This document shows positions 1 to 64,000 of a DNA stretch of 64,000 nucleotides, piece after piece. Under the pieces are notes generated by a model, which saw only the letters and a program-made list of their open reading frames with translations, made no database searches and was not told the origin of the DNA. This stretch comes from Pseudomonadota bacterium (GTDB taxonomy: Bacteria; Pseudomonadota; Gammaproteobacteria; Burkholderiales; Thiobacillaceae), in the NCBI GenBank assembly GCA_021802555.1, contig JAJZRU010000008.1, positions 1-64,000 of the forward strand, read 5' to 3'. Position 1 is the first letter of the stretch; every line of letters begins with the position of its first letter. The translations under genes were made by a program, and so were the position numbers.

Positions 1-35
1 GGCGATCTGCATGGCCGTAGTAGAATCGCCGACCC

Positions 36-127
36 GGAGAGGTACCGAAGCGGTCATAACGGCGCTGACTCGAAATCAGATGGTCGGGTTTCCCGGCACG
101 GGGGTTCGAATCCCCCCCTCTCCGCCA
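36..127 (+). tRNA. tRNA-Ser (anticodon CGA)
   Basis: A full class II tRNA. The acceptor arms GGAGAGG (36-42) and CCTCTCC (117-123) pair perfectly and are followed by a discriminator G and an encoded CCA (125-127). The anticodon loop CTCGAAA places CGA at 71-73, reading the serine codon TCG. A long variable arm, as expected for tRNA-Ser, precedes the T-arm GGGGTTCGAATCCCC. A TAGAAT sequence at 21-26 is a plausible -10 box; its -35 would lie at or beyond the window edge. Confidence 0.97.
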
Positions 128-660
128 GCGACCGGGTTTTGATGTGTTGCCCGAGTATCTGCTCGAACCACTGCCTCCGGGCATGCGCGCCGCTCCTTTC
201 CTTGTTATTCCCTGCCAGGTTCGCGCCCGTGGCCGCCACGCGCCGGCAAAAGCCGGGGCTGGCGGCTGCAAAGACTCAAGAATGGCCGGAAAAGGCCGTA
301 AACGCATATATCACCGCAGGCACGGGCCGAGTAAGTGCGGGCGGGTCGATCCGGCCGGACTCGGCAATGCGACAACTCCAGCATGGGTGCATGGCGCCCC
401 TGCCTGTGTGCCGTCTCCATGGCGCATGGCAGCGCGGTATTCAGACTAACGGACATGGCGAATCGCCGCCCCAAATCATGAAACGCTCTTGCCGCCCTGT
501 CCGTTTCCCTCCCTTGCAGGGCGCGCTCCGGCTGGCAAGCCGAAGCCGCTCGCCGGGCGCGGAACCTGTTCCGCGAATTCCCCGGCTCGCCCCCAACCCT
601 CTTCCAGAGGGCGAGGAGGGCGCGGCAACGCTGCGCGTTGTTTCACGCTGACGAAATCAA
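128..660. other. 533-base intergenic region with dyad symmetries, no supported gene
   Basis: Several frames stay open here, but none has a recognisable domain, a good ribosome binding site or protein-like composition. The open frames follow from high GC. The stretch holds a near-palindrome at 558-575 and a short perfect hairpin at 597-611 (CCCTCT, 3-base loop, AGAGGG). It may carry the promoter of the HDOD-GGDEF gene at 661, but no convincing -35/-10 pair was found. Confidence 0.6.
558..575. repeat. Near-perfect 18-bp palindrome (CGCGGAAC-CT-GTTCCGCG)
   Basis: Two perfect 8-base arms are separated by only two bases. A two-base loop is poor for an RNA hairpin, so a dimeric regulator operator is as plausible as a structural role. 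It lies about 85 bases upstream of the HDOD-GGDEF gene. The binding protein, if any, is unknown. Confidence 0.5.
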
Positions 661-2520
661 ATGACCATTGAATCGAAACCCCAGGCTAGGCCTGAGGATG
701 AAAGCGAAGAAACCCTGCTGCTGCAGATACAGGCGCTGGGACAGCTGCCGTCTCCCTCGCATACGGCCTTGCGCCTGTTTGCGCTGTTGCGCTCCAGGGA
801 CACCGCGCTGCAGGAATTCGTTCCAGTCATCAAAGGCGACCCTTCGCTGGCGGCCCGGTTGCTGCGGCTGGCCAATCGCCCCGGCAACGGTGCCCTGCGT
901 CCGGCGGTGGCGGTGGAGGATGCCCTGGTTCGCCTGGGGCTGAACACGGTGGCGCAGTTGGCGGCCGGCCTTTCCATCCTTGACGAAGCGGCCAATGCGC
1001 AAGCTGCCGAGGTGCCGGACTATCTACGCCTTTGCCGCGTCTCCCTGGCCGCCGGCGTGGCTGCGGAATGGCTCAGCGGGCAGCCCGGCCTGCCCATCGC
1101 CGCGGCCGAAATGTTCACCTGCGCGCTGCTCGCCCGGGTGGGGCAGCTCGCCATGCTGCGTTTCTATCCGGACGCATACAGCAACTTCCTGAATTTGTCC
1201 GATAACCCCCAGCAGCAAATGTCGCGGGAGCGCGAAAGCTTCGGCGTGGACTACCTGACCGTAGGTGCGGCGCTTTTGGCGGACTGGGGATTTCCCGGGG
1301 TGCTGATCGACGCCATCCGTCGGGCCGAATCCGATCAGGCGGAATTGGCGGAAAACGAGCGCCAGGAAATCATGGTGCGCGTGCTGCAGGCGGCATGGAG
1401 CGTGGCGCCGTCGCTGGCAAGCGGCAACGAGGCGCAACTGGCTTCGGCGATGCGGCAGGCTCTCGCGCTCCTGGGCATCGAAGCCTTGGAGACCTACGCT
1501 GCCATGGACGAATTGCAGCGCCGCTGGGTGATGTGGCAGGACGATGGCAGAAGCAATCCGGCGTCAGAGAGCGCCGGAGCAGACCACCAGCATCCTTCCG
1601 AAGGGCCTATCGCCGTCGCCCTGTCGACCGGCGACTGCCTTTGGGATGCCGCCCGGCGCCAGGCTATCGAAGCAGCTGGCTACGCGGTGATCGAAACCGC
1701 CTCTTTGTCGCAGACTTGCCAAGCGATTATGAGCGGGCAGGCGAGCATAGCCGTCGCCGCCGCCAGCTTGGCGGATTGCCAGGCCCATGCGCCGCTGCTG
1801 GCGGCGTATCTGGGAGACATGGGCCGCGGAGCCATTCTGCTTTGCGACGATGTGGGCGAAGATGCCCAGGCAACCATACTGTCGCAGGGTGTCGAAGCCG
1901 TTCTGCCACGAACGGCTGGCGCCCCCTTGCTCGTCGCTCAGGTGGAACTTATCGGGCGGCGCATCGCATTGCATCGCCTGCTGGAGAGTGAACGCCGCGT
2001 GCATCGCAAGAGCCTGGCGGCTCTGGCGGCCACCACGCGCAAGCTGCACCGGCAAAGCCTCACTGATCCGCTCACGGGCCTCGCCAACCGGCGCATGGCG
2101 CAGGCCTTTCTCAAGCGCCATTGGTCGCAGGCGGAGCGCCGCAACTTTCCGTTAAGCTGCATGCTCATCGATCTGGACGACTTCAAGCGCATCAACGACA
2201 CCTATGGCCACGACGCGGGCGACAGGGTGTTGCACGGCTTTGCGGAAATCCTGCGCCGGCAGGTGCGCCAGGAAGATCTGGCCGTGCGGCTGGGGGGGGA
2301 TGAATTTCTCGTGGTCTGCCCGCACTCCGATGTCGCGGAGGCCCAGAATCTGCTGGCGCGCTTGCGCGCCACGGCGCAAAAGGTGCGCTTGGAAACGGGG
2401 CCGCTGCAGTTTTCCGCGGGGGTCGTGGAGCGCGACGGAAAAATCATGGCGGGCCCTGACGACCTGCTGCGCGCCGCGGACAAAAAGATGCTGCAAGTCA
2501 AGCGCGGCGGCAGGCGCTGA
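661..2520 (+). CDS. HDOD-GGDEF diguanylate cyclase
   Basis: A 619-aa cytoplasmic signalling protein. The N-terminal part (about residues 20-230) has the HDOD pattern, including the stretch around FVPVIKGDPSLAARLLRLAN. The middle (about 310-430) looks like a degenerate receiver-type domain. The C-terminus (about 450-615) is a GGDEF domain with an intact GGDEF active-site loop at residues 545-549. An RxxD product-inhibition site (RQED, 536-539) sits exactly five residues before it. Intact catalytic and I-site residues predict an active cyclase making c-di-GMP with feedback inhibition. No membrane segment is seen, so input is probably cytoplasmic. It stands alone after the tRNA region. Confidence 0.88.
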   Translation: MTIESKPQARPEDESEETLLLQIQALGQLPSPSHTALRLFALLRSRDTALQEFVPVIKGDPSLAARLLRLANRPGNGALRPAVAVEDALVRLGLNTVAQLAAGLSILDEAANAQAAEVPDYLRLCRVSLAAGVAAEWLSGQPGLPIAAAEMFTCALLARVGQLAMLRFYPDAYSNFLNLSDNPQQQMSRERESFGVDYLTVGAALLADWGFPGVLIDAIRRAESDQAELAENERQEIMVRVLQAAWSVAPSLASGNEAQLASAMRQALALLGIEALETYAAMDELQRRWVMWQDDGRSNPASESAGADHQHPSEGPIAVALSTGDCLWDAARRQAIEAAGYAVIETASLSQTCQAIMSGQASIAVAAASLADCQAHAPLLAAYLGDMGRGAILLCDDVGEDAQATILSQGVEAVLPRTAGAPLLVAQVELIGRRIALHRLLESERRVHRKSLAALAATTRKLHRQSLTDPLTGLANRRMAQAFLKRHWSQAERRNFPLSCMLIDLDDFKRINDTYGHDAGDRVLHGFAEILRRQVRQEDLAVRLGGDEFLVVCPHSDVAEAQNLLARLRATAQKVRLETGPLQFSAGVVERDGKIMAGPDDLLRAADKKMLQVKRGGRR

Positions 2521-2609
2521 ACGAGCGCGACGATACTCAACCCCGCCGGGCATAGTCCGGCCGCCCTTCCGATGCTACGCTGAACGAAAAGCACAAACAC
2601 GGAGGGGAC

Positions 2610-5600
2610 ATGGCCCGCTGGCGTCGCGTTTTTACCAGTGTTCCGGCAATCGCCGCCGCCGGCGTCATCGCCCTCTACCTGCTGGCAGGCTATTTTCTCG
2701 TCGGACCTCTGGCGCAATGGGCCTTACCCAGATATGCGCAAGACAAGCTGGATAGCCGCGCCAGTGCGGCGCAAGTGAAATTCGACCCCTTGCGCCTGGC
2801 TCTGCGCGTCAAGGATCTGCGGCTGACGCGGCCGGATGGCGCGCCGCTGGCAGGCATCGATGCACTCTACGCCCGGCTGGAATGGAGCAGCCTGTTGCGC
2901 TTCGCTTGGCATTTGAGCGACCTGGAGGTGCAGGGACTCAACGTGCATCTGGCGGTGGCGAAGGATGGCCGCTTCAATTGGGATGGCCTGATGGCAGCGC
3001 TCGCACGCGGCAAATCCAAACCCTCCGACACCCTCCCGCGCCTGCTGGTGAACCGGCTGAGCCTCTCCGGCGGCCGCATCGAATATGCGGACGACAGCCG
3101 GGCCCGGCCTTACGCGACGAGCATCGGCCCTATCGACGTCAGGCTGGACGACTTGTCCACCTTGCCGCGCGATACCGGCGGCTACACCCTCAGCGCACGA
3201 CTGCCGGGCCAAGGCGCCACCTTGAAATGGTCCGGGCGCGTCGGCTTGAATCCGCTGTTCTCGCACGGCAGGGCGACGCTGGAGAACCTCGACTTGGCGC
3301 GCACCGCGCGCGCGGTGCGCTTGCCTGCGGGCTGGTCCGTGCAAGGGGGCACGGCCTCCCTGGCGGCCGATTACCTCTTGCAGATGCCCGCCGCCGGGCT
3401 GGCGCTGCAGATTTCCGCGCTCAAGCTCGATGTGGCCAAGTTGGCCCTGGCGCTGGGTCATGGTACGCAGTTGGCGCTGGCGCATGGCGCCGTCACCGGT
3501 GCAGCCTATGACACGGCCTCCGGTCGGGTGCGCTGGCGGACGTTGGAGCTGGCCGGCCTCAGCCTGGCGCAAGCGGATCAGCCTCTGCTGCGCCTGGACC
3601 AGATGCAGGCAGCCGGGCTCCATGTCGATACCCGGGCGCACCGCGCGGGGCTGGACAGCCTCAGCCTGGCCGGCGGCGCAGTCATTGCCGGAATCGACCC
3701 CGCCGGCCGGTTGAATTGGAGGCAAGCCTTGGGATCCAGCCCGGCGCCGTCCGGTGCGGCGCCTGCGCGCGCGGGCACGCCCTGGGCCTTGGCCGTCAAA
3801 TCGGTCGAGGTCGCCGGCGTGGCCGGCAGTTTTACGGACCAGCGTTTCGTGCAGCCTTTGCGGGTGGCCGCGCAGGGGTTTCATTTGACGGCCTCGGTGG
3901 CGGGCGCGGTGGGCGGCGGCCAGCCCGACTGGCAGGTGCAGGATCTCGCGGCCGGTTTGGGCCCGGTGCGCCTGCAATCTGGCGCGGTCGCCGTGGCGAG
4001 CCTCGCCGGAGCGAGCCTGACGCACGGCAGTTTCGATTTGGCGCATCGTAATGTCTCCGCGTCCAGTCTGGAGATCGACGGCCCGTCCACGCGCGTGCTG
4101 AGGGAAAAAAATGGCGCGTTGAATTGGCAAGCCTTCCTCGCGCAACGGCACATGCCCGTAGCCGCGTCGACGCAGCCCCCGGCAGCCCGCACGGCCGCGG
4201 CGCCGCCCTGGCATTACTCGCTCGGGCAGTTCACGGTTGCAAATGCCGATGTCGCCGTGGAAGACATGAGCCCTCCCCAGCCCATGCGCCTGAACCTCAC
4301 CGGGGGAAGGCTGACGCTCAAGAATCTGAGCCAGGATCTGGCGCGCCCGGTGCCGGCATCGCTTGCGCTGACCATCGGCGGACGCGGCCGGCTCGCAGCG
4401 GAAGGGGACATCATCCCTGCCCAGGGCAGAGGGCTGGCGCAAGTGCGCCTGACGGCTTTGCCGCTGCAAGCCTTTGCGCCTTATGTGAACCAATATGCGC
4501 GCCTCGAATTGAAATCGGGCAGCGCTGCCGCGGACGGCCGCCTGGCATTCGCTGCGCATGGCAGGCCCATGGTCGATTATCGCGGCGGATTTGCGCTGGA
4601 GCATCTCGCCATTGCCGAAGAGGAAAGCGGCGAGCCCTTCCTGGGCTGGCAGAGCCTGCACGGGCGCGGCCTGGACCTGGCCCTGGGGCCGGGCCATCTG
4701 TATTTGCGCGAACTGGTCGTCGAGCGGCCATTCGGCAAGATCATCATCAATCCCGACAAGACGCTCAATCTCAAGAACGTGCTGCGCCAGCCCTCAGGCA
4801 CCGCAAGCCCCGAGCGCGCGGCGAAGCCGGCTCCTGCCAAGGAAACGGCGCCGGCCTTTCCGGTGCGTGTGCGGCAGATATTGGTACGGCGCGGCGATCT
4901 GCAATTTGCCGATCTGTCGCTCAAGCCCCAGTTCGGCGCGCGCATCGAGGATCTGGGCGGCTTCATTACGGGCCTGTCCAGCCGTCCCGGCGCCAGAGCG
5001 CAAGTGGCGCTCGATGGCCGCGTGGGGCACTACGGCTCGGCCCGGGTGCGCGGCTGGCTGCAGCCTTTTGCCGCCACGAACGATACCGACATGACGCTCA
5101 AATTCCGCAACCTGGAGATGAATCCGCTATCGCCCTATTCGGGTAAATTCGCCGGCCGCCTGATCGACTCGGGGCGGCTGTCGGTGGACCTGCAATACAA
5201 GATACAGCACCGCGAACTGGTGGGAGAAAATCACTTCGTCATCAGCCAGCTCAAGCTCGGCCCAGCCGTAGACAGCCCGGACGCCGTGAAGCTGCCTGTC
5301 GATCTGGCTATCGCCTTGCTGGAAAACAGCCAAGGCATCATCGACGTGGACATTCCCATTTCGGGCGATCTGGACGATCCGAAATTCAGCTATGGACATC
5401 TGCTGTGGCAGGCCGTCCTGAATTTGCTCACCAAAGCCGTCACCGCGCCTTTCCGCGCCTTGGGCGCTTTGCTGGGCGTCGATACGGAAAAATTCGCCGT
5501 CATCGATTTCCGCTATGGCGATGCCCAGCTGGCCCCGCCCGAGATCGAGAAGCTGCGCCAGCTCGTGCTGGCCCTGGGCAAGCGCCCCAATCTGCGGTTG

Positions 5601-6095
5601 GCGGTGGTGCCGACCTTCGACGCGCAGCGCGACGGCGCAGCCTTGCAGGAACTGGCCTTGCGCCGCGAGGTGGCGCAGCGCTTGCGGCTTGCCGTGCCCC
5701 CCGGGGCTCGCCCGCCGCCCATCGACGTGCATGACCGTGTCACCCGGCTGGTGTTGGAGGATCTCTACGATCAGGCGTTTCCCGGGGGCATCTCCGCGCT
5801 GCGGGCGGAGATCCGGCCCAAGGACATCGAACAGCTTTATCGGGGGGCAGTGCGGCGCATAAAAAAACGCATCGCCGTCACCCCAGCCCAGCTGGAAACC
5901 CTGGGCCGCGCGCGCGCGCAGAGCGTGCTGACGCAATTGGAGAAAATTCCCGGTCTGCCGGCGGGGCACATAGTTTTGGGCCGCGGTTATGCGCGCGTGG
6001 AAAGCCGCGCGCCCGCGCTGGCCATCAAGCTGGATCTCCAGCCTGCGCGCGCGCCTGCCGCAGCGCCCGCCTCAGGCGCGCAGGCCGCCCCCTGA
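2610..6095 (+). CDS. DUF748 (AsmA-like) domain protein
   Basis: A 1161-aa protein with one N-terminal membrane segment (about residues 12-35) followed by long beta-rich repeats (for example FDPLRLALRVKDLRLTRPDG and later DLQFADLSLKP), the pattern of DUF748/AsmA-like envelope proteins. These relatives are thought to bridge inner and outer membranes and move lipids. The start is supported by GGAGGGG at 2601-2607. Alanine/proline-rich linkers occur near residues 380 and 735, and the C-terminal tail is also Ala/Pro-rich. Its 3' end overlaps the end of the convergent EI24 gene by 24 bases. The lipid-transport role is inferred from the family. Confidence 0.85.
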   Translation: MARWRRVFTSVPAIAAAGVIALYLLAGYFLVGPLAQWALPRYAQDKLDSRASAAQVKFDPLRLALRVKDLRLTRPDGAPLAGIDALYARLEWSSLLRFAWHLSDLEVQGLNVHLAVAKDGRFNWDGLMAALARGKSKPSDTLPRLLVNRLSLSGGRIEYADDSRARPYATSIGPIDVRLDDLSTLPRDTGGYTLSARLPGQGATLKWSGRVGLNPLFSHGRATLENLDLARTARAVRLPAGWSVQGGTASLAADYLLQMPAAGLALQISALKLDVAKLALALGHGTQLALAHGAVTGAAYDTASGRVRWRTLELAGLSLAQADQPLLRLDQMQAAGLHVDTRAHRAGLDSLSLAGGAVIAGIDPAGRLNWRQALGSSPAPSGAAPARAGTPWALAVKSVEVAGVAGSFTDQRFVQPLRVAAQGFHLTASVAGAVGGGQPDWQVQDLAAGLGPVRLQSGAVAVASLAGASLTHGSFDLAHRNVSASSLEIDGPSTRVLREKNGALNWQAFLAQRHMPVAASTQPPAARTAAAPPWHYSLGQFTVANADVAVEDMSPPQPMRLNLTGGRLTLKNLSQDLARPVPASLALTIGGRGRLAAEGDIIPAQGRGLAQVRLTALPLQAFAPYVNQYARLELKSGSAAADGRLAFAAHGRPMVDYRGGFALEHLAIAEEESGEPFLGWQSLHGRGLDLALGPGHLYLRELVVERPFGKIIINPDKTLNLKNVLRQPSGTASPERAAKPAPAKETAPAFPVRVRQILVRRGDLQFADLSLKPQFGARIEDLGGFITGLSSRPGARAQVALDGRVGHYGSARVRGWLQPFAATNDTDMTLKFRNLEMNPLSPYSGKFAGRLIDSGRLSVDLQYKIQHRELVGENHFVISQLKLGPAVDSPDAVKLPVDLAIALLENSQGIIDVDIPISGDLDDPKFSYGHLLWQAVLNLLTKAVTAPFRALGALLGVDTEKFAVIDFRYGDAQLAPPEIEKLRQLVLALGKRPNLRLAVVPTFDAQRDGAALQELALRREVAQRLRLAVPPGARPPPIDVHDRVTRLVLEDLYDQAFPGGISALRAEIRPKDIEQLYRGAVRRIKKRIAVTPAQLETLGRARAQSVLTQLEKIPGLPAGHIVLGRGYARVESRAPALAIKLDLQPARAPAAAPASGAQAAP

Positions 6096-6803
6096 CGTAC
6101 GCTCGCGAAACAGAGCTTCGAGCAGGAAATGAACGAAAGCCAGACCGGTGAGCACGGGGGCGAAAAAATTCAATCCCGGCACATATTGCAAAAGCGCCAA
6201 CACCCCACCCAGCAGCCACAGCTCCGCACGGTGCGTGCGGAACACGGTGCGCATCTCCGCACGGTCGGCATGCTCGGCCAGGGCGTCGTAGCGGAACAGG
6301 CGCTGGTTTAGATAGCCGGCTGCGAGCAGCGGAGCCAAAGCGCCGAGCGGGCCGAACAGCCAAAGGGGCAGGGTGGCGATCCACAGGCCCAGATAGCCCA
6401 GCGTACCCAGCAGCGCATTGCCCAGGCTGCCCGTAAAAGTGCCGCCGTGGCGCGCTTCCAGGCCGGGATAATGCACCCGGGCCACCTGCCGCACCATGAT
6501 GGGAACGGCGAACAGCGCCGTGATCATGAGGGCCGTGAACATCACTGCGGGCACCAGCAGAATGAGGTGCAGCAGCACCGACAGCCCTATGCCGAGGACG
6601 TGCAGGTCGACCCCTTCGAACCCTTGCCGCACCCCCAGGGCGGCGAGCCCCCAGGTGAAGAAGCGGTTCAGATCGTCCCAGAATACCGCGGCCAGCAGGC
6701 CCCAAAGGAGCAGCGCGGCCAGCATGGGCCAGATCAGCAGCCACAGCATGCGCGCGCTGAACAGGCTGCGCAGCGCGCGCAACAGCGCGTCTAAGATGTT
6801 CAT
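6072..6803 (-). CDS. EI24 domain membrane protein
   Basis: A 243-aa integral membrane protein. From MNILDALLRALRS onward it has several hydrophobic segments (about residues 20-40, 70-100, 130-160 and 195-220) and the overall look of the EI24/CysZ-like family. Bacterial members are poorly characterised; CysZ itself is a sulfate channel, but this protein is not close enough by eye to be called cysZ. The start codon overlaps the mog stop in ATGA, indicating translational coupling. Longer in-frame starts upstream would run through mog and were rejected. Confidence 0.8.
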   Translation of the reverse strand: MNILDALLRALRSLFSARMLWLLIWPMLAALLLWGLLAAVFWDDLNRFFTWGLAALGVRQGFEGVDLHVLGIGLSVLLHLILLVPAVMFTALMITALFAVPIMVRQVARVHYPGLEARHGGTFTGSLGNALLGTLGYLGLWIATLPLWLFGPLGALAPLLAAGYLNQRLFRYDALAEHADRAEMRTVFRTHRAELWLLGGVLALLQYVPGLNFFAPVLTGLAFVHFLLEALFRERTSGGGLRA

Positions 6804-7363
6804 GCCGGACGGCGCTGGGCCGATTTCGGCCGGAAGGCCGCGATGCTGCTTTCGGGACGGGTTTCCAGGTAGGGGCCGCCGATGAGGTCGATGCAGTAGG
6901 GCACTGCGGCGAACACGCCGTCCAGCGTCTCGGCGATGGCCTTGGGCTGGCCCGGCAGGTTGAGGATGAGGCTGGCGCCGCGTACCACGCCCACTTGGCG
7001 GGACAGGATGGCGGTAGGGACGTACTTCAGGCTCACCGCCCGCATGGCTTCGCCGAAGCCCGGCAGTTCGCGCTCGGCCACGGCCAGCGTCGCTTCCGGG
7101 GTAACGTCGCGCGGGGCCGGGCCGGTGCCGCCGGTGGTCAATATCAGGCAGCAGTGTTTGCCATCGGCGAGTTCGCGCAGCGTGGCCTCGATGACAGGAC
7201 GCTCGTCGGGGATCAGGCGGGTTTCGAAGGTGCAGGGATTCAGCACCGTGCGTTCGATCCATGCCCTGAGGGCAGGCAGGCCCTGGTCTTGATATACGCC
7301 CTGGCTGGCGCGGTCGCTGATGGAGACGAGGCCGATGACGGCCGGATCCTGCCTTTCGCTCAT
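6800..7363 (-). CDS. mog: Molybdopterin adenylyltransferase (MogA/MoaB family)
   Basis: A 187-aa protein with the MoCF-biosynthesis fold. It carries the TTGGTGPAPRDVTPEAT signature around residues 75-92 and an LNLPGQPKAI motif near residue 135, both typical of Mog. The enzyme adenylylates molybdopterin before molybdenum insertion. The N-terminus (VIGLVSISDRASQGVYQDQG) matches the family start. It is coupled to the downstream EI24 gene by an ATGA overlap and follows fur after a short gap. Mog and MoaB are hard to separate without phylogeny. Confidence 0.88.
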   Translation of the reverse strand: MSERQDPAVIGLVSISDRASQGVYQDQGLPALRAWIERTVLNPCTFETRLIPDERPVIEATLRELADGKHCCLILTTGGTGPAPRDVTPEATLAVAERELPGFGEAMRAVSLKYVPTAILSRQVGVVRGASLILNLPGQPKAIAETLDGVFAAVPYCIDLIGGPYLETRPESSIAAFRPKSAQRRPA

Positions 7364-7381
7364 GCGGGGCAGCGCCTGGTT

Positions 7382-7834
7382 TCAACCGGCGCGATATTTC
7401 TTCGGCTCGCCGCTGAAATGCGGGCAGGGGCTTTTGGTGCAGTCGGCATAGATCTGCAGCGAATGGTCATGGATGGTGAAGCCGCGCTCCTTGGCGATGG
7501 CCTTTTGGCGCTTTTCGATCTCGCTGTCGACGAATTCTTCCACCCGGCCGCATTGCAGGCATACCAGATGGTCATGATGGTGGCCCTCGTTGAGTTCGAA
7601 CACGGCCTTGTCGGAATCGAAGTGATGGCGCATCAAGAGGCCGGCCTGCTCGAACTGGGTGAGCACGCGGTAGACGGTGGCCAGGCCGATGTCCTGGCCT
7701 TCGTCGACGAGGTGGCGGTAGACCTCTTCGGCGGTGAGGTGGCGCTTCTCGCTCTGCTCGAACAAATCCAGGATCTTCAGGCGCGGCAGGGTGGCTTTCA
7801 GGCCGATGTTCTTCAGATGGCTGGGGCTGCCCAT
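7382..7834 (-). CDS. fur: Ferric uptake regulator Fur
   Basis: A 150-aa Fur-family repressor. An N-terminal winged helix ([16 protein letters not shown], then [10 protein letters not shown] and [17 protein letters not shown]) precedes a metal-binding part with [13 protein letters not shown] and a CxxC pair ([12 protein letters not shown]). The ATG at 7834 was chosen over longer starts because AAGGAGG lies just upstream and the product has the standard Fur length. Fur with Fe(II) represses iron-uptake genes. Divergence from bamE is the usual betaproteobacterial arrangement. Confidence 0.95.
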
Positions 7835-7864
7835 GGCGCGCCTCCTTGGGGGTGGAACTCGGGT

Positions 7865-7892
7865 ATCATAGTGCCATTCTCCGCAAAAACAA
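7865..7892 (-). promoter_or_regulatory. Predicted sigma-70 promoter of fur
   Basis: On the minus strand TTGTTT (7887-7892) and TATGAT (7865-7870) are separated by 16 bases, placing the transcription start about 25 bases before the fur ATG. The region also separates fur from divergent bamE. No clear Fur box was recognised, so autoregulation cannot be claimed. Confidence 0.4.
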
Positions 7893-7907
7893 CCTTCCCC
7901 CTTAGGT

Positions 7908-8483
7908 ATGCGCCTGTCTCCCATCGTCCTCCTGGCATTGCTTGCCGGGGGTTGCAGCAACGTGCACTTTCCCTATGTGATCAACGTCCAGCAGGGCAAT
8001 GTGGTTACCCCGGAAATGGTGGCCAAGCTCAAGCCTGGGATGAGCCGCTCCCAGGTCCGCTTCATCCTGGGCACGCCGCTGACGGTGGATTTGTTCCGTG
8101 CCGATCGCTGGGACTATGTGTATGAATTCCACAAGGCCGGTGTTCTGACGGAAAAGCGCCGTGTCAGCGTGTTCTTCAAGGGCGATAGCCTGGAGCGCGT
8201 GGAGGAGGCCGGCATGGGCCGGGATACCGCTCCGGCTACTCTGCTGCAGGCCGCGCCGCCTGCCCAGCCCGCGGCGGAGCAGACACCCACCGGCGCCGAA
8301 ACCACCGTAGTGCCTCCCCTGGGAACGCCCGGCACCCAACAAGCGCCTGCGCCCGGCAAAGCAGACAAAACAAAAAAGACCGCCCCCCTGCAACTGACGC
8401 CGTCCACCACGCTACCCCAGCCGGCCGCACCGACGTTCCCTGCCGAGCCGGCGGACAGCGGCGCTCCGCCGCAAGGCCGGTGA
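7908..8483 (+). CDS. bamE: Outer membrane assembly lipoprotein BamE, with proline-rich tail
   Basis: A 191-aa lipoprotein. The signal peptide ends in a lipobox (LLAGGC, Cys at about residue 16). The SmpA/OmlA domain follows (about 18-105) with [25 protein letters not shown] and YVYEFHKAG. BamE stabilises the BamACD outer-membrane protein insertion complex. A Pro/Ala/Thr-rich tail of roughly 85 residues follows the domain and makes the protein markedly longer than a minimal BamE. It is divergent from fur and its stop overlaps a possible GTG start of dapB. Confidence 0.93.
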
Positions 8484-8485
8484 CC

Positions 8486-9268
8486 ATGATCAACGCCGTC
8501 ATTGCCGGTGTGTCCGGGCGTATGGGGCAGGCGCTTCTGGAGGCCATCGCGCAGGACGGCCAATGCCGCTTGCACGGGGCGCTGGACCGCAGCGGCAGTG
8601 CGGCGCAGGGGCGCGAGGTCGCGCCGGGCGTCAAGGTCGGCGACGACGTTGTCGCGGCCCTGAACGGTGCCCATGTGCTGATCGATTTCACGCGGCCGGA
8701 GGCCTCTCTGCGCCACATTGAGGCCTGCCGGGTTCGGGGCGTGGCGCTGGTGCTCGGCACCACCGGCTTCGAGGCCGCGCAAAAGCAGGCTATCGCCGAG
8801 GCCGCGCGCACCGTGCCGGTCGTGTTTGCGCCGAACATGAGCGTGGGTGTGAACTTGCTCATGAAACTGGCGGAAACCGCCGCACACACCCTGGCCGAAG
8901 GCTACGACATCGAGATCATCGAAGCCCATCACCGCCACAAGGTCGACGCGCCTTCCGGCACGGCCTTGGGCTTGGGCCAGGCGGTGGCCGGTGCGCTGGG
9001 ACGCGATCTGAGCCGGTGCGCCGTGTACGGGCGTGAGGGCGTGACCGGCGAGCGCGGCGCCGACACCATAGGCTTCGCCACTGTGCGCGGCGGCGACATC
9101 GTGGGCGAGCACACCGTGCTTTTCGCCGGCATCGGCGAACGCATCGAACTCACGCACAAGGCCTCCAGCCGGCTTACTTTCGCGCAGGGCGCGCTGCGCG
9201 CCGCCAGATGGCTGCAAGGCCGGCCAGCCGGCCTTTACGACATGCGCGACGTGCTCGGCCTCGACTGA
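8486..9268 (+). CDS. dapB: 4-hydroxy-tetrahydrodipicolinate reductase
   Basis: Catalyses the NAD(P)H-dependent reduction step of the diaminopimelate/lysine pathway. A Rossmann motif opens the protein ([15 protein letters not shown]), and the signature [19 protein letters not shown] with the catalytic His/Lys region is near residue 155. About 260 aa, a normal length. An in-frame GTG at 8480 overlapping the bamE stop would add two residues; the ATG at 8486 fits family starts equally well. It follows bamE directly and is probably co-transcribed. Confidence 0.96.
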
Positions 9269-9284
9269 TCCGCGCCCGCGCGCA

Positions 9285-9314
9285 TTGCCGGCAAAGGGCT
9301 GACAAGGCTATAAT
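9285..9314 (+). promoter_or_regulatory. Predicted sigma-70 promoter of carAB
   Basis: TTGCCG (9285-9290) and a consensus TATAAT (9309-9314) are separated by 18 bases, about 80 bases before the carA start. This is the best -10 match in this part of the window and would give carAB its own transcript with a leader of roughly 70 bases. Confidence 0.65.
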
Positions 9315-9326
9315 TCGACGTCAATC

Positions 9327-9354
9327 AGGCGAGTGCACGCTAGGTGTCTCGCCT
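9327..9354 (+). promoter_or_regulatory. Leader stem-loop upstream of carA
   Basis: AGGCGAG (9327-9333) pairs perfectly with CTCGCCT (9348-9354) around a 14-base loop. It lies near the 5' end of the predicted carA transcript. No T-tract follows, so it is not an intrinsic terminator. It could be a control or stability element; this is inference. Confidence 0.45.
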
Positions 9355-9390
9355 TCGTTTTGCGTCCGTTCCGAACGATTGGAGTTTTCC

Positions 9391-10527
9391 TTGCCCGAGG
9401 TCCAGCCTGCCCTACTTGCGCTCGCCGACGGCTCGGTGTTTCACGGCGCCTCCATTGGCGCTGAAGGCCTGTCGGTCGGCGAAGTGGTGTTCAATACGGC
9501 GCTCACCGGCTATCAGGAAATTCTCACCGACCCCTCTTATTTCCGCCAGATCGTCACGCTGACCTATCCGCATATCGGCAACTACGGCATCAATGCCGAG
9601 GACGTCGAATCGGCAAGGGTCTATGCCGCCGGACTGGTGGTGCGCGACGTGCCCGGGCGCTACTCCAATTTTCGCGCCGACCGTTCCCTGGGCGCCTATT
9701 TGCGCGATGCCGGGGTGACGGCGATCGCCGACATCGATACGCGCCGCCTGACCCGCATCCTGCGCGAAAAGGGCGCCCAGAACGGCTGTCTGATGGCCGG
9801 CAAAATCGACGAAGCCGAGGCTCTGGCCGCGGCGCGTGCCTTCCCCGGGCTGTCCGGCATGGATCTGGCACGAGAGGTCAGCTGCGCGCAGGCTTACGAG
9901 TGGACGGAGGCACAGTGGAAGCCCGGCAGCGGTCATGGCCGCGGCAAGGCCGATCGCTTCCACGTCGTGGCGTTCGATTACGGGATCAAGTTCAACATCC
10001 TGCGCATGCTCGCCGAACGGGATTGCAAGGTGACGGTGGTTCCCGCCCAGGCCACGGCGCGGGAAGTAATGGCGGCCAACCCTGACGGCGTGCTGCTCTC
10101 GAACGGACCGGGGGATCCTGCGCCTTGCGACTATGCCATCCGCGCGATCCGCGAACTCATTGATCACAAAATTCCCACCTTCGGCATCTGCCTCGGCCAT
10201 CAGCTTCTTGCCCTGGCCAGTGGCGCCAGGACGGTGAAGATGAAGTTCGGTCATCACGGCGCCAATCACCCGGTAAAGGACCTCGCCACAGGGCGGGTGG
10301 CCATCACCAGCCAGAACCACGGTTTTGCCGTCGACGCCGGCAGCCTGCCCGATAATTTGCGCGCCACGCACGTGTCCTTATTCGACGGCTCCCTGCAGGG
10401 CATGGCTCGCACCGACGCCCCGGTTTTCAGTTTTCAAGGGCATCCTGAAGCCAGCCCCGGGCCCCATGACATCGGCTACCTTTTTGACCGCTTCACCGCT
10501 CTCATGGCCGAGAAGAGACACCGCTGA
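9391..10527 (+). CDS. carA: Carbamoyl phosphate synthase small subunit
   Basis: A 378-aa glutaminase subunit that hydrolyses glutamine and feeds ammonia to CarB, for arginine and pyrimidine synthesis. The N-terminal domain contains [20 protein letters not shown]; the class I amidotransferase domain has the nucleophile motif GICLGHQLL and the [10 protein letters not shown] histidine region. A TTG start at 9391 was chosen because GGAG lies just before it and the product then starts as other CarA proteins do. Longer in-frame starts back to 9208 would overlap dapB. Followed by carB after five bases. Confidence 0.95.
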
Positions 10528-10532
10528 GCCTT

Positions 10533-13736
<3,204 letters not shown>

Positions 13737-13741
13737 AGAAA

Positions 13742-13759
13742 GAGCCGGCAGGCTTTTTT
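13742..13759 (+). terminator. Weak intrinsic terminator between carB and greA
   Basis: A short stem (AGCC/GGCT with a GGCA loop, extendable by one G-T pair) is followed by a run of T residues. The stem is short, so partial read-through into greA is likely. Confidence 0.35.
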
Positions 13760-13781
13760 CAACTCGTCAGCGAGGTAAATC

Positions 13782-14258
13782 GTGGGCAAGATACCCCTCA
13801 CCGTAGCGGGCGCGGAAAAATTGCGCCAGGAGCTGCACCATCTCAAGACGGTGCAGCGCCCCAGCGTGATCCAGGCGATCGCCGAAGCGCGCGCCCAGGG
13901 AGACCTCTCGGAAAACGCCGAGTACGATGCCGCCAAGGAGCGCCAGGGCTTCATCGAGGGCCGCATCGCGGAACTGGAGGCCAAGCTTTCCAACGCCCAG
14001 ATCATCAACCCGGCGGAGCTCGATGCCGACGGCAAGGTGGTGTTCGGCGCCACGGTCGAACTGGAGGACACTGATTCAGGCGATACCGTGGTCTATCAGA
14101 TCGTGGGCGACGACGAGGCCGATATCAAGGCGGGCAAGATTTCCGTTTCGTCCCCCATCGCCAGGGCCCTCATCGGCAAGTTCAGCGGCGATACCGCGCA
14201 TGTGCAGGCGCCGGGCGGCGAGCGGCGCTATGAAGTGCTGGACGTTCGCTATGTATAA
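13782..14258 (+). CDS. greA: Transcription elongation factor GreA
   Basis: A 158-aa coiled-coil factor that rescues backtracked RNA polymerase by stimulating transcript cleavage. The N-terminal hairpin contains the conserved [20 protein letters not shown] (about residues 35-54) with the acidic tip, and the C-terminal FKBP-like domain follows. The start is GTG at 13782, preceded by GAGG at 13772-13775. It lies 45 bases after carB, a common betaproteobacterial order. Confidence 0.97.
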
Positions 14259-14303
14259 ATCGACGGGTAAGCCTGTCCGGGGCCGTTTACCGGCCGCAAG
14301 ACC

Positions 14304-14759
14304 ATGAAATTCCTCGGCAGCGGGCTCGCTTCGGTGCTGCTGGTCGCCTGGGTCGGCGGCTTGTGGGCGATCGGCTACATCGCCGCGCCCAGCCTGTTCG
14401 CCCATCTCGCCGACAAGGAGCTGGCCGGCAACCTGGCCGGGAACTTGTTCAAATGGATCGCCTATGTGGGCATGACCGCCGGCGCCTATCTGCTGATCTA
14501 CCGCCTGGGGCAGGACGGCCTGACGGCGCTCAAGGGTGGATTTTTCTGGGCCGTGCTGGCGATGCTGGCGCTGACGCTGGCGCAGCGCTATGGTTTTCAG
14601 CCCGTCATGGAAAGCCTCAAGGAACAGGCCCTGCCGCGTGCAGTGATGGAATCGGCGTTCCGCAGCCGTTTCGTCGCCTGGCACGGCATTTCCAGCATCG
14701 TCTACCTGATGCAGAGCCTGATCGGGCTTTGGCTGGTGGCGCGCAGCAAGCTGGCGTGA
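14304..14759 (+). CDS. DUF4149 domain membrane protein
   Basis: A 151-aa membrane protein with about four hydrophobic segments (roughly residues 8-30, 47-67, 78-96 and 122-146) and conserved-looking stretches WVGGLWAIGYIAAPSLF and FVAWHGISSIVYL. This matches DUF4149/TMEM205-like proteins of unknown function. The position directly after greA is the conserved context in this group. Confidence 0.82.
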   Translation: MKFLGSGLASVLLVAWVGGLWAIGYIAAPSLFAHLADKELAGNLAGNLFKWIAYVGMTAGAYLLIYRLGQDGLTALKGGFFWAVLAMLALTLAQRYGFQPVMESLKEQALPRAVMESAFRSRFVAWHGISSIVYLMQSLIGLWLVARSKLA

Positions 14760-14761
14760 TG

Positions 14762-15052
14762 TCAGGGCAGGTGGATCGCGGGATTTTCCGCCGGACGGTA
14801 AAGCACCAGGATCTTGCCGATGTGCTGCACCGGGGCGGCGCCCAACGTCTCGCACAGGCTTTGCAGCCAGACCTCGCGCTGGACCGTGTCGGCGCCGGCG
14901 GCCTTCACCTTGATGAGCTCGTGCGCCGCCAGGGCGCGCTCGATCTCCTTGATCACTGCGGGACTCAGGCCTTTGTCGCCGATGATGACGACGGGCTGGC
15001 GCGCATGGGCGAGTCCCTTGAGATATTGGCGTTGGGCCGGGGTAAGCTGCAT
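14762..15052 (-). CDS. yhbY: CRS1-YhbY RNA-binding protein
   Basis: A 96-aa protein with a single CRM domain: LTPAQRQYLKGLAHARQPVV, then the GDKGL loop (the equivalent of GxxG) near residue 26, and IERALAAHELIKVK. Members associate with pre-50S ribosomal particles. It is divergent from rlmE, another 50S assembly gene, with 44 bases between the start codons. Confidence 0.92.
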   Translation of the reverse strand: MQLTPAQRQYLKGLAHARQPVVIIGDKGLSPAVIKEIERALAAHELIKVKAAGADTVQREVWLQSLCETLGAAPVQHIGKILVLYRPAENPAIHLP

Positions 15053-15096
15053 GTCGGAAGCCGGTTTGAAGAGCGCGTCATTTTAGCCGATAGACC

Positions 15097-15717
15097 ATGA
15101 AACGCAGCAAATCCGGCCGCGCCTGGATGCATCGGCATGTGTCGGACCCTTATGTGAAGCTGGCGCAGAAAGAAGGCTACCGTTCCCGTGCCGCTTACAA
15201 GCTGCTGGAAATCCAGCGCCGCGAACGCCTGATTCGCCCCGGCAGCCTGATTGTCGACCTGGGGGCCGCGCCGGGGGGCTGGGCTCAGGTGGCTGCGCAG
15301 TTGGCTGCGCCGGGCGGTCAGGTGGCGGCCATAGATTTGCTGCCAGTGGCGCCGATTCCGGGGGTGGAATTTCTGCTGGCGGATTTCGCCTCGGAAGAGG
15401 GCGCGGCCCGGCTGGAAGCCTTGCTGCAGGAACGCCGAGCGGACCTTGTAATGAGCGATATGGCCCCCAACTTATCCGGTATCGCGGGGGCGGATCAGGC
15501 CCGCCACTATCACTTGGCGGAACTGGCACTCGAATTTGCCCATCGGCACCTTCGGCCCGAGGGCGCCTTTGTCGTCAAGGTGTTCCATGGTGAGGGATAC
15601 GAGGACTTCCGGGCGCAAATGGGCCGGATTTTTCGGCAGGTTGCGGGCATCAAGCCCGAGGCTTCCCGGAATCGCAGCCGGGAGGTCTATCTGGTGGGGA
15701 AATCCCTGCGAGAGTAG
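15097..15717 (+). CDS. rlmE: 23S rRNA (uridine-2'-O)-methyltransferase RlmE
   Basis: A 206-aa SAM-dependent enzyme methylating the A-loop uridine of 23S rRNA. It has the FtsJ SAM motif IVDLGAAPGGWAQVAAQ (about residues 52-68), DLVMSDMAPNLSG (about 115-127) and the K-D-K-E type catalytic residues, including the lysine in SRAAYKLLEIQ and in FVVKVFHGEG. It precedes ftsH, the classic order in Proteobacteria. Confidence 0.96.
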   Translation: MKRSKSGRAWMHRHVSDPYVKLAQKEGYRSRAAYKLLEIQRRERLIRPGSLIVDLGAAPGGWAQVAAQLAAPGGQVAAIDLLPVAPIPGVEFLLADFASEEGAARLEALLQERRADLVMSDMAPNLSGIAGADQARHYHLAELALEFAHRHLRPEGAFVVKVFHGEGYEDFRAQMGRIFRQVAGIKPEASRNRSREVYLVGKSLRE

Positions 15718-15728
15718 CGGTGCGGACG

Positions 15729-15774
15729 AATTCAACTTAGAATTAGTCTAAAGTTGTTGAATGGGCGCAAGCCC
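15729..15774 (+). promoter_or_regulatory. Structured ftsH leader (two dyads next to the ribosome binding site)
   Basis: An imperfect inverted repeat (AACTTAGA with TCTAAAGTT) is followed at 15763-15774 by GGGC-GCAA-GCCC, a short hairpin with a GNRA tetraloop. The latter ends only a few bases before the AGGAG at 15778-15782. This could modulate ftsH translation. No sigma-32 promoter match was found. Confidence 0.35.
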
Positions 15775-15788
15775 GTACAGGAGCGATT

Positions 15789-17681
15789 GTGAACAATCTC
15801 GCCAAGAATGTTGCCATCTGGCTGGTCATCGCCGTGGTACTCATGATGGTTTTCAACCAATTGAGCACGCGTCACGCGAATTCCAACCAGATTCCCTACT
15901 CTCAGTTCATGGAGGAGGTGCACCAGGGCCAGGTGGCCAAAGTCGTGATCGAGGGCAACGTCATCAAGGGCGTCACCAGCGCCCAGCAGCCGTTCACCAC
16001 CTACGCGCCCTCCGATCCCTGGATGGTGTCCGACCTGCTCAAGAACAACGTGGTGATCGATGCCAAGCCGGAGGAGCAGCCCTCCTTCCTGATGAGCATC
16101 TTCATTTCCTGGTTCCCCATGCTGCTGCTCATCGGCGTGTGGGTGTTCTTCATGCGCCAGATGCAGGGCGGCGGACGCGGGGGTGCGTTTTCGTTCGGCA
16201 AGAGCCGGGCGCGCATGCTGGATGAGTCCAACAATCAAGTGACGTTCGCCGACGTGGCCGGTTGCGAGGAAGCCAAGGAAGACGTGGCCGAGCTGGTGGA
16301 CTTTCTCAAGGATCCGTCGAAATTCCAGAAACTGGGCGGCCGCATTCCGCGCGGCGTGCTGATGGTGGGTTCTCCGGGCACCGGCAAGACCTTGCTGGCG
16401 CGCGCCATTGCCGGCGAGGCCAAGGTGCCCTTCTTCAGCATTTCCGGCTCCGACTTCGTCGAAATGTTCGTGGGCGTCGGCGCGGCACGGGTGCGGGACA
16501 TGTTCGAGCAGGCCAAGAAGCACGCGCCCTGCATCATTTTCATCGACGAAATCGACGCCGTCGGCCGCCAGCGCGGTGCCGGCCTGGGCGGCGGCAACGA
16601 CGAGCGCGAGCAGACCCTGAACCAGCTGCTGGTGGAAATGGACGGCTTCGAGGGCACCTCGGGCGTCATCGTCATCGCCGCCACCAACCGCCCCGATGTG
16701 CTTGATCCGGCGCTGCTGCGCCCCGGCCGCTTCGATCGCCAAGTGGTGGTGAGCCTGCCCGACATCCGCGGCCGCGAGCAAATTTTGCTGGTGCACATGC
16801 GCAAGGTGCCCATCGCGCCGGATGTGCGCGCCGACATCCTGGCGCGCGGCACGCCCGGATTCTCCGGGGCGGATCTCGCCAACCTGGTCAACGAGGCGGC
16901 GCTGTTCGCCGCGCGCGGCAACAAGCGTCTGGTGGACATGGACGATTTCGAGCGCGCCAAGGACAAGATCATGATGGGGGCGGAGCGCAAGTCCATGGTC
17001 ATGCCGGAGGAAGAGCGTCGCAATACGGCGTACCACGAATCCGGCCACGCCATCGTCGCGCGCTCGCTGTCCAAGACCGACCCCGTGCACAAGGTCACCA
17101 TCATCCCGCGCGGCCGGGCGCTGGGCCTCACCATGCAGCTGCCCACGGAGGACCGCTACAGCATGGACAAGGAGCAGCTGCTGCAGATGATCGCAGTGCT
17201 GTTCGGCGGGCGCGTGGCGGAAGAAATCTTCATGCAGCACATGACGACCGGGGCTTCCAACGACTTCGAGCGGGCTACGGATCTTGCGCGCAAGATGGTC
17301 ACCCAATGGGGCATGTCCGACGAGCTGGGCACCATGGTGTATGCCGAGAACGAGGGCGAGGTTTTCCTCGGCCGTTCCATCACCACGCACAAGAACGTGA
17401 GCGAGGCCACCATGCAAAAAGTCGATGCCGAAATCCGGCACATCATCGACCAGCAGTACGGCTTGGCCAAGCAGATCCTGCTGGACAACCGCGACAAGGT
17501 GGAAAGCATGGCGCATGCCCTGCTCGAATGGGAAACCATAGACTCCGAGCAGATCGACGACATCATGTCCGGCCGGCCGCCGCGCCCCCCCAAACCGAGC
17601 GGTTCGCCGCCGTCGGCTCCGCCTTCCGGCAATGCGCCCGCGGTGGGCAACGCAACCCCCGTGCAGCCCCTGCAAACCTGA
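15789..17681 (+). CDS. ftsH: ATP-dependent zinc metalloprotease FtsH
   Basis: A 630-aa membrane AAA protease degrading misfolded membrane proteins and short-lived regulators. Two membrane segments (about 5-23 and 98-120) flank a periplasmic loop. The AAA module has Walker A GSPGTGKT from residue 194, Walker [10 protein letters not shown] and an SRH arginine region. The zinc site HESGH starts at residue 416. The C-terminal tail is Pro/Ser-rich. The GTG start at 15789 is supported by AGGAG upstream. Confidence 0.98.
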
Positions 17682-17735
17682 GTTGGCCGGCAGCCGGGCT
17701 GCCGCGGGGGGGTGTGATGCCCTCAAGCGCAAACC

Positions 17736-18581
17736 ATGAGCGTCCTCCACGCAGGGGAATTTCGTCTGGACTGTAGGCGCCCCCTTATCATGGGGGTGGT
17801 CAACGTAACACCAGACTCCTTTTCCGACGGCGGCAAGTATCCCGACTCGGCTGCGGCCATCGACCACGCGCTGCGCCTGCGCGAGGAGGGTGCCGACATC
17901 CTGGATGTGGGCGGCGAATCAACGCGGCCGGGCGCTGCCCCTGTGGATATCGTGGTGGAGATGCATCGCGTGCTGCCGGTGATCGAGACGCTCGGCCGGC
18001 GCGGGCTGGTGGTTTCGGTGGATACGCGTCATGCGCAGGTGATGCGCGCCGCGGTTGCGGCGGGCGCGGCGATCATCAATGACGTGGCGGCCTTGCGGGA
18101 AGAGGGGGCACTCGAAGCGGCAGCCTCCACGGATGCAGCGGTTTGCCTCATGCACATGCGGGGAACCCCCCTTAGCATGCAGGAGGCCCCCCACTACGCC
18201 GATGTGGGAGACGAGGTGCGGGCCTTTCTGCAATCCCGTGTGCAGTCCTGCCTGACCGCGGGAATCGGCCGGGAGCGCCTGGTCATCGACCCCGGCTTCG
18301 GCTTCGGCAAGGATCTCTCCCACAACCTCCAGCTGCTGCGGCGCTTGGGGGATTTGTCCGTGCTGGGGTTGCCCATCCTGGCGGGATTGTCGCGCAAAAG
18401 AATGCTGGGGCAGCTGACCGGCCGGGCCGTGGCCGAGCGCGAGTATGCCGGCATCGCGGCGCACTTGGCAGCGGTCGCGCGCGGCGCGAAAATTCTGCGC
18501 GTGCACAATGTCGCCGCCATGCGCGACGCCTTGGCCGTGTGGAATGCCATCGAAGGAGACGAAGAACACCATGACGCGTAA
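17736..18581 (+). CDS. folP: Dihydropteroate synthase
   Basis: A 281-aa TIM-barrel enzyme joining dihydropterin pyrophosphate and p-aminobenzoate in folate synthesis. Signatures include [15 protein letters not shown] (about residues 18-32), [14 protein letters not shown] and [13 protein letters not shown]. Its end overlaps the glmM start by 11 bases, as in many Proteobacteria where ftsH-folP-glmM are linked. Confidence 0.97.
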
Positions 18582-19926
18582 ATATTTCGGCACCGACGGG
18601 GTGCGCGGGCGCGTGGGCAAGCCGCCCATCACGCCCGAATTCGTCATGCATCTGGGCTACGCGGCCGGTCGCGTGCTGGCTGCGGATCGCAACGGACTGG
18701 CAGCCGGGGAGCCGCCGCGCGTGCTCATCGGCAAGGATACGCGCATCTCCGGCTACATGCTGGAAACCGCGCTGCAGGCGGGGCTCAATGCCGCCGGTGT
18801 CGATGTGCTGCTGACCGGCCCGCTGCCCACGCCGGCGATCGCCTATCTCACGCGCACGCTCAGGCTGCAGGCCGGAGTGGTGATTTCGGCCTCGCACAAC
18901 CCATTCGAGGACAACGGCATCAAATTCTTTTCCGCCGCTGGTGCCAAGCTTGCGGACGAAACCGAAATCGCCATCGAGCGCCAACTCGGCTCGCCCATAG
19001 AGGCGGTGCCATCGCCCTCGCTGGGCCGCGCCAAACGCATGGAAGACGCCGCTGCGCGCTACATCGAGTTCTGCAAGAGCAGCTTCCCTTTCGACAAGGA
19101 TTTGCGCGGCCTGCGCCTGGTGGTGGATTGCGCGCACGGCGCCACCTACCATGTGGCGCCACACGTCTTCCATGAACTGGGCGCTGAAGTCATACCCTTC
19201 GGCACCGAGCCGAACGGCCTCAACATCAACCAGGACTGCGGCGCCACGCACACCGCGGCGCTGTCGGCAGCCATGCTCAAACATCGCGCGGATTTCGGCA
19301 TCGCCCTGGACGGCGACGGCGACCGCCTCATGATGGCGGATGCCGATGGCCGCATCTACGACGGCGATCAGCTGGTCTATGCCATCGCCAAGCACCGCCA
19401 CCAAACCGGCGCCATGCGCGGCGGCGTGGTCGGCACGCTGATGACCAATCTGGGAATGGAACATGCATTGGGGCGCATGGGCATACCCTTTGCGCGCGCC
19501 AAGGTAGGAGACCGCTATGTGCTCGAACTGCTGCAGCAGAACGGCTGGGTGCTGGGCGGCGAAACCTCGGGCCACATCCTGTGCCTGGACCGGCACACCA
19601 CCGGGGACGGCATCATCTCCGCCCTGCAGGTGCTGCAGGCGCTGCGCGCCGCAGGCCAGACGCTGGCGCAATACACCGCGGAGCTGACCCTCTATCCGCA
19701 GGTGCTGCTCAACGTGCGCGTGAGCAAGGCCTGCGATCTGGAGCATCCTGCGGTAGCGAGCGCGCGCCGTGCGGTGGAAGCGGAGCTGGGGGAGAGCGGA
19801 CGCATCGTGCTGCGCGCCTCCGGCACCGAACCGCTCATCCGCGTGATGGTGGAAGGGCGCGACGCACGGCAGGCGCGCAGCGGCGCGGAACGCATCGCCG
19901 AGGCTGTGCGCCAGGCGGCGGCGTGA
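18571..19926 (+). CDS. glmM: Phosphoglucosamine mutase
   Basis: A 451-aa enzyme converting glucosamine-6-phosphate to glucosamine-1-phosphate for peptidoglycan and LPS precursors. It starts [13 protein letters not shown] and carries the phosphoserine loop SASHNP (active Ser at about 108), the metal loop DGDGDR and a C-terminal phosphate-binding [15 protein letters not shown]. The ATG at 18571 was chosen over a longer frame through folP because it matches the family N-terminus and AAGGAG lies upstream. Confidence 0.97.
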
Positions 19927-19938
19927 GCCTGCCGCAAT

Positions 19939-20811
19939 TCAGCGGCAAAAGCGCTGCTGGATGTAGGCGTAGAACTCGTCCTTGACCTGCGGGTGTTTCA
20001 GCGCGTATTCGACGGTCGCCTGCAGGTAGCCGATTTTTGCGCCGCAGTCATAGCGTGTGCCCGCGAATTCGTAGGCCAGCACCTGCTGCTCCTTGAGCAG
20101 GGCGGCGATGGCATCGGTGAGCTGCAGTTCGCCGCCCGAGCCCCGTTCGATGTGCGCGAGGTGGTGAAAGATGCGCGGCGTAAGAATATAGCGCCCCACG
20201 ACGCCCAGCGTGGAGGGCGCCGCCTCGGGCTTGGGTTTCTCCACGATGGACGCGACTCGATAAAGCTTGTCAGAGAGCGGCTGCGGCGAGACGATGCCGT
20301 AGGAGCCGGTTTCCTCGCGCGCAATGTTCTGCACCCCGATGATGGAATTCTGGTGATAGCTATACAGTTCCGTCATCTGCTTCATCACCGGCTTCTCGGC
20401 GTCGATGAGGTCGTCCGCGAGAATGACGGCAAACGGCTCGCCATTGACCGCCGGCTGGGCGCATTGCACGGCGTGCCCCAATCCCAGGGCCTCGCCTTGG
20501 CGGATGTAGATGCAGGAGATTTCGGGCGGCAGCATGTTGCGCAATTCGGCCAGCACCTGGGTCTTGCCGCGCTGCTCCAGTTCCACCTCCAGTTCGAAAG
20601 CCTTGTCGAAATGATCGGCGATGGCGCGCTTGGTGCGGCCGGTGATGAAGATCAGTTCGGTGATGCCGGCGGCGATGGCTTCCTCCACGGCATACTGAAT
20701 CAGGGGCTTGTCCACGATGGGCAGCATTTCCTTGGGGCTGGCCTTGGTCGCCGGCAGGAAGCGGGTGCCCATGCCCGCCACCGGAAATACCGCTTTTCTC
20801 ACTGTCTGCAT
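19939..20811 (-). CDS. galU: UTP-glucose-1-phosphate uridylyltransferase
   Basis: A 290-aa nucleotidyltransferase making UDP-glucose for envelope polysaccharides. The N-terminal motif [20 protein letters not shown] and later [11 protein letters not shown] and LTDAIAALL are typical of bacterial GalU. It is the last gene of the minus-strand run that starts at nnr, 24 bases after ligA, and converges with glmM with almost no gap. Confidence 0.97.
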
Positions 20812-20835
20812 TTTGCCTCCATCGTCGTTCGAGCT

Positions 20836-22884
<2,049 letters not shown>

Positions 22885-22892
22885 TTAGCGGA

Positions 22893-23026
22893 GTGTTGAA
22901 AAACGTCGCGAGGAGCGGTCAGGCAAGGCGAAAAACGGTGAAAAAACGCAGTTTACATGTAGTAAATGAGAATTCTGAACCGTTTCCAAACGCCGCATCA
23001 TTGCCCCGCAGTAGTTTTCCAACATC
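22893..23026. mobile_element. MITE-like inverted-repeat element between zipA and ligA
   Basis: About 134 bases bounded by imperfect terminal inverted repeats: the left end GTGTTGAAAAACG corresponds to the reverse complement of the right end, which reads GATGTTGGAAAACTAC. It has no coding capacity. The interior contains a TTTACATGTAGTAAA near-palindrome. It ends two bases from the zipA stop codon and starts about 20 bases before the ligA ATG. Copies elsewhere in the genome cannot be checked from this window. Confidence 0.5.
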
Positions 23027-23028
23027 GG

Positions 23029-24165
23029 TCAGGAGAATATCCGCAACGCCTGCATGCTGCCAGAAGGAAGCCCTTTGGCGTCCATTTTGGCGTAGATCTG
23101 CGTCAGCTGTCGGCGAATCTTCTCTATGCCGGCATCGGTCAGGGGGCGTATGTTGTCGTCTACCAGCATGCCGCCGGATTCGTGCGCCAGCTTGCGCCCG
23201 AGCCCAACCATGAGATCGAATACATTGAGGCCGTCGGCCACTCTGGGCACGTCGAACAGCAAGGTCACGCCGCGCGTCTGCAGGCTGTCGAAATTGTCCG
23301 GGTGGAAAGGCGTGGATTCCTGGTTGCACAGCGAAAAAAGGATTTCGCCACGGTTGTCGAGAAGCTGAAAAGTGCCGTCTGCGGCCAGCGACAGGCCCGC
23401 CGCCGTGACTTCGCGGCGCACTGCCGCCAACGGCAAAGATTCCTCTCCGCGCGCAACGACATTGAGCCCGATCAATACGTCGACGTCTACGCAAAACATG
23501 TCCAGCTGGCGCGCACGCTGCAGCGCTTCGGCCGCGTCGTCGCTTTGCACCCGCAGGTTCAAGGCGCGCGCCACGTCGTTTACCAGCGTCAGCAGGGCGC
23601 CCAGCTCGGCTTCGTCCACGCTGCCGTTGCGGTCCGCCAATTGCAGGGAGACGACGATCTGGCGGTAATGCCGGTCCGACCAGGCCTTGAGGTCTTCCCA
23701 CGCCTGCGAGCCCAGGGGCAGCCCGCGCCAGCGCACTGGTTTGGACAGGTTCTTGGCGCGGCTCATGGCCTCGGAGAAAGCGCTGGCGAGTATGCTGCCG
23801 CCGGCAATACGTATGCGATATTCGATCGCCTGATCCTGCGGCGCACAGGGCGGAGCGGGAGGTTCGGGTGCCGGCGCGGGCGGCGCCGGCTCGCGCAGCG
23901 GGGGTTGCTGCGGTTCCGCCGCGGGTGCTGCGGGCGGCTCTTCCCGGGCGAGGGCTTCCTCGCGCAGTACGGGCTCGATGCGGAACGGCGCGGGCGGCGC
24001 CTCGCGGGCAGCTTGCGGGGTCTTCAGCAGCGCATCTTCGGCAGGGCCTTCCAGAGCGCTTTCCGCCTGCCGGCGGTATTTGCGCTCCTGCAGGCGGTTG
24101 AAGACGAGAATGGCAATTACCGCCAATGCGCCGAGGACGGCCAGTGCGATCTGCAGCTCTGTCAT
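23029..24165 (-). CDS. zipA: Cell division protein ZipA-like
   Basis: A 378-aa protein with one N-terminal membrane segment (about residues 4-22), a short basic stretch, a long Pro/Ala/Glu-rich linker (about 40-110) and a C-terminal globular domain (about 230-370; LFDVPRVADGLNVFDLMVGLGRKLA) resembling the FtsZ-binding ZipA domain. ZipA tethers FtsZ to the membrane in gammaproteobacteria; betaproteobacterial versions are divergent. The start overlaps the ftsB stop (ATGA), linking two divisome genes, and ligA follows. Confidence 0.78.
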   Translation of the reverse strand: MTELQIALAVLGALAVIAILVFNRLQERKYRRQAESALEGPAEDALLKTPQAAREAPPAPFRIEPVLREEALAREEPPAAPAAEPQQPPLREPAPPAPAPEPPAPPCAPQDQAIEYRIRIAGGSILASAFSEAMSRAKNLSKPVRWRGLPLGSQAWEDLKAWSDRHYRQIVVSLQLADRNGSVDEAELGALLTLVNDVARALNLRVQSDDAAEALQRARQLDMFCVDVDVLIGLNVVARGEESLPLAAVRREVTAAGLSLAADGTFQLLDNRGEILFSLCNQESTPFHPDNFDSLQTRGVTLLFDVPRVADGLNVFDLMVGLGRKLAHESGGMLVDDNIRPLTDAGIEKIRRQLTQIYAKMDAKGLPSGSMQALRIFS

Positions 24166-24533
24166 GGGTCGTGCGACTGCTTGGGGGTCACGGGGTTCGG
24201 GTTCGGCGACTGGGGGGCGGCCGGCGCCACGGGCAGAGGACCATGCACCAGGCGCACATAGATTTCATCGGGCTTGACCATGCCCAGCTCCGAGCGAGCG
24301 CGCTCCTCAATGGCATCGCCGCCTTTCTGCAAATCCTGCACATCCGCAGCCAGCACGTCGTTGCGCTCCTGCAATTGGGCATTTACGGCCATTTGCGCCG
24401 CTGCTTTTCGTTCCGCTTGATGCACATCCAGCCAGCCTCCCTGACCCAGCCAGAGCGGATATTGCAGCAGCGCCAATAACAGGGCAAGAACCGGGGTGCG
24501 GGCGCGTATCGGGAGGCGGGGAGGGCGGATCAC
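24162..24533 (-). CDS. ftsB: Cell division protein FtsB
   Basis: A 123-aa bitopic divisome protein. A membrane segment (about 14-30) is followed by a coiled coil (about 38-75, AERKAAAQMAVNAQLQERND) and the family motif ERARSELGMVKPDEIYVRLV. FtsB works with FtsL and FtsQ in activating septal peptidoglycan synthesis. A Pro/Asn-rich tail ends the protein. It sits one base after eno, the standard position, and is coupled to zipA. Confidence 0.93.
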   Translation of the reverse strand: MIRPPRLPIRARTPVLALLLALLQYPLWLGQGGWLDVHQAERKAAAQMAVNAQLQERNDVLAADVQDLQKGGDAIEERARSELGMVKPDEIYVRLVHGPLPVAPAAPQSPNPNPVTPKQSHDP

Positions 24534-24534
24534 T

Positions 24535-25824
<1,290 letters not shown>

Positions 25825-25839
25825 TCACTTTCGGTTTCG

Positions 25840-28403
<2,564 letters not shown>

Positions 28404-28439
28404 CTACCGTAAGGCCTGTGTCACTCCCAGCCGGTTTTG

Positions 28440-29978
28440 CTATTTTCCGTCCCGGCCGGGGCCATTCGGGCCGCTCGCAGCGCTTGCGCCGCGGTTGATA
28501 CGCGAACGCACCAGCTCGACTACCTCGCCGGCACGCAGGCCTTCGGCGCCGCCCAGCCATGCGGCGCCGTCTTCGCCCGCCTTGCCGTGCAGCCAGACCG
28601 CGCCCGTCAGCGCTGGCTGCACGGGCAGCCGGGCTAGGCGCGCTGCGATTAGGCCGGTCAGCACATCGCCCATGCCGGGGGCGGCCAGCGCCGGATGGCC
28701 AGACGCATTGACCCAGTAATTTTCCCCTTCAGGAGCGGCGACGATACTGCCCAGTCCTTTGAGCACCGTCCAGGCGTGCAGGCGCCGCGCCAGGGCTCGG
28801 GCGCAGCCCAGGCGGTCGCCCTGCACGGCCTCGGTGTCCGCGCCGAGCAGCCGCGCCGCCTCGCCGGGGTGCGGCGTGATGACCGTGGGTACCGCGCGCT
28901 CCGCGGCCATGTTCATAAGTGCCGGATGGATCGCCAGCAGATTCAATGCGTCCGCATCCAGCACCAGGGGACAGACGCAAGTCAGCGCAGTTTTCAGCAG
29001 CGATTGGGCGCGCCCATCCTGTCCCAGCCCCGGGCCTACGGCCAGCACATCGAGGCCGCTGCCGGCGGCGAGCTCTTCTGCGCTGCGCAGCATGACTTCG
29101 GGCTGGCCGGGATCGATGGCAAGGCGCCCATCCAGCAAACCGGCCGCCACCAGACCGCCGCCCGCCGCCAGCACGGCGCGTGCCGCAAGCAGCGCAGCTC
29201 CCGCCCAGCCCGGTGCGCCGCCGACGATGCCTATGCGCCCATATTTGCCTTTGTGGCTGTCGCGCGCGCGGCGCGGCAGGGCCGGTGCGCCGGTGATGAG
29301 CCGGCCGCGGGGGTAAACCCAGGCCTGCTGCGCCAGGCCCAGCGAAGCAAGATGCAGCGTGCCGCAATGCTCGGGCCCGTCGGCTCCGTAATAACCGGGC
29401 TTGAGACCGAGGAAGGCGAGAGTGTGTTGTGCCGCCACTGCCCTGCCCAGCGCCCTGCCGTTGTCTGCGGATAGTCCACTGGGCAGATCCAGTGCCAGGC
29501 GGGGGCAGGGCAGGGCGTTGATGTGCTCGATCAGCCGCGCGTCCTGGCCGCGTACGGGGCGGGTCAAGCCGACGCCGAACAGCCCGTCCACCGCCAAGGA
29601 CCAAGTCTGCCGTGCGGGAATGTCCGCTTGCACCGCGCCCCCGGCCTGCACATAGGCGAGGCGGGCGGCTGCCGCGTCGGCCGGCAGCCCGGCCGGATCG
29701 GCGCGGCAGACGAGAGTTACGGCGCGGCCCCGGGCATGCAAAAGGCGCGCGGCAACCCAGGCGTCGCCGCCGTTGTTGCCGGGCCCGGCAAGGAACAGCA
29801 CGGGATCTTCATCGGGTATTAAGCTGTCGATCAGTTGCGCGGCGGCGGCCCCCGCGCGCTCCATGAGCGCCAGGCCGGCTGCGGCCGCGCCAAGCTCCAG
29901 GCGCCGAATCTCCGCGGCCAGATAGAGCGGCGGGTCCGGCAGCGCGTCGGGGTCGATCACCTCATCCGTAGCGGACAA
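28440..29978 (-). CDS. nnr: Bifunctional NAD(P)H-hydrate epimerase/dehydratase
   Basis: A 512-aa metabolite-repair enzyme that restores hydrated NAD(P)H. The N-terminal YjeF_N epimerase domain has FLAGPGNNGGDAWVAARLL (about 63-81). The C-terminal carbohydrate-kinase-like dehydratase domain has VGPGLGQDG, VITPHPGEAARLLG and ALAAPGMGDVLTG (about 445-457). It heads the minus-strand run leading into pyrG and is divergent from a small Cys-rich protein gene. Confidence 0.95.
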   Translation of the reverse strand: MSATDEVIDPDALPDPPLYLAAEIRRLELGAAAAGLALMERAGAAAAQLIDSLIPDEDPVLFLAGPGNNGGDAWVAARLLHARGRAVTLVCRADPAGLPADAAAARLAYVQAGGAVQADIPARQTWSLAVDGLFGVGLTRPVRGQDARLIEHINALPCPRLALDLPSGLSADNGRALGRAVAAQHTLAFLGLKPGYYGADGPEHCGTLHLASLGLAQQAWVYPRGRLITGAPALPRRARDSHKGKYGRIGIVGGAPGWAGAALLAARAVLAAGGGLVAAGLLDGRLAIDPGQPEVMLRSAEELAAGSGLDVLAVGPGLGQDGRAQSLLKTALTCVCPLVLDADALNLLAIHPALMNMAAERAVPTVITPHPGEAARLLGADTEAVQGDRLGCARALARRLHAWTVLKGLGSIVAAPEGENYWVNASGHPALAAPGMGDVLTGLIAARLARLPVQPALTGAVWLHGKAGEDGAAWLGGAEGLRAGEVVELVRSRINRGASAASGPNGPGRDGK

Positions 29979-30034
29979 ATGGGGCTCCAGGTTCTACAAT
30001 GAAAACATTCGTAAGCATATCCTGGGAGCTTGCT

Positions 30035-30247
30035 ATGAAAGATATCGTCCACGTCTCTCCCGCCGGCGGCCGCGTGCTGGATTGCACTGCCGACGATGCT
30101 TGCGAACCTGTGGCCTGCGAAATCTGTCTGCGGGAACTCCCCGAGAGTGTGCTCACCTCGGACGAGGCAGCCGATTACGTGCAGTATTTCTTCGGGCTCG
30201 AATGCCTGGAACTTTGGCGCAGGCGTGCAGGCAAGTCTTCGGCCTGA
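30035..30247 (+). CDS. Small Cys-containing protein, DUF3330-like
   Basis: A 70-aa protein with ACEICLRELPESVLTSDEA followed by DYVQYFFGLECLELW. This resembles DUF3330 proteins, small putative zinc-finger proteins often found beside mercury-resistance genes. Those usually have HFCGLxC where this one has YFFGLEC, so one expected zinc ligand is replaced by Phe. The ATG at 30035 was chosen over 29999 because GGGAG lies six bases before it. TACAAT at 29995-30000 is a possible -10 box. Function unknown. Confidence 0.72.
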   Translation: MKDIVHVSPAGGRVLDCTADDACEPVACEICLRELPESVLTSDEAADYVQYFFGLECLELWRRRAGKSSA

Positions 30248-30265
30248 AGGCCGCGCACGGCCGGC

Positions 30266-32386
30266 TCATGTCGTGAGGCGGCGGTAGATGTCGGCGACCT
30301 TGAGGGGCAGTTTCTTCACATCGTCGATTTCCACCCAGTTCGCGTGGCCGTACATGTGGGGCAGATATTCCTTTGCCTCGCGGTCGATGGTGATGCAATA
30401 AGGGTGGATGCCGCTGCGCCGGGCCTCGAACAGGGCCTGGCGGGTGTCCTCGATGCCGTATGCGCCGCGGTAGGCGTCGAAATAGTCGTCCGGCTTGCCG
30501 TCCGACAGCGTGATCAGCAGCTTGGTCTTGGCATCGATTTCGTTCAGCAGCTTGGCGAGATGGCGGATGGCCGTGCCCATGCGCGTGTAGTCCTGGGGGG
30601 CGATGCCCGCGATGCGCGCGCGGGTGGCGGCGTCGTAGCCCTGCTCGAAGGTCTTGATGCGGTAGATTTCGCAGCGCTTGCGGGTTTGGCCGGAGAAGCC
30701 GTAGATGGCGTAGCGGTCGCCCAGGGCTTCCAGGGATTCGCACAGCATGACGAGGGCCTCGCGCTCGGCGTCGTTGATCCAGCCGCGCGTCGAGCCGCTC
30801 ATGTCCACCATGAACATCACTGCCATGCTGCGATCTGCGCGGTGCATGTGCATGAAAAGCTGGTCGCTCATTTCGCGCCCGTCCCTGGCCTCGGCAAGCG
30901 CCTCGACCAGCGCGTCGACATCGACGTCGTCGCCCTGCATCTGCCGCTTCAGCAACCGGCTTTCGTCGCGCATGGCCTCGAAGGTGCGGCGCAGATGCTT
31001 GACCAGGCCCCGGTATTTCCCGGCCACGCCATCAACGTATGCGGCGTCGCCGGGTTTGAGGTCAATCTCGCGCAGGACGCACCAGTTTTTGCGGTAATGC
31101 TGCCGGGCATGGTCCCATTCGGGATAGAGGTGGGCGCCCTCCTCGTGGTAGGTGCCTTGCCAGACGTCGTCGGGGTTCTTTTCCTTTTTTTCGTAGAGCG
31201 CCGGATCGTATTCGCCGTCGCCGGCCGCCGTGAGCATCTCGGGAGGGATTTCGCCCCAGTCGAGCGAGATCGAGGTCAAGAGCTGCTTCACGTCTTCGGG
31301 CGGCGCGATGGGCTGGTCGTCCAGCGTGAGTTCCCAGCCCTGGCCTTCCTGCCGCGCCTTGAATTGCGCCTGCTCCTTGATCGTATCCTCAGGCGGGCGC
31401 TGAGCTTCGGCGCTTTCCCTGTGCTCTTCGGCGAGTTGCGCGAGCTTCACGCGCAGCAGCATTTTTTCCCGCGCGGCGCGCGCATTGCGCATCTCGGTGA
31501 TTGCCTGGGGATGAAGTGCGGCGTGATAGACGCGCCGTGCAGGCGGGTCGAGCGGATAGGCGTCGTGCAGCAAGGCGAGCACGGATTCCGGCGCCGCGGG
31601 GCGAGCCGCCAACGCCCGCGCCATGGCCTGCCAATCCGGCGGCAGGGCGGCGTCGCCATGGCGCGCCGACAAGGCCTGCATGTCGCGCCACAGGCCGGGC
31701 AATTCGCGCGCCAGGCAAATTTCCAGGCGCAGGCCGTCGAGGGCCTGGAAGGCCGCCAACGCGCGCGCGGGATCGGCGAACCCGGCAAATACGGCATCGA
31801 AATCCGTGCGGCAGCTGCCGAAGCGCGTCTGCGCCCACATGAACGCCACCTGCGCCTTGCACAGGAGAAAGTTGTCCGCCTCGCTTGCCATGCTGGCGGT
31901 GACGTTGGGCAGGAAGAGCTTTTCGCTGTCGGTGTACACCTGCTCGCCGGGCTTCAATTCCAGCCGCCGCCCCGAGAGGCCGCAGAGAAAATTCGCCAGC
32001 ACGGTCTTCACTTCATCGAAAAACGCTCCGGCGGCATGAGCATGCGCATGGGCGAGAAAGTCGTCGACCTTGAGCAGCACTTCGAGGGCCGGATGCAGGC
32101 CACGGCTGTCGTAGGTGTCCATGGCATGCACGGCCCAGGCTTCGATCACGCGGCGGTCCAGGCGGTCCAGGGCCTCCACCACGCGGCGGGTGAATTCGTA
32201 GCTGACTTGTATGTTGGTGCTGGCGATGCGCTCGACCCAGCCGAGGATGAAGTCCTGGGTGTCGCGCTCCAAGGGTGCGAGAATATCGACCAGGTGATCG
32301 ACCTTGTGGAAAGTAAATTCCACATCGAAGGCCGTTTCCAGGCGCCGGGCAAGCGCCTCGCTCGTATGGGGCGGACTAATCGCCAA
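30266..32386 (-). CDS. cbbO: CbbO/NorD-type VWA domain protein
   Basis: A 706-aa protein with a helical N-terminal region and a C-terminal von Willebrand A domain (about 510-700). The MIDAS metal site is intact (VDMSGST, then TRMGTAIRH and LSDGKPDD). CbbO pairs with the AAA+ protein CbbQ as a RuBisCO activase in chemoautotrophs; NorD/NirO relatives act on nitric oxide reductase or nitrite reductase. The start is TTG at 32386, preceded by GGAAG and overlapping the 80-aa gene by 11 bases. RuBisCO is not in the window, so the client is inferred. Confidence 0.85.
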   Translation of the reverse strand: MAISPPHTSEALARRLETAFDVEFTFHKVDHLVDILAPLERDTQDFILGWVERIASTNIQVSYEFTRRVVEALDRLDRRVIEAWAVHAMDTYDSRGLHPALEVLLKVDDFLAHAHAHAAGAFFDEVKTVLANFLCGLSGRRLELKPGEQVYTDSEKLFLPNVTASMASEADNFLLCKAQVAFMWAQTRFGSCRTDFDAVFAGFADPARALAAFQALDGLRLEICLARELPGLWRDMQALSARHGDAALPPDWQAMARALAARPAAPESVLALLHDAYPLDPPARRVYHAALHPQAITEMRNARAAREKMLLRVKLAQLAEEHRESAEAQRPPEDTIKEQAQFKARQEGQGWELTLDDQPIAPPEDVKQLLTSISLDWGEIPPEMLTAAGDGEYDPALYEKKEKNPDDVWQGTYHEEGAHLYPEWDHARQHYRKNWCVLREIDLKPGDAAYVDGVAGKYRGLVKHLRRTFEAMRDESRLLKRQMQGDDVDVDALVEALAEARDGREMSDQLFMHMHRADRSMAVMFMVDMSGSTRGWINDAEREALVMLCESLEALGDRYAIYGFSGQTRKRCEIYRIKTFEQGYDAATRARIAGIAPQDYTRMGTAIRHLAKLLNEIDAKTKLLITLSDGKPDDYFDAYRGAYGIEDTRQALFEARRSGIHPYCITIDREAKEYLPHMYGHANWVEIDDVKKLPLKVADIYRRLTT

Positions 32387-32618
32387 TGCGCTTCCAGTCG
32401 TTTTCCACCAGGCGTACTTCGTGCCGCACCCAGCGCAGGAATTCCGTCAGCGACAGGGTGCCGCTCTGGCGGCGCGCGACCCCGGCCACGCCCTTGAATA
32501 TCACCACGGTGGCGGCATCCGCACTGTCCGCTTCGACGGCGATGACCAGGCGCACACCCCAATTGCGCCCATAGGCGCCGTTGCTGTAGTAGCGGCCGGC
32601 CAGGATATCGATGGCCAT
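32376..32618 (-). CDS. Uncharacterised 80-aa protein between cbbQ and cbbO
   Basis: A small protein starting [23 protein letters not shown] with a predicted beta-rich core (LVIAVEADSADAATVVIFKGVAGV) and a helical end. I do not recognise a domain. The start shares one base with the cbbQ stop (TGATG) and the end overlaps the TTG start of cbbO, so it is tightly embedded in the operon. This placement argues that it is real and linked to the Q/O complex; the role is unknown. Confidence 0.75.
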   Translation of the reverse strand: MAIDILAGRYYSNGAYGRNWGVRLVIAVEADSADAATVVIFKGVAGVARRQSGTLSLTEFLRWVRHEVRLVENDWKRIGD

Positions 32619-33430
32619 CAGAACAGCGCGGCGATGAGTTCGTTGACCGCCGCGACCATGTCGTCGTCATCGGTGAGTGCCCGCGACACCGCCCCCTGGC
32701 AGGCGGCGCGGGCATCGATCCCCCGCGCGATGAGTTTGCCGGCATGCACCAGCAAGCGCGTGGAAGCGCCTTCTTCCAGACCGTTGCCCTTGAGGTTGCG
32801 GGTCATTTCCGCCAGCTTCAAGAGCTTGGCAGCAGCAGCCTCATCAAGTCCGGTTTCGTGGCGGATGATTTTCGCTTCGAGTTCGGGTCTGGGGTAATCG
32901 AAGGACAAAGCGACGAAGCGCTGGCGTGTGGACTGTTTGAGTTCCTTGAGCACGCTTTGATAGCCTGGGTTATAGGAGATGGCGAGGCAGAATTCGCGCG
33001 GCGCCTGAAGCAGCTGGCCGAGCTTCTCGATGGGCATCATGCGGCGATCGTCGGCCAGCGGGTGGATCACCACCATGGTGTCCTTGCGCGCCTCGACGAT
33101 TTCATCCAGATAGCAGATGCCGCCGGCGCGCACGGCGCGGGTGAGGGGGCCGTCCACCCATATCGTTTCACCGCCCTTGACCAGATAGCGCCCGACCAGA
33201 TCGGAAGTGGTGAGGTCGTCGTGGCAGGAAACCGTGATGAGGGGGCGCTTGAGGCGCCAGGCCATGTACTCCATGAAGCGGGTCTTCCCGCAGCCGGTCG
33301 GCCCCTTCAGCAGTATGGGCAGACCGTTGGCATAGGCGGCCTCGAAGAGATCGATCTCATCGCCGACGCGCTCATAGTAGGGTTCACGGGTGATGAGATG
33401 GGATTCCGGGCTAGACCTGGTGCTGTCCAC
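32618..33430 (-). CDS. cbbQ: CbbQ/NirQ/NorQ-family AAA+ ATPase
   Basis: A 270-aa MoxR-class ATPase: Walker [17 protein letters not shown] (about 43-58), Walker B region [15 protein letters not shown] (about 108-122) and a CbbQ-type C-terminal domain. It uses ATP hydrolysis with its VWA partner to remodel a client metalloenzyme or RuBisCO. It is first in a three-gene operon with the 80-aa protein and cbbO. CbbQ versus NorQ cannot be decided by eye; the autotrophic sulfur-oxidation context favours CbbQ. Confidence 0.87.
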
Positions 33431-33556
33431 GAAGCTTGCTTCCTGCGGGGCGGGTAGACGAACGGGGCGTGCCGCCCATTGTACCGCCGCCGCACCCTTG
33501 CAAATCCGTGCTGCAAGCAGGGTTGTTGGGACGCGCGCGGCGGGCGGACACGGAGA

Positions 33557-34003
33557 TCAGAAGCAGTCCAGGCGATTTTTCTCCGCTTGCAATTGGCGCA
33601 GCTTGTTGTCCCAATCGGTCTCCTGCTTCGCAGTGTAGCCATGGCGGCGGGCGGCATCCATCTGGTCCATGATGCGGCCCATCCGGTCCCTGAGCTTGGC
33701 GCATTTCTTGTTGTTGCTCTCCTGCGGATGCGCCGCGCGCGCGGGCTTCTCTTTCTTCCTGGTTCCCGGGCGGTTTTCCGCAGCGCTGTCCGCGATGGAG
33801 GCTTTTTCCGCCGCCGCGGATGCCGGCTTCCCGCGCTGCACCGGGAGGGGCGGCGGAGGCGGGATGACCTTGGTTTCCGTCAGACCCATTTTTGCGCAGG
33901 GCAAATTGGTATAGGTCACCTTGCCGGCCTGATCCGTGCATTTGAACAGATCGGCCTGGGCGGCGAGGGGGGCGAGCATGCAAAGCAAGACGAGCAGGCG
34001 CAT
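33557..34003 (-). CDS. DUF4124 domain exported protein
   Basis: A 148-aa protein. A signal peptide (MRLLVLLCMLAPLAAQA) precedes a DUF4124-type segment (ADLFKCTDQAGKVTYTNLPC, about 16-35). A proline-rich linker and a basic, probably helical C-terminus ending in Cys-Phe follow. The role is unknown; the domain is common in betaproteobacterial periplasmic proteins. The start at 34003 gives the signal peptide directly; a longer frame upstream lacks one. Confidence 0.78.
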   Translation of the reverse strand: MRLLVLLCMLAPLAAQADLFKCTDQAGKVTYTNLPCAKMGLTETKVIPPPPPLPVQRGKPASAAAEKASIADSAAENRPGTRKKEKPARAAHPQESNNKKCAKLRDRMGRIMDQMDAARRHGYTAKQETDWDNKLRQLQAEKNRLDCF

Positions 34004-34110
34004 GGTGTTTTCTCGGCAGTTGGCGAAGGCGGGCGTCATGAGGAGCGCAAGCGCCCCAGGTGTTGCGGAAGCCTCCCGGGCAAGCGCTGCGGAAGCGGCG
34101 CGTGCCGCGA

Positions 34111-35043
34111 TCATGAGTCGGAAAATTTGTATTTGTCGTATTTTTCCTCTTCCGGGATCGGCTGCACGAATTCCTCGGTGGGCAGCTTCTCGACGATCCT
34201 GTCCAGTTCGGCCTCGCGCTCCTTCTTGCGCGCAAGGCGCCGCTCCATGGCGTCCGGACGCATGGCGATGCTCATTTCGTTGAACAGCACCTGGCGGATG
34301 AGGCGAAAGCCGAAATTCATCAATTCGAGGTCGTCGGCCCACTTGGCTTGTTCTTCTGCAGGGATGTCGTAAACATCCTGGAAGGAAGGAGAGCCGACGA
34401 ATTCGCGAAATTGGTCGACGTCGTAGCAGGCCATGAAAAACAGCTGCAGGCTGCGCTGCGACGGGTTGCCGACGGTGGGGCCGGCGGATTTCTTCTTGAG
34501 AATAAGTTGACGCCAGGCGCGGCCGTGGCGGTCATAGTCGTCGAGGCCCTGCTCGTTGCGGTAGTCGTCCACCGTCAGCGAGCGGGGCTCGAAATGCCCC
34601 TTGCAGTGGGATTCCTGCACCAAGGCATATTGAGCGCGGTCGGTGAATTCGTCGGCACGGCGCAGCGACAGCAGGGCGATGGGATAGTAGCGGCATGCCG
34701 TAGGCCGGTCTTCGTAGACGCTGCAGCCTTCGGGGCGCATGAACTGGCAAGCCGTGCTTCCCTCGATGGGCTTGAACTTCACGCCGGCGATATCGTTGCG
34801 TCCGAATTCGAAAGGATAGGTGTATTGCTTGAGGAATTCGGTGGAGGTCAGCCCCAGGCGCTTCTTCAAGCGGATGATGTCATAGGGGGTGAGCATGATG
34901 TCGATGTTGGAGCAGCAGGCATTCCAGCATTCGATGCCTTTGCGACATTGGAACCGGATGATCTTGTCGCTTTCGAAACTGGCCGGCAGCACCGGACTGG
35001 GCGTGAAAGGGGATTCGGAAATATCGATTTTGTCGCTGCTCAT
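34111..35043 (-). CDS. YkgJ-family cysteine cluster protein
   Basis: A protein of about 310 aa. The N-terminal half carries FQCRKGIECWNACCSNIDI and, further on, CQFMRPEGCSVYEDRPTACRYYP, the cysteine pattern of the YkgJ/zinc- or iron-chelating family. A glutamate/lysine-rich tail ends the protein. The start at 35043 (MSSDKID) was preferred over one 14 codons upstream. It lies downstream of aprA beyond a strong terminator, so it is probably transcribed separately. A role in Fe-S or metal handling is inferred. Confidence 0.8.
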   Translation of the reverse strand: MSSDKIDISESPFTPSPVLPASFESDKIIRFQCRKGIECWNACCSNIDIMLTPYDIIRLKKRLGLTSTEFLKQYTYPFEFGRNDIAGVKFKPIEGSTACQFMRPEGCSVYEDRPTACRYYPIALLSLRRADEFTDRAQYALVQESHCKGHFEPRSLTVDDYRNEQGLDDYDRHGRAWRQLILKKKSAGPTVGNPSQRSLQLFFMACYDVDQFREFVGSPSFQDVYDIPAEEQAKWADDLELMNFGFRLIRQVLFNEMSIAMRPDAMERRLARKKEREAELDRIVEKLPTEEFVQPIPEEEKYDKYKFSDS

Positions 35044-35135
35044 GATGACGCTCTCAACTGCGGACTTGCCTGGAGCCGCCAAGTTTACCCTTTATACCGG
35101 GGTTTTCGTAACAGCCCGGCGGGGGCGCACCAAAA

Positions 35136-35167
35136 CAAAACCGGACGCCTTGCGGCGTCCGGTTTTG
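35136..35167 (-). terminator. Strong intrinsic terminator after aprA
   Basis: A perfect 14-bp inverted repeat with a four-base loop: CAAAACCGGACGCC at 35136-35149 and GGCGTCCGGTTTTG at 35154-35167. The stem has a GC-rich core and A/T-run ends on both strands, so it can work in either direction. It begins 21 bases after the aprA stop codon and closes the sat-aprB-aprA operon. Confidence 0.93.
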
Positions 35168-35188
35168 CATCGCTGCACGGTCAACTGC

Positions 35189-37210
35189 TTAGTGGGCAGC
35201 CGGCTTGAACAGCTTGGACTTGTCGACCAGGTCGTAGTGCTTGCGCTTGAAGCAGTTCCACTTCTTGGTGTCCTTGTCGTAGACGGAGTTGACGAAGCAC
35301 TTCCAGTTCTGCTCATCCACGAAGTTCTTGTCCATGCGGTAGTAGAAGCCGGGATAGCGCGACTCCTGCCGGAACAGGATATGCTGCAAGTGGGCTTCCG
35401 CCGTGAGGATGCGGTGGTAGTTCTCCCAGGCGCGCAGCAGTTCGTGCAGATCCTTGGCGCGCATCTTCATGGCGTCTTCCTTCAGCATGTCCAGCTTTTC
35501 CTGCGCCACTTGGAGCATCTTCTCGTTCGTGGTGTAGTAGGTGGCCACGCCCGCAACGTACTCGTCCATGATCTTCTGCAGACGGAACTGCAGCATCTTG
35601 GGCGTGATGTAGTTTGGGTTGACGTCGATGGCGGTGGTGTAGTCCTTGAACTCCAGGAAGGTGCGCACCGGCTTGTAGATTTCCTCCACCAGGGTGGCGG
35701 TATCGGTGTCCAGCTCGGGCTTCATGTCCTTGTTGTCCACGCAGTACTTCACCATCGCCTTGGCGGCCATGCGGCCTTCGGCATGGGAGCCGGAAGAGAA
35801 TTTGTGGCCGGAAGCGCCCACGCCGTCGCCGGCGGTGAACAGGCCCTTCACCGTGGTCATGCCGCGGTAGCCCCAGTTCCAGCCTTGCGGCAGGTACGCC
35901 GGGATCTTGTCCTTCTCGGCATGATCTTCGGTGGTGGGAGCGCCCACGTCGGTCGGGCCGGAGGTCCAGATGCCGCAGCAGCCGGAGTGGCTACCCAAAA
36001 GATACGGCTCGGTCGGCATCAGCTCGGAGTTCTTCTTCTCAGGCTCGACGTTCTCGCCCACCCAAATGCCGCACTGGCCGACGCACATGTCGAGGAAGTC
36101 TTCCCAGGCTTCGGCTTCGAGGTGCTTCACTTCGCGCGGGGACAGGGTTTCCTTCAGCTTGGCCAGCGCGGTCACGGTGTCCATGTAAATCGGGCCGCGG
36201 CCTTCCTTCATCTCTTTCAGCATGAGGTGGTTGCGCAGGCAGGAAGCGGGAACGGCAGCCTGGCCATAGGGCGGGTAGTCGTTCAGCATTTCCTTGTTCT
36301 TCTGCATGTAGACTTCGCCGTTGGAGTTGACGGCCTGGGCCTTGAACAGCAGGAACCAGGCGCCGACCGGGCCGTAGCCGTCCTTGAAGCGGGCGGGCAC
36401 GAAGCGGTTTTCCATCATGGTCAGCTCGGCGCCGGCTTCGGCAGCCATGGCGTAGGTGGAGCCGGCGTTCCACACCGGATACCAGGCGCGGCCGGTGCCT
36501 TCGCCCACGGAGCGCGGACGGAAGATGTTCACGCAGCCGCCGGCGGCCAGCAGGATGGTCTTGGCCTTGTACACGTAGAGCTTGTGTTCGCGGGTGGAGA
36601 AGCCGACGGCACCGGCGATGCGGTTCTTGTCGTTCTTGTCGTTGACCAGCTTGACGATGAAGATGCGCTCCTCGATGCGGTCCATGCCCAGGGCTTTCTT
36701 GGCAGCCTCGGCAACGATCCACTTGTAGGATTCGCCGTTGATCATGATCTGCCACTTGCCTGAACGCACGGGCTTGCCGCCGTCCTTCAGCGCGGGCAGG
36801 CCCTTGGAGCCGTCGTGGCGCTCGCCGTTCTCGTCGGTCTTCCAAATCGGCAGGCCCCATTCCTCGAACAGGTGCACGGAGTCGTCGACGTGGCGGCCCA
36901 GATCGTAGGCCAGGTCGTCGCGGGTGATGCCCATCAGGTCGTTGGAGACCATGCGGGCATAGTCGGCGGGATCCTGCTCGGTGCCGATGTAGGTGTTGAT
37001 GGCGGACAGGCCCTGGGCCACGGCGCCGGAACGGTCCATGGCCGCCTTGTCGACCAGCCTGATCTTCAGGTTGACGCCGGACTCGGCAGCCGCCGCATCG
37101 GCCCAACGGATCACTTCATACGCGGCACCGCAGTTGGCCATGCCGCCGCCGATCAGAAGAATGTCTACTTCTTCCTCGACGATTTCTGGGTTTCCAAATT
37201 CACCAGCCAT
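35189..37210 (-). CDS. aprA: Adenylylsulfate reductase alpha subunit
   Basis: A 673-aa FAD subunit of dissimilatory APS reductase, which in sulfur oxidisers runs in the direction sulfite plus AMP to APS. The N-terminus has the FAD Rossmann motif ILLIGGGMANCGAAYE (about 18-33), then KAAMDRSGAVAQGLSAINTY, and LLAAGGCVNIFRPRS and WAPxxTY-like segments further on. GAAAGAGG precedes the ATG. It follows aprB after 27 bases and ends before a strong terminator. Confidence 0.97.
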   Translation of the reverse strand: MAGEFGNPEIVEEEVDILLIGGGMANCGAAYEVIRWADAAAAESGVNLKIRLVDKAAMDRSGAVAQGLSAINTYIGTEQDPADYARMVSNDLMGITRDDLAYDLGRHVDDSVHLFEEWGLPIWKTDENGERHDGSKGLPALKDGGKPVRSGKWQIMINGESYKWIVAEAAKKALGMDRIEERIFIVKLVNDKNDKNRIAGAVGFSTREHKLYVYKAKTILLAAGGCVNIFRPRSVGEGTGRAWYPVWNAGSTYAMAAEAGAELTMMENRFVPARFKDGYGPVGAWFLLFKAQAVNSNGEVYMQKNKEMLNDYPPYGQAAVPASCLRNHLMLKEMKEGRGPIYMDTVTALAKLKETLSPREVKHLEAEAWEDFLDMCVGQCGIWVGENVEPEKKNSELMPTEPYLLGSHSGCCGIWTSGPTDVGAPTTEDHAEKDKIPAYLPQGWNWGYRGMTTVKGLFTAGDGVGASGHKFSSGSHAEGRMAAKAMVKYCVDNKDMKPELDTDTATLVEEIYKPVRTFLEFKDYTTAIDVNPNYITPKMLQFRLQKIMDEYVAGVATYYTTNEKMLQVAQEKLDMLKEDAMKMRAKDLHELLRAWENYHRILTAEAHLQHILFRQESRYPGFYYRMDKNFVDEQNWKCFVNSVYDKDTKKWNCFKRKHYDLVDKSKLFKPAAH

Positions 37211-37237
37211 TTCTATGCCTCTTTCTCTTAAATCGGA

Positions 37238-37723
37238 TTATTTGCGGATCAGCTCAGCAGGGTTGCCGGCACGATAGCCCTTGGTGACGCCGCCGTCGGC
37301 CGAACCGGTGAAGAAACCGGTCGCGGCGATGTTGGCCATGGCGGCCTTGGGCTTGCCGCCGTAGGGGTCGATGGAGCCCTCGGGGGTGGTGCGGATGGGG
37401 AACTTGAAGCGCTTGAGCGTGCCGTTGCGGAACTTGATGGTCCACATGATGGAATCGGTGCCGCGCAGGGGCTGCACGGAGCCGCCCAGGGGCACGATGT
37501 CCGCATAGTGGCGGGCCTCGATGGCCTGCTGCGGGCAGATCTTCACGCAGGAATAGCACTCCCAGCACTGCTCGGGCTCCTGGTTGAAGGCGCGCATGGC
37601 ATGTCCGGTTTCGGAACCGTCCTTGTCCAGCTTCATCAGGTCGTGCGGGCAGATGTACATGCAGGCCGTTTTATCCTGGCCCTTGCATCCGTCGCACTTG
37701 TCGGTACGAACATAGGTAGGCAT
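37238..37723 (-). CDS. aprB: Adenylylsulfate reductase beta subunit
   Basis: A 161-aa iron-sulfur subunit that passes electrons between AprA and the membrane. Two [4Fe-4S] motifs are visible: CDGCKGQDKTACMYICP (about residues 10-26) and CWECYSCVKICP (about 48-59). The C-terminal tail, which wraps around AprA in known structures, is present. GGAG lies ten bases before the ATG. It is the second gene of sat-aprB-aprA. Confidence 0.97.
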   Translation of the reverse strand: MPTYVRTDKCDGCKGQDKTACMYICPHDLMKLDKDGSETGHAMRAFNQEPEQCWECYSCVKICPQQAIEARHYADIVPLGGSVQPLRGTDSIMWTIKFRNGTLKRFKFPIRTTPEGSIDPYGGKPKAAMANIAATGFFTGSADGGVTKGYRAGNPAELIRK

Positions 37724-37872
37724 GACTAAAGTCTCCAGTTAGCTAACTCCGCGAATCGGCGCGGTCCGATGAGACACTGAACCAACCTTGGCCGGGGCGT
37801 TTCGCGATTCCGCTTCCGGCGGCCCAGAGCTTCAATTCCTCGCTTGCGGCCCGCGTGCAGCATGCCGCGACA

Positions 37873-37900
37873 CGCCGGCCGGAAGCGGCTCCGGCCGGCG
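37873..37900 (-). promoter_or_regulatory. GC-rich hairpin between sat and aprB
   Basis: A perfect 11-bp stem (CGCCGGCCGGA / TCCGGCCGGCG) with a six-base loop begins seven bases after the sat stop codon. No T-tract follows in the direction of transcription, so it is not a standard terminator. It could stabilise the sat transcript or give differential expression of sat and aprBA. Confidence 0.6.
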
Positions 37901-37906
37901 CCGGCA

Positions 37907-39115
37907 TCACGCGGCCGAATGGCCTTTCAGCTCGACCTTGACGTTCTGCTCCGTGGACAGGCCGGCGTAGTATTTCTTCAGCACAGCGGCGACTTCCGGG
38001 CGGCTGAATTCGACGGGCAAGTCCTGGCCCTCGGACAGCATGGCGCGCACCTTGGTGCCCGAGAGCAGGATGCGGTCGTCCTTGGTGTGCGGGCAGGTGC
38101 GCTGGGAGGCCATGCCGCCGCATTTCTTGCACCAGAAGGTCCAGTCGATGTTCATGTTCACGGTTTCGAGCGAGCCCTTGGGGATCTCGTCGAAGATTTT
38201 CTGCGCGTCGAACGGGCCGTAGTAGTCGCCGACGCCGGCATGGTCGCGGCCGACGATCAGGTGCGAGCAGCCGTAGTTCTGGCGGAACAGGGCATGCAGC
38301 AGGGCCTCGCGCGGGCCGGCGTAGCGCATGTCCAGGGGGTAGCCGGCCTGAATCACGGTATTGGGCGCGAAATAGTTGTCGATCAGCGTGGCGATGGCCT
38401 CGCTGCGCACCTCTGCGGGAATGTCGCCCGGCTTCAGAGCGCCCAGCAGCGAATGCACCAGCACGCCGTCCATGGTCTCGACGGCGATCTTGGCCAGATA
38501 TTCGTGGCTGCGGTGCATGGGATTGCGGGTCTGGAAGGCAGCGACTTTGGACCAGCCCAGTTCCTCGAACTTGGCGCGGGTTTCCGCCGGAGTCATGAAC
38601 TGCGCGCCGTATTTGGCCTTGAAGCCGCCGTCGGACAGCACCTTGACAGGGCCTGCCAGATTGTATTTGCCTTGCGCCATGACCATCTTGACGCCAGGGT
38701 GGTCGAGATCGGTGGTCTTGTACACCTGCATGCACTCGTGCGCCTTGTCGATGGTGAACTTGTCGGCCACCCGCATGGTGCCCATGATTTCGCCGGTTTC
38801 ACCGTTTACCAGGGCGATGTCGTCGCCTTCCTTGATGGCCTCGTCGTCAGTGGAAAGGGTCACGGGGATAGGCCAGAACAGGCCGTTCGACATCTTGTAG
38901 CCGTCGCATACGCCCTGCCAGTCGGACTTGGTCATGAAACCGTCGAGCGGGGTGAAGCCGCCGATGCCCAGCATGATGAGGTCGCCCGTCTCGCGCGAAC
39001 TCATTTTCACTTTGGGGAGAGAGGTGGCGCGAGCCAGTTCAGCCTGGTGGGCGGAACCGGTCAGCAACAGGGGTTTGAGTTCGCCGCCGCCATGCGGGCG
39101 CACCAATTTGGACAT
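37907..39115 (-). CDS. sat: Sulfate adenylyltransferase, dissimilatory type
   Basis: A 402-aa homo-oligomeric ATP sulfurylase. It carries [16 protein letters not shown] (the QxRNPxHxxH motif, about 195-210) and [15 protein letters not shown] (about 290-304). With AprBA it turns APS and pyrophosphate into sulfate and ATP, conserving energy by substrate-level phosphorylation. AAGGAG lies just before the ATG. It is the first gene of the operon. Confidence 0.97.
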
Positions 39116-39300
39116 GGAGTCTCCTTAAGAAAAAGCCGGGTTCTTTATATGCGGGCGTGCAGGATAGCCACCGCGGGAGACAAGGTCTAATCGGATTATT
39201 TTATTTTCGGATAAAGGGCTTTATTAGTACGCTGCGGCACAAGGATCTGCGATAAAAAACGCCTTAAAAACGGGATGTTGAAAGATGGACGTGAGAAATC
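39116..39300 (-). promoter_or_regulatory. Region upstream of sat (promoter not pinpointed)
   Basis: This AT-richer 185-base gap must hold the sat-aprBA promoter. It contains a dyad ATAAAG-GG-CTTTAT (39211-39224). A 13-base word AATCGGATTATTT at 39189-39201 recurs at the aprB stop codon (37231-37243). A second TCGGATAAA lies at 39207-39215. No clear -35/-10 pair was found. Confidence 0.4.
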
Positions 39301-39714
39301 TCATGCATCGAAGAAGGCAGGCATGTCGCTCTGTTCGGTTTCGATCACATCGACCCAGCAAGGCTTGTCCGCGCCGCCCGCGGCCGCTACCTTGCGCGTT
39401 TCTTCGTAGAGCATCTTCCAGCGGTTGTAGAGGCAATCGCTGACCTTGTGCATGCCGGAGTCGAAATAGGAGTTGTGCAAATCGCCGATGGTGCGGGTAA
39501 AGGACTCGACTTGCTCTAGCAGATTGCGCGGATAGCCCTGCCGGTCGTGGTCCACATATTTGACCTTTTCCCGCTTGACCGCGCGCAGGAACACACGCTG
39601 GCCTTCGGTAAGATCGGCTTCCGTGCGCGGGTTGCCGCCCAGATTCATGAGCTCATGGGCGATGTCGTCCAGGCGCCTGCCGAAGTCATAATTCGCATAA
39701 TCGATTTGCTGCAT
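39301..39714 (-). CDS. Uncharacterised 137-aa protein upstream of sat
   Basis: A soluble, largely helical protein (start MQQIDYANYDFGRRLDDIAHEL, end MPAFFDA) with no membrane segment or signal peptide. I do not recognise a family. GGAGA lies six bases before the ATG at 39714; a longer frame upstream looks non-coding. It is on the same strand as sat and 185 bases upstream of it, so a link to sulfur oxidation is possible but unproven. Confidence 0.7.
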   Translation of the reverse strand: MQQIDYANYDFGRRLDDIAHELMNLGGNPRTEADLTEGQRVFLRAVKREKVKYVDHDRQGYPRNLLEQVESFTRTIGDLHNSYFDSGMHKVSDCLYNRWKMLYEETRKVAAAGGADKPCWVDVIETEQSDMPAFFDA

Positions 39715-39749
39715 GCTGTCTCCGCACCGCTGCGACTTAAAAAGTGGCG

Positions 39750-40049
39750 TTATCCTGAACCGCGGCCGGAATTTTGTCCAGCCAAGACGGGGTTGGCGGC
39801 ATCCAGTTCGACGAAATCCGCATGCCGTTCCTGCCGCTCGGCGTCCCACACGGGGATCATGAGGATGTCACGCGCTTCACGGCGCGGCCGGCCATGGACG
39901 TCCGGCTGGATATGATGCGCGGCGGCGCTTTCCAGCACCAGCTCCGGACCGTCGTCGAGGATTTCCACGACGCGATAGCGCTGTCCGCGCCAACTGACTT
40001 CGCGCCCCAGCCAGGCGCGCAAACCCCCTGCTGCGTCCGGAGATGTCAC
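39750..40049 (-). CDS. Uncharacterised 99-aa protein coupled to the GATase gene
   Basis: A small acidic protein with a beta-rich stretch (VSWRGQRYRVVEILDDGPELVLE) and a later ARDILMIPVWD segment. No family was recognised. The GTG start overlaps the stop of the upstream amidotransferase (GTGA), which supports the gene and its start. The last residues (GQNSGRGSG) look disordered. Confidence 0.65.
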   Translation of the reverse strand: MTSPDAAGGLRAWLGREVSWRGQRYRVVEILDDGPELVLESAAAHHIQPDVHGRPRREARDILMIPVWDAERQERHADFVELDAANPVLAGQNSGRGSG

Positions 40050-40762
40050 CGAGCCAGCCCGCGCGCCCACCGACGGTAGAGCACGTCGGCCACGCCGTGC
40101 AAGCGTTCCAGGCGCGCCCCGGCGCCTGCCAGCATGGCCGCGGCGGGCTGCACGGCGGGGCTTGCCCCCTGGCTGTCGCAGATTTCCCCGGCGCCGGCCT
40201 CGCTCCAGGCGCGGATCATCGAGTCGGTCATTTCTACATGGCATTGCATGCCCAAATGGCGATCGTCGACGACGAAGGCCTGGGTGGCGCAATAGTCTCC
40301 GCGCAGCAGAAGGCGCGCGCCCTCGGGCAGGCTGAACGTCTCGCCATGCCACTGGAAGACCTCGAACTCAGCCGGCAGGTCGGCAAGCCAGTCCGCGGCG
40401 GCCGCTTCTTCCGCGCGCCGCACGCTGCCCCAGCCGATTTCCTTGATCGGGTTGCGGGTCACCGTTCCTCCGAGCGCCCGGCTCATGAGTTGGCCGCCGA
40501 GGCAATGCCCCAGCACTGGGGCACCAGCGGCCACGGCCTGGCGAATCAGGCCCAACACCGGCGGGATCCAGGGCAGATCGTCGTTGACGCTCATCGGCCC
40601 GCCCATCAAGATGAGCCCCGCATGGCCGTTGATGGAAGGCGGCACGCCGTCCCCGGCGTCGACATTGCGCTGGATCCAGGGATACCCCTCCCGGTCCAGA
40701 AACTGGGCCAGATAGCCAGGCCCTTCCATTTTGGAAAAACGAAAAATGAGGATGGGTTGCAT
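40046..40762 (-). CDS. Class I glutamine amidotransferase-like protein
   Basis: A 238-aa free-standing GATase1 of the GMP-synthase-like type. It starts MQPILIFRFSKMEGPGYL, has LILMGGPMSVNDD, the nucleophile elbow LGHCLGGQLMSRALGG (about 96-111) and a histidine-containing QCHVEMT region. Relatives include gamma-glutamyl-peptide hydrolases; the substrate is unknown. Its ATG shares the CATG at 40760-40763 with the ATG of the divergent protease gene. It is coupled to the 99-aa gene downstream. Confidence 0.85.
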   Translation of the reverse strand: MQPILIFRFSKMEGPGYLAQFLDREGYPWIQRNVDAGDGVPPSINGHAGLILMGGPMSVNDDLPWIPPVLGLIRQAVAAGAPVLGHCLGGQLMSRALGGTVTRNPIKEIGWGSVRRAEEAAAADWLADLPAEFEVFQWHGETFSLPEGARLLLRGDYCATQAFVVDDRHLGMQCHVEMTDSMIRAWSEAGAGEICDSQGASPAVQPAAAMLAGAGARLERLHGVADVLYRRWARGLAR

Positions 40763-41426
40763 GAGAAATTCCACAAAACGCCGGCGCGACGCAGTCCATT
40801 GTATGGCAATTGCGGCCATTCTGTGGGCCGCGCCCGCGGCGGCCGCCAGCGTCGCCGTGGTCGGTCTTTTCAAGGACAAGGCCATGGTCAGCGTCGACGG
40901 AGGCCCGCCGCGCCTGATGAGCGTTTCCGGCGGCGCGGTCAGCGGCGTCAGCCTGATCCGCGCAGACTCCGACAGCGCCGTGCTGGAGGTCGACGGGGTG
41001 CGCCAAACGCTGCGCATGGGCCAATCCTATGCAGGTCAGGGGACATCGTCCGGCGAACCGACCGTGCACCTCACCGCCGGCGCGCACGGCGCCTTTTCCA
41101 CGACGGGTTACGTCAACGGCTCGGCCACGACCTTCATTGTCGATACCGGCGCCACGTCCGTAGCCATCAGTGCAGAGGACGCTCGGCGCGCAGGCATAGA
41201 TTTCAGGGCCAAAGGGCGCCGCGTCGCGATCGCTACGGCCTCAGGCACCAGTCAGGGCTGGGCAGTCACGCTGGACAAAGTGAGAGTGGGAGGAATCACG
41301 CTTTATCAAGTACCGGGCGTGGTAGTGGAGCACGGCCTGCCCGTGGGCCTTTTGGGCATGAGTTTTCTGTCGCGCACCGAGATGAAGCGCAGCGGCCAGA
41401 CCATGACGCTCATCAAGCGCTATTGA
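40761..41426 (+). CDS. Retropepsin-like aspartic protease, exported
   Basis: About 221 aa. A basic N-terminus and hydrophobic signal segment ending AAPAAAA precede a C-terminal aspartic protease domain with the catalytic FIVDTGATSVAIS (about 125-137) and VGLLGMSFLSR. This matches the clan AA/TIGR02281 family of membrane-linked or periplasmic retropepsin-like proteins. The start at 40761 was chosen for GAGG at 40748-40751; several ATGs upstream are in frame. It is divergent from the GATase. Confidence 0.82.
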   Translation: MRNSTKRRRDAVHCMAIAAILWAAPAAAASVAVVGLFKDKAMVSVDGGPPRLMSVSGGAVSGVSLIRADSDSAVLEVDGVRQTLRMGQSYAGQGTSSGEPTVHLTAGAHGAFSTTGYVNGSATTFIVDTGATSVAISAEDARRAGIDFRAKGRRVAIATASGTSQGWAVTLDKVRVGGITLYQVPGVVVEHGLPVGLLGMSFLSRTEMKRSGQTMTLIKRY

Positions 41427-41452
41427 GGGCTGGGGCCGGACCTCGAGTGCCG

Positions 41453-41520
41453 GGCGGCTTTCGTCTTGTCCATCTCGATGAGCGCATAGGCGCTATGGCT
41501 GTGGATGGAAGAGAAGTCGG
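41453..41520 (-). pseudogene. Decayed folE2 3' end (partial duplicate)
   Basis: Read on the minus strand this stretch encodes [21 protein letters not shown], matching 18 of 21 residues of the C-terminus of the intact folE2 beginning 134 bases away. The DNA is identical at 52 of 63 positions. The match is lost upstream, and no other part of folE2 is present. It is best read as the remnant of a second, diverged folE2 copy or of a tandem duplication. Confidence 0.85.
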
Positions 41521-41583
41521 CCCCGAAGCGCCGCCTGAGGGGGCCCCGCAGGGGATCGGGCCGCTGTAGGGGCCTTCGAGCGC

Positions 41584-42393
41584 TCAGGCGGCTTTGGTCT
41601 TGTCGAGCTCGATGAGGGCGTAGGCGCTGTGATTGTGGATGGACTCGAAGTTCTCCGCCTCTACTATATAGGCGTCGATCTTGGGTTCGGCGTTCATGGC
41701 GGCGGCCACGTCGCGCACGATGTCTTCAACGAACTTGGGATTGTCATAGGCGCGCTCGGTCACCCATTTCTCGTCGGGCCGCTTGAGCAGCCCGAAAAGC
41801 TCGCAGGAGGCCTGCCCCTCGATTGTGCTCACCAAATCCTCGATCCACAGGAAATCGTTGGTGCGCGCCGTGACGGTGACGTGGGAGCGCTGGTTGTGGG
41901 CACCGTAATCGGAAATCTTTTTCGAGCAGGGGCACAAGGAAGTCACCGGCACCATCACCCGCGTCATGTGGCGATATTCGCCTTTGTCGATTTCACCGAT
42001 GAAGGCGACTTCGTAGTCCATCAGGCTTTGCACGCCGGAAACCGGCGCGGCTTTGTTGATGAAATACGGGAAGGTCATCTCGATATGGCCGGACTCGGCT
42101 TCCAGGCGCTTGACCATGTCGCGTAGCATGCTTTCGAAGTTTTCCACGGAGATCTCCCGCTCCCGGGTATTCAGGATTTCCACGAAGCGGGACATGTGCG
42201 TGCCCTTGAACTGTTGGGGCAGGAAGACGTACATGTTGAAGCTGGCCACGGTGTGCTGCACGCCGCCGCTTTTGTCGGCCACTTTGACGGGGTGGCGGAT
42301 GCTCTTGATGCCCACTTTGTTGATGGCGATTTGGCGGGTATCGGCGTAGTTTTGCACGTCAGGGATGGGGTTGACGTCGCAGCAGTCGTTCAT
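41584..42393 (-). CDS. folE2: GTP cyclohydrolase FolE2
   Basis: A 269-aa metal-promiscuous GTP cyclohydrolase IB making dihydroneopterin triphosphate, the first step to folate. Motifs include [19 protein letters not shown] near residue 35 and the hallmark [19 protein letters not shown] (about 151-169) with the metal-site Cys. In many bacteria folE2 replaces zinc-dependent FolE under metal limitation. Its promoter region carries a 27-bp palindrome. The downstream side holds the decayed second copy. Confidence 0.97.
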
Positions 42394-42516
42394 GGCAGTG
42401 TCCTTAGGGTTGGCCCCGGGGCCGCGCGCTGGGCGGCTGGGCGAGTCCTGCCGGGCGGGTGAGGCGGTGGCATCAGCTCATGCGGCTGCACCGCCGCCCG
42501 GCGAAAATTTAGACCG

Positions 42517-42558
42517 AGTATAAACCAGTAAATTATCCGAGTAAATTACTCGGATAAT
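42517..42558 (-). promoter_or_regulatory. Predicted folE2 promoter with 27-bp palindromic operator
   Basis: On the minus strand TTTACT (42540-42545) and TATACT (42517-42522) are separated by exactly 17 bases. The -35 lies inside a perfect palindrome at 42532-42558 with 12-base arms (ATTATCCGAGTA / TACTCGGATAAT) around AAT. A protein binding there would block RNA polymerase. The half-sites resemble Rrf2-family (IscR-like) operators more than Zur boxes. The palindrome also covers the dxs stop codon. Confidence 0.7.
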
Positions 42559-44405
42559 GCGGCCCAGCGGCTTTTCACCGCGTTCTCGATACCGGGCGCA
42601 TCCAGGCCGCAGCGCGCAAGCAGCGAGGCGGCATCGCCGTGCTCGATGAAGCGGTCGGGCAGGCCCAGATGCAGCAGGGCGGAGCGCAGGCCCAGGTCGG
42701 CGAGGGCGTGGGCCACGGCGTCGCCGGCTCCGCCATGCACGGTGTTTTCTTCCAGGGTGACCAGCAGGGTATGACTGCTGGCCAGCTCGCGCAGCAACTC
42801 GACATCCAGGGGTTTGACGAAGCGCATGTCCGCCACGGTCGCGTCGAGCGCCTCAGCGGCGGCAAGCGCGGGCGCGAGCATGCTACCGAAAGCGAGCAGC
42901 GCGATACCCTTGCCCGTGCGGCGCAGACAAGCTCGCCCCACGGGCAAAGCCTCCAGATCGCGGCCGGGCGCGACACCTGGGCCGCTGCCGCGGGGATAGC
43001 GTACCGCCGCCGGCCCGGGGTGCAGGTAGGCGGTGGTGAGCAGGCGCCGGCATTCGCTTTCGTCGGAGGGTGTGGCAATGAGCAAGTTGGGCACACAGCG
43101 CAAATAGGAAAGATCGAACGCGCCGGCATGGGTGGGGCCGTCTGCACCCACCAGACCCGCGCGATCGATGGCAAATGTCACGTCCAAATTCTGCAGCGCA
43201 ACGTCGTGGATGAGTTGGTCGTAGGCGCGTTGCAGGAAGGTCGAATAAATCGCCACCACCGGCTTCATGCCTTCGCAGGCCAATCCGGCCGCATAAGTCA
43301 CGGCGTGCTGCTCGGCGATGCCGACATCGAAATAACGCTGCGGAAAGCGTTCGGAAAATTCCACCAGGCCGGAACCTTCGCGCATGGCCGGCGTGACGCC
43401 CACGAGCCGGTCATCCTGTGCGGCGGTGTCGCACAGCCAGTCGGAAAACACCTGGGTATAGGTGGGCCGGCCCGCTGCGGGAGCGTCCGCACCGACCTTG
43501 GGATCGAACTTGCCCACGCCGTGATAGAGACAGGGGTTGCACTCCGCAGGATTGAAGCCTTTGCCTTTCTGGGTCACGACATGGAGGAACTGCGGCCCTG
43601 ACAGACGGCGCACATTGCGCAGGGTCTCGATCAGGGTATCCAGATCATGGCCGTCGATGGGGCCGATGTAGTTGAAGCCGAACTCCTCGAACAGCGTGCC
43701 GGGGGTGACCATGCCTTTCATGTGCTCCTCGGCCCGGCGCGCCAGCTCGTGGATGGGCGGCAGATGCGAAAGCACGCGCCGTCCGGCGCTGCGCGCGGCA
43801 GCGTAGAAGCGCCCCGACATGAGACGCGCCAGGTAATTGTTGAGCGCACCCACCGGCGGGGAGATGGACATATCGTTGTCGTTGAGCACCACCAGCAGGG
43901 GAAGATCGTTGTCGCCGGCATTGTTGAGCGCCTCGAAGGCCATGCCCGCGCTCATGGCGCCGTCGCCGATGACGGCGATGGCGCGCTGCGGGCTGTCGAT
44001 CTGGTGGAAGGCCTCTGCCATGCCCAGCGCGGCGGAAATGGAGGTGCTGGAATGGCCTGCGCCGAAGGCGTCGTAAGGGCTTTCGTCGCGGCGCGGGAAG
44101 CCGGCCATGCCCCCCAACTGGCGCAGCTTGGCCATGCCGCCGCGGCGCCCGGTGAGGATCTTGTGCGGGTAGGTCTGGTGCCCCACATCCCAGACGATGC
44201 GGTCGCGCGGGGTGTCGTAGACATAGTGCAGGGCAAGGGTCAGCTCCACCACGCCGAGATTGGAAGCCAGATGCCCCCCGGTGCGCGAAACGCTGTCGAT
44301 CAGGAACTCGCGCAGCTCCGCCGCCAGGGTCTTGAGCTGCTCCGGTGCCAGGCAGCGCAGGTCGTCCGGCGAGGCGATCGATTCGAGGAGAGTGTCAGGC
44401 ATCAA
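42546..44405 (-). CDS. dxs: 1-deoxy-D-xylulose-5-phosphate synthase
   Basis: A 619-aa thiamine-diphosphate enzyme starting the MEP isoprenoid pathway. Motifs include [38 protein letters not shown], the ThDP motif [20 protein letters not shown] (about 150-168) and [15 protein letters not shown]. The ATG overlaps the ispA stop (ATGA). It is the last gene of xseB-ispA-dxs, and its stop lies in the palindrome that precedes folE2. Confidence 0.98.
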
Positions 44406-45295
44406 TAACTACGATGGGTGATGTAATCGGCCAGTTCCGCAAGATGCCTTGCCCTGTTTCCGAAAGGAGTCAAGGCATCGAGCGCGTTGCGGCGCAGCTC
44501 CTCCGCCAGTTCCTTGGCGGCCGCCAGGCCCAGCACGCTTACGTAGGTCGGCTTGCCGTCATGGGCATCCTTGCCTGCGGTCTTGCCCAGCGTGGCGGTG
44601 GGCGCCTCGGCGTCGAGCACGTCGTCCACCACCTGGAAAGCCAGGCCCATGCATTTGGCGTAATGGTCCAGGCGCCGCTCCGCCTCCACGTCCAGGGGGG
44701 TTCCGCACCAGGCGCCCAGGCGCACCGCCGCCCGGATCAGGGCTCCGGTCTTGTGGATGTGCATGAACTCCAGCTCCGGCGCCGTCAACATGCGTCCCAC
44801 GCTGGCCAGATCTGTGGCTTGGCCGCCGGCCATGCCGTGCGAACCCGCCGCCTGCGCCAGCAGGCCCAGCATGTCGCGCTGGCGCACTGCGTCGAGCGGC
44901 GGCTGCGGCGCCGCCAAGACCTCGAAAGCCAGGCTTTGCAGCGCATCCCCCGCCAGCAGCGCCGTGGCCTGATCGTATTCCACGTGTACGGTCGGCTTGC
45001 CCCGGCGCAGGGAGTCGTCGTCCATCATCGGCAGATCGTCATGCACCAGGGAATAGGCGTGGATCAGCTCCACTGCGCACGCGGCTTGCAGCACGGCCGG
45101 CTGCGGGGCGGCAGACAGCTCGCCGGCGGCAAAGGCCAGCAGGGGGCGCACGCGCTTGCCGCCGCCGAGCACGGCGTAACGCATGGCGTCATGCAGCCGC
45201 GCCGGCGCAGCGGCCGCCGCGGGCAGGCGGCGGGCGAGTTCTTCCTCGACCAGCCGCTGCACATCCGCCGCCCAGGTTTGCAGGGCAGGCGTCAC
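44402..45295 (-). CDS. ispA: Farnesyl diphosphate synthase
   Basis: A 297-aa prenyltransferase building C15 farnesyl diphosphate. It has the first aspartate-rich motif [12 protein letters not shown] (about 88-99) and the second [12 protein letters not shown] (about 228-239), plus [10 protein letters not shown]. The GTG start at 45295 overlaps the xseB stop (GTGA) and gives the usual length; a longer fused frame upstream runs through xseB and was rejected. Confidence 0.96.
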
Positions 45296-45531
45296 GCGTC
45301 GTCTCCCGTTTCTTTGGCAAAAGGCTTCAGCATTCCGTTTTCCAGGATGCGGACCTTCTGTTCCGTGTCCTCCAGCACCTTGCGGCAGAAATCCAGCAGT
45401 TCCGCGCCACGCTGGTAGGCCGCCAGGGATTCTTCCAGGCCCAGCTCGCCGGATTCCATTTGGACGGCGATTTTTTCCAGCTCGGCAAGAGCCGATTCGA
45501 GGTTTTTGGGGGGAGAAAGTGCCTTGGACAT
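45292..45531 (-). CDS. xseB: Exodeoxyribonuclease VII small subunit
   Basis: A 79-aa helical subunit: NLESALAELEKIAVQMESGE then LGLEESLAAYQRGAELLDFCRKVLEDTEQKV, the classic XseB signature. It partners XseA (not in the window) in single-strand DNA degradation. The start at 45531 (MSKALSPPKN) gives the standard length; an ATG at 45579 would add 16 residues. First gene of xseB-ispA-dxs. Confidence 0.95.
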   Translation of the reverse strand: MSKALSPPKNLESALAELEKIAVQMESGELGLEESLAAYQRGAELLDFCRKVLEDTEQKVRILENGMLKPFAKETGDDA

Positions 45532-45593
45532 GGAAGACCGAACAGGGAAAGCCAAAGACTTTAGCAAAATTGTCGGCATGCCGCATGTCGTGA

Positions 45594-45623
45594 TTGCCCC
45601 TCGATGAAAAAATGCCTTAAAAT
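45594..45623 (+). promoter_or_regulatory. Predicted promoter of the Rieske oxygenase gene
   Basis: TTGCCC (45594-45599) and TAAAAT (45618-45623) are separated by 18 bases, giving a start near 45630. A terminator-like hairpin begins only a few bases downstream, before the coding start at 45701. Confidence 0.5.
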
Positions 45624-45635
45624 GGCGCGCTTACT

Positions 45636-45657
45636 CCCCCAGGCGCTGGGGGTTTTT
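45636..45657 (+). terminator. Intrinsic-terminator-like hairpin in the Rieske gene leader
   Basis: A perfect 7-bp GC-rich stem (CCCCCAG / CTGGGGG) with a three-base loop is followed at once by five T residues (45653-45657). No plus-strand gene ends upstream, so it does not close a known operon. Its position between the predicted promoter and the gene suggests a leader attenuator. Confidence 0.7.
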
Positions 45658-45700
45658 GTTGTTCATCGTTTCGTCCGGGTGGGCGTTTGGTGGGGGGCCT

Positions 45701-46834
45701 ATGAGCGATCTCGCTGAATCTGCACTGCTTGCCAGCAAGGCGCCGCAACTGCCGGTGCACTGGTACTTCGATCCTGCCATCTACGCTTTGGAGAAGGAGC
45801 TCCTCTTCGAGCAGGGGCACGGCTATGCCGGACACGAACTCATGGTGCCGCGGGCCGGAGATTATCGCGCCCTGGAGACCTACGACGGCACGCGCGTGCT
45901 GGTGCACAATGCGCAAGGCGTCGAACTGCTCTCCAACGTCTGCCGCCATCGCCAGGCGCGCATGCTCGAAGGCGCCGGCCATGCCCGCAACATCGTTTGC
46001 CCGCTGCATCGCTGGACCTATGACCTTCAGGGCACGCTTCTGGGCGCGCCGCATTTTCCCGAAACGCCCTGCCTGAATCTGCGCAGCTATCCGCTGCAGC
46101 GCTGGAACGGCCTGCTGTTCAGCGGTCCGCGCGACATCAACGCGGACCTGCGCCAGCTCAGCGTTCTGCGCGATCTGGATTTTTCCGGCTACATGCTCGA
46201 TCGCGTGTGGGTGGAGCACAGCCCTTACAACTGGAAGACCTTCATCGAAGTCTACCTGGAGGATTATCACGTCGAGCCTTTCCATCCCGGCCTGGGGAAT
46301 TTCGTCACCTGCGAAGACCTGGCGTGGGAATTCGGCGAGTGGTATTCGGTGCAGACCGTCGGGATAAGCAACGACCTGGCGAAGCCGGGAAGCGAAATCT
46401 ACCGCAAATGGCACGAACAGGTTCTGGCCTACGGCAACGGCGCCGTGCCTCGCCATGGAGCCATCTGGCTCACCTATTATCCCGGCCTCATGGTGGAGTG
46501 GTACCCCCATGTGCTGGTGGTGAGCAATATCCTGCCCACCGGCATCGAATCCTGCGTCAATATCGTGGAGTTTTACTATCCCGAGGACATCGCGTTGTTC
46601 GAGCGCGAATTCGTGGAGGCCGAGCAGGCCGCCTATATCGAGACTGCCGTGGAGGACCACGAAATCGCCCGCCGCATGCACGAGGGGCGTCGCGCGCTTT
46701 ACCTGCAGGGCGTCAGCGAGGAAGGACCCTACCAGTCGCCCATGGAGGACGGCATGGTGCATTTCCACGAGTTTCTGAGGCGCCGCCTCGAACCGCATCT
46801 GCAAGCACAGGAAGCGGTGCACGGCAGCCGCTGA
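45701..46834 (+). CDS. Rieske non-heme iron oxygenase, alpha-subunit type
   Basis: A 377-aa protein with an N-terminal Rieske [2Fe-2S] domain (C81-x-H83 and C100-x2-H103) and a C-terminal catalytic domain in which EDYHVEPFHPG supplies the iron-binding His190 and His195. This is the ring-hydroxylating dioxygenase/demethylase family; the substrate is unknown. The start at 45701 has a G-rich ribosome binding site. It is divergent from xseB-ispA-dxs, with a possible attenuator in its leader. Confidence 0.9.
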   Translation: MSDLAESALLASKAPQLPVHWYFDPAIYALEKELLFEQGHGYAGHELMVPRAGDYRALETYDGTRVLVHNAQGVELLSNVCRHRQARMLEGAGHARNIVCPLHRWTYDLQGTLLGAPHFPETPCLNLRSYPLQRWNGLLFSGPRDINADLRQLSVLRDLDFSGYMLDRVWVEHSPYNWKTFIEVYLEDYHVEPFHPGLGNFVTCEDLAWEFGEWYSVQTVGISNDLAKPGSEIYRKWHEQVLAYGNGAVPRHGAIWLTYYPGLMVEWYPHVLVVSNILPTGIESCVNIVEFYYPEDIALFEREFVEAEQAAYIETAVEDHEIARRMHEGRRALYLQGVSEEGPYQSPMEDGMVHFHEFLRRRLEPHLQAQEAVHGSR

Positions 46835-46888
46835 TCACGGAGCGCCCGCTATACTTCGGTCACGCCATATCCATATGCAGAGGATGCC

Positions 46889-47257
46889 ATGATCCAACTC
46901 CAGGTCGAAGGTTCGCGCGTCACCGTCCAAGTGCTCGGCACCTTTGCGCTTGCGGATTACAAGGAGTTCGAGGAAGCCTTCATTTTCAGCCGCAAGTTCC
47001 AGGAACCGGTGAATGTGCTCATGGATTTGCGCGACATGCTTTCTTTCAGCGTGGACGTCGCCTGGGAGGAGTTGCGCTTTACGCGCCAGCACGCCGCAGA
47101 CATCCGCCGCATCGCCATACTGACCGGCAGCGAGTGGGTGACCTGGAGCGCATGGCTGAACCGCCTGTTCGTGGATGCGGAAATCCGTGTCTTCGACGAT
47201 ACGGCCATGGCCGAAGCCTGGCTGGCCGAGGGGCAGGGCGCCGCCGCATCGGCCTGA
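46889..47257 (+). CDS. STAS/SpoIIAA-like protein
   Basis: A 122-aa soluble protein (MIQLQVEGSRVTVQVLGTFALADYKEFEE at the start; VLMDLRDMLSFSVDVAWEELRF in the middle) matching the SpoIIAA-like STAS family with a SEC14-like fold. These are small proteins of unknown cellular role. It lies 54 bases after the Rieske gene on the same strand, with a TATACT possible -10 box in the gap. Confidence 0.8.
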   Translation: MIQLQVEGSRVTVQVLGTFALADYKEFEEAFIFSRKFQEPVNVLMDLRDMLSFSVDVAWEELRFTRQHAADIRRIAILTGSEWVTWSAWLNRLFVDAEIRVFDDTAMAEAWLAEGQGAAASA

Positions 47258-47262
47258 CAAGG

Positions 47263-48078
47263 CTATCCGCCGGGCGGCGGACGGAAGATGGCCGGATCGT
47301 CGTAAAAATCCGCCCGCGCGTTGGCGTCGGACCAGCCCGGTATGCCGCAGATCGGCAGGGGCGGAAGTTGCGCGGGGGAAGTGATGCCGGCCAGCGCGCC
47401 CGCGGCGGCCGCATCGAGATCCGGGAAGCTTGGCGGCCTCGCCGCCTCAAGCAGCAGGCACTTTGCGGTCAGGGCGGGGTAGGGCGCCAGGGCCTTCTCC
47501 AGCAGGCCGTGGCCGACGGCAGTGAAGCTCATCTCGGTTTTTGCCCGTTCCCGCTGCTGCACAAACAGCTCGTGCCAGGCGCGCGCCGCAAGACCCCGCA
47601 GGAGATCTGCGGGGCCGGTGACGAGCAGGCCCATCTCGTCCAGCAGAGTGAGCGCATCGCGCTGGCGCCCGCGGCGCCGAGCTTCGCTCGGGTCGGCAAG
47701 CAGGCGTCGGGCATGGCTGGCGTTGAGCGCCGCCTTGAAGCGGGGAAAGGCGAGCCAGACCAGCGCATTCAGGCGGTCGTGCCAGGCGGAAAGATCGACC
47801 GGAATGATGCCGGTGCGCCAAATACGCAGCTCGTAGTCGGCGGCCTTGAGCGTTCCGGCCGGAGCCGCGAAGCCGGCCGTCAAGCCCAGGCCGTTGCGCA
47901 CACCGCGCGCCGCCGCGAGCGCGGTGAGGCGCGCGGCATTCGGGAAATCGCCAGCACAAGTCCCCGCCAGCGCGCGGTAGGGGAAAAATGCGGGATGCTG
48001 CTGCCAGGCGTCGGCGCGTCGGGTCGGGAGATCGGCCTCAGTTGCGGGAGGGGCGCCCGCCAAGCTGCTCGTCGTCAA
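47263..48078 (-). CDS. DUF3025 domain protein
   Basis: A 271-aa protein with the DUF3025 features: AWHDRLNALVWLAFPRFKAALNASHA (split by a variable segment) and RRRGRQRDALTLLDEMGLLV. No function is known. Its predicted start overlaps the end of the 95-aa upstream gene by 41 bases; no better internal start was seen. It converges with the STAS gene. Confidence 0.78.
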   Translation of the reverse strand: MTTSSLAGAPPATEADLPTRRADAWQQHPAFFPYRALAGTCAGDFPNAARLTALAAARGVRNGLGLTAGFAAPAGTLKAADYELRIWRTGIIPVDLSAWHDRLNALVWLAFPRFKAALNASHARRLLADPSEARRRGRQRDALTLLDEMGLLVTGPADLLRGLAARAWHELFVQQRERAKTEMSFTAVGHGLLEKALAPYPALTAKCLLLEAARPPSFPDLDAAAAGALAGITSPAQLPPLPICGIPGWSDANARADFYDDPAIFRPPPGG

Positions 48079-48325
48079 ACTCTGCTTTCACTGCTTCCAG
48101 GGCGTCGCGCAAGCTTTCCTCGGACAAGCCGTTGAGCTGCTCGGCAAGCATCTCCGCCGCATCGATGGTGTCGGCGTCTTCGGGCAGGTGATCGCTGTCG
48201 AGGTTGGCAACCAGCACGGCGGCAGCGCCGGCCACTTGCAGCAGACGGGCACGTTCAGCCATGAGCATCTCTACCTCTTTGCGCAGGAGCTGGATTTCCT
48301 CGTCTTTAAGGGCGTGGACGGTCAC
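48038..48325 (-). CDS. Uncharacterised 95-aa acidic coiled-coil protein
   Basis: A small protein with an N-terminal coiled coil (DEEIQLLRKEVEMLMAERARLL) and an acidic helical end. No family was recognised. It lies between the FIST gene (nine bases upstream) and DUF3025 on the same strand, so the four genes from the nuclease to DUF3025 probably form one transcript. Confidence 0.65.
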   Translation of the reverse strand: MTVHALKDEEIQLLRKEVEMLMAERARLLQVAGAAAVLVANLDSDHLPEDADTIDAAEMLAEQLNGLSEESLRDALEAVKAEFDDEQLGGRPSRN

Positions 48326-48333
48326 GGTGGGCC

Positions 48334-49449
48334 TCAGGTGAACAAAGTGAGGACGCCAGTGTAACCATAAAGGCGGTTATGGGAAATTTCTCCGTTGGCA
48401 TAGAAGCCTGCCAGAGGAAATTCCCCCAGCACCGCGGATATCAGGCGCAATTCCGCGGAATCGGGGCCGAACAGCCCTTCCCCGCGCCCCAGGCATGAAA
48501 AATAGAGCCCGCCCTTGGGCGGCCCCGCGAGGCGCGATTTCAATCCCTCCAGCATGCGTCGCATGTCAGTGACCGCTGCCTGCGCGTCGCGCCGGCCAAA
48601 GAGCAGCGCATCGCCCGGCTGCACGCTTTCCCCGATGGCTAAAAGGCGGTTTTTCGGGTCGATGGCGATGATGGGGCGCACTTTGTAGTCCGCGGTGTCC
48701 GAACCCGCCACGGGCAGGCCCACAAAAACCTCTCCGGCGGCGCGCTGCAGGTCGCGCACCAGCGCATCCCCTATGGCCTCCTCAAAAACATCGAGTGCCG
48801 GGCGATGGTCCAAGGCGATCAGGACGTTGTCCTGGCAGTCGGTGATCAGATGCTGGTCTGCGAAAGGGCTCACGCCCTGGGTCAGGCCCGTGATCACGCC
48901 GATTTCCCGGCTGAACAACACACCGGAGAGGCCGCCTTCGCAAACCTCTCCGCTGATCTGCCAAGTCTGGTAGCGTGAACTGGAAAGCCCGCCGGTGAGA
49001 AAACCGGTCAGCGTCCGCTGCGCCACCAGGGGCAGGAGTTCGCCGATGAGGGCGTTGCGCGGGTCGCCGTGTACGATGCCGAAAGCCGCTGCCTGGCCGG
49101 CGAGTTCAAAGCGATCGGCATAACGCAGCAGGTCGTCCTCGTGGCTCACCGGGGGCAGCAGGGTGTAGCTGCCTTGCGGAAGGTTCGCCGCCAGCACCGC
49201 CAAGGCCGGTCTGTCCAGAGCCTCCCGGCCCGCAGTGCATACGCCCAGGCCCACCGATCCGCTCCAATCCCCGATGTCGGTGGCCGAACGCAGAGCCGTC
49301 AGGATGGCGGGCAGGGCGGGCGCGTAAAGATCGCTCGCATACAGGAAACCCAAGTTGCCGGAGAAGCCCTGCAAGGTTTGCGTGCATTCGGCCACGGCGT
49401 CCTGCCAATGCGCGGCTGCGGAATGGGCGTGGGCAAAGCGTACACTCAT
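48334..49449 (-). CDS. FIST domain sensory protein
   Basis: A 371-aa protein with FIST_N (about 25-220, including LGFLYASDLYAPALPAIL and GFLTGGLSSSRY) and FIST_C (about 225-365, ending LAGFYANGEISH and YGYTGVLTLF). FIST domains are proposed small-ligand sensors, possibly for amino acids. No output domain is fused. The ATG overlaps the stop of the ERCC4 nuclease gene (ATGA). Confidence 0.88.
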   Translation of the reverse strand: MSVRFAHAHSAAAHWQDAVAECTQTLQGFSGNLGFLYASDLYAPALPAILTALRSATDIGDWSGSVGLGVCTAGREALDRPALAVLAANLPQGSYTLLPPVSHEDDLLRYADRFELAGQAAAFGIVHGDPRNALIGELLPLVAQRTLTGFLTGGLSSSRYQTWQISGEVCEGGLSGVLFSREIGVITGLTQGVSPFADQHLITDCQDNVLIALDHRPALDVFEEAIGDALVRDLQRAAGEVFVGLPVAGSDTADYKVRPIIAIDPKNRLLAIGESVQPGDALLFGRRDAQAAVTDMRRMLEGLKSRLAGPPKGGLYFSCLGRGEGLFGPDSAELRLISAVLGEFPLAGFYANGEISHNRLYGYTGVLTLFT

Positions 49450-50084
49450 GCTCCCTCCAGGACGCGCTTCATGCGCACGGCTGCCTCGGGGCTGATGCCG
49501 GGCACTTGAGCCAGATCGTCCAAACCGGCGGCAAAAACTCCGGCCGGCGAGCCGAAATGGCGCAGCAGGGCGCGCGCCAGATTTTCTGTCACACCCGGCA
49601 ATCCCTCCAACAAATAACGCCGGCCGCTCAAGGGGTCGAAGGGGCGGCCATGCCTCAGGCTGGCTGCCGCGCTCGGGGCTTCCAGGGCGCGCATCAGGGT
49701 GAAGATCAACTCGGCGGTGAACGCGGGGCCGGGCGATGGGATGAACGGCACGGCCTGCAACGCCAGCAGGGCGAGCGCCTCGCGCAGCTTCTGCGGGTCG
49801 CTGTGAAAACGGCCTGTATGGAAATCCCCTTCCACCACCAGGAGGGGATGATCGAAATCAAGCTGCAGGCGCGCCGTCAGCTCCGCCAAGCGCCCATCCA
49901 TGACCATGAGGGAGAAATCCATGGCGGATTTGCGCTCTACCGCTACTCCTTGGCCCAGCACGAAATCCGCTGCCGGCAATTCGGCGCCTTCCCAAGCCAG
50001 GCCTGGAAACTGCGCAGGGTAGGCCTGCCAGTGCCTAACCACCGGGCCGTTCAGTTCACGGGCATCAAGGGTGAGCGGTTGCAT
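49446..50084 (-). CDS. ERCC4/XPF-type nuclease with helix-hairpin-helix domain
   Basis: A 212-aa protein. The N-terminal nuclease part has VAVERKSAMDF (the ERKxxxD motif, residues 50-56) with upstream acidic residues. The C-terminal part (about 155-210; LEGLPGVTENLARALLRHFGS and LAQVPGISPEAAVRMKR) is a tandem helix-hairpin-helix DNA-binding module. This is the architecture of archaeal and eukaryotic XPF/Mus81-type structure-specific nucleases, reduced to a minimal form. It heads the operon with FIST. Confidence 0.85.
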   Translation of the reverse strand: MQPLTLDARELNGPVVRHWQAYPAQFPGLAWEGAELPAADFVLGQGVAVERKSAMDFSLMVMDGRLAELTARLQLDFDHPLLVVEGDFHTGRFHSDPQKLREALALLALQAVPFIPSPGPAFTAELIFTLMRALEAPSAAASLRHGRPFDPLSGRRYLLEGLPGVTENLARALLRHFGSPAGVFAAGLDDLAQVPGISPEAAVRMKRVLEGA

Positions 50085-50145
50085 GGGCGTCCTGCCAGAG
50101 CTTTGGGTGATAATAATAAATTATTCCTCATCGAGCTCTTCTCCC

Positions 50146-51351
50146 ATGAACTCCTCCGCGCCGGGGCGCCTGCCGTACCCGCCCGTCGAGCCTTACGCCA
50201 GCGGCCATCTGGAAGTAGATGAGCTGCACCGGATTTATTGGGAAACTTCCGGAAACCCGCAGGGCGTGCCGGTGCTGTTCTTGCACGGCGGCCCCGGCGC
50301 AGGGTGCATGCCGGCGCACCGGCAGTTTTTCGACCCCGCCCATTTCCGCATCATCCTGTTCGACCAGCGCGGTGCCGGGCGCTCGCTGCCCAAGGCGGAA
50401 ATCGGCGCCAACACCACGGCCCATCTGGTGGCCGATATGGAACGGTTGCGGGAATTCCTGGGCGTTGAGCAGTGGCTGCTGTTCGGCGGCTCCTGGGGCT
50501 CCACCCTCGCCCTGGCCTATGGCCAGGCGCATGCCCGGCGCTGCCTGGGTTTCGTGCTGCGCGGAATATTCTTGGGCACGACAGACGAAATCCGCTGGTT
50601 TCTCCATGACATGAAAATGCTACACCCCGAAGCCTGGCGGGGTTTTTGCGAATTCCTGCCTGAAGTGGAACGGGGAGACCTGTTGACCGCCTACCGCAGC
50701 CGTCTCAACAGCGAGAATGCGGGAGTGCATGAGCCTGCTGCGCGTTCCTGGGCGCGCTACGAGGCTCGCGCTTCGACGCTGCTGCCCAATCCGGAGCTGG
50801 TCGGCGGCATGGAGCACGATGCGCTCGCGCTGGCCCGCATCGAAGCCCACTACCTGGCGCACAGCCTGTTTCTGGCCGAAGGCCAGCTGCTGCGCGGCAT
50901 GGGCGCCATCCGCGACCTGCCGGCGATCATCGTACAGGGGCGTTATGACATGGTCTGTCCGATTGCCGCCGCCGATGAGCTGGCCCGCGCTTGGCCGGAG
51001 GCATATTACGAAGTCGTGCCGGATGCCGGCCATTCCGCCTTTGAGCCGGGCACCCTGCGCGCCCTGGCCGGGGCCGTCGAAGCGTTCAAGCAACTGTTGC
51101 CTTTGGCTGCCGAAGCGCAGCAAGATCTGCCGCAAAAAGCCAAACGCTCACGGCGGCGCGGTACGCCCAAGAGCCAGCCGGACGCCGACAAGCCGGCAGA
51201 CGATGGTAAGACGGCGCACCCGCGTTCCGGTGCGGCGGGCTCGGAAAACCCTTCTGCGCGTGAAGCAGGCAAATCGCGGCGGCGTGGCGCCAGAAAAAAA
51301 TCCAAAGACGCCGCCGCAAAGGCCGACACTCCGGTCCCGCAGGAAATATAA
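50146..51351 (+). CDS. pip: Prolyl aminopeptidase with basic C-terminal tail
   Basis: A 401-aa alpha/beta hydrolase removing N-terminal proline from peptides. It has HGGPGAG (about 47-53), the nucleophile GGSWGS (Ser116), Asp268 in GRYDMVCP and His296 in DAGHSAFEPG. The enzyme domain ends near residue 320, the usual family length. About 80 residues follow that are rich in Lys, Arg, Ala and Pro (KAKRSRRRG, SRRRGARKKS). The start at 50146 fits the family; the longer upstream frame was rejected. Confidence 0.92.
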   Translation: MNSSAPGRLPYPPVEPYASGHLEVDELHRIYWETSGNPQGVPVLFLHGGPGAGCMPAHRQFFDPAHFRIILFDQRGAGRSLPKAEIGANTTAHLVADMERLREFLGVEQWLLFGGSWGSTLALAYGQAHARRCLGFVLRGIFLGTTDEIRWFLHDMKMLHPEAWRGFCEFLPEVERGDLLTAYRSRLNSENAGVHEPAARSWARYEARASTLLPNPELVGGMEHDALALARIEAHYLAHSLFLAEGQLLRGMGAIRDLPAIIVQGRYDMVCPIAAADELARAWPEAYYEVVPDAGHSAFEPGTLRALAGAVEAFKQLLPLAAEAQQDLPQKAKRSRRRGTPKSQPDADKPADDGKTAHPRSGAAGSENPSAREAGKSRRRGARKKSKDAAAKADTPVPQEI

Positions 51352-51587
51352 AAACCATATAAATCAATATATTAATTAATAATATTAAAGTTGTTTATTT
51401 ATATTTCCATGCACTTGATTTTCAAATAAACAATTACTTACACTATTTTATTGCCAAATAACCGCAATTGCCCTAAAAATCGCATCAGAACTTCGCAGAC
51501 ATAGTAAATCGTTGTAAAAACATATATTTACGTCTATGTTCTGTGATGATAGTTAAGTTATCGGCTTGGCAAGCGCTCCCTCTGCGG
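51352..51587. other. AT-rich intergenic spacer between pip and the RND operon
   Basis: A strikingly AT-rich 236-base gap between convergent genes in a GC-rich region. It holds an imperfect dyad near 51500-51545 (ACATAG...TAAAT against ATTTAC...CTATGT) that may end transcription. No gene was seen. Such a composition break can mark a junction of acquired DNA. Confidence 0.55.
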
Positions 51588-54500
51588 TCAGATGGAGCGG
51601 GGGGGCATAAGCCCAGCTTGGCGCTTCGCCGCCGCCTTCGTCCACGCGCCATAGAGCACCGGCGCGAGCCACAGCGACATGAACACCGATAAAAGCAAGC
51701 CGCCCATGACGGCCACCGCCAAGGGCTTGAGCAGGTCGGTGCCCCTGCCTATGCCCACGGCCAGGGGCAGGAAGCCCAGCACGTCCGCCAGCATGGTCAT
51801 GAGTATGGGGCGCAGGCGGCTGCGGGCGGCGAGCGCGACGACGGCGGGACGCGGGTGGGCGCCGCCGAGTTGGCGCGCACGAGCGAAGATGAGGATGACA
51901 TTGTTGACCGCAATGGCGAAAACCAGCAGCACGCCGAGGAAGGCAGTGCTGTCCAGATCGATGCCCAGCAGCAGCAGCGCCAGCAGGGCACCCGGCGCGG
52001 CCAGGGCGATGGCGACCATGGCGGCGCCCGCGGCCCGTTGGCTGCTGAACTGGAAGCCTAGCAGCACCAGCAGCAGGGCCAGCGCTCCTCCCAGAATCAG
52101 GGCCATCTGTCGGAAGCTCTGTGCCTGCTGGCGGTAATAGCCGCCCAGTTGCGCGGTGACGTGGGGCGGGAGATGCATCGATGCGATGACTGCGCTGGCC
52201 TTCTGGGCGGCCGCAGCCAAGCCCTCGCCCGGCTTGGGCTGCAGCCAGACATAGGCGTAGGGCACCAGGTCCTGGTGGGTGACATAGGGCACGGAGCCAT
52301 GCACATCCACGGCGGCGACGCTCGACAGCGGGGCATAGGTTCCGCCGGGCAGGCGCACGGGCAGGTCTGCGAGGGCGGTGGGTGTGACAGGCTGCCCGGC
52401 TACGCTGACGCGGATGGGCAGGATCTGTTCGCCATGCAGCAGGAAGCCGGCCTGCCGGCCCCAGAAGCGGGTCTTGACCTGATCGGCGAGCTCGGGCGGG
52501 CTGATGCCGTAGATCGCTGCCATGGGCGAGGGCGTGAGCGTGATCTCGGGGCCTGCCGAGGGCGACTTGAAGACCACGGACTGGAAGGCGCCGCTTTGGC
52601 GCAGCGCCGCGACCAGCCGGCTGCCTTCCTGCCGCAGGACGGTGGAGTCGGGCCCGAACAGCAGCACCTCGAGCGGAGCGTGCGCGCCGGAAAGATCGCC
52701 CAACCGATTGACCATCACCTGCGTAGTCTGCACGGCGAGGAGATTGGGCACGGCTTGGCGAAATTCGCGATGCAGGGTGCGCATGACCGCCTCGGTGCTT
52801 TCGGTGCGGCTGGTCTTGAGAAGGATGGAAATTGCGCCCTTGTTGGGTGTGGAGTAGGGGTTGCCCAAGGCGCGGCCGGCCAGCAGGGAAGCGCGCGCGA
52901 CGTTGGGATCGGCCAGGGCGATGGCCATGAGCTGGCGCCCCACCCGGGTGGTATCTGCCACACTGCTGCCGACCGGGAGGCGGAAGGGCACGGCAATGAC
53001 GCCCTCGTCCCAATGCGGCAGGAACGCGGTGGGCAGGGCGCTCACGCCCAGCCATCCGGCGGCACCGAGCACGATGACAACCGGCACCGCCAAAGCCGGG
53101 CGGCGCATGCCGTAGATCAAGGCCCGGCTGTAATGTTTGCGCAGCCATTGCTCACCGGGGACGCGGGGTTTGGGGCGCGGCCGCCCGGCCAGCCAGGCGG
53201 CCAGCACCGGCGTCATGAAAAGGGCTACCAGCTGGGACGTGACGAGCGCGATGACGATGGCCAGCGCCATGTGGCGGAAAAGCAGCCCCAGCGTCCCCGA
53301 CAGAAAAACCAGCGGCAGGAATATCAGGCAGGAGGTGAGGGTGGCCAGGGTCATGAGCGGCAGGATCTCGCCCGCGCGCCGCAGTGCGGCCTCGCGCCGG
53401 GCTTCGATATCGCCGCGCAGGCCGTGCAGGCCGCGCTCGATCACCACGATGGCATGATCGACCAGCGCGCCGATGGCCGCCGTCAGCCCGCCCAAGGTCA
53501 TGATGTTGAGGCCGTATCCGAGCACGTGCAGCACCAGAAAAGTGGCGGCCAGGGACAACGGCACCACCACCAGGGTGGCCAGCGCGCCATCCAGGCGGCC
53601 CAGGAAAACAAGCACCACCAGCCAGGCAATCAGGCTGCCCAGCCCCAGGGCAATCCAGACGTCCTTCAGGCTGGTACGGATCAGCTGGCTCAGGTCATAG
53701 ATGGGCACGAGCTTCACGCCGGGCGGCAGGTGAGCCCGCAAGGACGCTATGCGGTCGTGCACGGCGCGGGCCACTGTTACTTCGTCGGCACCGGACTGGG
53801 CTTGCACGTCTATCACCAGAGCATGCCGATAGCCCGCCACGGCCGCTTCGCGCAACAGGGGGGGCGGGGCTATGCTTACCTGCCCCAGAGCCCCCAGTGG
53901 CAGAGGCGTGCGCGCGCCCTGGGCATCGGGCGGACCCAGGGGCAGGGTGAGGGCGGCCAAGCGGCCGGGATCCACTGGCCGGGGCGTGGTGGCGACGATG
54001 AATTGCTGGTGGAAGGCGTTTAGCACACCGGAAAAAAATGGGCCCTGGGCCGCACGCAAGGCATCCACCACTTGGCGAGCGTCCAGGTGATATTGGGCCA
54101 GGCGCCGGGAATCCAGGGCGACATGCACTTCCGGCCAGCCCCGGCTCGTCTCCTCCACCCGATAGACCCCCGGCACCGATAGCAGGGCGGGGCGGATCTG
54201 GAACGCGAAGGTAGGCATCATGGCCGAACTGTCCAGAGAGTCGGAGACCAAGGCGTACTCGGCGAAAGGGTAGATGTTGGGCGCCATGAGCCGCACGCTC
54301 ATGCGGGCGCCCGGCGGCAAGGGGATGTGGGCGAGGCGGGCCTGAAGCATGAGATAGGCCGTCTCGGGATTCACCTTGGGGTCGAAATAGACGTGAATTT
54401 TCGACAGGCCGTTGCCGGTCTGGGAGCGCACCAGCCGAACCCCGGGCTCTCCCTTGGCGGCTTCCTCCAGCGGGCGCGTCACCTCGATTTCCATGAATTT

Positions 54501-54671
54501 GACCGGCAGACTGCCGGCGTTGACCAGCACCGACACCTTGGGAAAGCTCACGTCGGGGAATACGCTCTCCGGCAGGGCCTGCAGCGCGAACCAGCCGGCG
54601 GCGAGGACGAAGACCCCCGACAGGATTACCGAGAACCGGTTCGTCCACAGGAAGGCCAGGTATCGCTTCAT
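51588..54671 (-). CDS. RND efflux transporter permease
   Basis: A 1027-aa inner-membrane proton-driven pump. It begins MKRYLAFLWTNRFSVILSGV, has two large periplasmic loops and about 12 membrane segments, and carries the RND signature GGLTAAIGALVDHAIVVIERG (about 390-410) with the proton-relay Asp. It resembles AcrB/CzcA-type pumps. Substrate cannot be told by eye; the CusRS-like control suggests metal. The ATG overlaps the adaptor stop (ATGA). Upstream in-frame starts fall inside the adaptor gene. Confidence 0.93.
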   Translation of the reverse strand: MKRYLAFLWTNRFSVILSGVFVLAAGWFALQALPESVFPDVSFPKVSVLVNAGSLPVKFMEIEVTRPLEEAAKGEPGVRLVRSQTGNGLSKIHVYFDPKVNPETAYLMLQARLAHIPLPPGARMSVRLMAPNIYPFAEYALVSDSLDSSAMMPTFAFQIRPALLSVPGVYRVEETSRGWPEVHVALDSRRLAQYHLDARQVVDALRAAQGPFFSGVLNAFHQQFIVATTPRPVDPGRLAALTLPLGPPDAQGARTPLPLGALGQVSIAPPPLLREAAVAGYRHALVIDVQAQSGADEVTVARAVHDRIASLRAHLPPGVKLVPIYDLSQLIRTSLKDVWIALGLGSLIAWLVVLVFLGRLDGALATLVVVPLSLAATFLVLHVLGYGLNIMTLGGLTAAIGALVDHAIVVIERGLHGLRGDIEARREAALRRAGEILPLMTLATLTSCLIFLPLVFLSGTLGLLFRHMALAIVIALVTSQLVALFMTPVLAAWLAGRPRPKPRVPGEQWLRKHYSRALIYGMRRPALAVPVVIVLGAAGWLGVSALPTAFLPHWDEGVIAVPFRLPVGSSVADTTRVGRQLMAIALADPNVARASLLAGRALGNPYSTPNKGAISILLKTSRTESTEAVMRTLHREFRQAVPNLLAVQTTQVMVNRLGDLSGAHAPLEVLLFGPDSTVLRQEGSRLVAALRQSGAFQSVVFKSPSAGPEITLTPSPMAAIYGISPPELADQVKTRFWGRQAGFLLHGEQILPIRVSVAGQPVTPTALADLPVRLPGGTYAPLSSVAAVDVHGSVPYVTHQDLVPYAYVWLQPKPGEGLAAAAQKASAVIASMHLPPHVTAQLGGYYRQQAQSFRQMALILGGALALLLVLLGFQFSSQRAAGAAMVAIALAAPGALLALLLLGIDLDSTAFLGVLLVFAIAVNNVILIFARARQLGGAHPRPAVVALAARSRLRPILMTMLADVLGFLPLAVGIGRGTDLLKPLAVAVMGGLLLSVFMSLWLAPVLYGAWTKAAAKRQAGLMPPRSI

Positions 54672-55675
54672 GGCCGGCGCGCCCCGGCCGTCAATTCGAC
54701 GGGAACGCCGGGCGCCAGCCGCGCGCTGCCGGAGACCACCACCAGCTCGCCCTCCCGCAACGCGCCCAGCACCCAGGTCTTGGCCCCCTCGCTGGCTGTG
54801 ATCTGAACCGGTATTTCCACGGCGCGCCCCTGCCGCACCACGAAAACATGGCTGTGTGCGCCGCGCATGACCACCGCCCCGCTGGGGACGAGAAAAGCGC
54901 TGCCGCCGCCCGATGAGAGGGTGAGCCGCACCCACTCTCCCGGCAGCAGCGGGCTGGCCGCGGGCAGCGTCACGTAGATCGAAACCAGCCCGAGGTGGCG
55001 GGCGCTTTGCCCTACCGAGCGGATGACGCCCTGTCCCCGCCAGTTATGCGCTACGACGGCTGCCGGGCCGCCCGGCTGCAGGGACTGGGCCTGGGCCGGC
55101 GTCACGTAGGTACGCACCCACGGCTTGCTGCGCCCCGACAGGGTGGCGATCGGGCTGCCGGCGTTGACCACCGCGCCGGGCGGCACCAGATAGTGCAGCG
55201 TTCCGGCAAAAGGCGCCGTCAGCACCTGATCGCCCGCCTGGGCCTGCAGCTTATCAAGCGAGGCACGCGCCTCGGCAAGCGCCAGGCGGGCCCGCTCCAC
55301 GTCCTGGCGCGCCATCACGCCATCCTTGAACAGTTCCTGGGTACGCTGCAGCTGGGCGCGGGCGTAAGCCACCTGCGCCCGGGCCGCTCCCATGCCCGCG
55401 TGCAGGCCGGGTGGGGCGATACGCGCCACCACGGTGCCCGCAGGCACGTTGCCCGGCAGGCGGAAGGGCCCCAGGACCCGGCCCGTGACGGGCGCCGTCA
55501 AGGTGATCTGGTCCGTGCTTTCCACAGTGCCCATCACCTTGGTTTGCCGGGACCAGGACGACGCATGCACGGCCACCGCGTGCACGGGCAGGGCACACGC
55601 GGCCGGGGCGGCCCACAGCCACCCGAGCAGAAGCGGCCAAGCATAGAGAAAGAGCCCTCTGGACGGCTTGTTCAT
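54668..55675 (-). CDS. RND efflux periplasmic adaptor (membrane fusion protein)
   Basis: A 335-aa HlyD/MFP-family adaptor. An N-terminal export signal (about 8-28) is followed by a lipoyl-like half (APVTGRVLGPFRLPGNVPAG), an alpha-hairpin (about 95-145) and beta-barrel segments (LTAPFAGTLHYLVPPGAVVNAG; FLVPSGAVVMRG). It joins the RND pump to the TolC-like channel. ATGA overlaps on both sides couple it to the other two genes. Confidence 0.92.
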   Translation of the reverse strand: MNKPSRGLFLYAWPLLLGWLWAAPAACALPVHAVAVHASSWSRQTKVMGTVESTDQITLTAPVTGRVLGPFRLPGNVPAGTVVARIAPPGLHAGMGAARAQVAYARAQLQRTQELFKDGVMARQDVERARLALAEARASLDKLQAQAGDQVLTAPFAGTLHYLVPPGAVVNAGSPIATLSGRSKPWVRTYVTPAQAQSLQPGGPAAVVAHNWRGQGVIRSVGQSARHLGLVSIYVTLPAASPLLPGEWVRLTLSSGGGSAFLVPSGAVVMRGAHSHVFVVRQGRAVEIPVQITASEGAKTWVLGALREGELVVVSGSARLAPGVPVELTAGARRP

Positions 55676-57015
55676 GGCATGTCCTCGTTATTCGGTTCGC
55701 CAGCCGGCAGGAGCCCGCTGTCCAGGATCAATTGCGCTCTGGCAAGCTGCGCCTGGATGGCCGCTCCGGCCAGCTTGAGCTGGGCCTGTACCCAGTTGCT
55801 CTCCGCCTGCTGCAGCGCGAGGCCGCTCAAGGCCCCGGCGAGATAACCCTTGCGGGTCATTTCGTAGATGGCTTGCGCTTCACGGGCCAGCGTCAGATCG
55901 TTGCGCAAGGCGTTGTCGGCGGCTTGCGCCTTTCCATAATCCGTTGCGATGCGGCTTTGGATTTGCAGCAACAGCGCCGCTTTGCCGGCCTCCATGGCCG
56001 CAAGATTCTCCTGCGCGGCATCGATGCGGTCGCGATTGCGTCCGAACCCGAAAATGGGCATCCGCAGCATCACGGATCCCCCCCAGCCCAGATTGCGGCT
56101 TTGCGGCGTGCCTATCGTGTCCCAGCCATAGCCCAGACGGGCTTGCACGGTCGGCAATCTGGCGGCTTGGTGATAACGCACCAGAGCGTGGGCGGCCCGG
56201 ATTTCGCCTGCGGCCGCCTGCAGCAGGGGCTGGCTGCGAGCGGCCTGCTCAAGCAACGCGCTTTGCCGTGGCAATTCCTGCCGGGGGGTGGCGCTGGCGG
56301 CCAGGGGCGGCAGGGCGGCATCGGAGGCGTAGGCTGTCTGCAACGCCAGAACGCGGCGCGTCGCAGCCGCCAGGGGCAGGGTTTGATCCAGCCCTGCCTG
56401 AGCCTTGGAAACAGTGAGGCGGGCTTGCGTCAGATCGAGCCGCGAACGTGCACCCGCTCGGTAGCTCTTTCGGGTGGCAGCGAGGATATCCTGAGCGGCC
56501 GCCAGCGCACCGCGCCAGACGTCTCCTTCGTTGGCATACAGAGCCAGGCGATAGTAGCTGGCCGTGACTTCGGCGGCCACCAGCAGCCGCGCCTGGCGGG
56601 CCTGGTAGCGGGCAACGCTCACCTGGTCGTGCGCCAGGGTCTCCACAGCGCGCGCCTGCGGCGCATAGAGGGGGATGCTGAGCTGGAGTTGGCCGATCAA
56701 TTCACGGGCGCCGTTGGCAGACGCCCACAGCGGCTGCCCGTTGCCCGTGTCTGCCCAAATGCCGCCGGTAGCCAGCGATAGGCTGGGCAGCAAATCGGCA
56801 CTGGCCGCCTTTTGTTGAGCCACGCGTTGCGCTACGAGATGTTCGGCCGCACGAATCTGGGCTTGGTTGGCCAACGCCCGCTGGATGGCCTGGCTCAGCG
56901 TAAGGGTGGGGGAGGGAATAGGCTCCCCGGCCAAGGCGTTGCTCCAGCCCGAAACCAAGCTTGCGGCAAGTGCGAGTATCGGTAGAAAACGAAGCCGAGG
57001 CGTGGGGCTGAGCAT
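55672..57015 (-). CDS. TolC-family outer membrane efflux protein
   Basis: A 447-aa outer membrane channel. A signal peptide (ends SNALA) precedes two repeated helical OEP halves, with TLTLSQAIQRALANQAQIRAA near residue 40 and the matching ALVRYHQAARLPTVQARLGYG in the second half. It is the first gene of the efflux operon and lies about 40 bases after a CusR-like dyad. A TATCAT possible -10 at 57022-57027 would make the transcript nearly leaderless, so the true start or promoter may differ slightly. Confidence 0.9.
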   Translation of the reverse strand: MLSPTPRLRFLPILALAASLVSGWSNALAGEPIPSPTLTLSQAIQRALANQAQIRAAEHLVAQRVAQQKAASADLLPSLSLATGGIWADTGNGQPLWASANGARELIGQLQLSIPLYAPQARAVETLAHDQVSVARYQARQARLLVAAEVTASYYRLALYANEGDVWRGALAAAQDILAATRKSYRAGARSRLDLTQARLTVSKAQAGLDQTLPLAAATRRVLALQTAYASDAALPPLAASATPRQELPRQSALLEQAARSQPLLQAAAGEIRAAHALVRYHQAARLPTVQARLGYGWDTIGTPQSRNLGWGGSVMLRMPIFGFGRNRDRIDAAQENLAAMEAGKAALLLQIQSRIATDYGKAQAADNALRNDLTLAREAQAIYEMTRKGYLAGALSGLALQQAESNWVQAQLKLAGAAIQAQLARAQLILDSGLLPAGEPNNEDMP

Positions 57016-57053
57016 GTGGTTATGATAGGCGACGCCAGCCGACAGGAGGCTGA

Positions 57054-57083
57054 CGCCAGAATGACAAAACTGTCATTCTGGCG
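57054..57083 (-). promoter_or_regulatory. CusR/CopR-type binding site before the efflux operon
   Basis: A perfect inverted repeat with 13-base arms (CGCCAGAATGACA / TGTCATTCTGGCG) around AAAC. The core AATGACA-N4-TGTCATT matches the known CusR/PcoR/CopR box pattern of paired TGACA/TGTCA half-sites. It overlaps the stop codon of the sensor kinase gene and lies 39 bases before the TolC-like gene, so the neighbouring response regulator is the obvious ligand. Confidence 0.85.
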
Positions 57084-58509
57084 CGGGGAAACGCAATGTG
57101 GCGAGCGTTCCGGCCCCCGCCGCCCCTTCCAAGGTGACCTGCCCGCCGTGCAGCGTCATGATGGACTGCACGATGGCCAACCCCAGGCCTGTTCCCTGAG
57201 GGTAGAGATGGCGCGCCGCCTCGCTGCGATAGAAGCGGCGGAAGGCCCCGGCGCGTTCCGTTTCCGCCAGGCCGATGCCCGTATCTGCCACCTGAACGAC
57301 GGTCAGCCCCGCCTCGTCGCTGCCCAAGGTCACGGCCACATGCCCCCCGGCGGGCGTGTATTGCAGGGCATTGGAGACAAGATTGCCAAGTGCGCGCCGG
57401 AACAGAACCGATTCCGCCCAGAGACTGGCGTTGCCTTTGATTGCGAGCGTGATGGATTTTTCTTCCGCCAGCGCTTCGAAATATTCGCACACGGCCTCGC
57501 TCTCGGCACGGGCGTCGAGAAGCTTCTTGTCCAGGGGCGGCAGCGGACCGTCGGCGCGGGCGAGAAAGAGCAGCCGATCGATCATGCTGGCGAGGCGGTT
57601 GCACTCCTCCAGGCCCGATTCCAGGGTCTGGCGGTATTCCTCCGGGCTGCGCGGGTGGGACAGCGCCACTTCCAGTTCGCCCATCAGATTGTTGATGGGG
57701 GTGCGCAATTCATGGGCGAGATCGGTTGAAAAACGGGAAATCCGATCGAAGCTCGATTGCAGGCGTTCCAGCATGGTGTCGAAAGCTGTTCCCAGGTCCG
57801 CGAGCTCCAAGGGCCAGCCGGCCGGGCCGATGCGTTGGCTGAGCTGCCCGGCGCTGGTGGCGTGAGCCGTCTGGATCACGTTCTTGAGGGGGCGCAAGCC
57901 CCGTCGGGTTGCAGCCATGCCGACACCGGCGGCGAACAGGGTGCCTGTGAAGAGCACCAAGAGCAGGTTGTGACGGTAATCGGCCAGCAGGGTGTCGTCC
58001 GAAGACGCATCGAGCAGCAATTCAAGGCGGTAGGGCGTAGCGCTCGGCCCTGCCCAGGCCGACTGCAGCCAGTAACAGCGGGCGGCGTCCTGGCACCAGC
58101 GCTTGGCCGGGCCCGGAAAGCCTTGCGACGGGCCGGGGCTCGGGAAAACGCGCCCCGGAACCCGCAGGGCGGTCATACCGGGGGTTATTCTGAAAACCGT
58201 GCCGCCGGGCTCCAGGATGCGCACGTAGTAATGCTTGTGCTTGCCGGTGCCTCCTTCCCAGTCCACTTCCTCATGCAGCGCATCGGTGTTTTGCGCGGGC
58301 GCCGCAAGAATCTGCCGCAGGACCTGTATTTTGTCCTTGAGAAATTCATTGTCGTCTCGCTGCAGGCTTTTCAGCAGGCTCCAGTACAGCCCGCTGACGG
58401 CGAAAAGCAGGATGACCAAGGTGGTCAGCGTATACAGCAAAGTCAATCGCACCGTCAGGGAACGCGGCCACGGCACGAGAGACGGGCGCTCAGCGCGGCT
58501 CGAGGACAT
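57073..58509 (-). CDS. Heavy-metal-type sensor histidine kinase (CusS-like)
   Basis: A 478-aa kinase: membrane segments at about 20-42 and 180-203 flank a periplasmic sensor region. HAMP follows, then the H-box [15 protein letters not shown] (His266), N-box [13 protein letters not shown] and G-boxes VADTGIGL and [11 protein letters not shown]. The periplasmic part contains a KHKHYY stretch that could bind metal. It overlaps the regulator gene by 20 bases, and its 3' end carries the regulator's likely binding site for the efflux operon. Confidence 0.9.
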
Positions 58510-59161
58510 AGCCTAGGCCGCGCACCGTATGAATCAGCTTGCAGGGGAACGGGTCGTCGACTTTGCGGCGCAGGCGCCGGATGGAAACGTCCACCACATT
58601 GGTGTCGGCGTCGAAGTTGATTCCCCAGACCTGTTCGGCGATAAGGGTGCGGGAGAGCGTCTCGCCGCTGCGCTGCATGAAAAGGGACAGCAGGAGGAAT
58701 TCCTTGGGGCTCAGGGCGAGCCGTTCGCCCGCGCGTGAAACCTTGTGCCTCAGCATATCCAGTTCGAGATCGGCGATGCGCAGGAATTCGCTGGGCCGCA
58801 GGGGGCCGCGGCGCAGAAGGGAGCGCACGCGGGCAAGAAGCTCCGAGAACGCGAACGGTTTGACCAGGTAGTCGTCGGCGCCCAATTCCAGGCCGCGCAC
58901 GCGGTCATCCACGGCGTCGCGGGCAGTGAGGAAGAGAATCGGTGTTTTCAGCCCGCGCTGGCGCAACTCGCCCAATATGCTCCAGCCATCCCGTCCAGGC
59001 AGCATCACGTCCAGAATGATCAGATCATGGCCACCTTCCCGTGCCAGATGCAGCCCGTCGTCCCCGGTGGCCGCAACCTCGACGCGATAGCCGCTTTCGG
59101 CAAGTCCTTTTTGCAAATAGGTGGCGGTCTTGGCTTCGTCTTCAATGATGAGTATCAGCAT
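58490..59161 (-). CDS. OmpR-family response regulator (CusR-like)
   Basis: A 223-aa regulator with a receiver domain (IIEDEAK at the start, phospho-acceptor Asp51 in [12 protein letters not shown], conserved Lys in [14 protein letters not shown]) and a C-terminal winged helix (about 130-223, [19 protein letters not shown]). It matches heavy-metal response regulators such as CusR/CopR. The gene precedes and overlaps its kinase gene; predicted target is the adjacent RND operon. Confidence 0.93.
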
Positions 59162-59798
59162 CTCGTTCCCAGTCCGGTGAACGCCGGAACCCGCCCGATT
59201 CGGCCGGAAGAGAGTTAGTCATCCGTCAGCCCGCTCCCAGCCTGCGCAGAAACGTGGGGAGGGTTGCGGCCGTTCGGTGCGGAACTCGAAAAGAGCCTTG
59301 GCATTAGAAAAAATAATAAATAATCAACTTACTAAAACGTTTTATTTCAGTTTATTGTTAACTCTGTCCGCGCCTATTGCTAGCGCCAAGTCCGATCGCC
59401 GTCATAAGCGGTTTCCGCATTGATGGCTGAGGAAAGCAGGTGCATTGCGGAAAAAGCTACCGTCCTAGACCAAGTATCTCATGGGCAAGCTTCCGGAAGC
59501 GGGAATGGCGGTGGGCAGTACCATGCCGGATTATATTGCTTCGTATAATTTATATTATGTTAAATAATGGAAAGTGGGTATGGCGCCACACCATGGATAC
59601 TACTAAGGTGGTGCTAATTTGATTTCTGTACCTTTCCGTCGTTACCGCCGCAACCTGCGGGGGTTGGCGATGGGAATGGGTCCCCTTTGCTGTCACACGG
59701 CAGAACACCAACGCAATGATGACCACTTTTTTACGCGCGGCGCCGTACGGTTGCCAAAATCGTCTGAAATATCGGTAGTCGGGCGTGCCAATCCCGCC
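59162..59798. other. Long AT-rich, structured intergenic region
   Basis: A 637-base gap between divergent operons. The section 59300-59620 is AT-rich with several -10-like words (TATAAT at 59544-59549). It also holds inverted repeats: TTTCCGCA (59412-59419) with TGCGGAAA (59446-59453), and the 12-bp palindrome GCTTCCGGAAGC (59489-59500). The last 180 bases are open in frame with the kinase, but resemble no kinase N-terminus. A small RNA cannot be excluded. Confidence 0.5.
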
Positions 59799-61292
59799 AT
59801 GCCCGCTCTTTACCCGAGATCATTTTCAGGTTTGTCACTGTTGGGCTTTGCCCTGGTTACGCTGCCGTTGCTGGCCGGACTGGTAAATATGGCTTTTGTC
59901 ATCAAACGCCTCGCCCGCGAAGAACGGCAAGGCATTTCCATGACGATGCAAGTCACCCGTGCCACGCGGCAGCTGGCTCATGACATCGCCACTTTGCAGC
60001 GTGCCGCCGGCCAATATTTCGTGCTGCGCGATCCTGCGCTGAGAAGCGGCATGGAGGCGGCAAATAGGGCCACGATACGGGAACTGCATACGCTGCAAAA
60101 ACTGCCTTTTCACGACGGGTCGCAGCAGCGCCTGGTGGGTGTCATATCCAGGGAGGAAGGGGCGCTTTATCGCCGCCTTAGCGCCCGGCACAGCGGCGGC
60201 ATGAAGGAATTTAACAAGCTGCTGCCGGATTTCAACTGGTTGATCCGGCAAGCAGGCACGCTGACAGACAGCAGCAACGCCCTGGTCGACGCCCAGGACA
60301 TGGCCATCACTCGCCAGGCAAACCTCGTTTGGGCCTCTCTGCTTTGGCAGGCCGCCGCCGTGGTGCTGCTGTCGCTGTGCCTGGCGGCGCTGTTTTCCTG
60401 GCTGCTCAACCGCCCGGTACGGCAAATCGATCATGCCATCCGCTGCCTGGGCGAGGGTGACCTGGATGCCCAACCTTCCGTACGAGGGCCCGTTGACCTT
60501 GTTTTCCTGGGGCAACAAATCGACTGGCTGCGTCAGCGCCTGCGCGAAATCGACGAACAGAAGCTGCGCTTTCTTCGCCATGTCTCGCACGAATTGAAAA
60601 CGCCGCTGGCCTCGCTGCGCGAGGGAGTGGAATTGCTGGCCGACGGCGTGGGCGGAAAACTTTCGGCAAAGCAGCGCGAGATTACCCACATCATGCAGAG
60701 CAATGCCCGGGATTTGCAGCAACGCATCGAAAATCTTCTCAACTACAGCCGCGCCCAGCGCCATCTCGATCCCTTGGTTTCAAGCGGGGTGGAGATATCC
60801 TCGCTCATCGGGAAGGTCATACAACGCAACGAACTCGGGTTGCGCGCGAAGAGGCTGCACGTCGAATACAGCGGTCGGGAATGTACGCTGACGGCCGACC
60901 AAGGCAAACTCGATACCCTATTCGAGAACCTGCTGATCAACGCCGTTCGTTTCAGCCCCCCAGGCGCCGCCATCCGCTTGGATATGCACGCCGACAAGCA
61001 GGCAGTGGAGATTAGGATATGCGATCAGGGGCCCGGCGTGGCAGACGTCGATCGTCCCCACCTGTTCAAGCCTTTTTTTCAGGGCATGCGCCAGCCCGCC
61101 GCGGCGAGCACCGGGAACGGGCTTGGTCTGGCCATTGCGCAGGAATACGCCAAATTGCACGGTGGGGAGATTCGCTTGTGCGGCACATCCGAAAGTGTTG
61201 GCGCATGCTTTTGCGTGCGCCTGCCGCTCGATGCGGATCTACCGGTGCGCCAGAATTCCCGGCTGCATCTGCCATCTTCGCATAGCCCCTAG
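59799..61292 (+). CDS. GlrK/QseE-like sensor histidine kinase
   Basis: A 497-aa kinase. Membrane segments at about 10-32 and 180-202 enclose a mainly helical periplasmic domain (RAAGQYFVLRDPAL resembles E. coli GlrK). HAMP follows, then the H-box HVSHELKTPLASLREG (phospho-His264), N-box LLINAVRFSPP and G-boxes DQGPGV and GNGLGLAIAQ. The ATG at 59799 was chosen because MPALYPRSFSGLSLLG aligns with the GlrK N-terminus; the frame stays open to a TTG at 59619. First gene of a three-gene signalling operon. Confidence 0.87.
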   Translation: MPALYPRSFSGLSLLGFALVTLPLLAGLVNMAFVIKRLAREERQGISMTMQVTRATRQLAHDIATLQRAAGQYFVLRDPALRSGMEAANRATIRELHTLQKLPFHDGSQQRLVGVISREEGALYRRLSARHSGGMKEFNKLLPDFNWLIRQAGTLTDSSNALVDAQDMAITRQANLVWASLLWQAAAVVLLSLCLAALFSWLLNRPVRQIDHAIRCLGEGDLDAQPSVRGPVDLVFLGQQIDWLRQRLREIDEQKLRFLRHVSHELKTPLASLREGVELLADGVGGKLSAKQREITHIMQSNARDLQQRIENLLNYSRAQRHLDPLVSSGVEISSLIGKVIQRNELGLRAKRLHVEYSGRECTLTADQGKLDTLFENLLINAVRFSPPGAAIRLDMHADKQAVEIRICDQGPGVADVDRPHLFKPFFQGMRQPAAASTGNGLGLAIAQEYAKLHGGEIRLCGTSESVGACFCVRLPLDADLPVRQNSRLHLPSSHSP

Positions 61293-61294
61293 CC

Positions 61295-61894
61295 ATGCCT
61301 CTCCGATTTTTATTTTTTGCTCGAGGCAGGGTAGCCACGGTCATGTTGGCGCTGCTGTCCGGCTGCGCGCAGACTCCGCTACGCACGGCGATCATGCCGC
61401 CGGCGCCGCATGCGCCCGCCCCCGCCCCGACGGTGACGTGCCCGCAGGCCGCACCGCCGCCCGTGCACAAGCCGGCGCCATTGAGCATGGAATGGATTGG
61501 CCACACCCTCCGTCGCATTGCGCGGGAGCCCGACGCGGCCGCCGCCGCCGAACAACAGCGTCTACAGGCCTCCGGCACGCAACTCGCGCCGCCAGACAAA
61601 CTCGAACTCGCGTATTTGCTTATGGCGCGGGCAACGCCCGCCCGAGCGCAAACCGCCGAGGCGCAGAATCTGTTGGCCGGACTGGAGCGCCAGACCAGCG
61701 ATCCGGCTTCGCGCCAATTCATCCAGCTTATGCAACGCCTATGCCGGCAGAGCCTGGAGCTATTCCGTCTGCGCGCCAACTTGACCAGCAGCGTCGGCCA
61801 GATAGCCGTTTTGCAGAAACAGATCGAGCAGATAAAAAACCTGGAGGTGGAATTGCAGAATCCGGTGCCAGATGCCGGTGGGCGGAGCAAATGA
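61295..61894 (+). CDS. QseG-like lipoprotein
   Basis: A 199-aa lipoprotein: signal segment with lipobox LLSGC (Cys at about residue 24), a Pro-rich linker, then a helical domain ending in a coiled coil (VGQIAVLQKQIEQIKNLEVELQN). Position between kinase and regulator, two bases after the kinase stop, matches the glrK-qseG-glrR order of enterobacteria, where QseG is an outer membrane partner of the kinase. Sequence similarity is weak by eye; the call rests mostly on context and the lipoprotein plus coiled-coil layout. Confidence 0.7.
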   Translation: MPLRFLFFARGRVATVMLALLSGCAQTPLRTAIMPPAPHAPAPAPTVTCPQAAPPPVHKPAPLSMEWIGHTLRRIAREPDAAAAAEQQRLQASGTQLAPPDKLELAYLLMARATPARAQTAEAQNLLAGLERQTSDPASRQFIQLMQRLCRQSLELFRLRANLTSSVGQIAVLQKQIEQIKNLEVELQNPVPDAGGRSK

Positions 61895-61967
61895 GGGTAC
61901 GCCGCAAAGGCCCGTGGCCGCACGCAAGGCCGCGCGCACTCGCCGCGCAAAACACGGACATGCGCCT

Positions 61968-63329
61968 ATGAGCATGCAGGCGCCGAACGTGCTGGTGGTG
62001 GACGACGACGAGGCTCTTCTGCGTTTGCTTTCGATACGTCTGCAATCGGCGGGCTACAAGCCTGCCGGCGTCGCCAGCGGCGCCGAGGCTTTGGCCCGGT
62101 TGGCCGTGGCACGGCCCCAGGCCGTCATCACCGACCTGCGCATGCAGGGCATGGATGGCATGGACCTCTTCAAGCGCATCCACGAGGTTGACCCATCGCT
62201 GCCGGTCATCATCTTGACCGCTCACGGCTCCATTCCGGACGCAGTGACTGCTACCCAAAGCGGCGTTTTCGGCTATCTCACCAAACCTTTCGAAGCGAAG
62301 GAATTGCTCGCCTTGCTCGAACGCGCCATAAATGCCCGTGGCGCTTCGACGGGAAAACTCGCGTGCGCGCGGTTTCCGGAGATCGTCACCGCCAGCCCCT
62401 TGATGACCGCCCTGCTCGATGAGGTCGCGCTGGTGGGGGCCAGCGAGGCAAATGTATTGATCCAGGGCGAATCCGGGACGGGCAAGGAGGTGCTGGCGCG
62501 CGCGGTGCATCAAGCCAGCGCGCGCAAGCATGGGCCATTCGTGGCGATCAACTGCGCGGCCATTCCGGAAGCCCTCCTCGAATCGGAGCTTTTCGGCCAC
62601 ACCAAGGGTGCATTCACCGGCGCAACGGCAAGCCACAAGGGCCTGTTCCAAACCACGCAGGGCGGCACCGTCTTCCTTGACGAAATCGGCGACATGCCGC
62701 TATCCCTGCAAGCCAAGCTGTTGAGGGTGCTCCAGGAGCGCGAGATCAGACCCGTCGGCGCCAGCCACTCTCTGCCGATAGACGTCCGCATCGTCTCCGC
62801 CACCCACCGCGACTTGGAAACCGCCATTGCGGAGTCGCAATTCCGCGAGGATTTATATTACCGGCTCAACGTGGTGGGTTTGCACATCCCCTCCCTGCGG
62901 GAGCGGCGCGAGGACATTGTTCCGCTGGCCCATCATTTCTTCGGCAAACTCGGCGCACGGCATGGTGGCGGACGTATCGCCGGCTTTACCCCTGATGCGC
63001 TGGACATCCTCGTGCGCGCCGACTGGCCCGGAAATGTGCGCCAGCTCATGAACGTCATTGAGCAGTGTTGCGCTCTGTGCGTCACCACCCGCATCCCGGC
63101 CGCATTGGTGAAGCGTGCCTTGCGCAATGCGCCTTTGGAAATTTTCAGCTATGCGGAAGCGAAAGAGCGTTTCGAGCGGGAATATCTGGTGAACCTGATG
63201 AAATTGACGGGCGGCCAAGTCAGCGAGGCCGCACGCTTGGCGCAACGCAACCGCACCGAATTCTATCGTCTGCTGCAAAAGCATGCACTTTCACCGGCTT
63301 TATTCAAACCTTCTGATGATTTTGAATAA
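61968..63329 (+). CDS. GlrR/QseF-like sigma-54-dependent response regulator
   Basis: A 453-aa NtrC-class activator. The receiver has DDDE at the start, phospho-acceptor Asp56 and Lys106. The AAA+ domain carries Walker A GESGTGKE (167-174) and the sigma-54 contact loop GAFTGA (214-219). A Fis-type HTH ends the protein (about 420-445, GGQVSEAARLAQRNRTEFYRLL). The ATG at 61968 fits GlrR starts; longer frames were rejected. Predicted sites for it begin immediately after its own stop codon. Confidence 0.93.
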   Translation: MSMQAPNVLVVDDDEALLRLLSIRLQSAGYKPAGVASGAEALARLAVARPQAVITDLRMQGMDGMDLFKRIHEVDPSLPVIILTAHGSIPDAVTATQSGVFGYLTKPFEAKELLALLERAINARGASTGKLACARFPEIVTASPLMTALLDEVALVGASEANVLIQGESGTGKEVLARAVHQASARKHGPFVAINCAAIPEALLESELFGHTKGAFTGATASHKGLFQTTQGGTVFLDEIGDMPLSLQAKLLRVLQEREIRPVGASHSLPIDVRIVSATHRDLETAIAESQFREDLYYRLNVVGLHIPSLRERREDIVPLAHHFFGKLGARHGGGRIAGFTPDALDILVRADWPGNVRQLMNVIEQCCALCVTTRIPAALVKRALRNAPLEIFSYAEAKERFEREYLVNLMKLTGGQVSEAARLAQRNRTEFYRLLQKHALSPALFKPSDDFE

Positions 63330-63347
63330 TGTCGCTATCAGGCGACA
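63330..63347 (+). promoter_or_regulatory. Upstream activator site 1, TGTC-N10-GACA
   Basis: TGTC at 63330-63333 and GACA at 63344-63347 are separated by exactly ten bases; the two inner bases on each side (GC/GC) extend the symmetry. This is the published binding pattern of enterobacterial GlrR. It abuts the glrR-like stop codon and lies about 175 bases upstream of the sigma-54 promoter. Confidence 0.82.
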
Positions 63348-63392
63348 ATAATTTTCTTTAAAAACAATTCAATTTTTTCATATTTCTAAATT

Positions 63393-63410
63393 TGTCGGGA
63401 TAAAAAGACA
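63393..63410 (+). promoter_or_regulatory. Upstream activator site 2, TGTC-N10-GACA
   Basis: TGTC at 63393-63396 and GACA at 63407-63410, again with exactly ten bases between. It lies 63 bases from site 1 (six helical turns) and about 110 bases before the sigma-54 promoter, a normal enhancer distance for an NtrC-type activator. Confidence 0.82.
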
Positions 63411-63504
63411 ATATCCATAGGATATATCTGATATTTCATTCAAATATTCAGTATCCTTATACAAAAAATATTTCAATACATTGATTTTACGTATTTAAAT
63501 TTAC

Positions 63505-63521
63505 TTGGCACATAGGCTGCT
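63505..63521 (+). promoter_or_regulatory. Sigma-54 promoter
   Basis: TTGGCAC then TGCT, with ten bases between the invariant GG (63507-63508) and GC (63519-63520). This fits the -24/-12 consensus. The transcript should begin near 63532. Two GlrR-type sites upstream and the NtrC-class gene next door support it. Confidence 0.9.
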
Positions 63522-63531
63522 TAATGAATCG

Positions 63532-63552
63532 TGTGCCGAAAAACTCGGCACA
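63532..63552 (+). promoter_or_regulatory. 5'-end stem-loop of the sigma-54 transcript
   Basis: TGTGCCGA (63532-63539) pairs perfectly with TCGGCACA (63545-63552) around a five-base loop. It begins at the expected transcription start, so the mRNA would open with an 8-bp hairpin. Such 5' stems protect transcripts from decay; no T-tract follows. Confidence 0.7.
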
Positions 63553-63584
63553 TTTTCCAATTTGTCATCATTCAAGGAGTTTTG

Positions 63585-63848
63585 ATGAAAAACAAATGCA
63601 TCCTGAACAAGCAAGCCGCTTCCGCGATCGCAATCAGCGCCGCACTGTTGCTTCCGACTATGTTTGCCTCCGGCCAGGCTGCCGCGGCAGGGCTTCCTTC
63701 ACAAGCCGCGCCCGTGCAAGGCAAGATGGCCGGCCCTCAGAACGCCGCAGGTTACGGCGCGCAACAAGCGGGGGCCAAAAGCGGCGCTTTGACTCCCGTA
63801 AGCGCCGCCGGGAAAATGGGCGGCAAGAAGAAAAAACATAACCAATAA
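63585..63848 (+). CDS. Small exported Gly/Ala-rich protein with Lys-rich end
   Basis: An 87-aa protein. A signal peptide (basic start MKNKCILNKQ, hydrophobic AIAISAALLLPTMF, Ala-rich cleavage region near residue 33) leaves about 50 residues rich in Gly, Ala, Gln and Lys, ending KMGGKKKKHNQ. No cysteine remains in the predicted mature part and no family was recognised. AAGGAG at 63574-63579 supports the start. It is the only gene behind the sigma-54 promoter and GlrR-type sites, so it is probably a target of the adjacent kinase/regulator pair. Confidence 0.82.
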   Translation: MKNKCILNKQAASAIAISAALLLPTMFASGQAAAAGLPSQAAPVQGKMAGPQNAAGYGAQQAGAKSGALTPVSAAGKMGGKKKKHNQ

Positions 63849-63899
63849 CCTCCTGGCTTCAAGCAGCCTTCATTAGCGGCCGTTTTTTCACGGTGCGCC

Positions 63900-63921
63900 G
63901 GGCCAAGCGTTTGCTTGGCCC
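63900..63921. terminator. Hairpin between convergent genes
   Basis: A perfect 9-bp stem (GGGCCAAGC / GCTTGGCCC) with a four-base loop lies 51 bases after the small exported protein gene and 23 bases after the presumed stop of the opposite-strand gene. The following bases are only moderately T-rich on either strand, so termination is likely but not certain. Confidence 0.6.
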
Positions 63922-63944
63922 GAACCTATTTGTTCATGTAGCGT

Positions 63945-64000
63945 CTACTGCGCCCCTCGCAGTTCCTGCCCAAATTGGGCGAATTTCTTTTTGTCCAGAT
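63945..64000 (-). CDS. C-terminal end of an unidentified gene (partial)
   Basis: On the minus strand the window edge carries 17 codons (LDKKKFAQFGQELRGAQ) ending in TAG at 63945-63947. The composition looks coding and a hairpin follows the stop. Too little is present to name a family. Confidence 0.4.
   Translation of the reverse strand, partial: LDKKKFAQFGQELRGAQ

Follow-up and report, generated by a model that had tools for sequence, protein, structure and literature searches.

The closest described system is QseE/QseG/QseF (GlrK/GlrR) of Escherichia coli, for which enterobacterial work gives glmY and rpoE as direct targets (PMC6075780, PMC8745638). In the periplasm the kinase is bound by the lipoprotein QseG, which sets how active it is; QseF, with the assistance of IHF, acts at sigma-54 promoters to switch on glmY and rpoE, which both regulate envelope homeostasis (PMC6075780). 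The printed QseF consensus is TGTC-N10-GACA (PMC8745638), and glmY, a target of GlrR/QseF and sigma-54 in enterobacteria, is a small RNA (PMC6075780).

The window analysed here (the whole stretch of DNA, 64,000 nucleotides) carries a small gene placed 3' of a glrK–qseG-like–glrR operon, with the same gene order as qseE-qseG-qseF. The features of this region are:

59619–61292, plus strand: sensor histidine kinase in the GlrK/QseE position (HAMP, HisKA, HATPase_c); start codon uncertain
61295–61894, plus strand: lipoprotein in the QseG position, named by position and lipobox (LLSGC) only
61872–63329, plus strand: glrR, sigma-54-type response regulator (Response_reg, Sigma54_activat); start probably near 61968
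63330–63347, no strand: GlrR/QseF site 1, exact TGTC-N10-GACA, also an inverted repeat resembling a terminator, 3' of glrR
63393–63410, no strand: GlrR/QseF site 2, exact TGTC-N10-GACA
63474–63486, minus strand: IHF consensus, zero mismatches
63506–63520, plus strand: sigma-54 -24/-12 element TGGCACATAGGCTGC, 10 of 12 positions
63531–63553, plus strand: hairpin at the 5' end of the predicted transcript, with a core of 8 perfect base pairs at 63532–63552
63574–63579, plus strand: Shine-Dalgarno AAGGAG, 5 nt 5' of the ATG
63585–63848, plus strand: gene for a small basic protein, predicted to be exported (open reading frame, codon usage)
63585–63689, plus strand: predicted Sec signal peptide (heuristic; cleavage after about residue 35)
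63900–63921, no strand: 9-bp inverted repeat GGGCCAAGC-GTTT-GCTTGGCCC between convergent genes; possible transcript end

The best NCBIfam model for the regulator was GlrR (NF011695, 568.6 bits; the runner-up, ntrC, gave 428.7), and it is called GlrR-like on the strength of this ranking among all models and of the operon layout. Its score is below the curated equivalog cut-off of 763 for NF011695, which counts against the reading that we prefer below. The Pfam and NCBIfam scans returned no match for the lipoprotein in the QseG position.

A reading made from the sequence only had described the promoter of the small gene as elaborate, and the gap behind glrR (63330–63584, 255 bp, 29% G+C against 64% in the window) bears this out: two exact TGTC-N10-GACA sites spaced by 63 nt are followed by a perfect IHF match and then by a -24/-12 element of the sigma-54 type. 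As in the GlrR/QseF regulon, the TGTC-N10-GACA sites lie upstream of a sigma-54 promoter and the IHF site lies between the enhancers and that promoter. From the position of the sigma-54 element, transcription is predicted to start near 63531. The leader (63531–63590) folds at −19.1 kcal/mol (z = −3.29), a value equalled by 2 of 200 shuffles, and 5' hairpins can guard mRNAs against decay; the whole predicted transcript folded no better than shuffles (z = −0.94). The inverted repeat at 63900–63921 was passed over by the terminator scan, which requires a T run. The convergent gene beyond it, on the minus strand and running past the window end (63945–64469; L173 5946–6470), encodes another protein with an N-terminus resembling a signal peptide; Pfam had no match for it.

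The pattern TGTC-N10-GACA occurs 36 times in the genome, against 17 times for the reversed pattern. All 36 sites were inspected, and a sigma-54 element of at least 10/12 within 320 nt was found only at the two sites described here; two further sites have a nearby -24/-12 element scoring 9. On its own, the sigma-54 pattern shows no genome-wide enrichment (51 matches against 67 for the reversed control), which counts against the preferred reading; it is the combination of elements, rather than the sigma-54 pattern by itself, that is unusual. Judged by these patterns, the small gene is apparently the only strong predicted GlrR target in the genome. Its regulation by GlrR and sigma-54 is well supported by sequence, from which we infer that GlrR acts at this gene.

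The frame itself (ATG at 63585, stop at 63846–63848, a product of 87 aa ending in KMGGKKKKHNQ) was recovered exactly as the sequence-only reading had given it, and is very probably a real gene. That reading had also called its ribosome binding site, signal peptide and promoter unusual for a random short frame. An open frame this long has a chance of P ~0.07 at the local composition, so that length on its own is weak evidence. The in-frame codon score was 0.27 bits/codon, where pieces of the long open reading frames of the window gave 0.33 ± 0.23 in the true frame and −0.31 ± 0.38 in wrong frames; 0 of 2000 mononucleotide shuffles attained 0.27. Among the wrong-frame pieces 88% scored lower and 12% equal or higher, the latter counting against the preferred reading. 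Codon usage is thus close to that of the long reading frames and far from that of shuffles, and is less decisive against wrong frames.

Signal peptides were assessed with a home-made heuristic (positive n-region, hydrophobic core, AxA site), which agreed with the signal peptide proposed earlier: three Lys, counted as K/R, precede a hydrophobic core with a hydropathy of 2.36 at residue 13, and AxA sites lie at residues 33–36. We infer from this heuristic that the 87-aa precursor is exported. The presumed mature part, residues 36–87, is 52 aa long, where about 50 had been claimed, and contains 7 Lys and zero Asp/Glu, giving a net charge of +7 and a pI of 10.5; it indeed lacks cysteine, the sole Cys being residue 5, in the signal region. 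An AlphaFold model from the single sequence, without an alignment, had a mean pLDDT of 55.7 and one helix, at residues 6–22 within the signal peptide. The mature part is probably disordered, the low pLDDT being as expected of disorder rather than proof of it; the model is otherwise uninformative, a point against the preferred reading.

The protein had been labelled unrecognised, and the searches left that label in place. Pfam and NCBIfam gave no match at E ≤ 1, nor any to Asr-like proteins, in libraries that may not hold an Asr model. No convincing homologue was found in 101 relatives, 117 family genomes and 399 order genomes (overlapping sets), which counts against the preferred reading, and no match in the plasmids or the viral contigs searched. 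There were 21 distinct non-self matches, with E from 4.3e-5 to 0.01, identities of 25–51% and stop codons inside 10 of the 21. All were treated as composition matches rather than homologues; the surrounding frames were inspected for 19 of them (L183 and L189 being left out). Two of them, L185 and L188 (E 0.004 and 0.008), come from different species of the same genus and encode a small basic exported protein of 92 aa whose sequence differs; exact GlrR sites were absent from the ∼3.2 kb viewed there. At the DNA level, the gene with its flanks gave a best non-self E of 0.067 against two congeners. Neither has a GlrR match at E ≤ 1e-150, so they may be missing the entire locus and the absence of the small gene there says little. 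Rfam gave five matches in 60000–64000 at E ≤ 5, the best with 21.2 bits against a gathering threshold of 117, and GlmY/GlmZ were not among them; with unremarkable folding of the whole transcript in addition, a small RNA identity was not adopted.

The same slot was compared at 60 loci, this one included, over at most 1.5 kb beyond glrR. Thirty loci (L008–L036 and L060) were taken out of 80 for their higher identity, and the other 30, including this one, were those of 54 places that had loci attached; L010, L016 and L026 are among the loci with less than 1.5 kb downstream. The arrangement was scored where GlrR sites (one exact, or two with at most one mismatch) lay 60–200 nt before a sigma-54 element. 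It was present in 32 of the 60 loci (31 of 59 excluding this one), which gave 35 promoters, and in 0 of 29 controls, these being the glrR-coding stretches of L088–L117 with L116 too short for use; shuffles of the 60 loci over 20 rounds gave a mean of 0.0 loci. By the same test, 28 of the 60 glrR loci are without the arrangement, which counts against the preferred reading. Two-site promoters (30, this one included) had a spacing of 62–68 nt in 29 cases. The distance from the -12 element to the ATG is 64 nt here and 53–69 nt in 24 of 34 others, with starts chosen automatically; the choice for L015 is clearly wrong, and those for L012, L014, L023, L098 (first promoter), L109 and L110 are doubtful. 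The ribosome binding site, which had been called strong, has a Shine-Dalgarno score equal to the best among the slot genes compared. Near +1, a mismatch-free stem of 6 bp or more was found at 4 of the 35 promoters (that of the window, L090, L091 and L093; the stem of L022 lies further in), so the 5' hairpin is no general feature.

Among 28 other first genes scanned, 21 matched EF-hand and 14 matched BON models, and single slot genes matched DUF1328, MdoG and glycine zipper; the 87-aa protein matched none of the EF-hand or BON families of Pfam. In alignment A1, which omits six of the 35 frames (three of DUF1328 type, the two MdoG-type loci L109 and L015, and L023), the 28 slot proteins apart from this one comprise 24 that are net negative, 2 neutral and 2 positive (one at +7). 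As the slot proteins of relatives are mostly acidic, the basic protein here may have a different job, which counts against the preferred reading. An EF-hand-like/BON protein is encoded on another contig of this genome (G000:C15:34886-35083, L210), with BON above and EF-hand below the cut-off. In the 3.2 kb around it the same test found 0 exact GlrR sites and 0 sigma-54 elements, along with five one-mismatch GlrR sites, which suggests that the EF-hand/BON protein of the slot has been replaced or relocated in this genome.

The closest relative by GlrR (69% identity) carries downstream a BON gene for which EF-hand also matched, below the threshold; a sigma-54-like element lies before this gene, and exact GlrR sites are absent in front of it. 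When this locus (L089, reverse-complemented) was viewed by eye, a sigma-54-like TGGAACGGTTCTTGCA was seen ∼25 nt past the glrR match, followed by a Shine-Dalgarno sequence and a short frame that has no evident signal peptide. L098, L100 and L102 have a second sigma-54-like element closer to glrR, in front of a frame for a small membrane protein of DUF1328 type (MFGWA...). The same glrR-proximal element and DUF1328-type frame also occur in L091–L094, L096 and L103–L107, and only in L098, L100 and L102 does a GlrR site that passes the test precede this element. Outside Betaproteobacteria, GlrR sites and a sigma-54 element lie behind the regulator in L012 (Desulfobulbaceae; 6643–6930) and L023 (Nitrospirota; from 6435); the downstream gene of L012 has a lipoprotein-like N-terminus.

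The reading that we prefer, with a probability of about 0.5, is that the gene encodes a lineage-specific cationic periplasmic protein, induced by GlrR and sigma-54 in envelope stress, that probably binds anionic envelope polymers. It is drawn from the two exact sites and the sigma-54 element, a set that is unique in the genome and recurs behind glrR in relatives; the start spacing, the Shine-Dalgarno sequence, the codon usage and the +7 mature part were also counted in its favour. In such a circuit, the GlrK/QseG-like pair would sense envelope stress and give rise to phosphorylated GlrR, which would act at the two TGTC-N10-GACA enhancers, while IHF would bend the AT-rich spacer and sigma-54 RNA polymerase would initiate near 63531. 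The short transcript, with its protective 5' hairpin, would yield the 87-aa precursor for Sec export, and the disordered +7 peptide of ∼52 residues would most likely bind LPS, peptidoglycan or other polyanions, by which the envelope might be stabilised or shielded; it is the charge and the compartment of the mature peptide that suggest such binding. The small protein would thereby take the place held by exported EF-hand/BON proteins in relatives, and is probably a lineage-specific cell-envelope stress protein. What the sequence-only reading had said of a small exported Lys-rich protein and its promoter is retained here, and envelope protection, one of the roles that it offered, agrees with the type of regulator.

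Two other explanations are real alternatives. The frame could have arisen, or been captured, behind a well-kept GlrR promoter and be functionless or very young, with little or no selected role. Its absence from the two congeners, the weak composition-type matches that were all the 116 other family genomes gave, and the EF-hand-like/BON protein retained elsewhere in the genome would fit such an origin, but the good Shine-Dalgarno sequence at the usual distance, the signal-like N-terminus and the gene-like codon usage argue against it, and we regard it as unlikely. By analogy with CpxP, the protein might instead act in feedback, being induced by GlrR and damping the system once bound to the QseG-like lipoprotein or to the kinase's periplasmic portion. 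Homology to known inhibitors is absent in Pfam and NCBIfam, the model lacks a predicted fold and the slot proteins of relatives are unrelated, which makes feedback a rather improbable role, even though the gene adjoins the operon of its own regulator in a predicted single-target circuit, its product is predicted to be exported, and in E. coli it is QseG that, bound to the kinase within the periplasm, sets kinase activity (PMC6075780).

A less likely possibility is that the transcript is itself the product, a counterpart of GlmY whose translation is incidental. That glmY, the enterobacterial target of GlrR/QseF and sigma-54, is a small RNA (PMC6075780) and that the 5' hairpin is strong would suit this; the best Rfam score (21.2 bits against 117) and the shuffle-like folding of the transcript (z −0.94) do not, the codon usage, Shine-Dalgarno sequence and start spacing point to a protein, and the slots of relatives mostly hold protein genes, so that an RNA product seems very unlikely. 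The gene could also be real and lie outside GlrR control, with site 1 as the glrR terminator and a promoter of another kind. Site 1, directly after the glrR stop, was flagged as terminator-like (which counts against the preferred reading), the sigma-54 pattern on its own does not exceed chance, and there are three sigma-70-like matches in a 1.3-kb stretch where 1.0 ± 1.1 were expected. Against these stand the two sites at conserved spacing and, in register with them, the elements for IHF and sigma-54, as also at 31 of the 59 other loci, and we consider control by another promoter most improbable.

The regulatory system is of a known kind, and the novelty would lie in the product and the recurring slot 3' of glrR. 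Among the matches listed from the literature, with subscription journals mostly outside, no title or abstract opening describes GlrR driving an EF-hand/BON protein or a small basic exported protein. Tentatively, and with more doubt than attaches to the preferred reading, the slot may be a conserved place from which GlrR and sigma-54 drive interchangeable exported envelope proteins in Betaproteobacteria and beyond; in this lineage a cationic disordered protein of recent origin would have taken over from the usual EF-hand/BON protein. This newcomer, the one strong GlrR target predicted here, could represent an envelope-stress effector or feedback peptide of a new class. The arrangement predicts that, outside enterobacteria, GlrR directly activates genes for small exported proteins at a fixed place beside its own operon. 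It yields a testable list of targets, and puts an orphan small protein into an envelope-stress circuit with apparently one strong target here.

Among known systems, Asr-type acid-shock proteins are small, exported, Ala- and Lys-rich and of low complexity. The small protein is likewise Ala/Lys-rich, of low complexity and, by prediction, exported; in contrast to Asr-type proteins it matches no family model, and its regulator differs. CpxP is a folded protein that turns the Cpx system down. It shares with the small protein the features of a small exported product that adjoins, and is apparently controlled by, its own two-component system, whereas the small protein is without homology or a confident fold. 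The Betaproteobacterial EF-hand/BON slot proteins have the same position and promoter arrangement and a similar start distance and signal peptide, but the protein here has no EF-hand or BON domain and is basic where theirs are mostly acidic. With QseE/QseG/QseF of E. coli the locus has in common the order kinase, lipoprotein, regulator, the TGTC-N10-GACA sites, and the IHF and sigma-54 elements; it differs in that the regulator here is under the NCBIfam cut-off, and in that the predicted target is a small protein gene 3' of glrR rather than glmY or rpoE.
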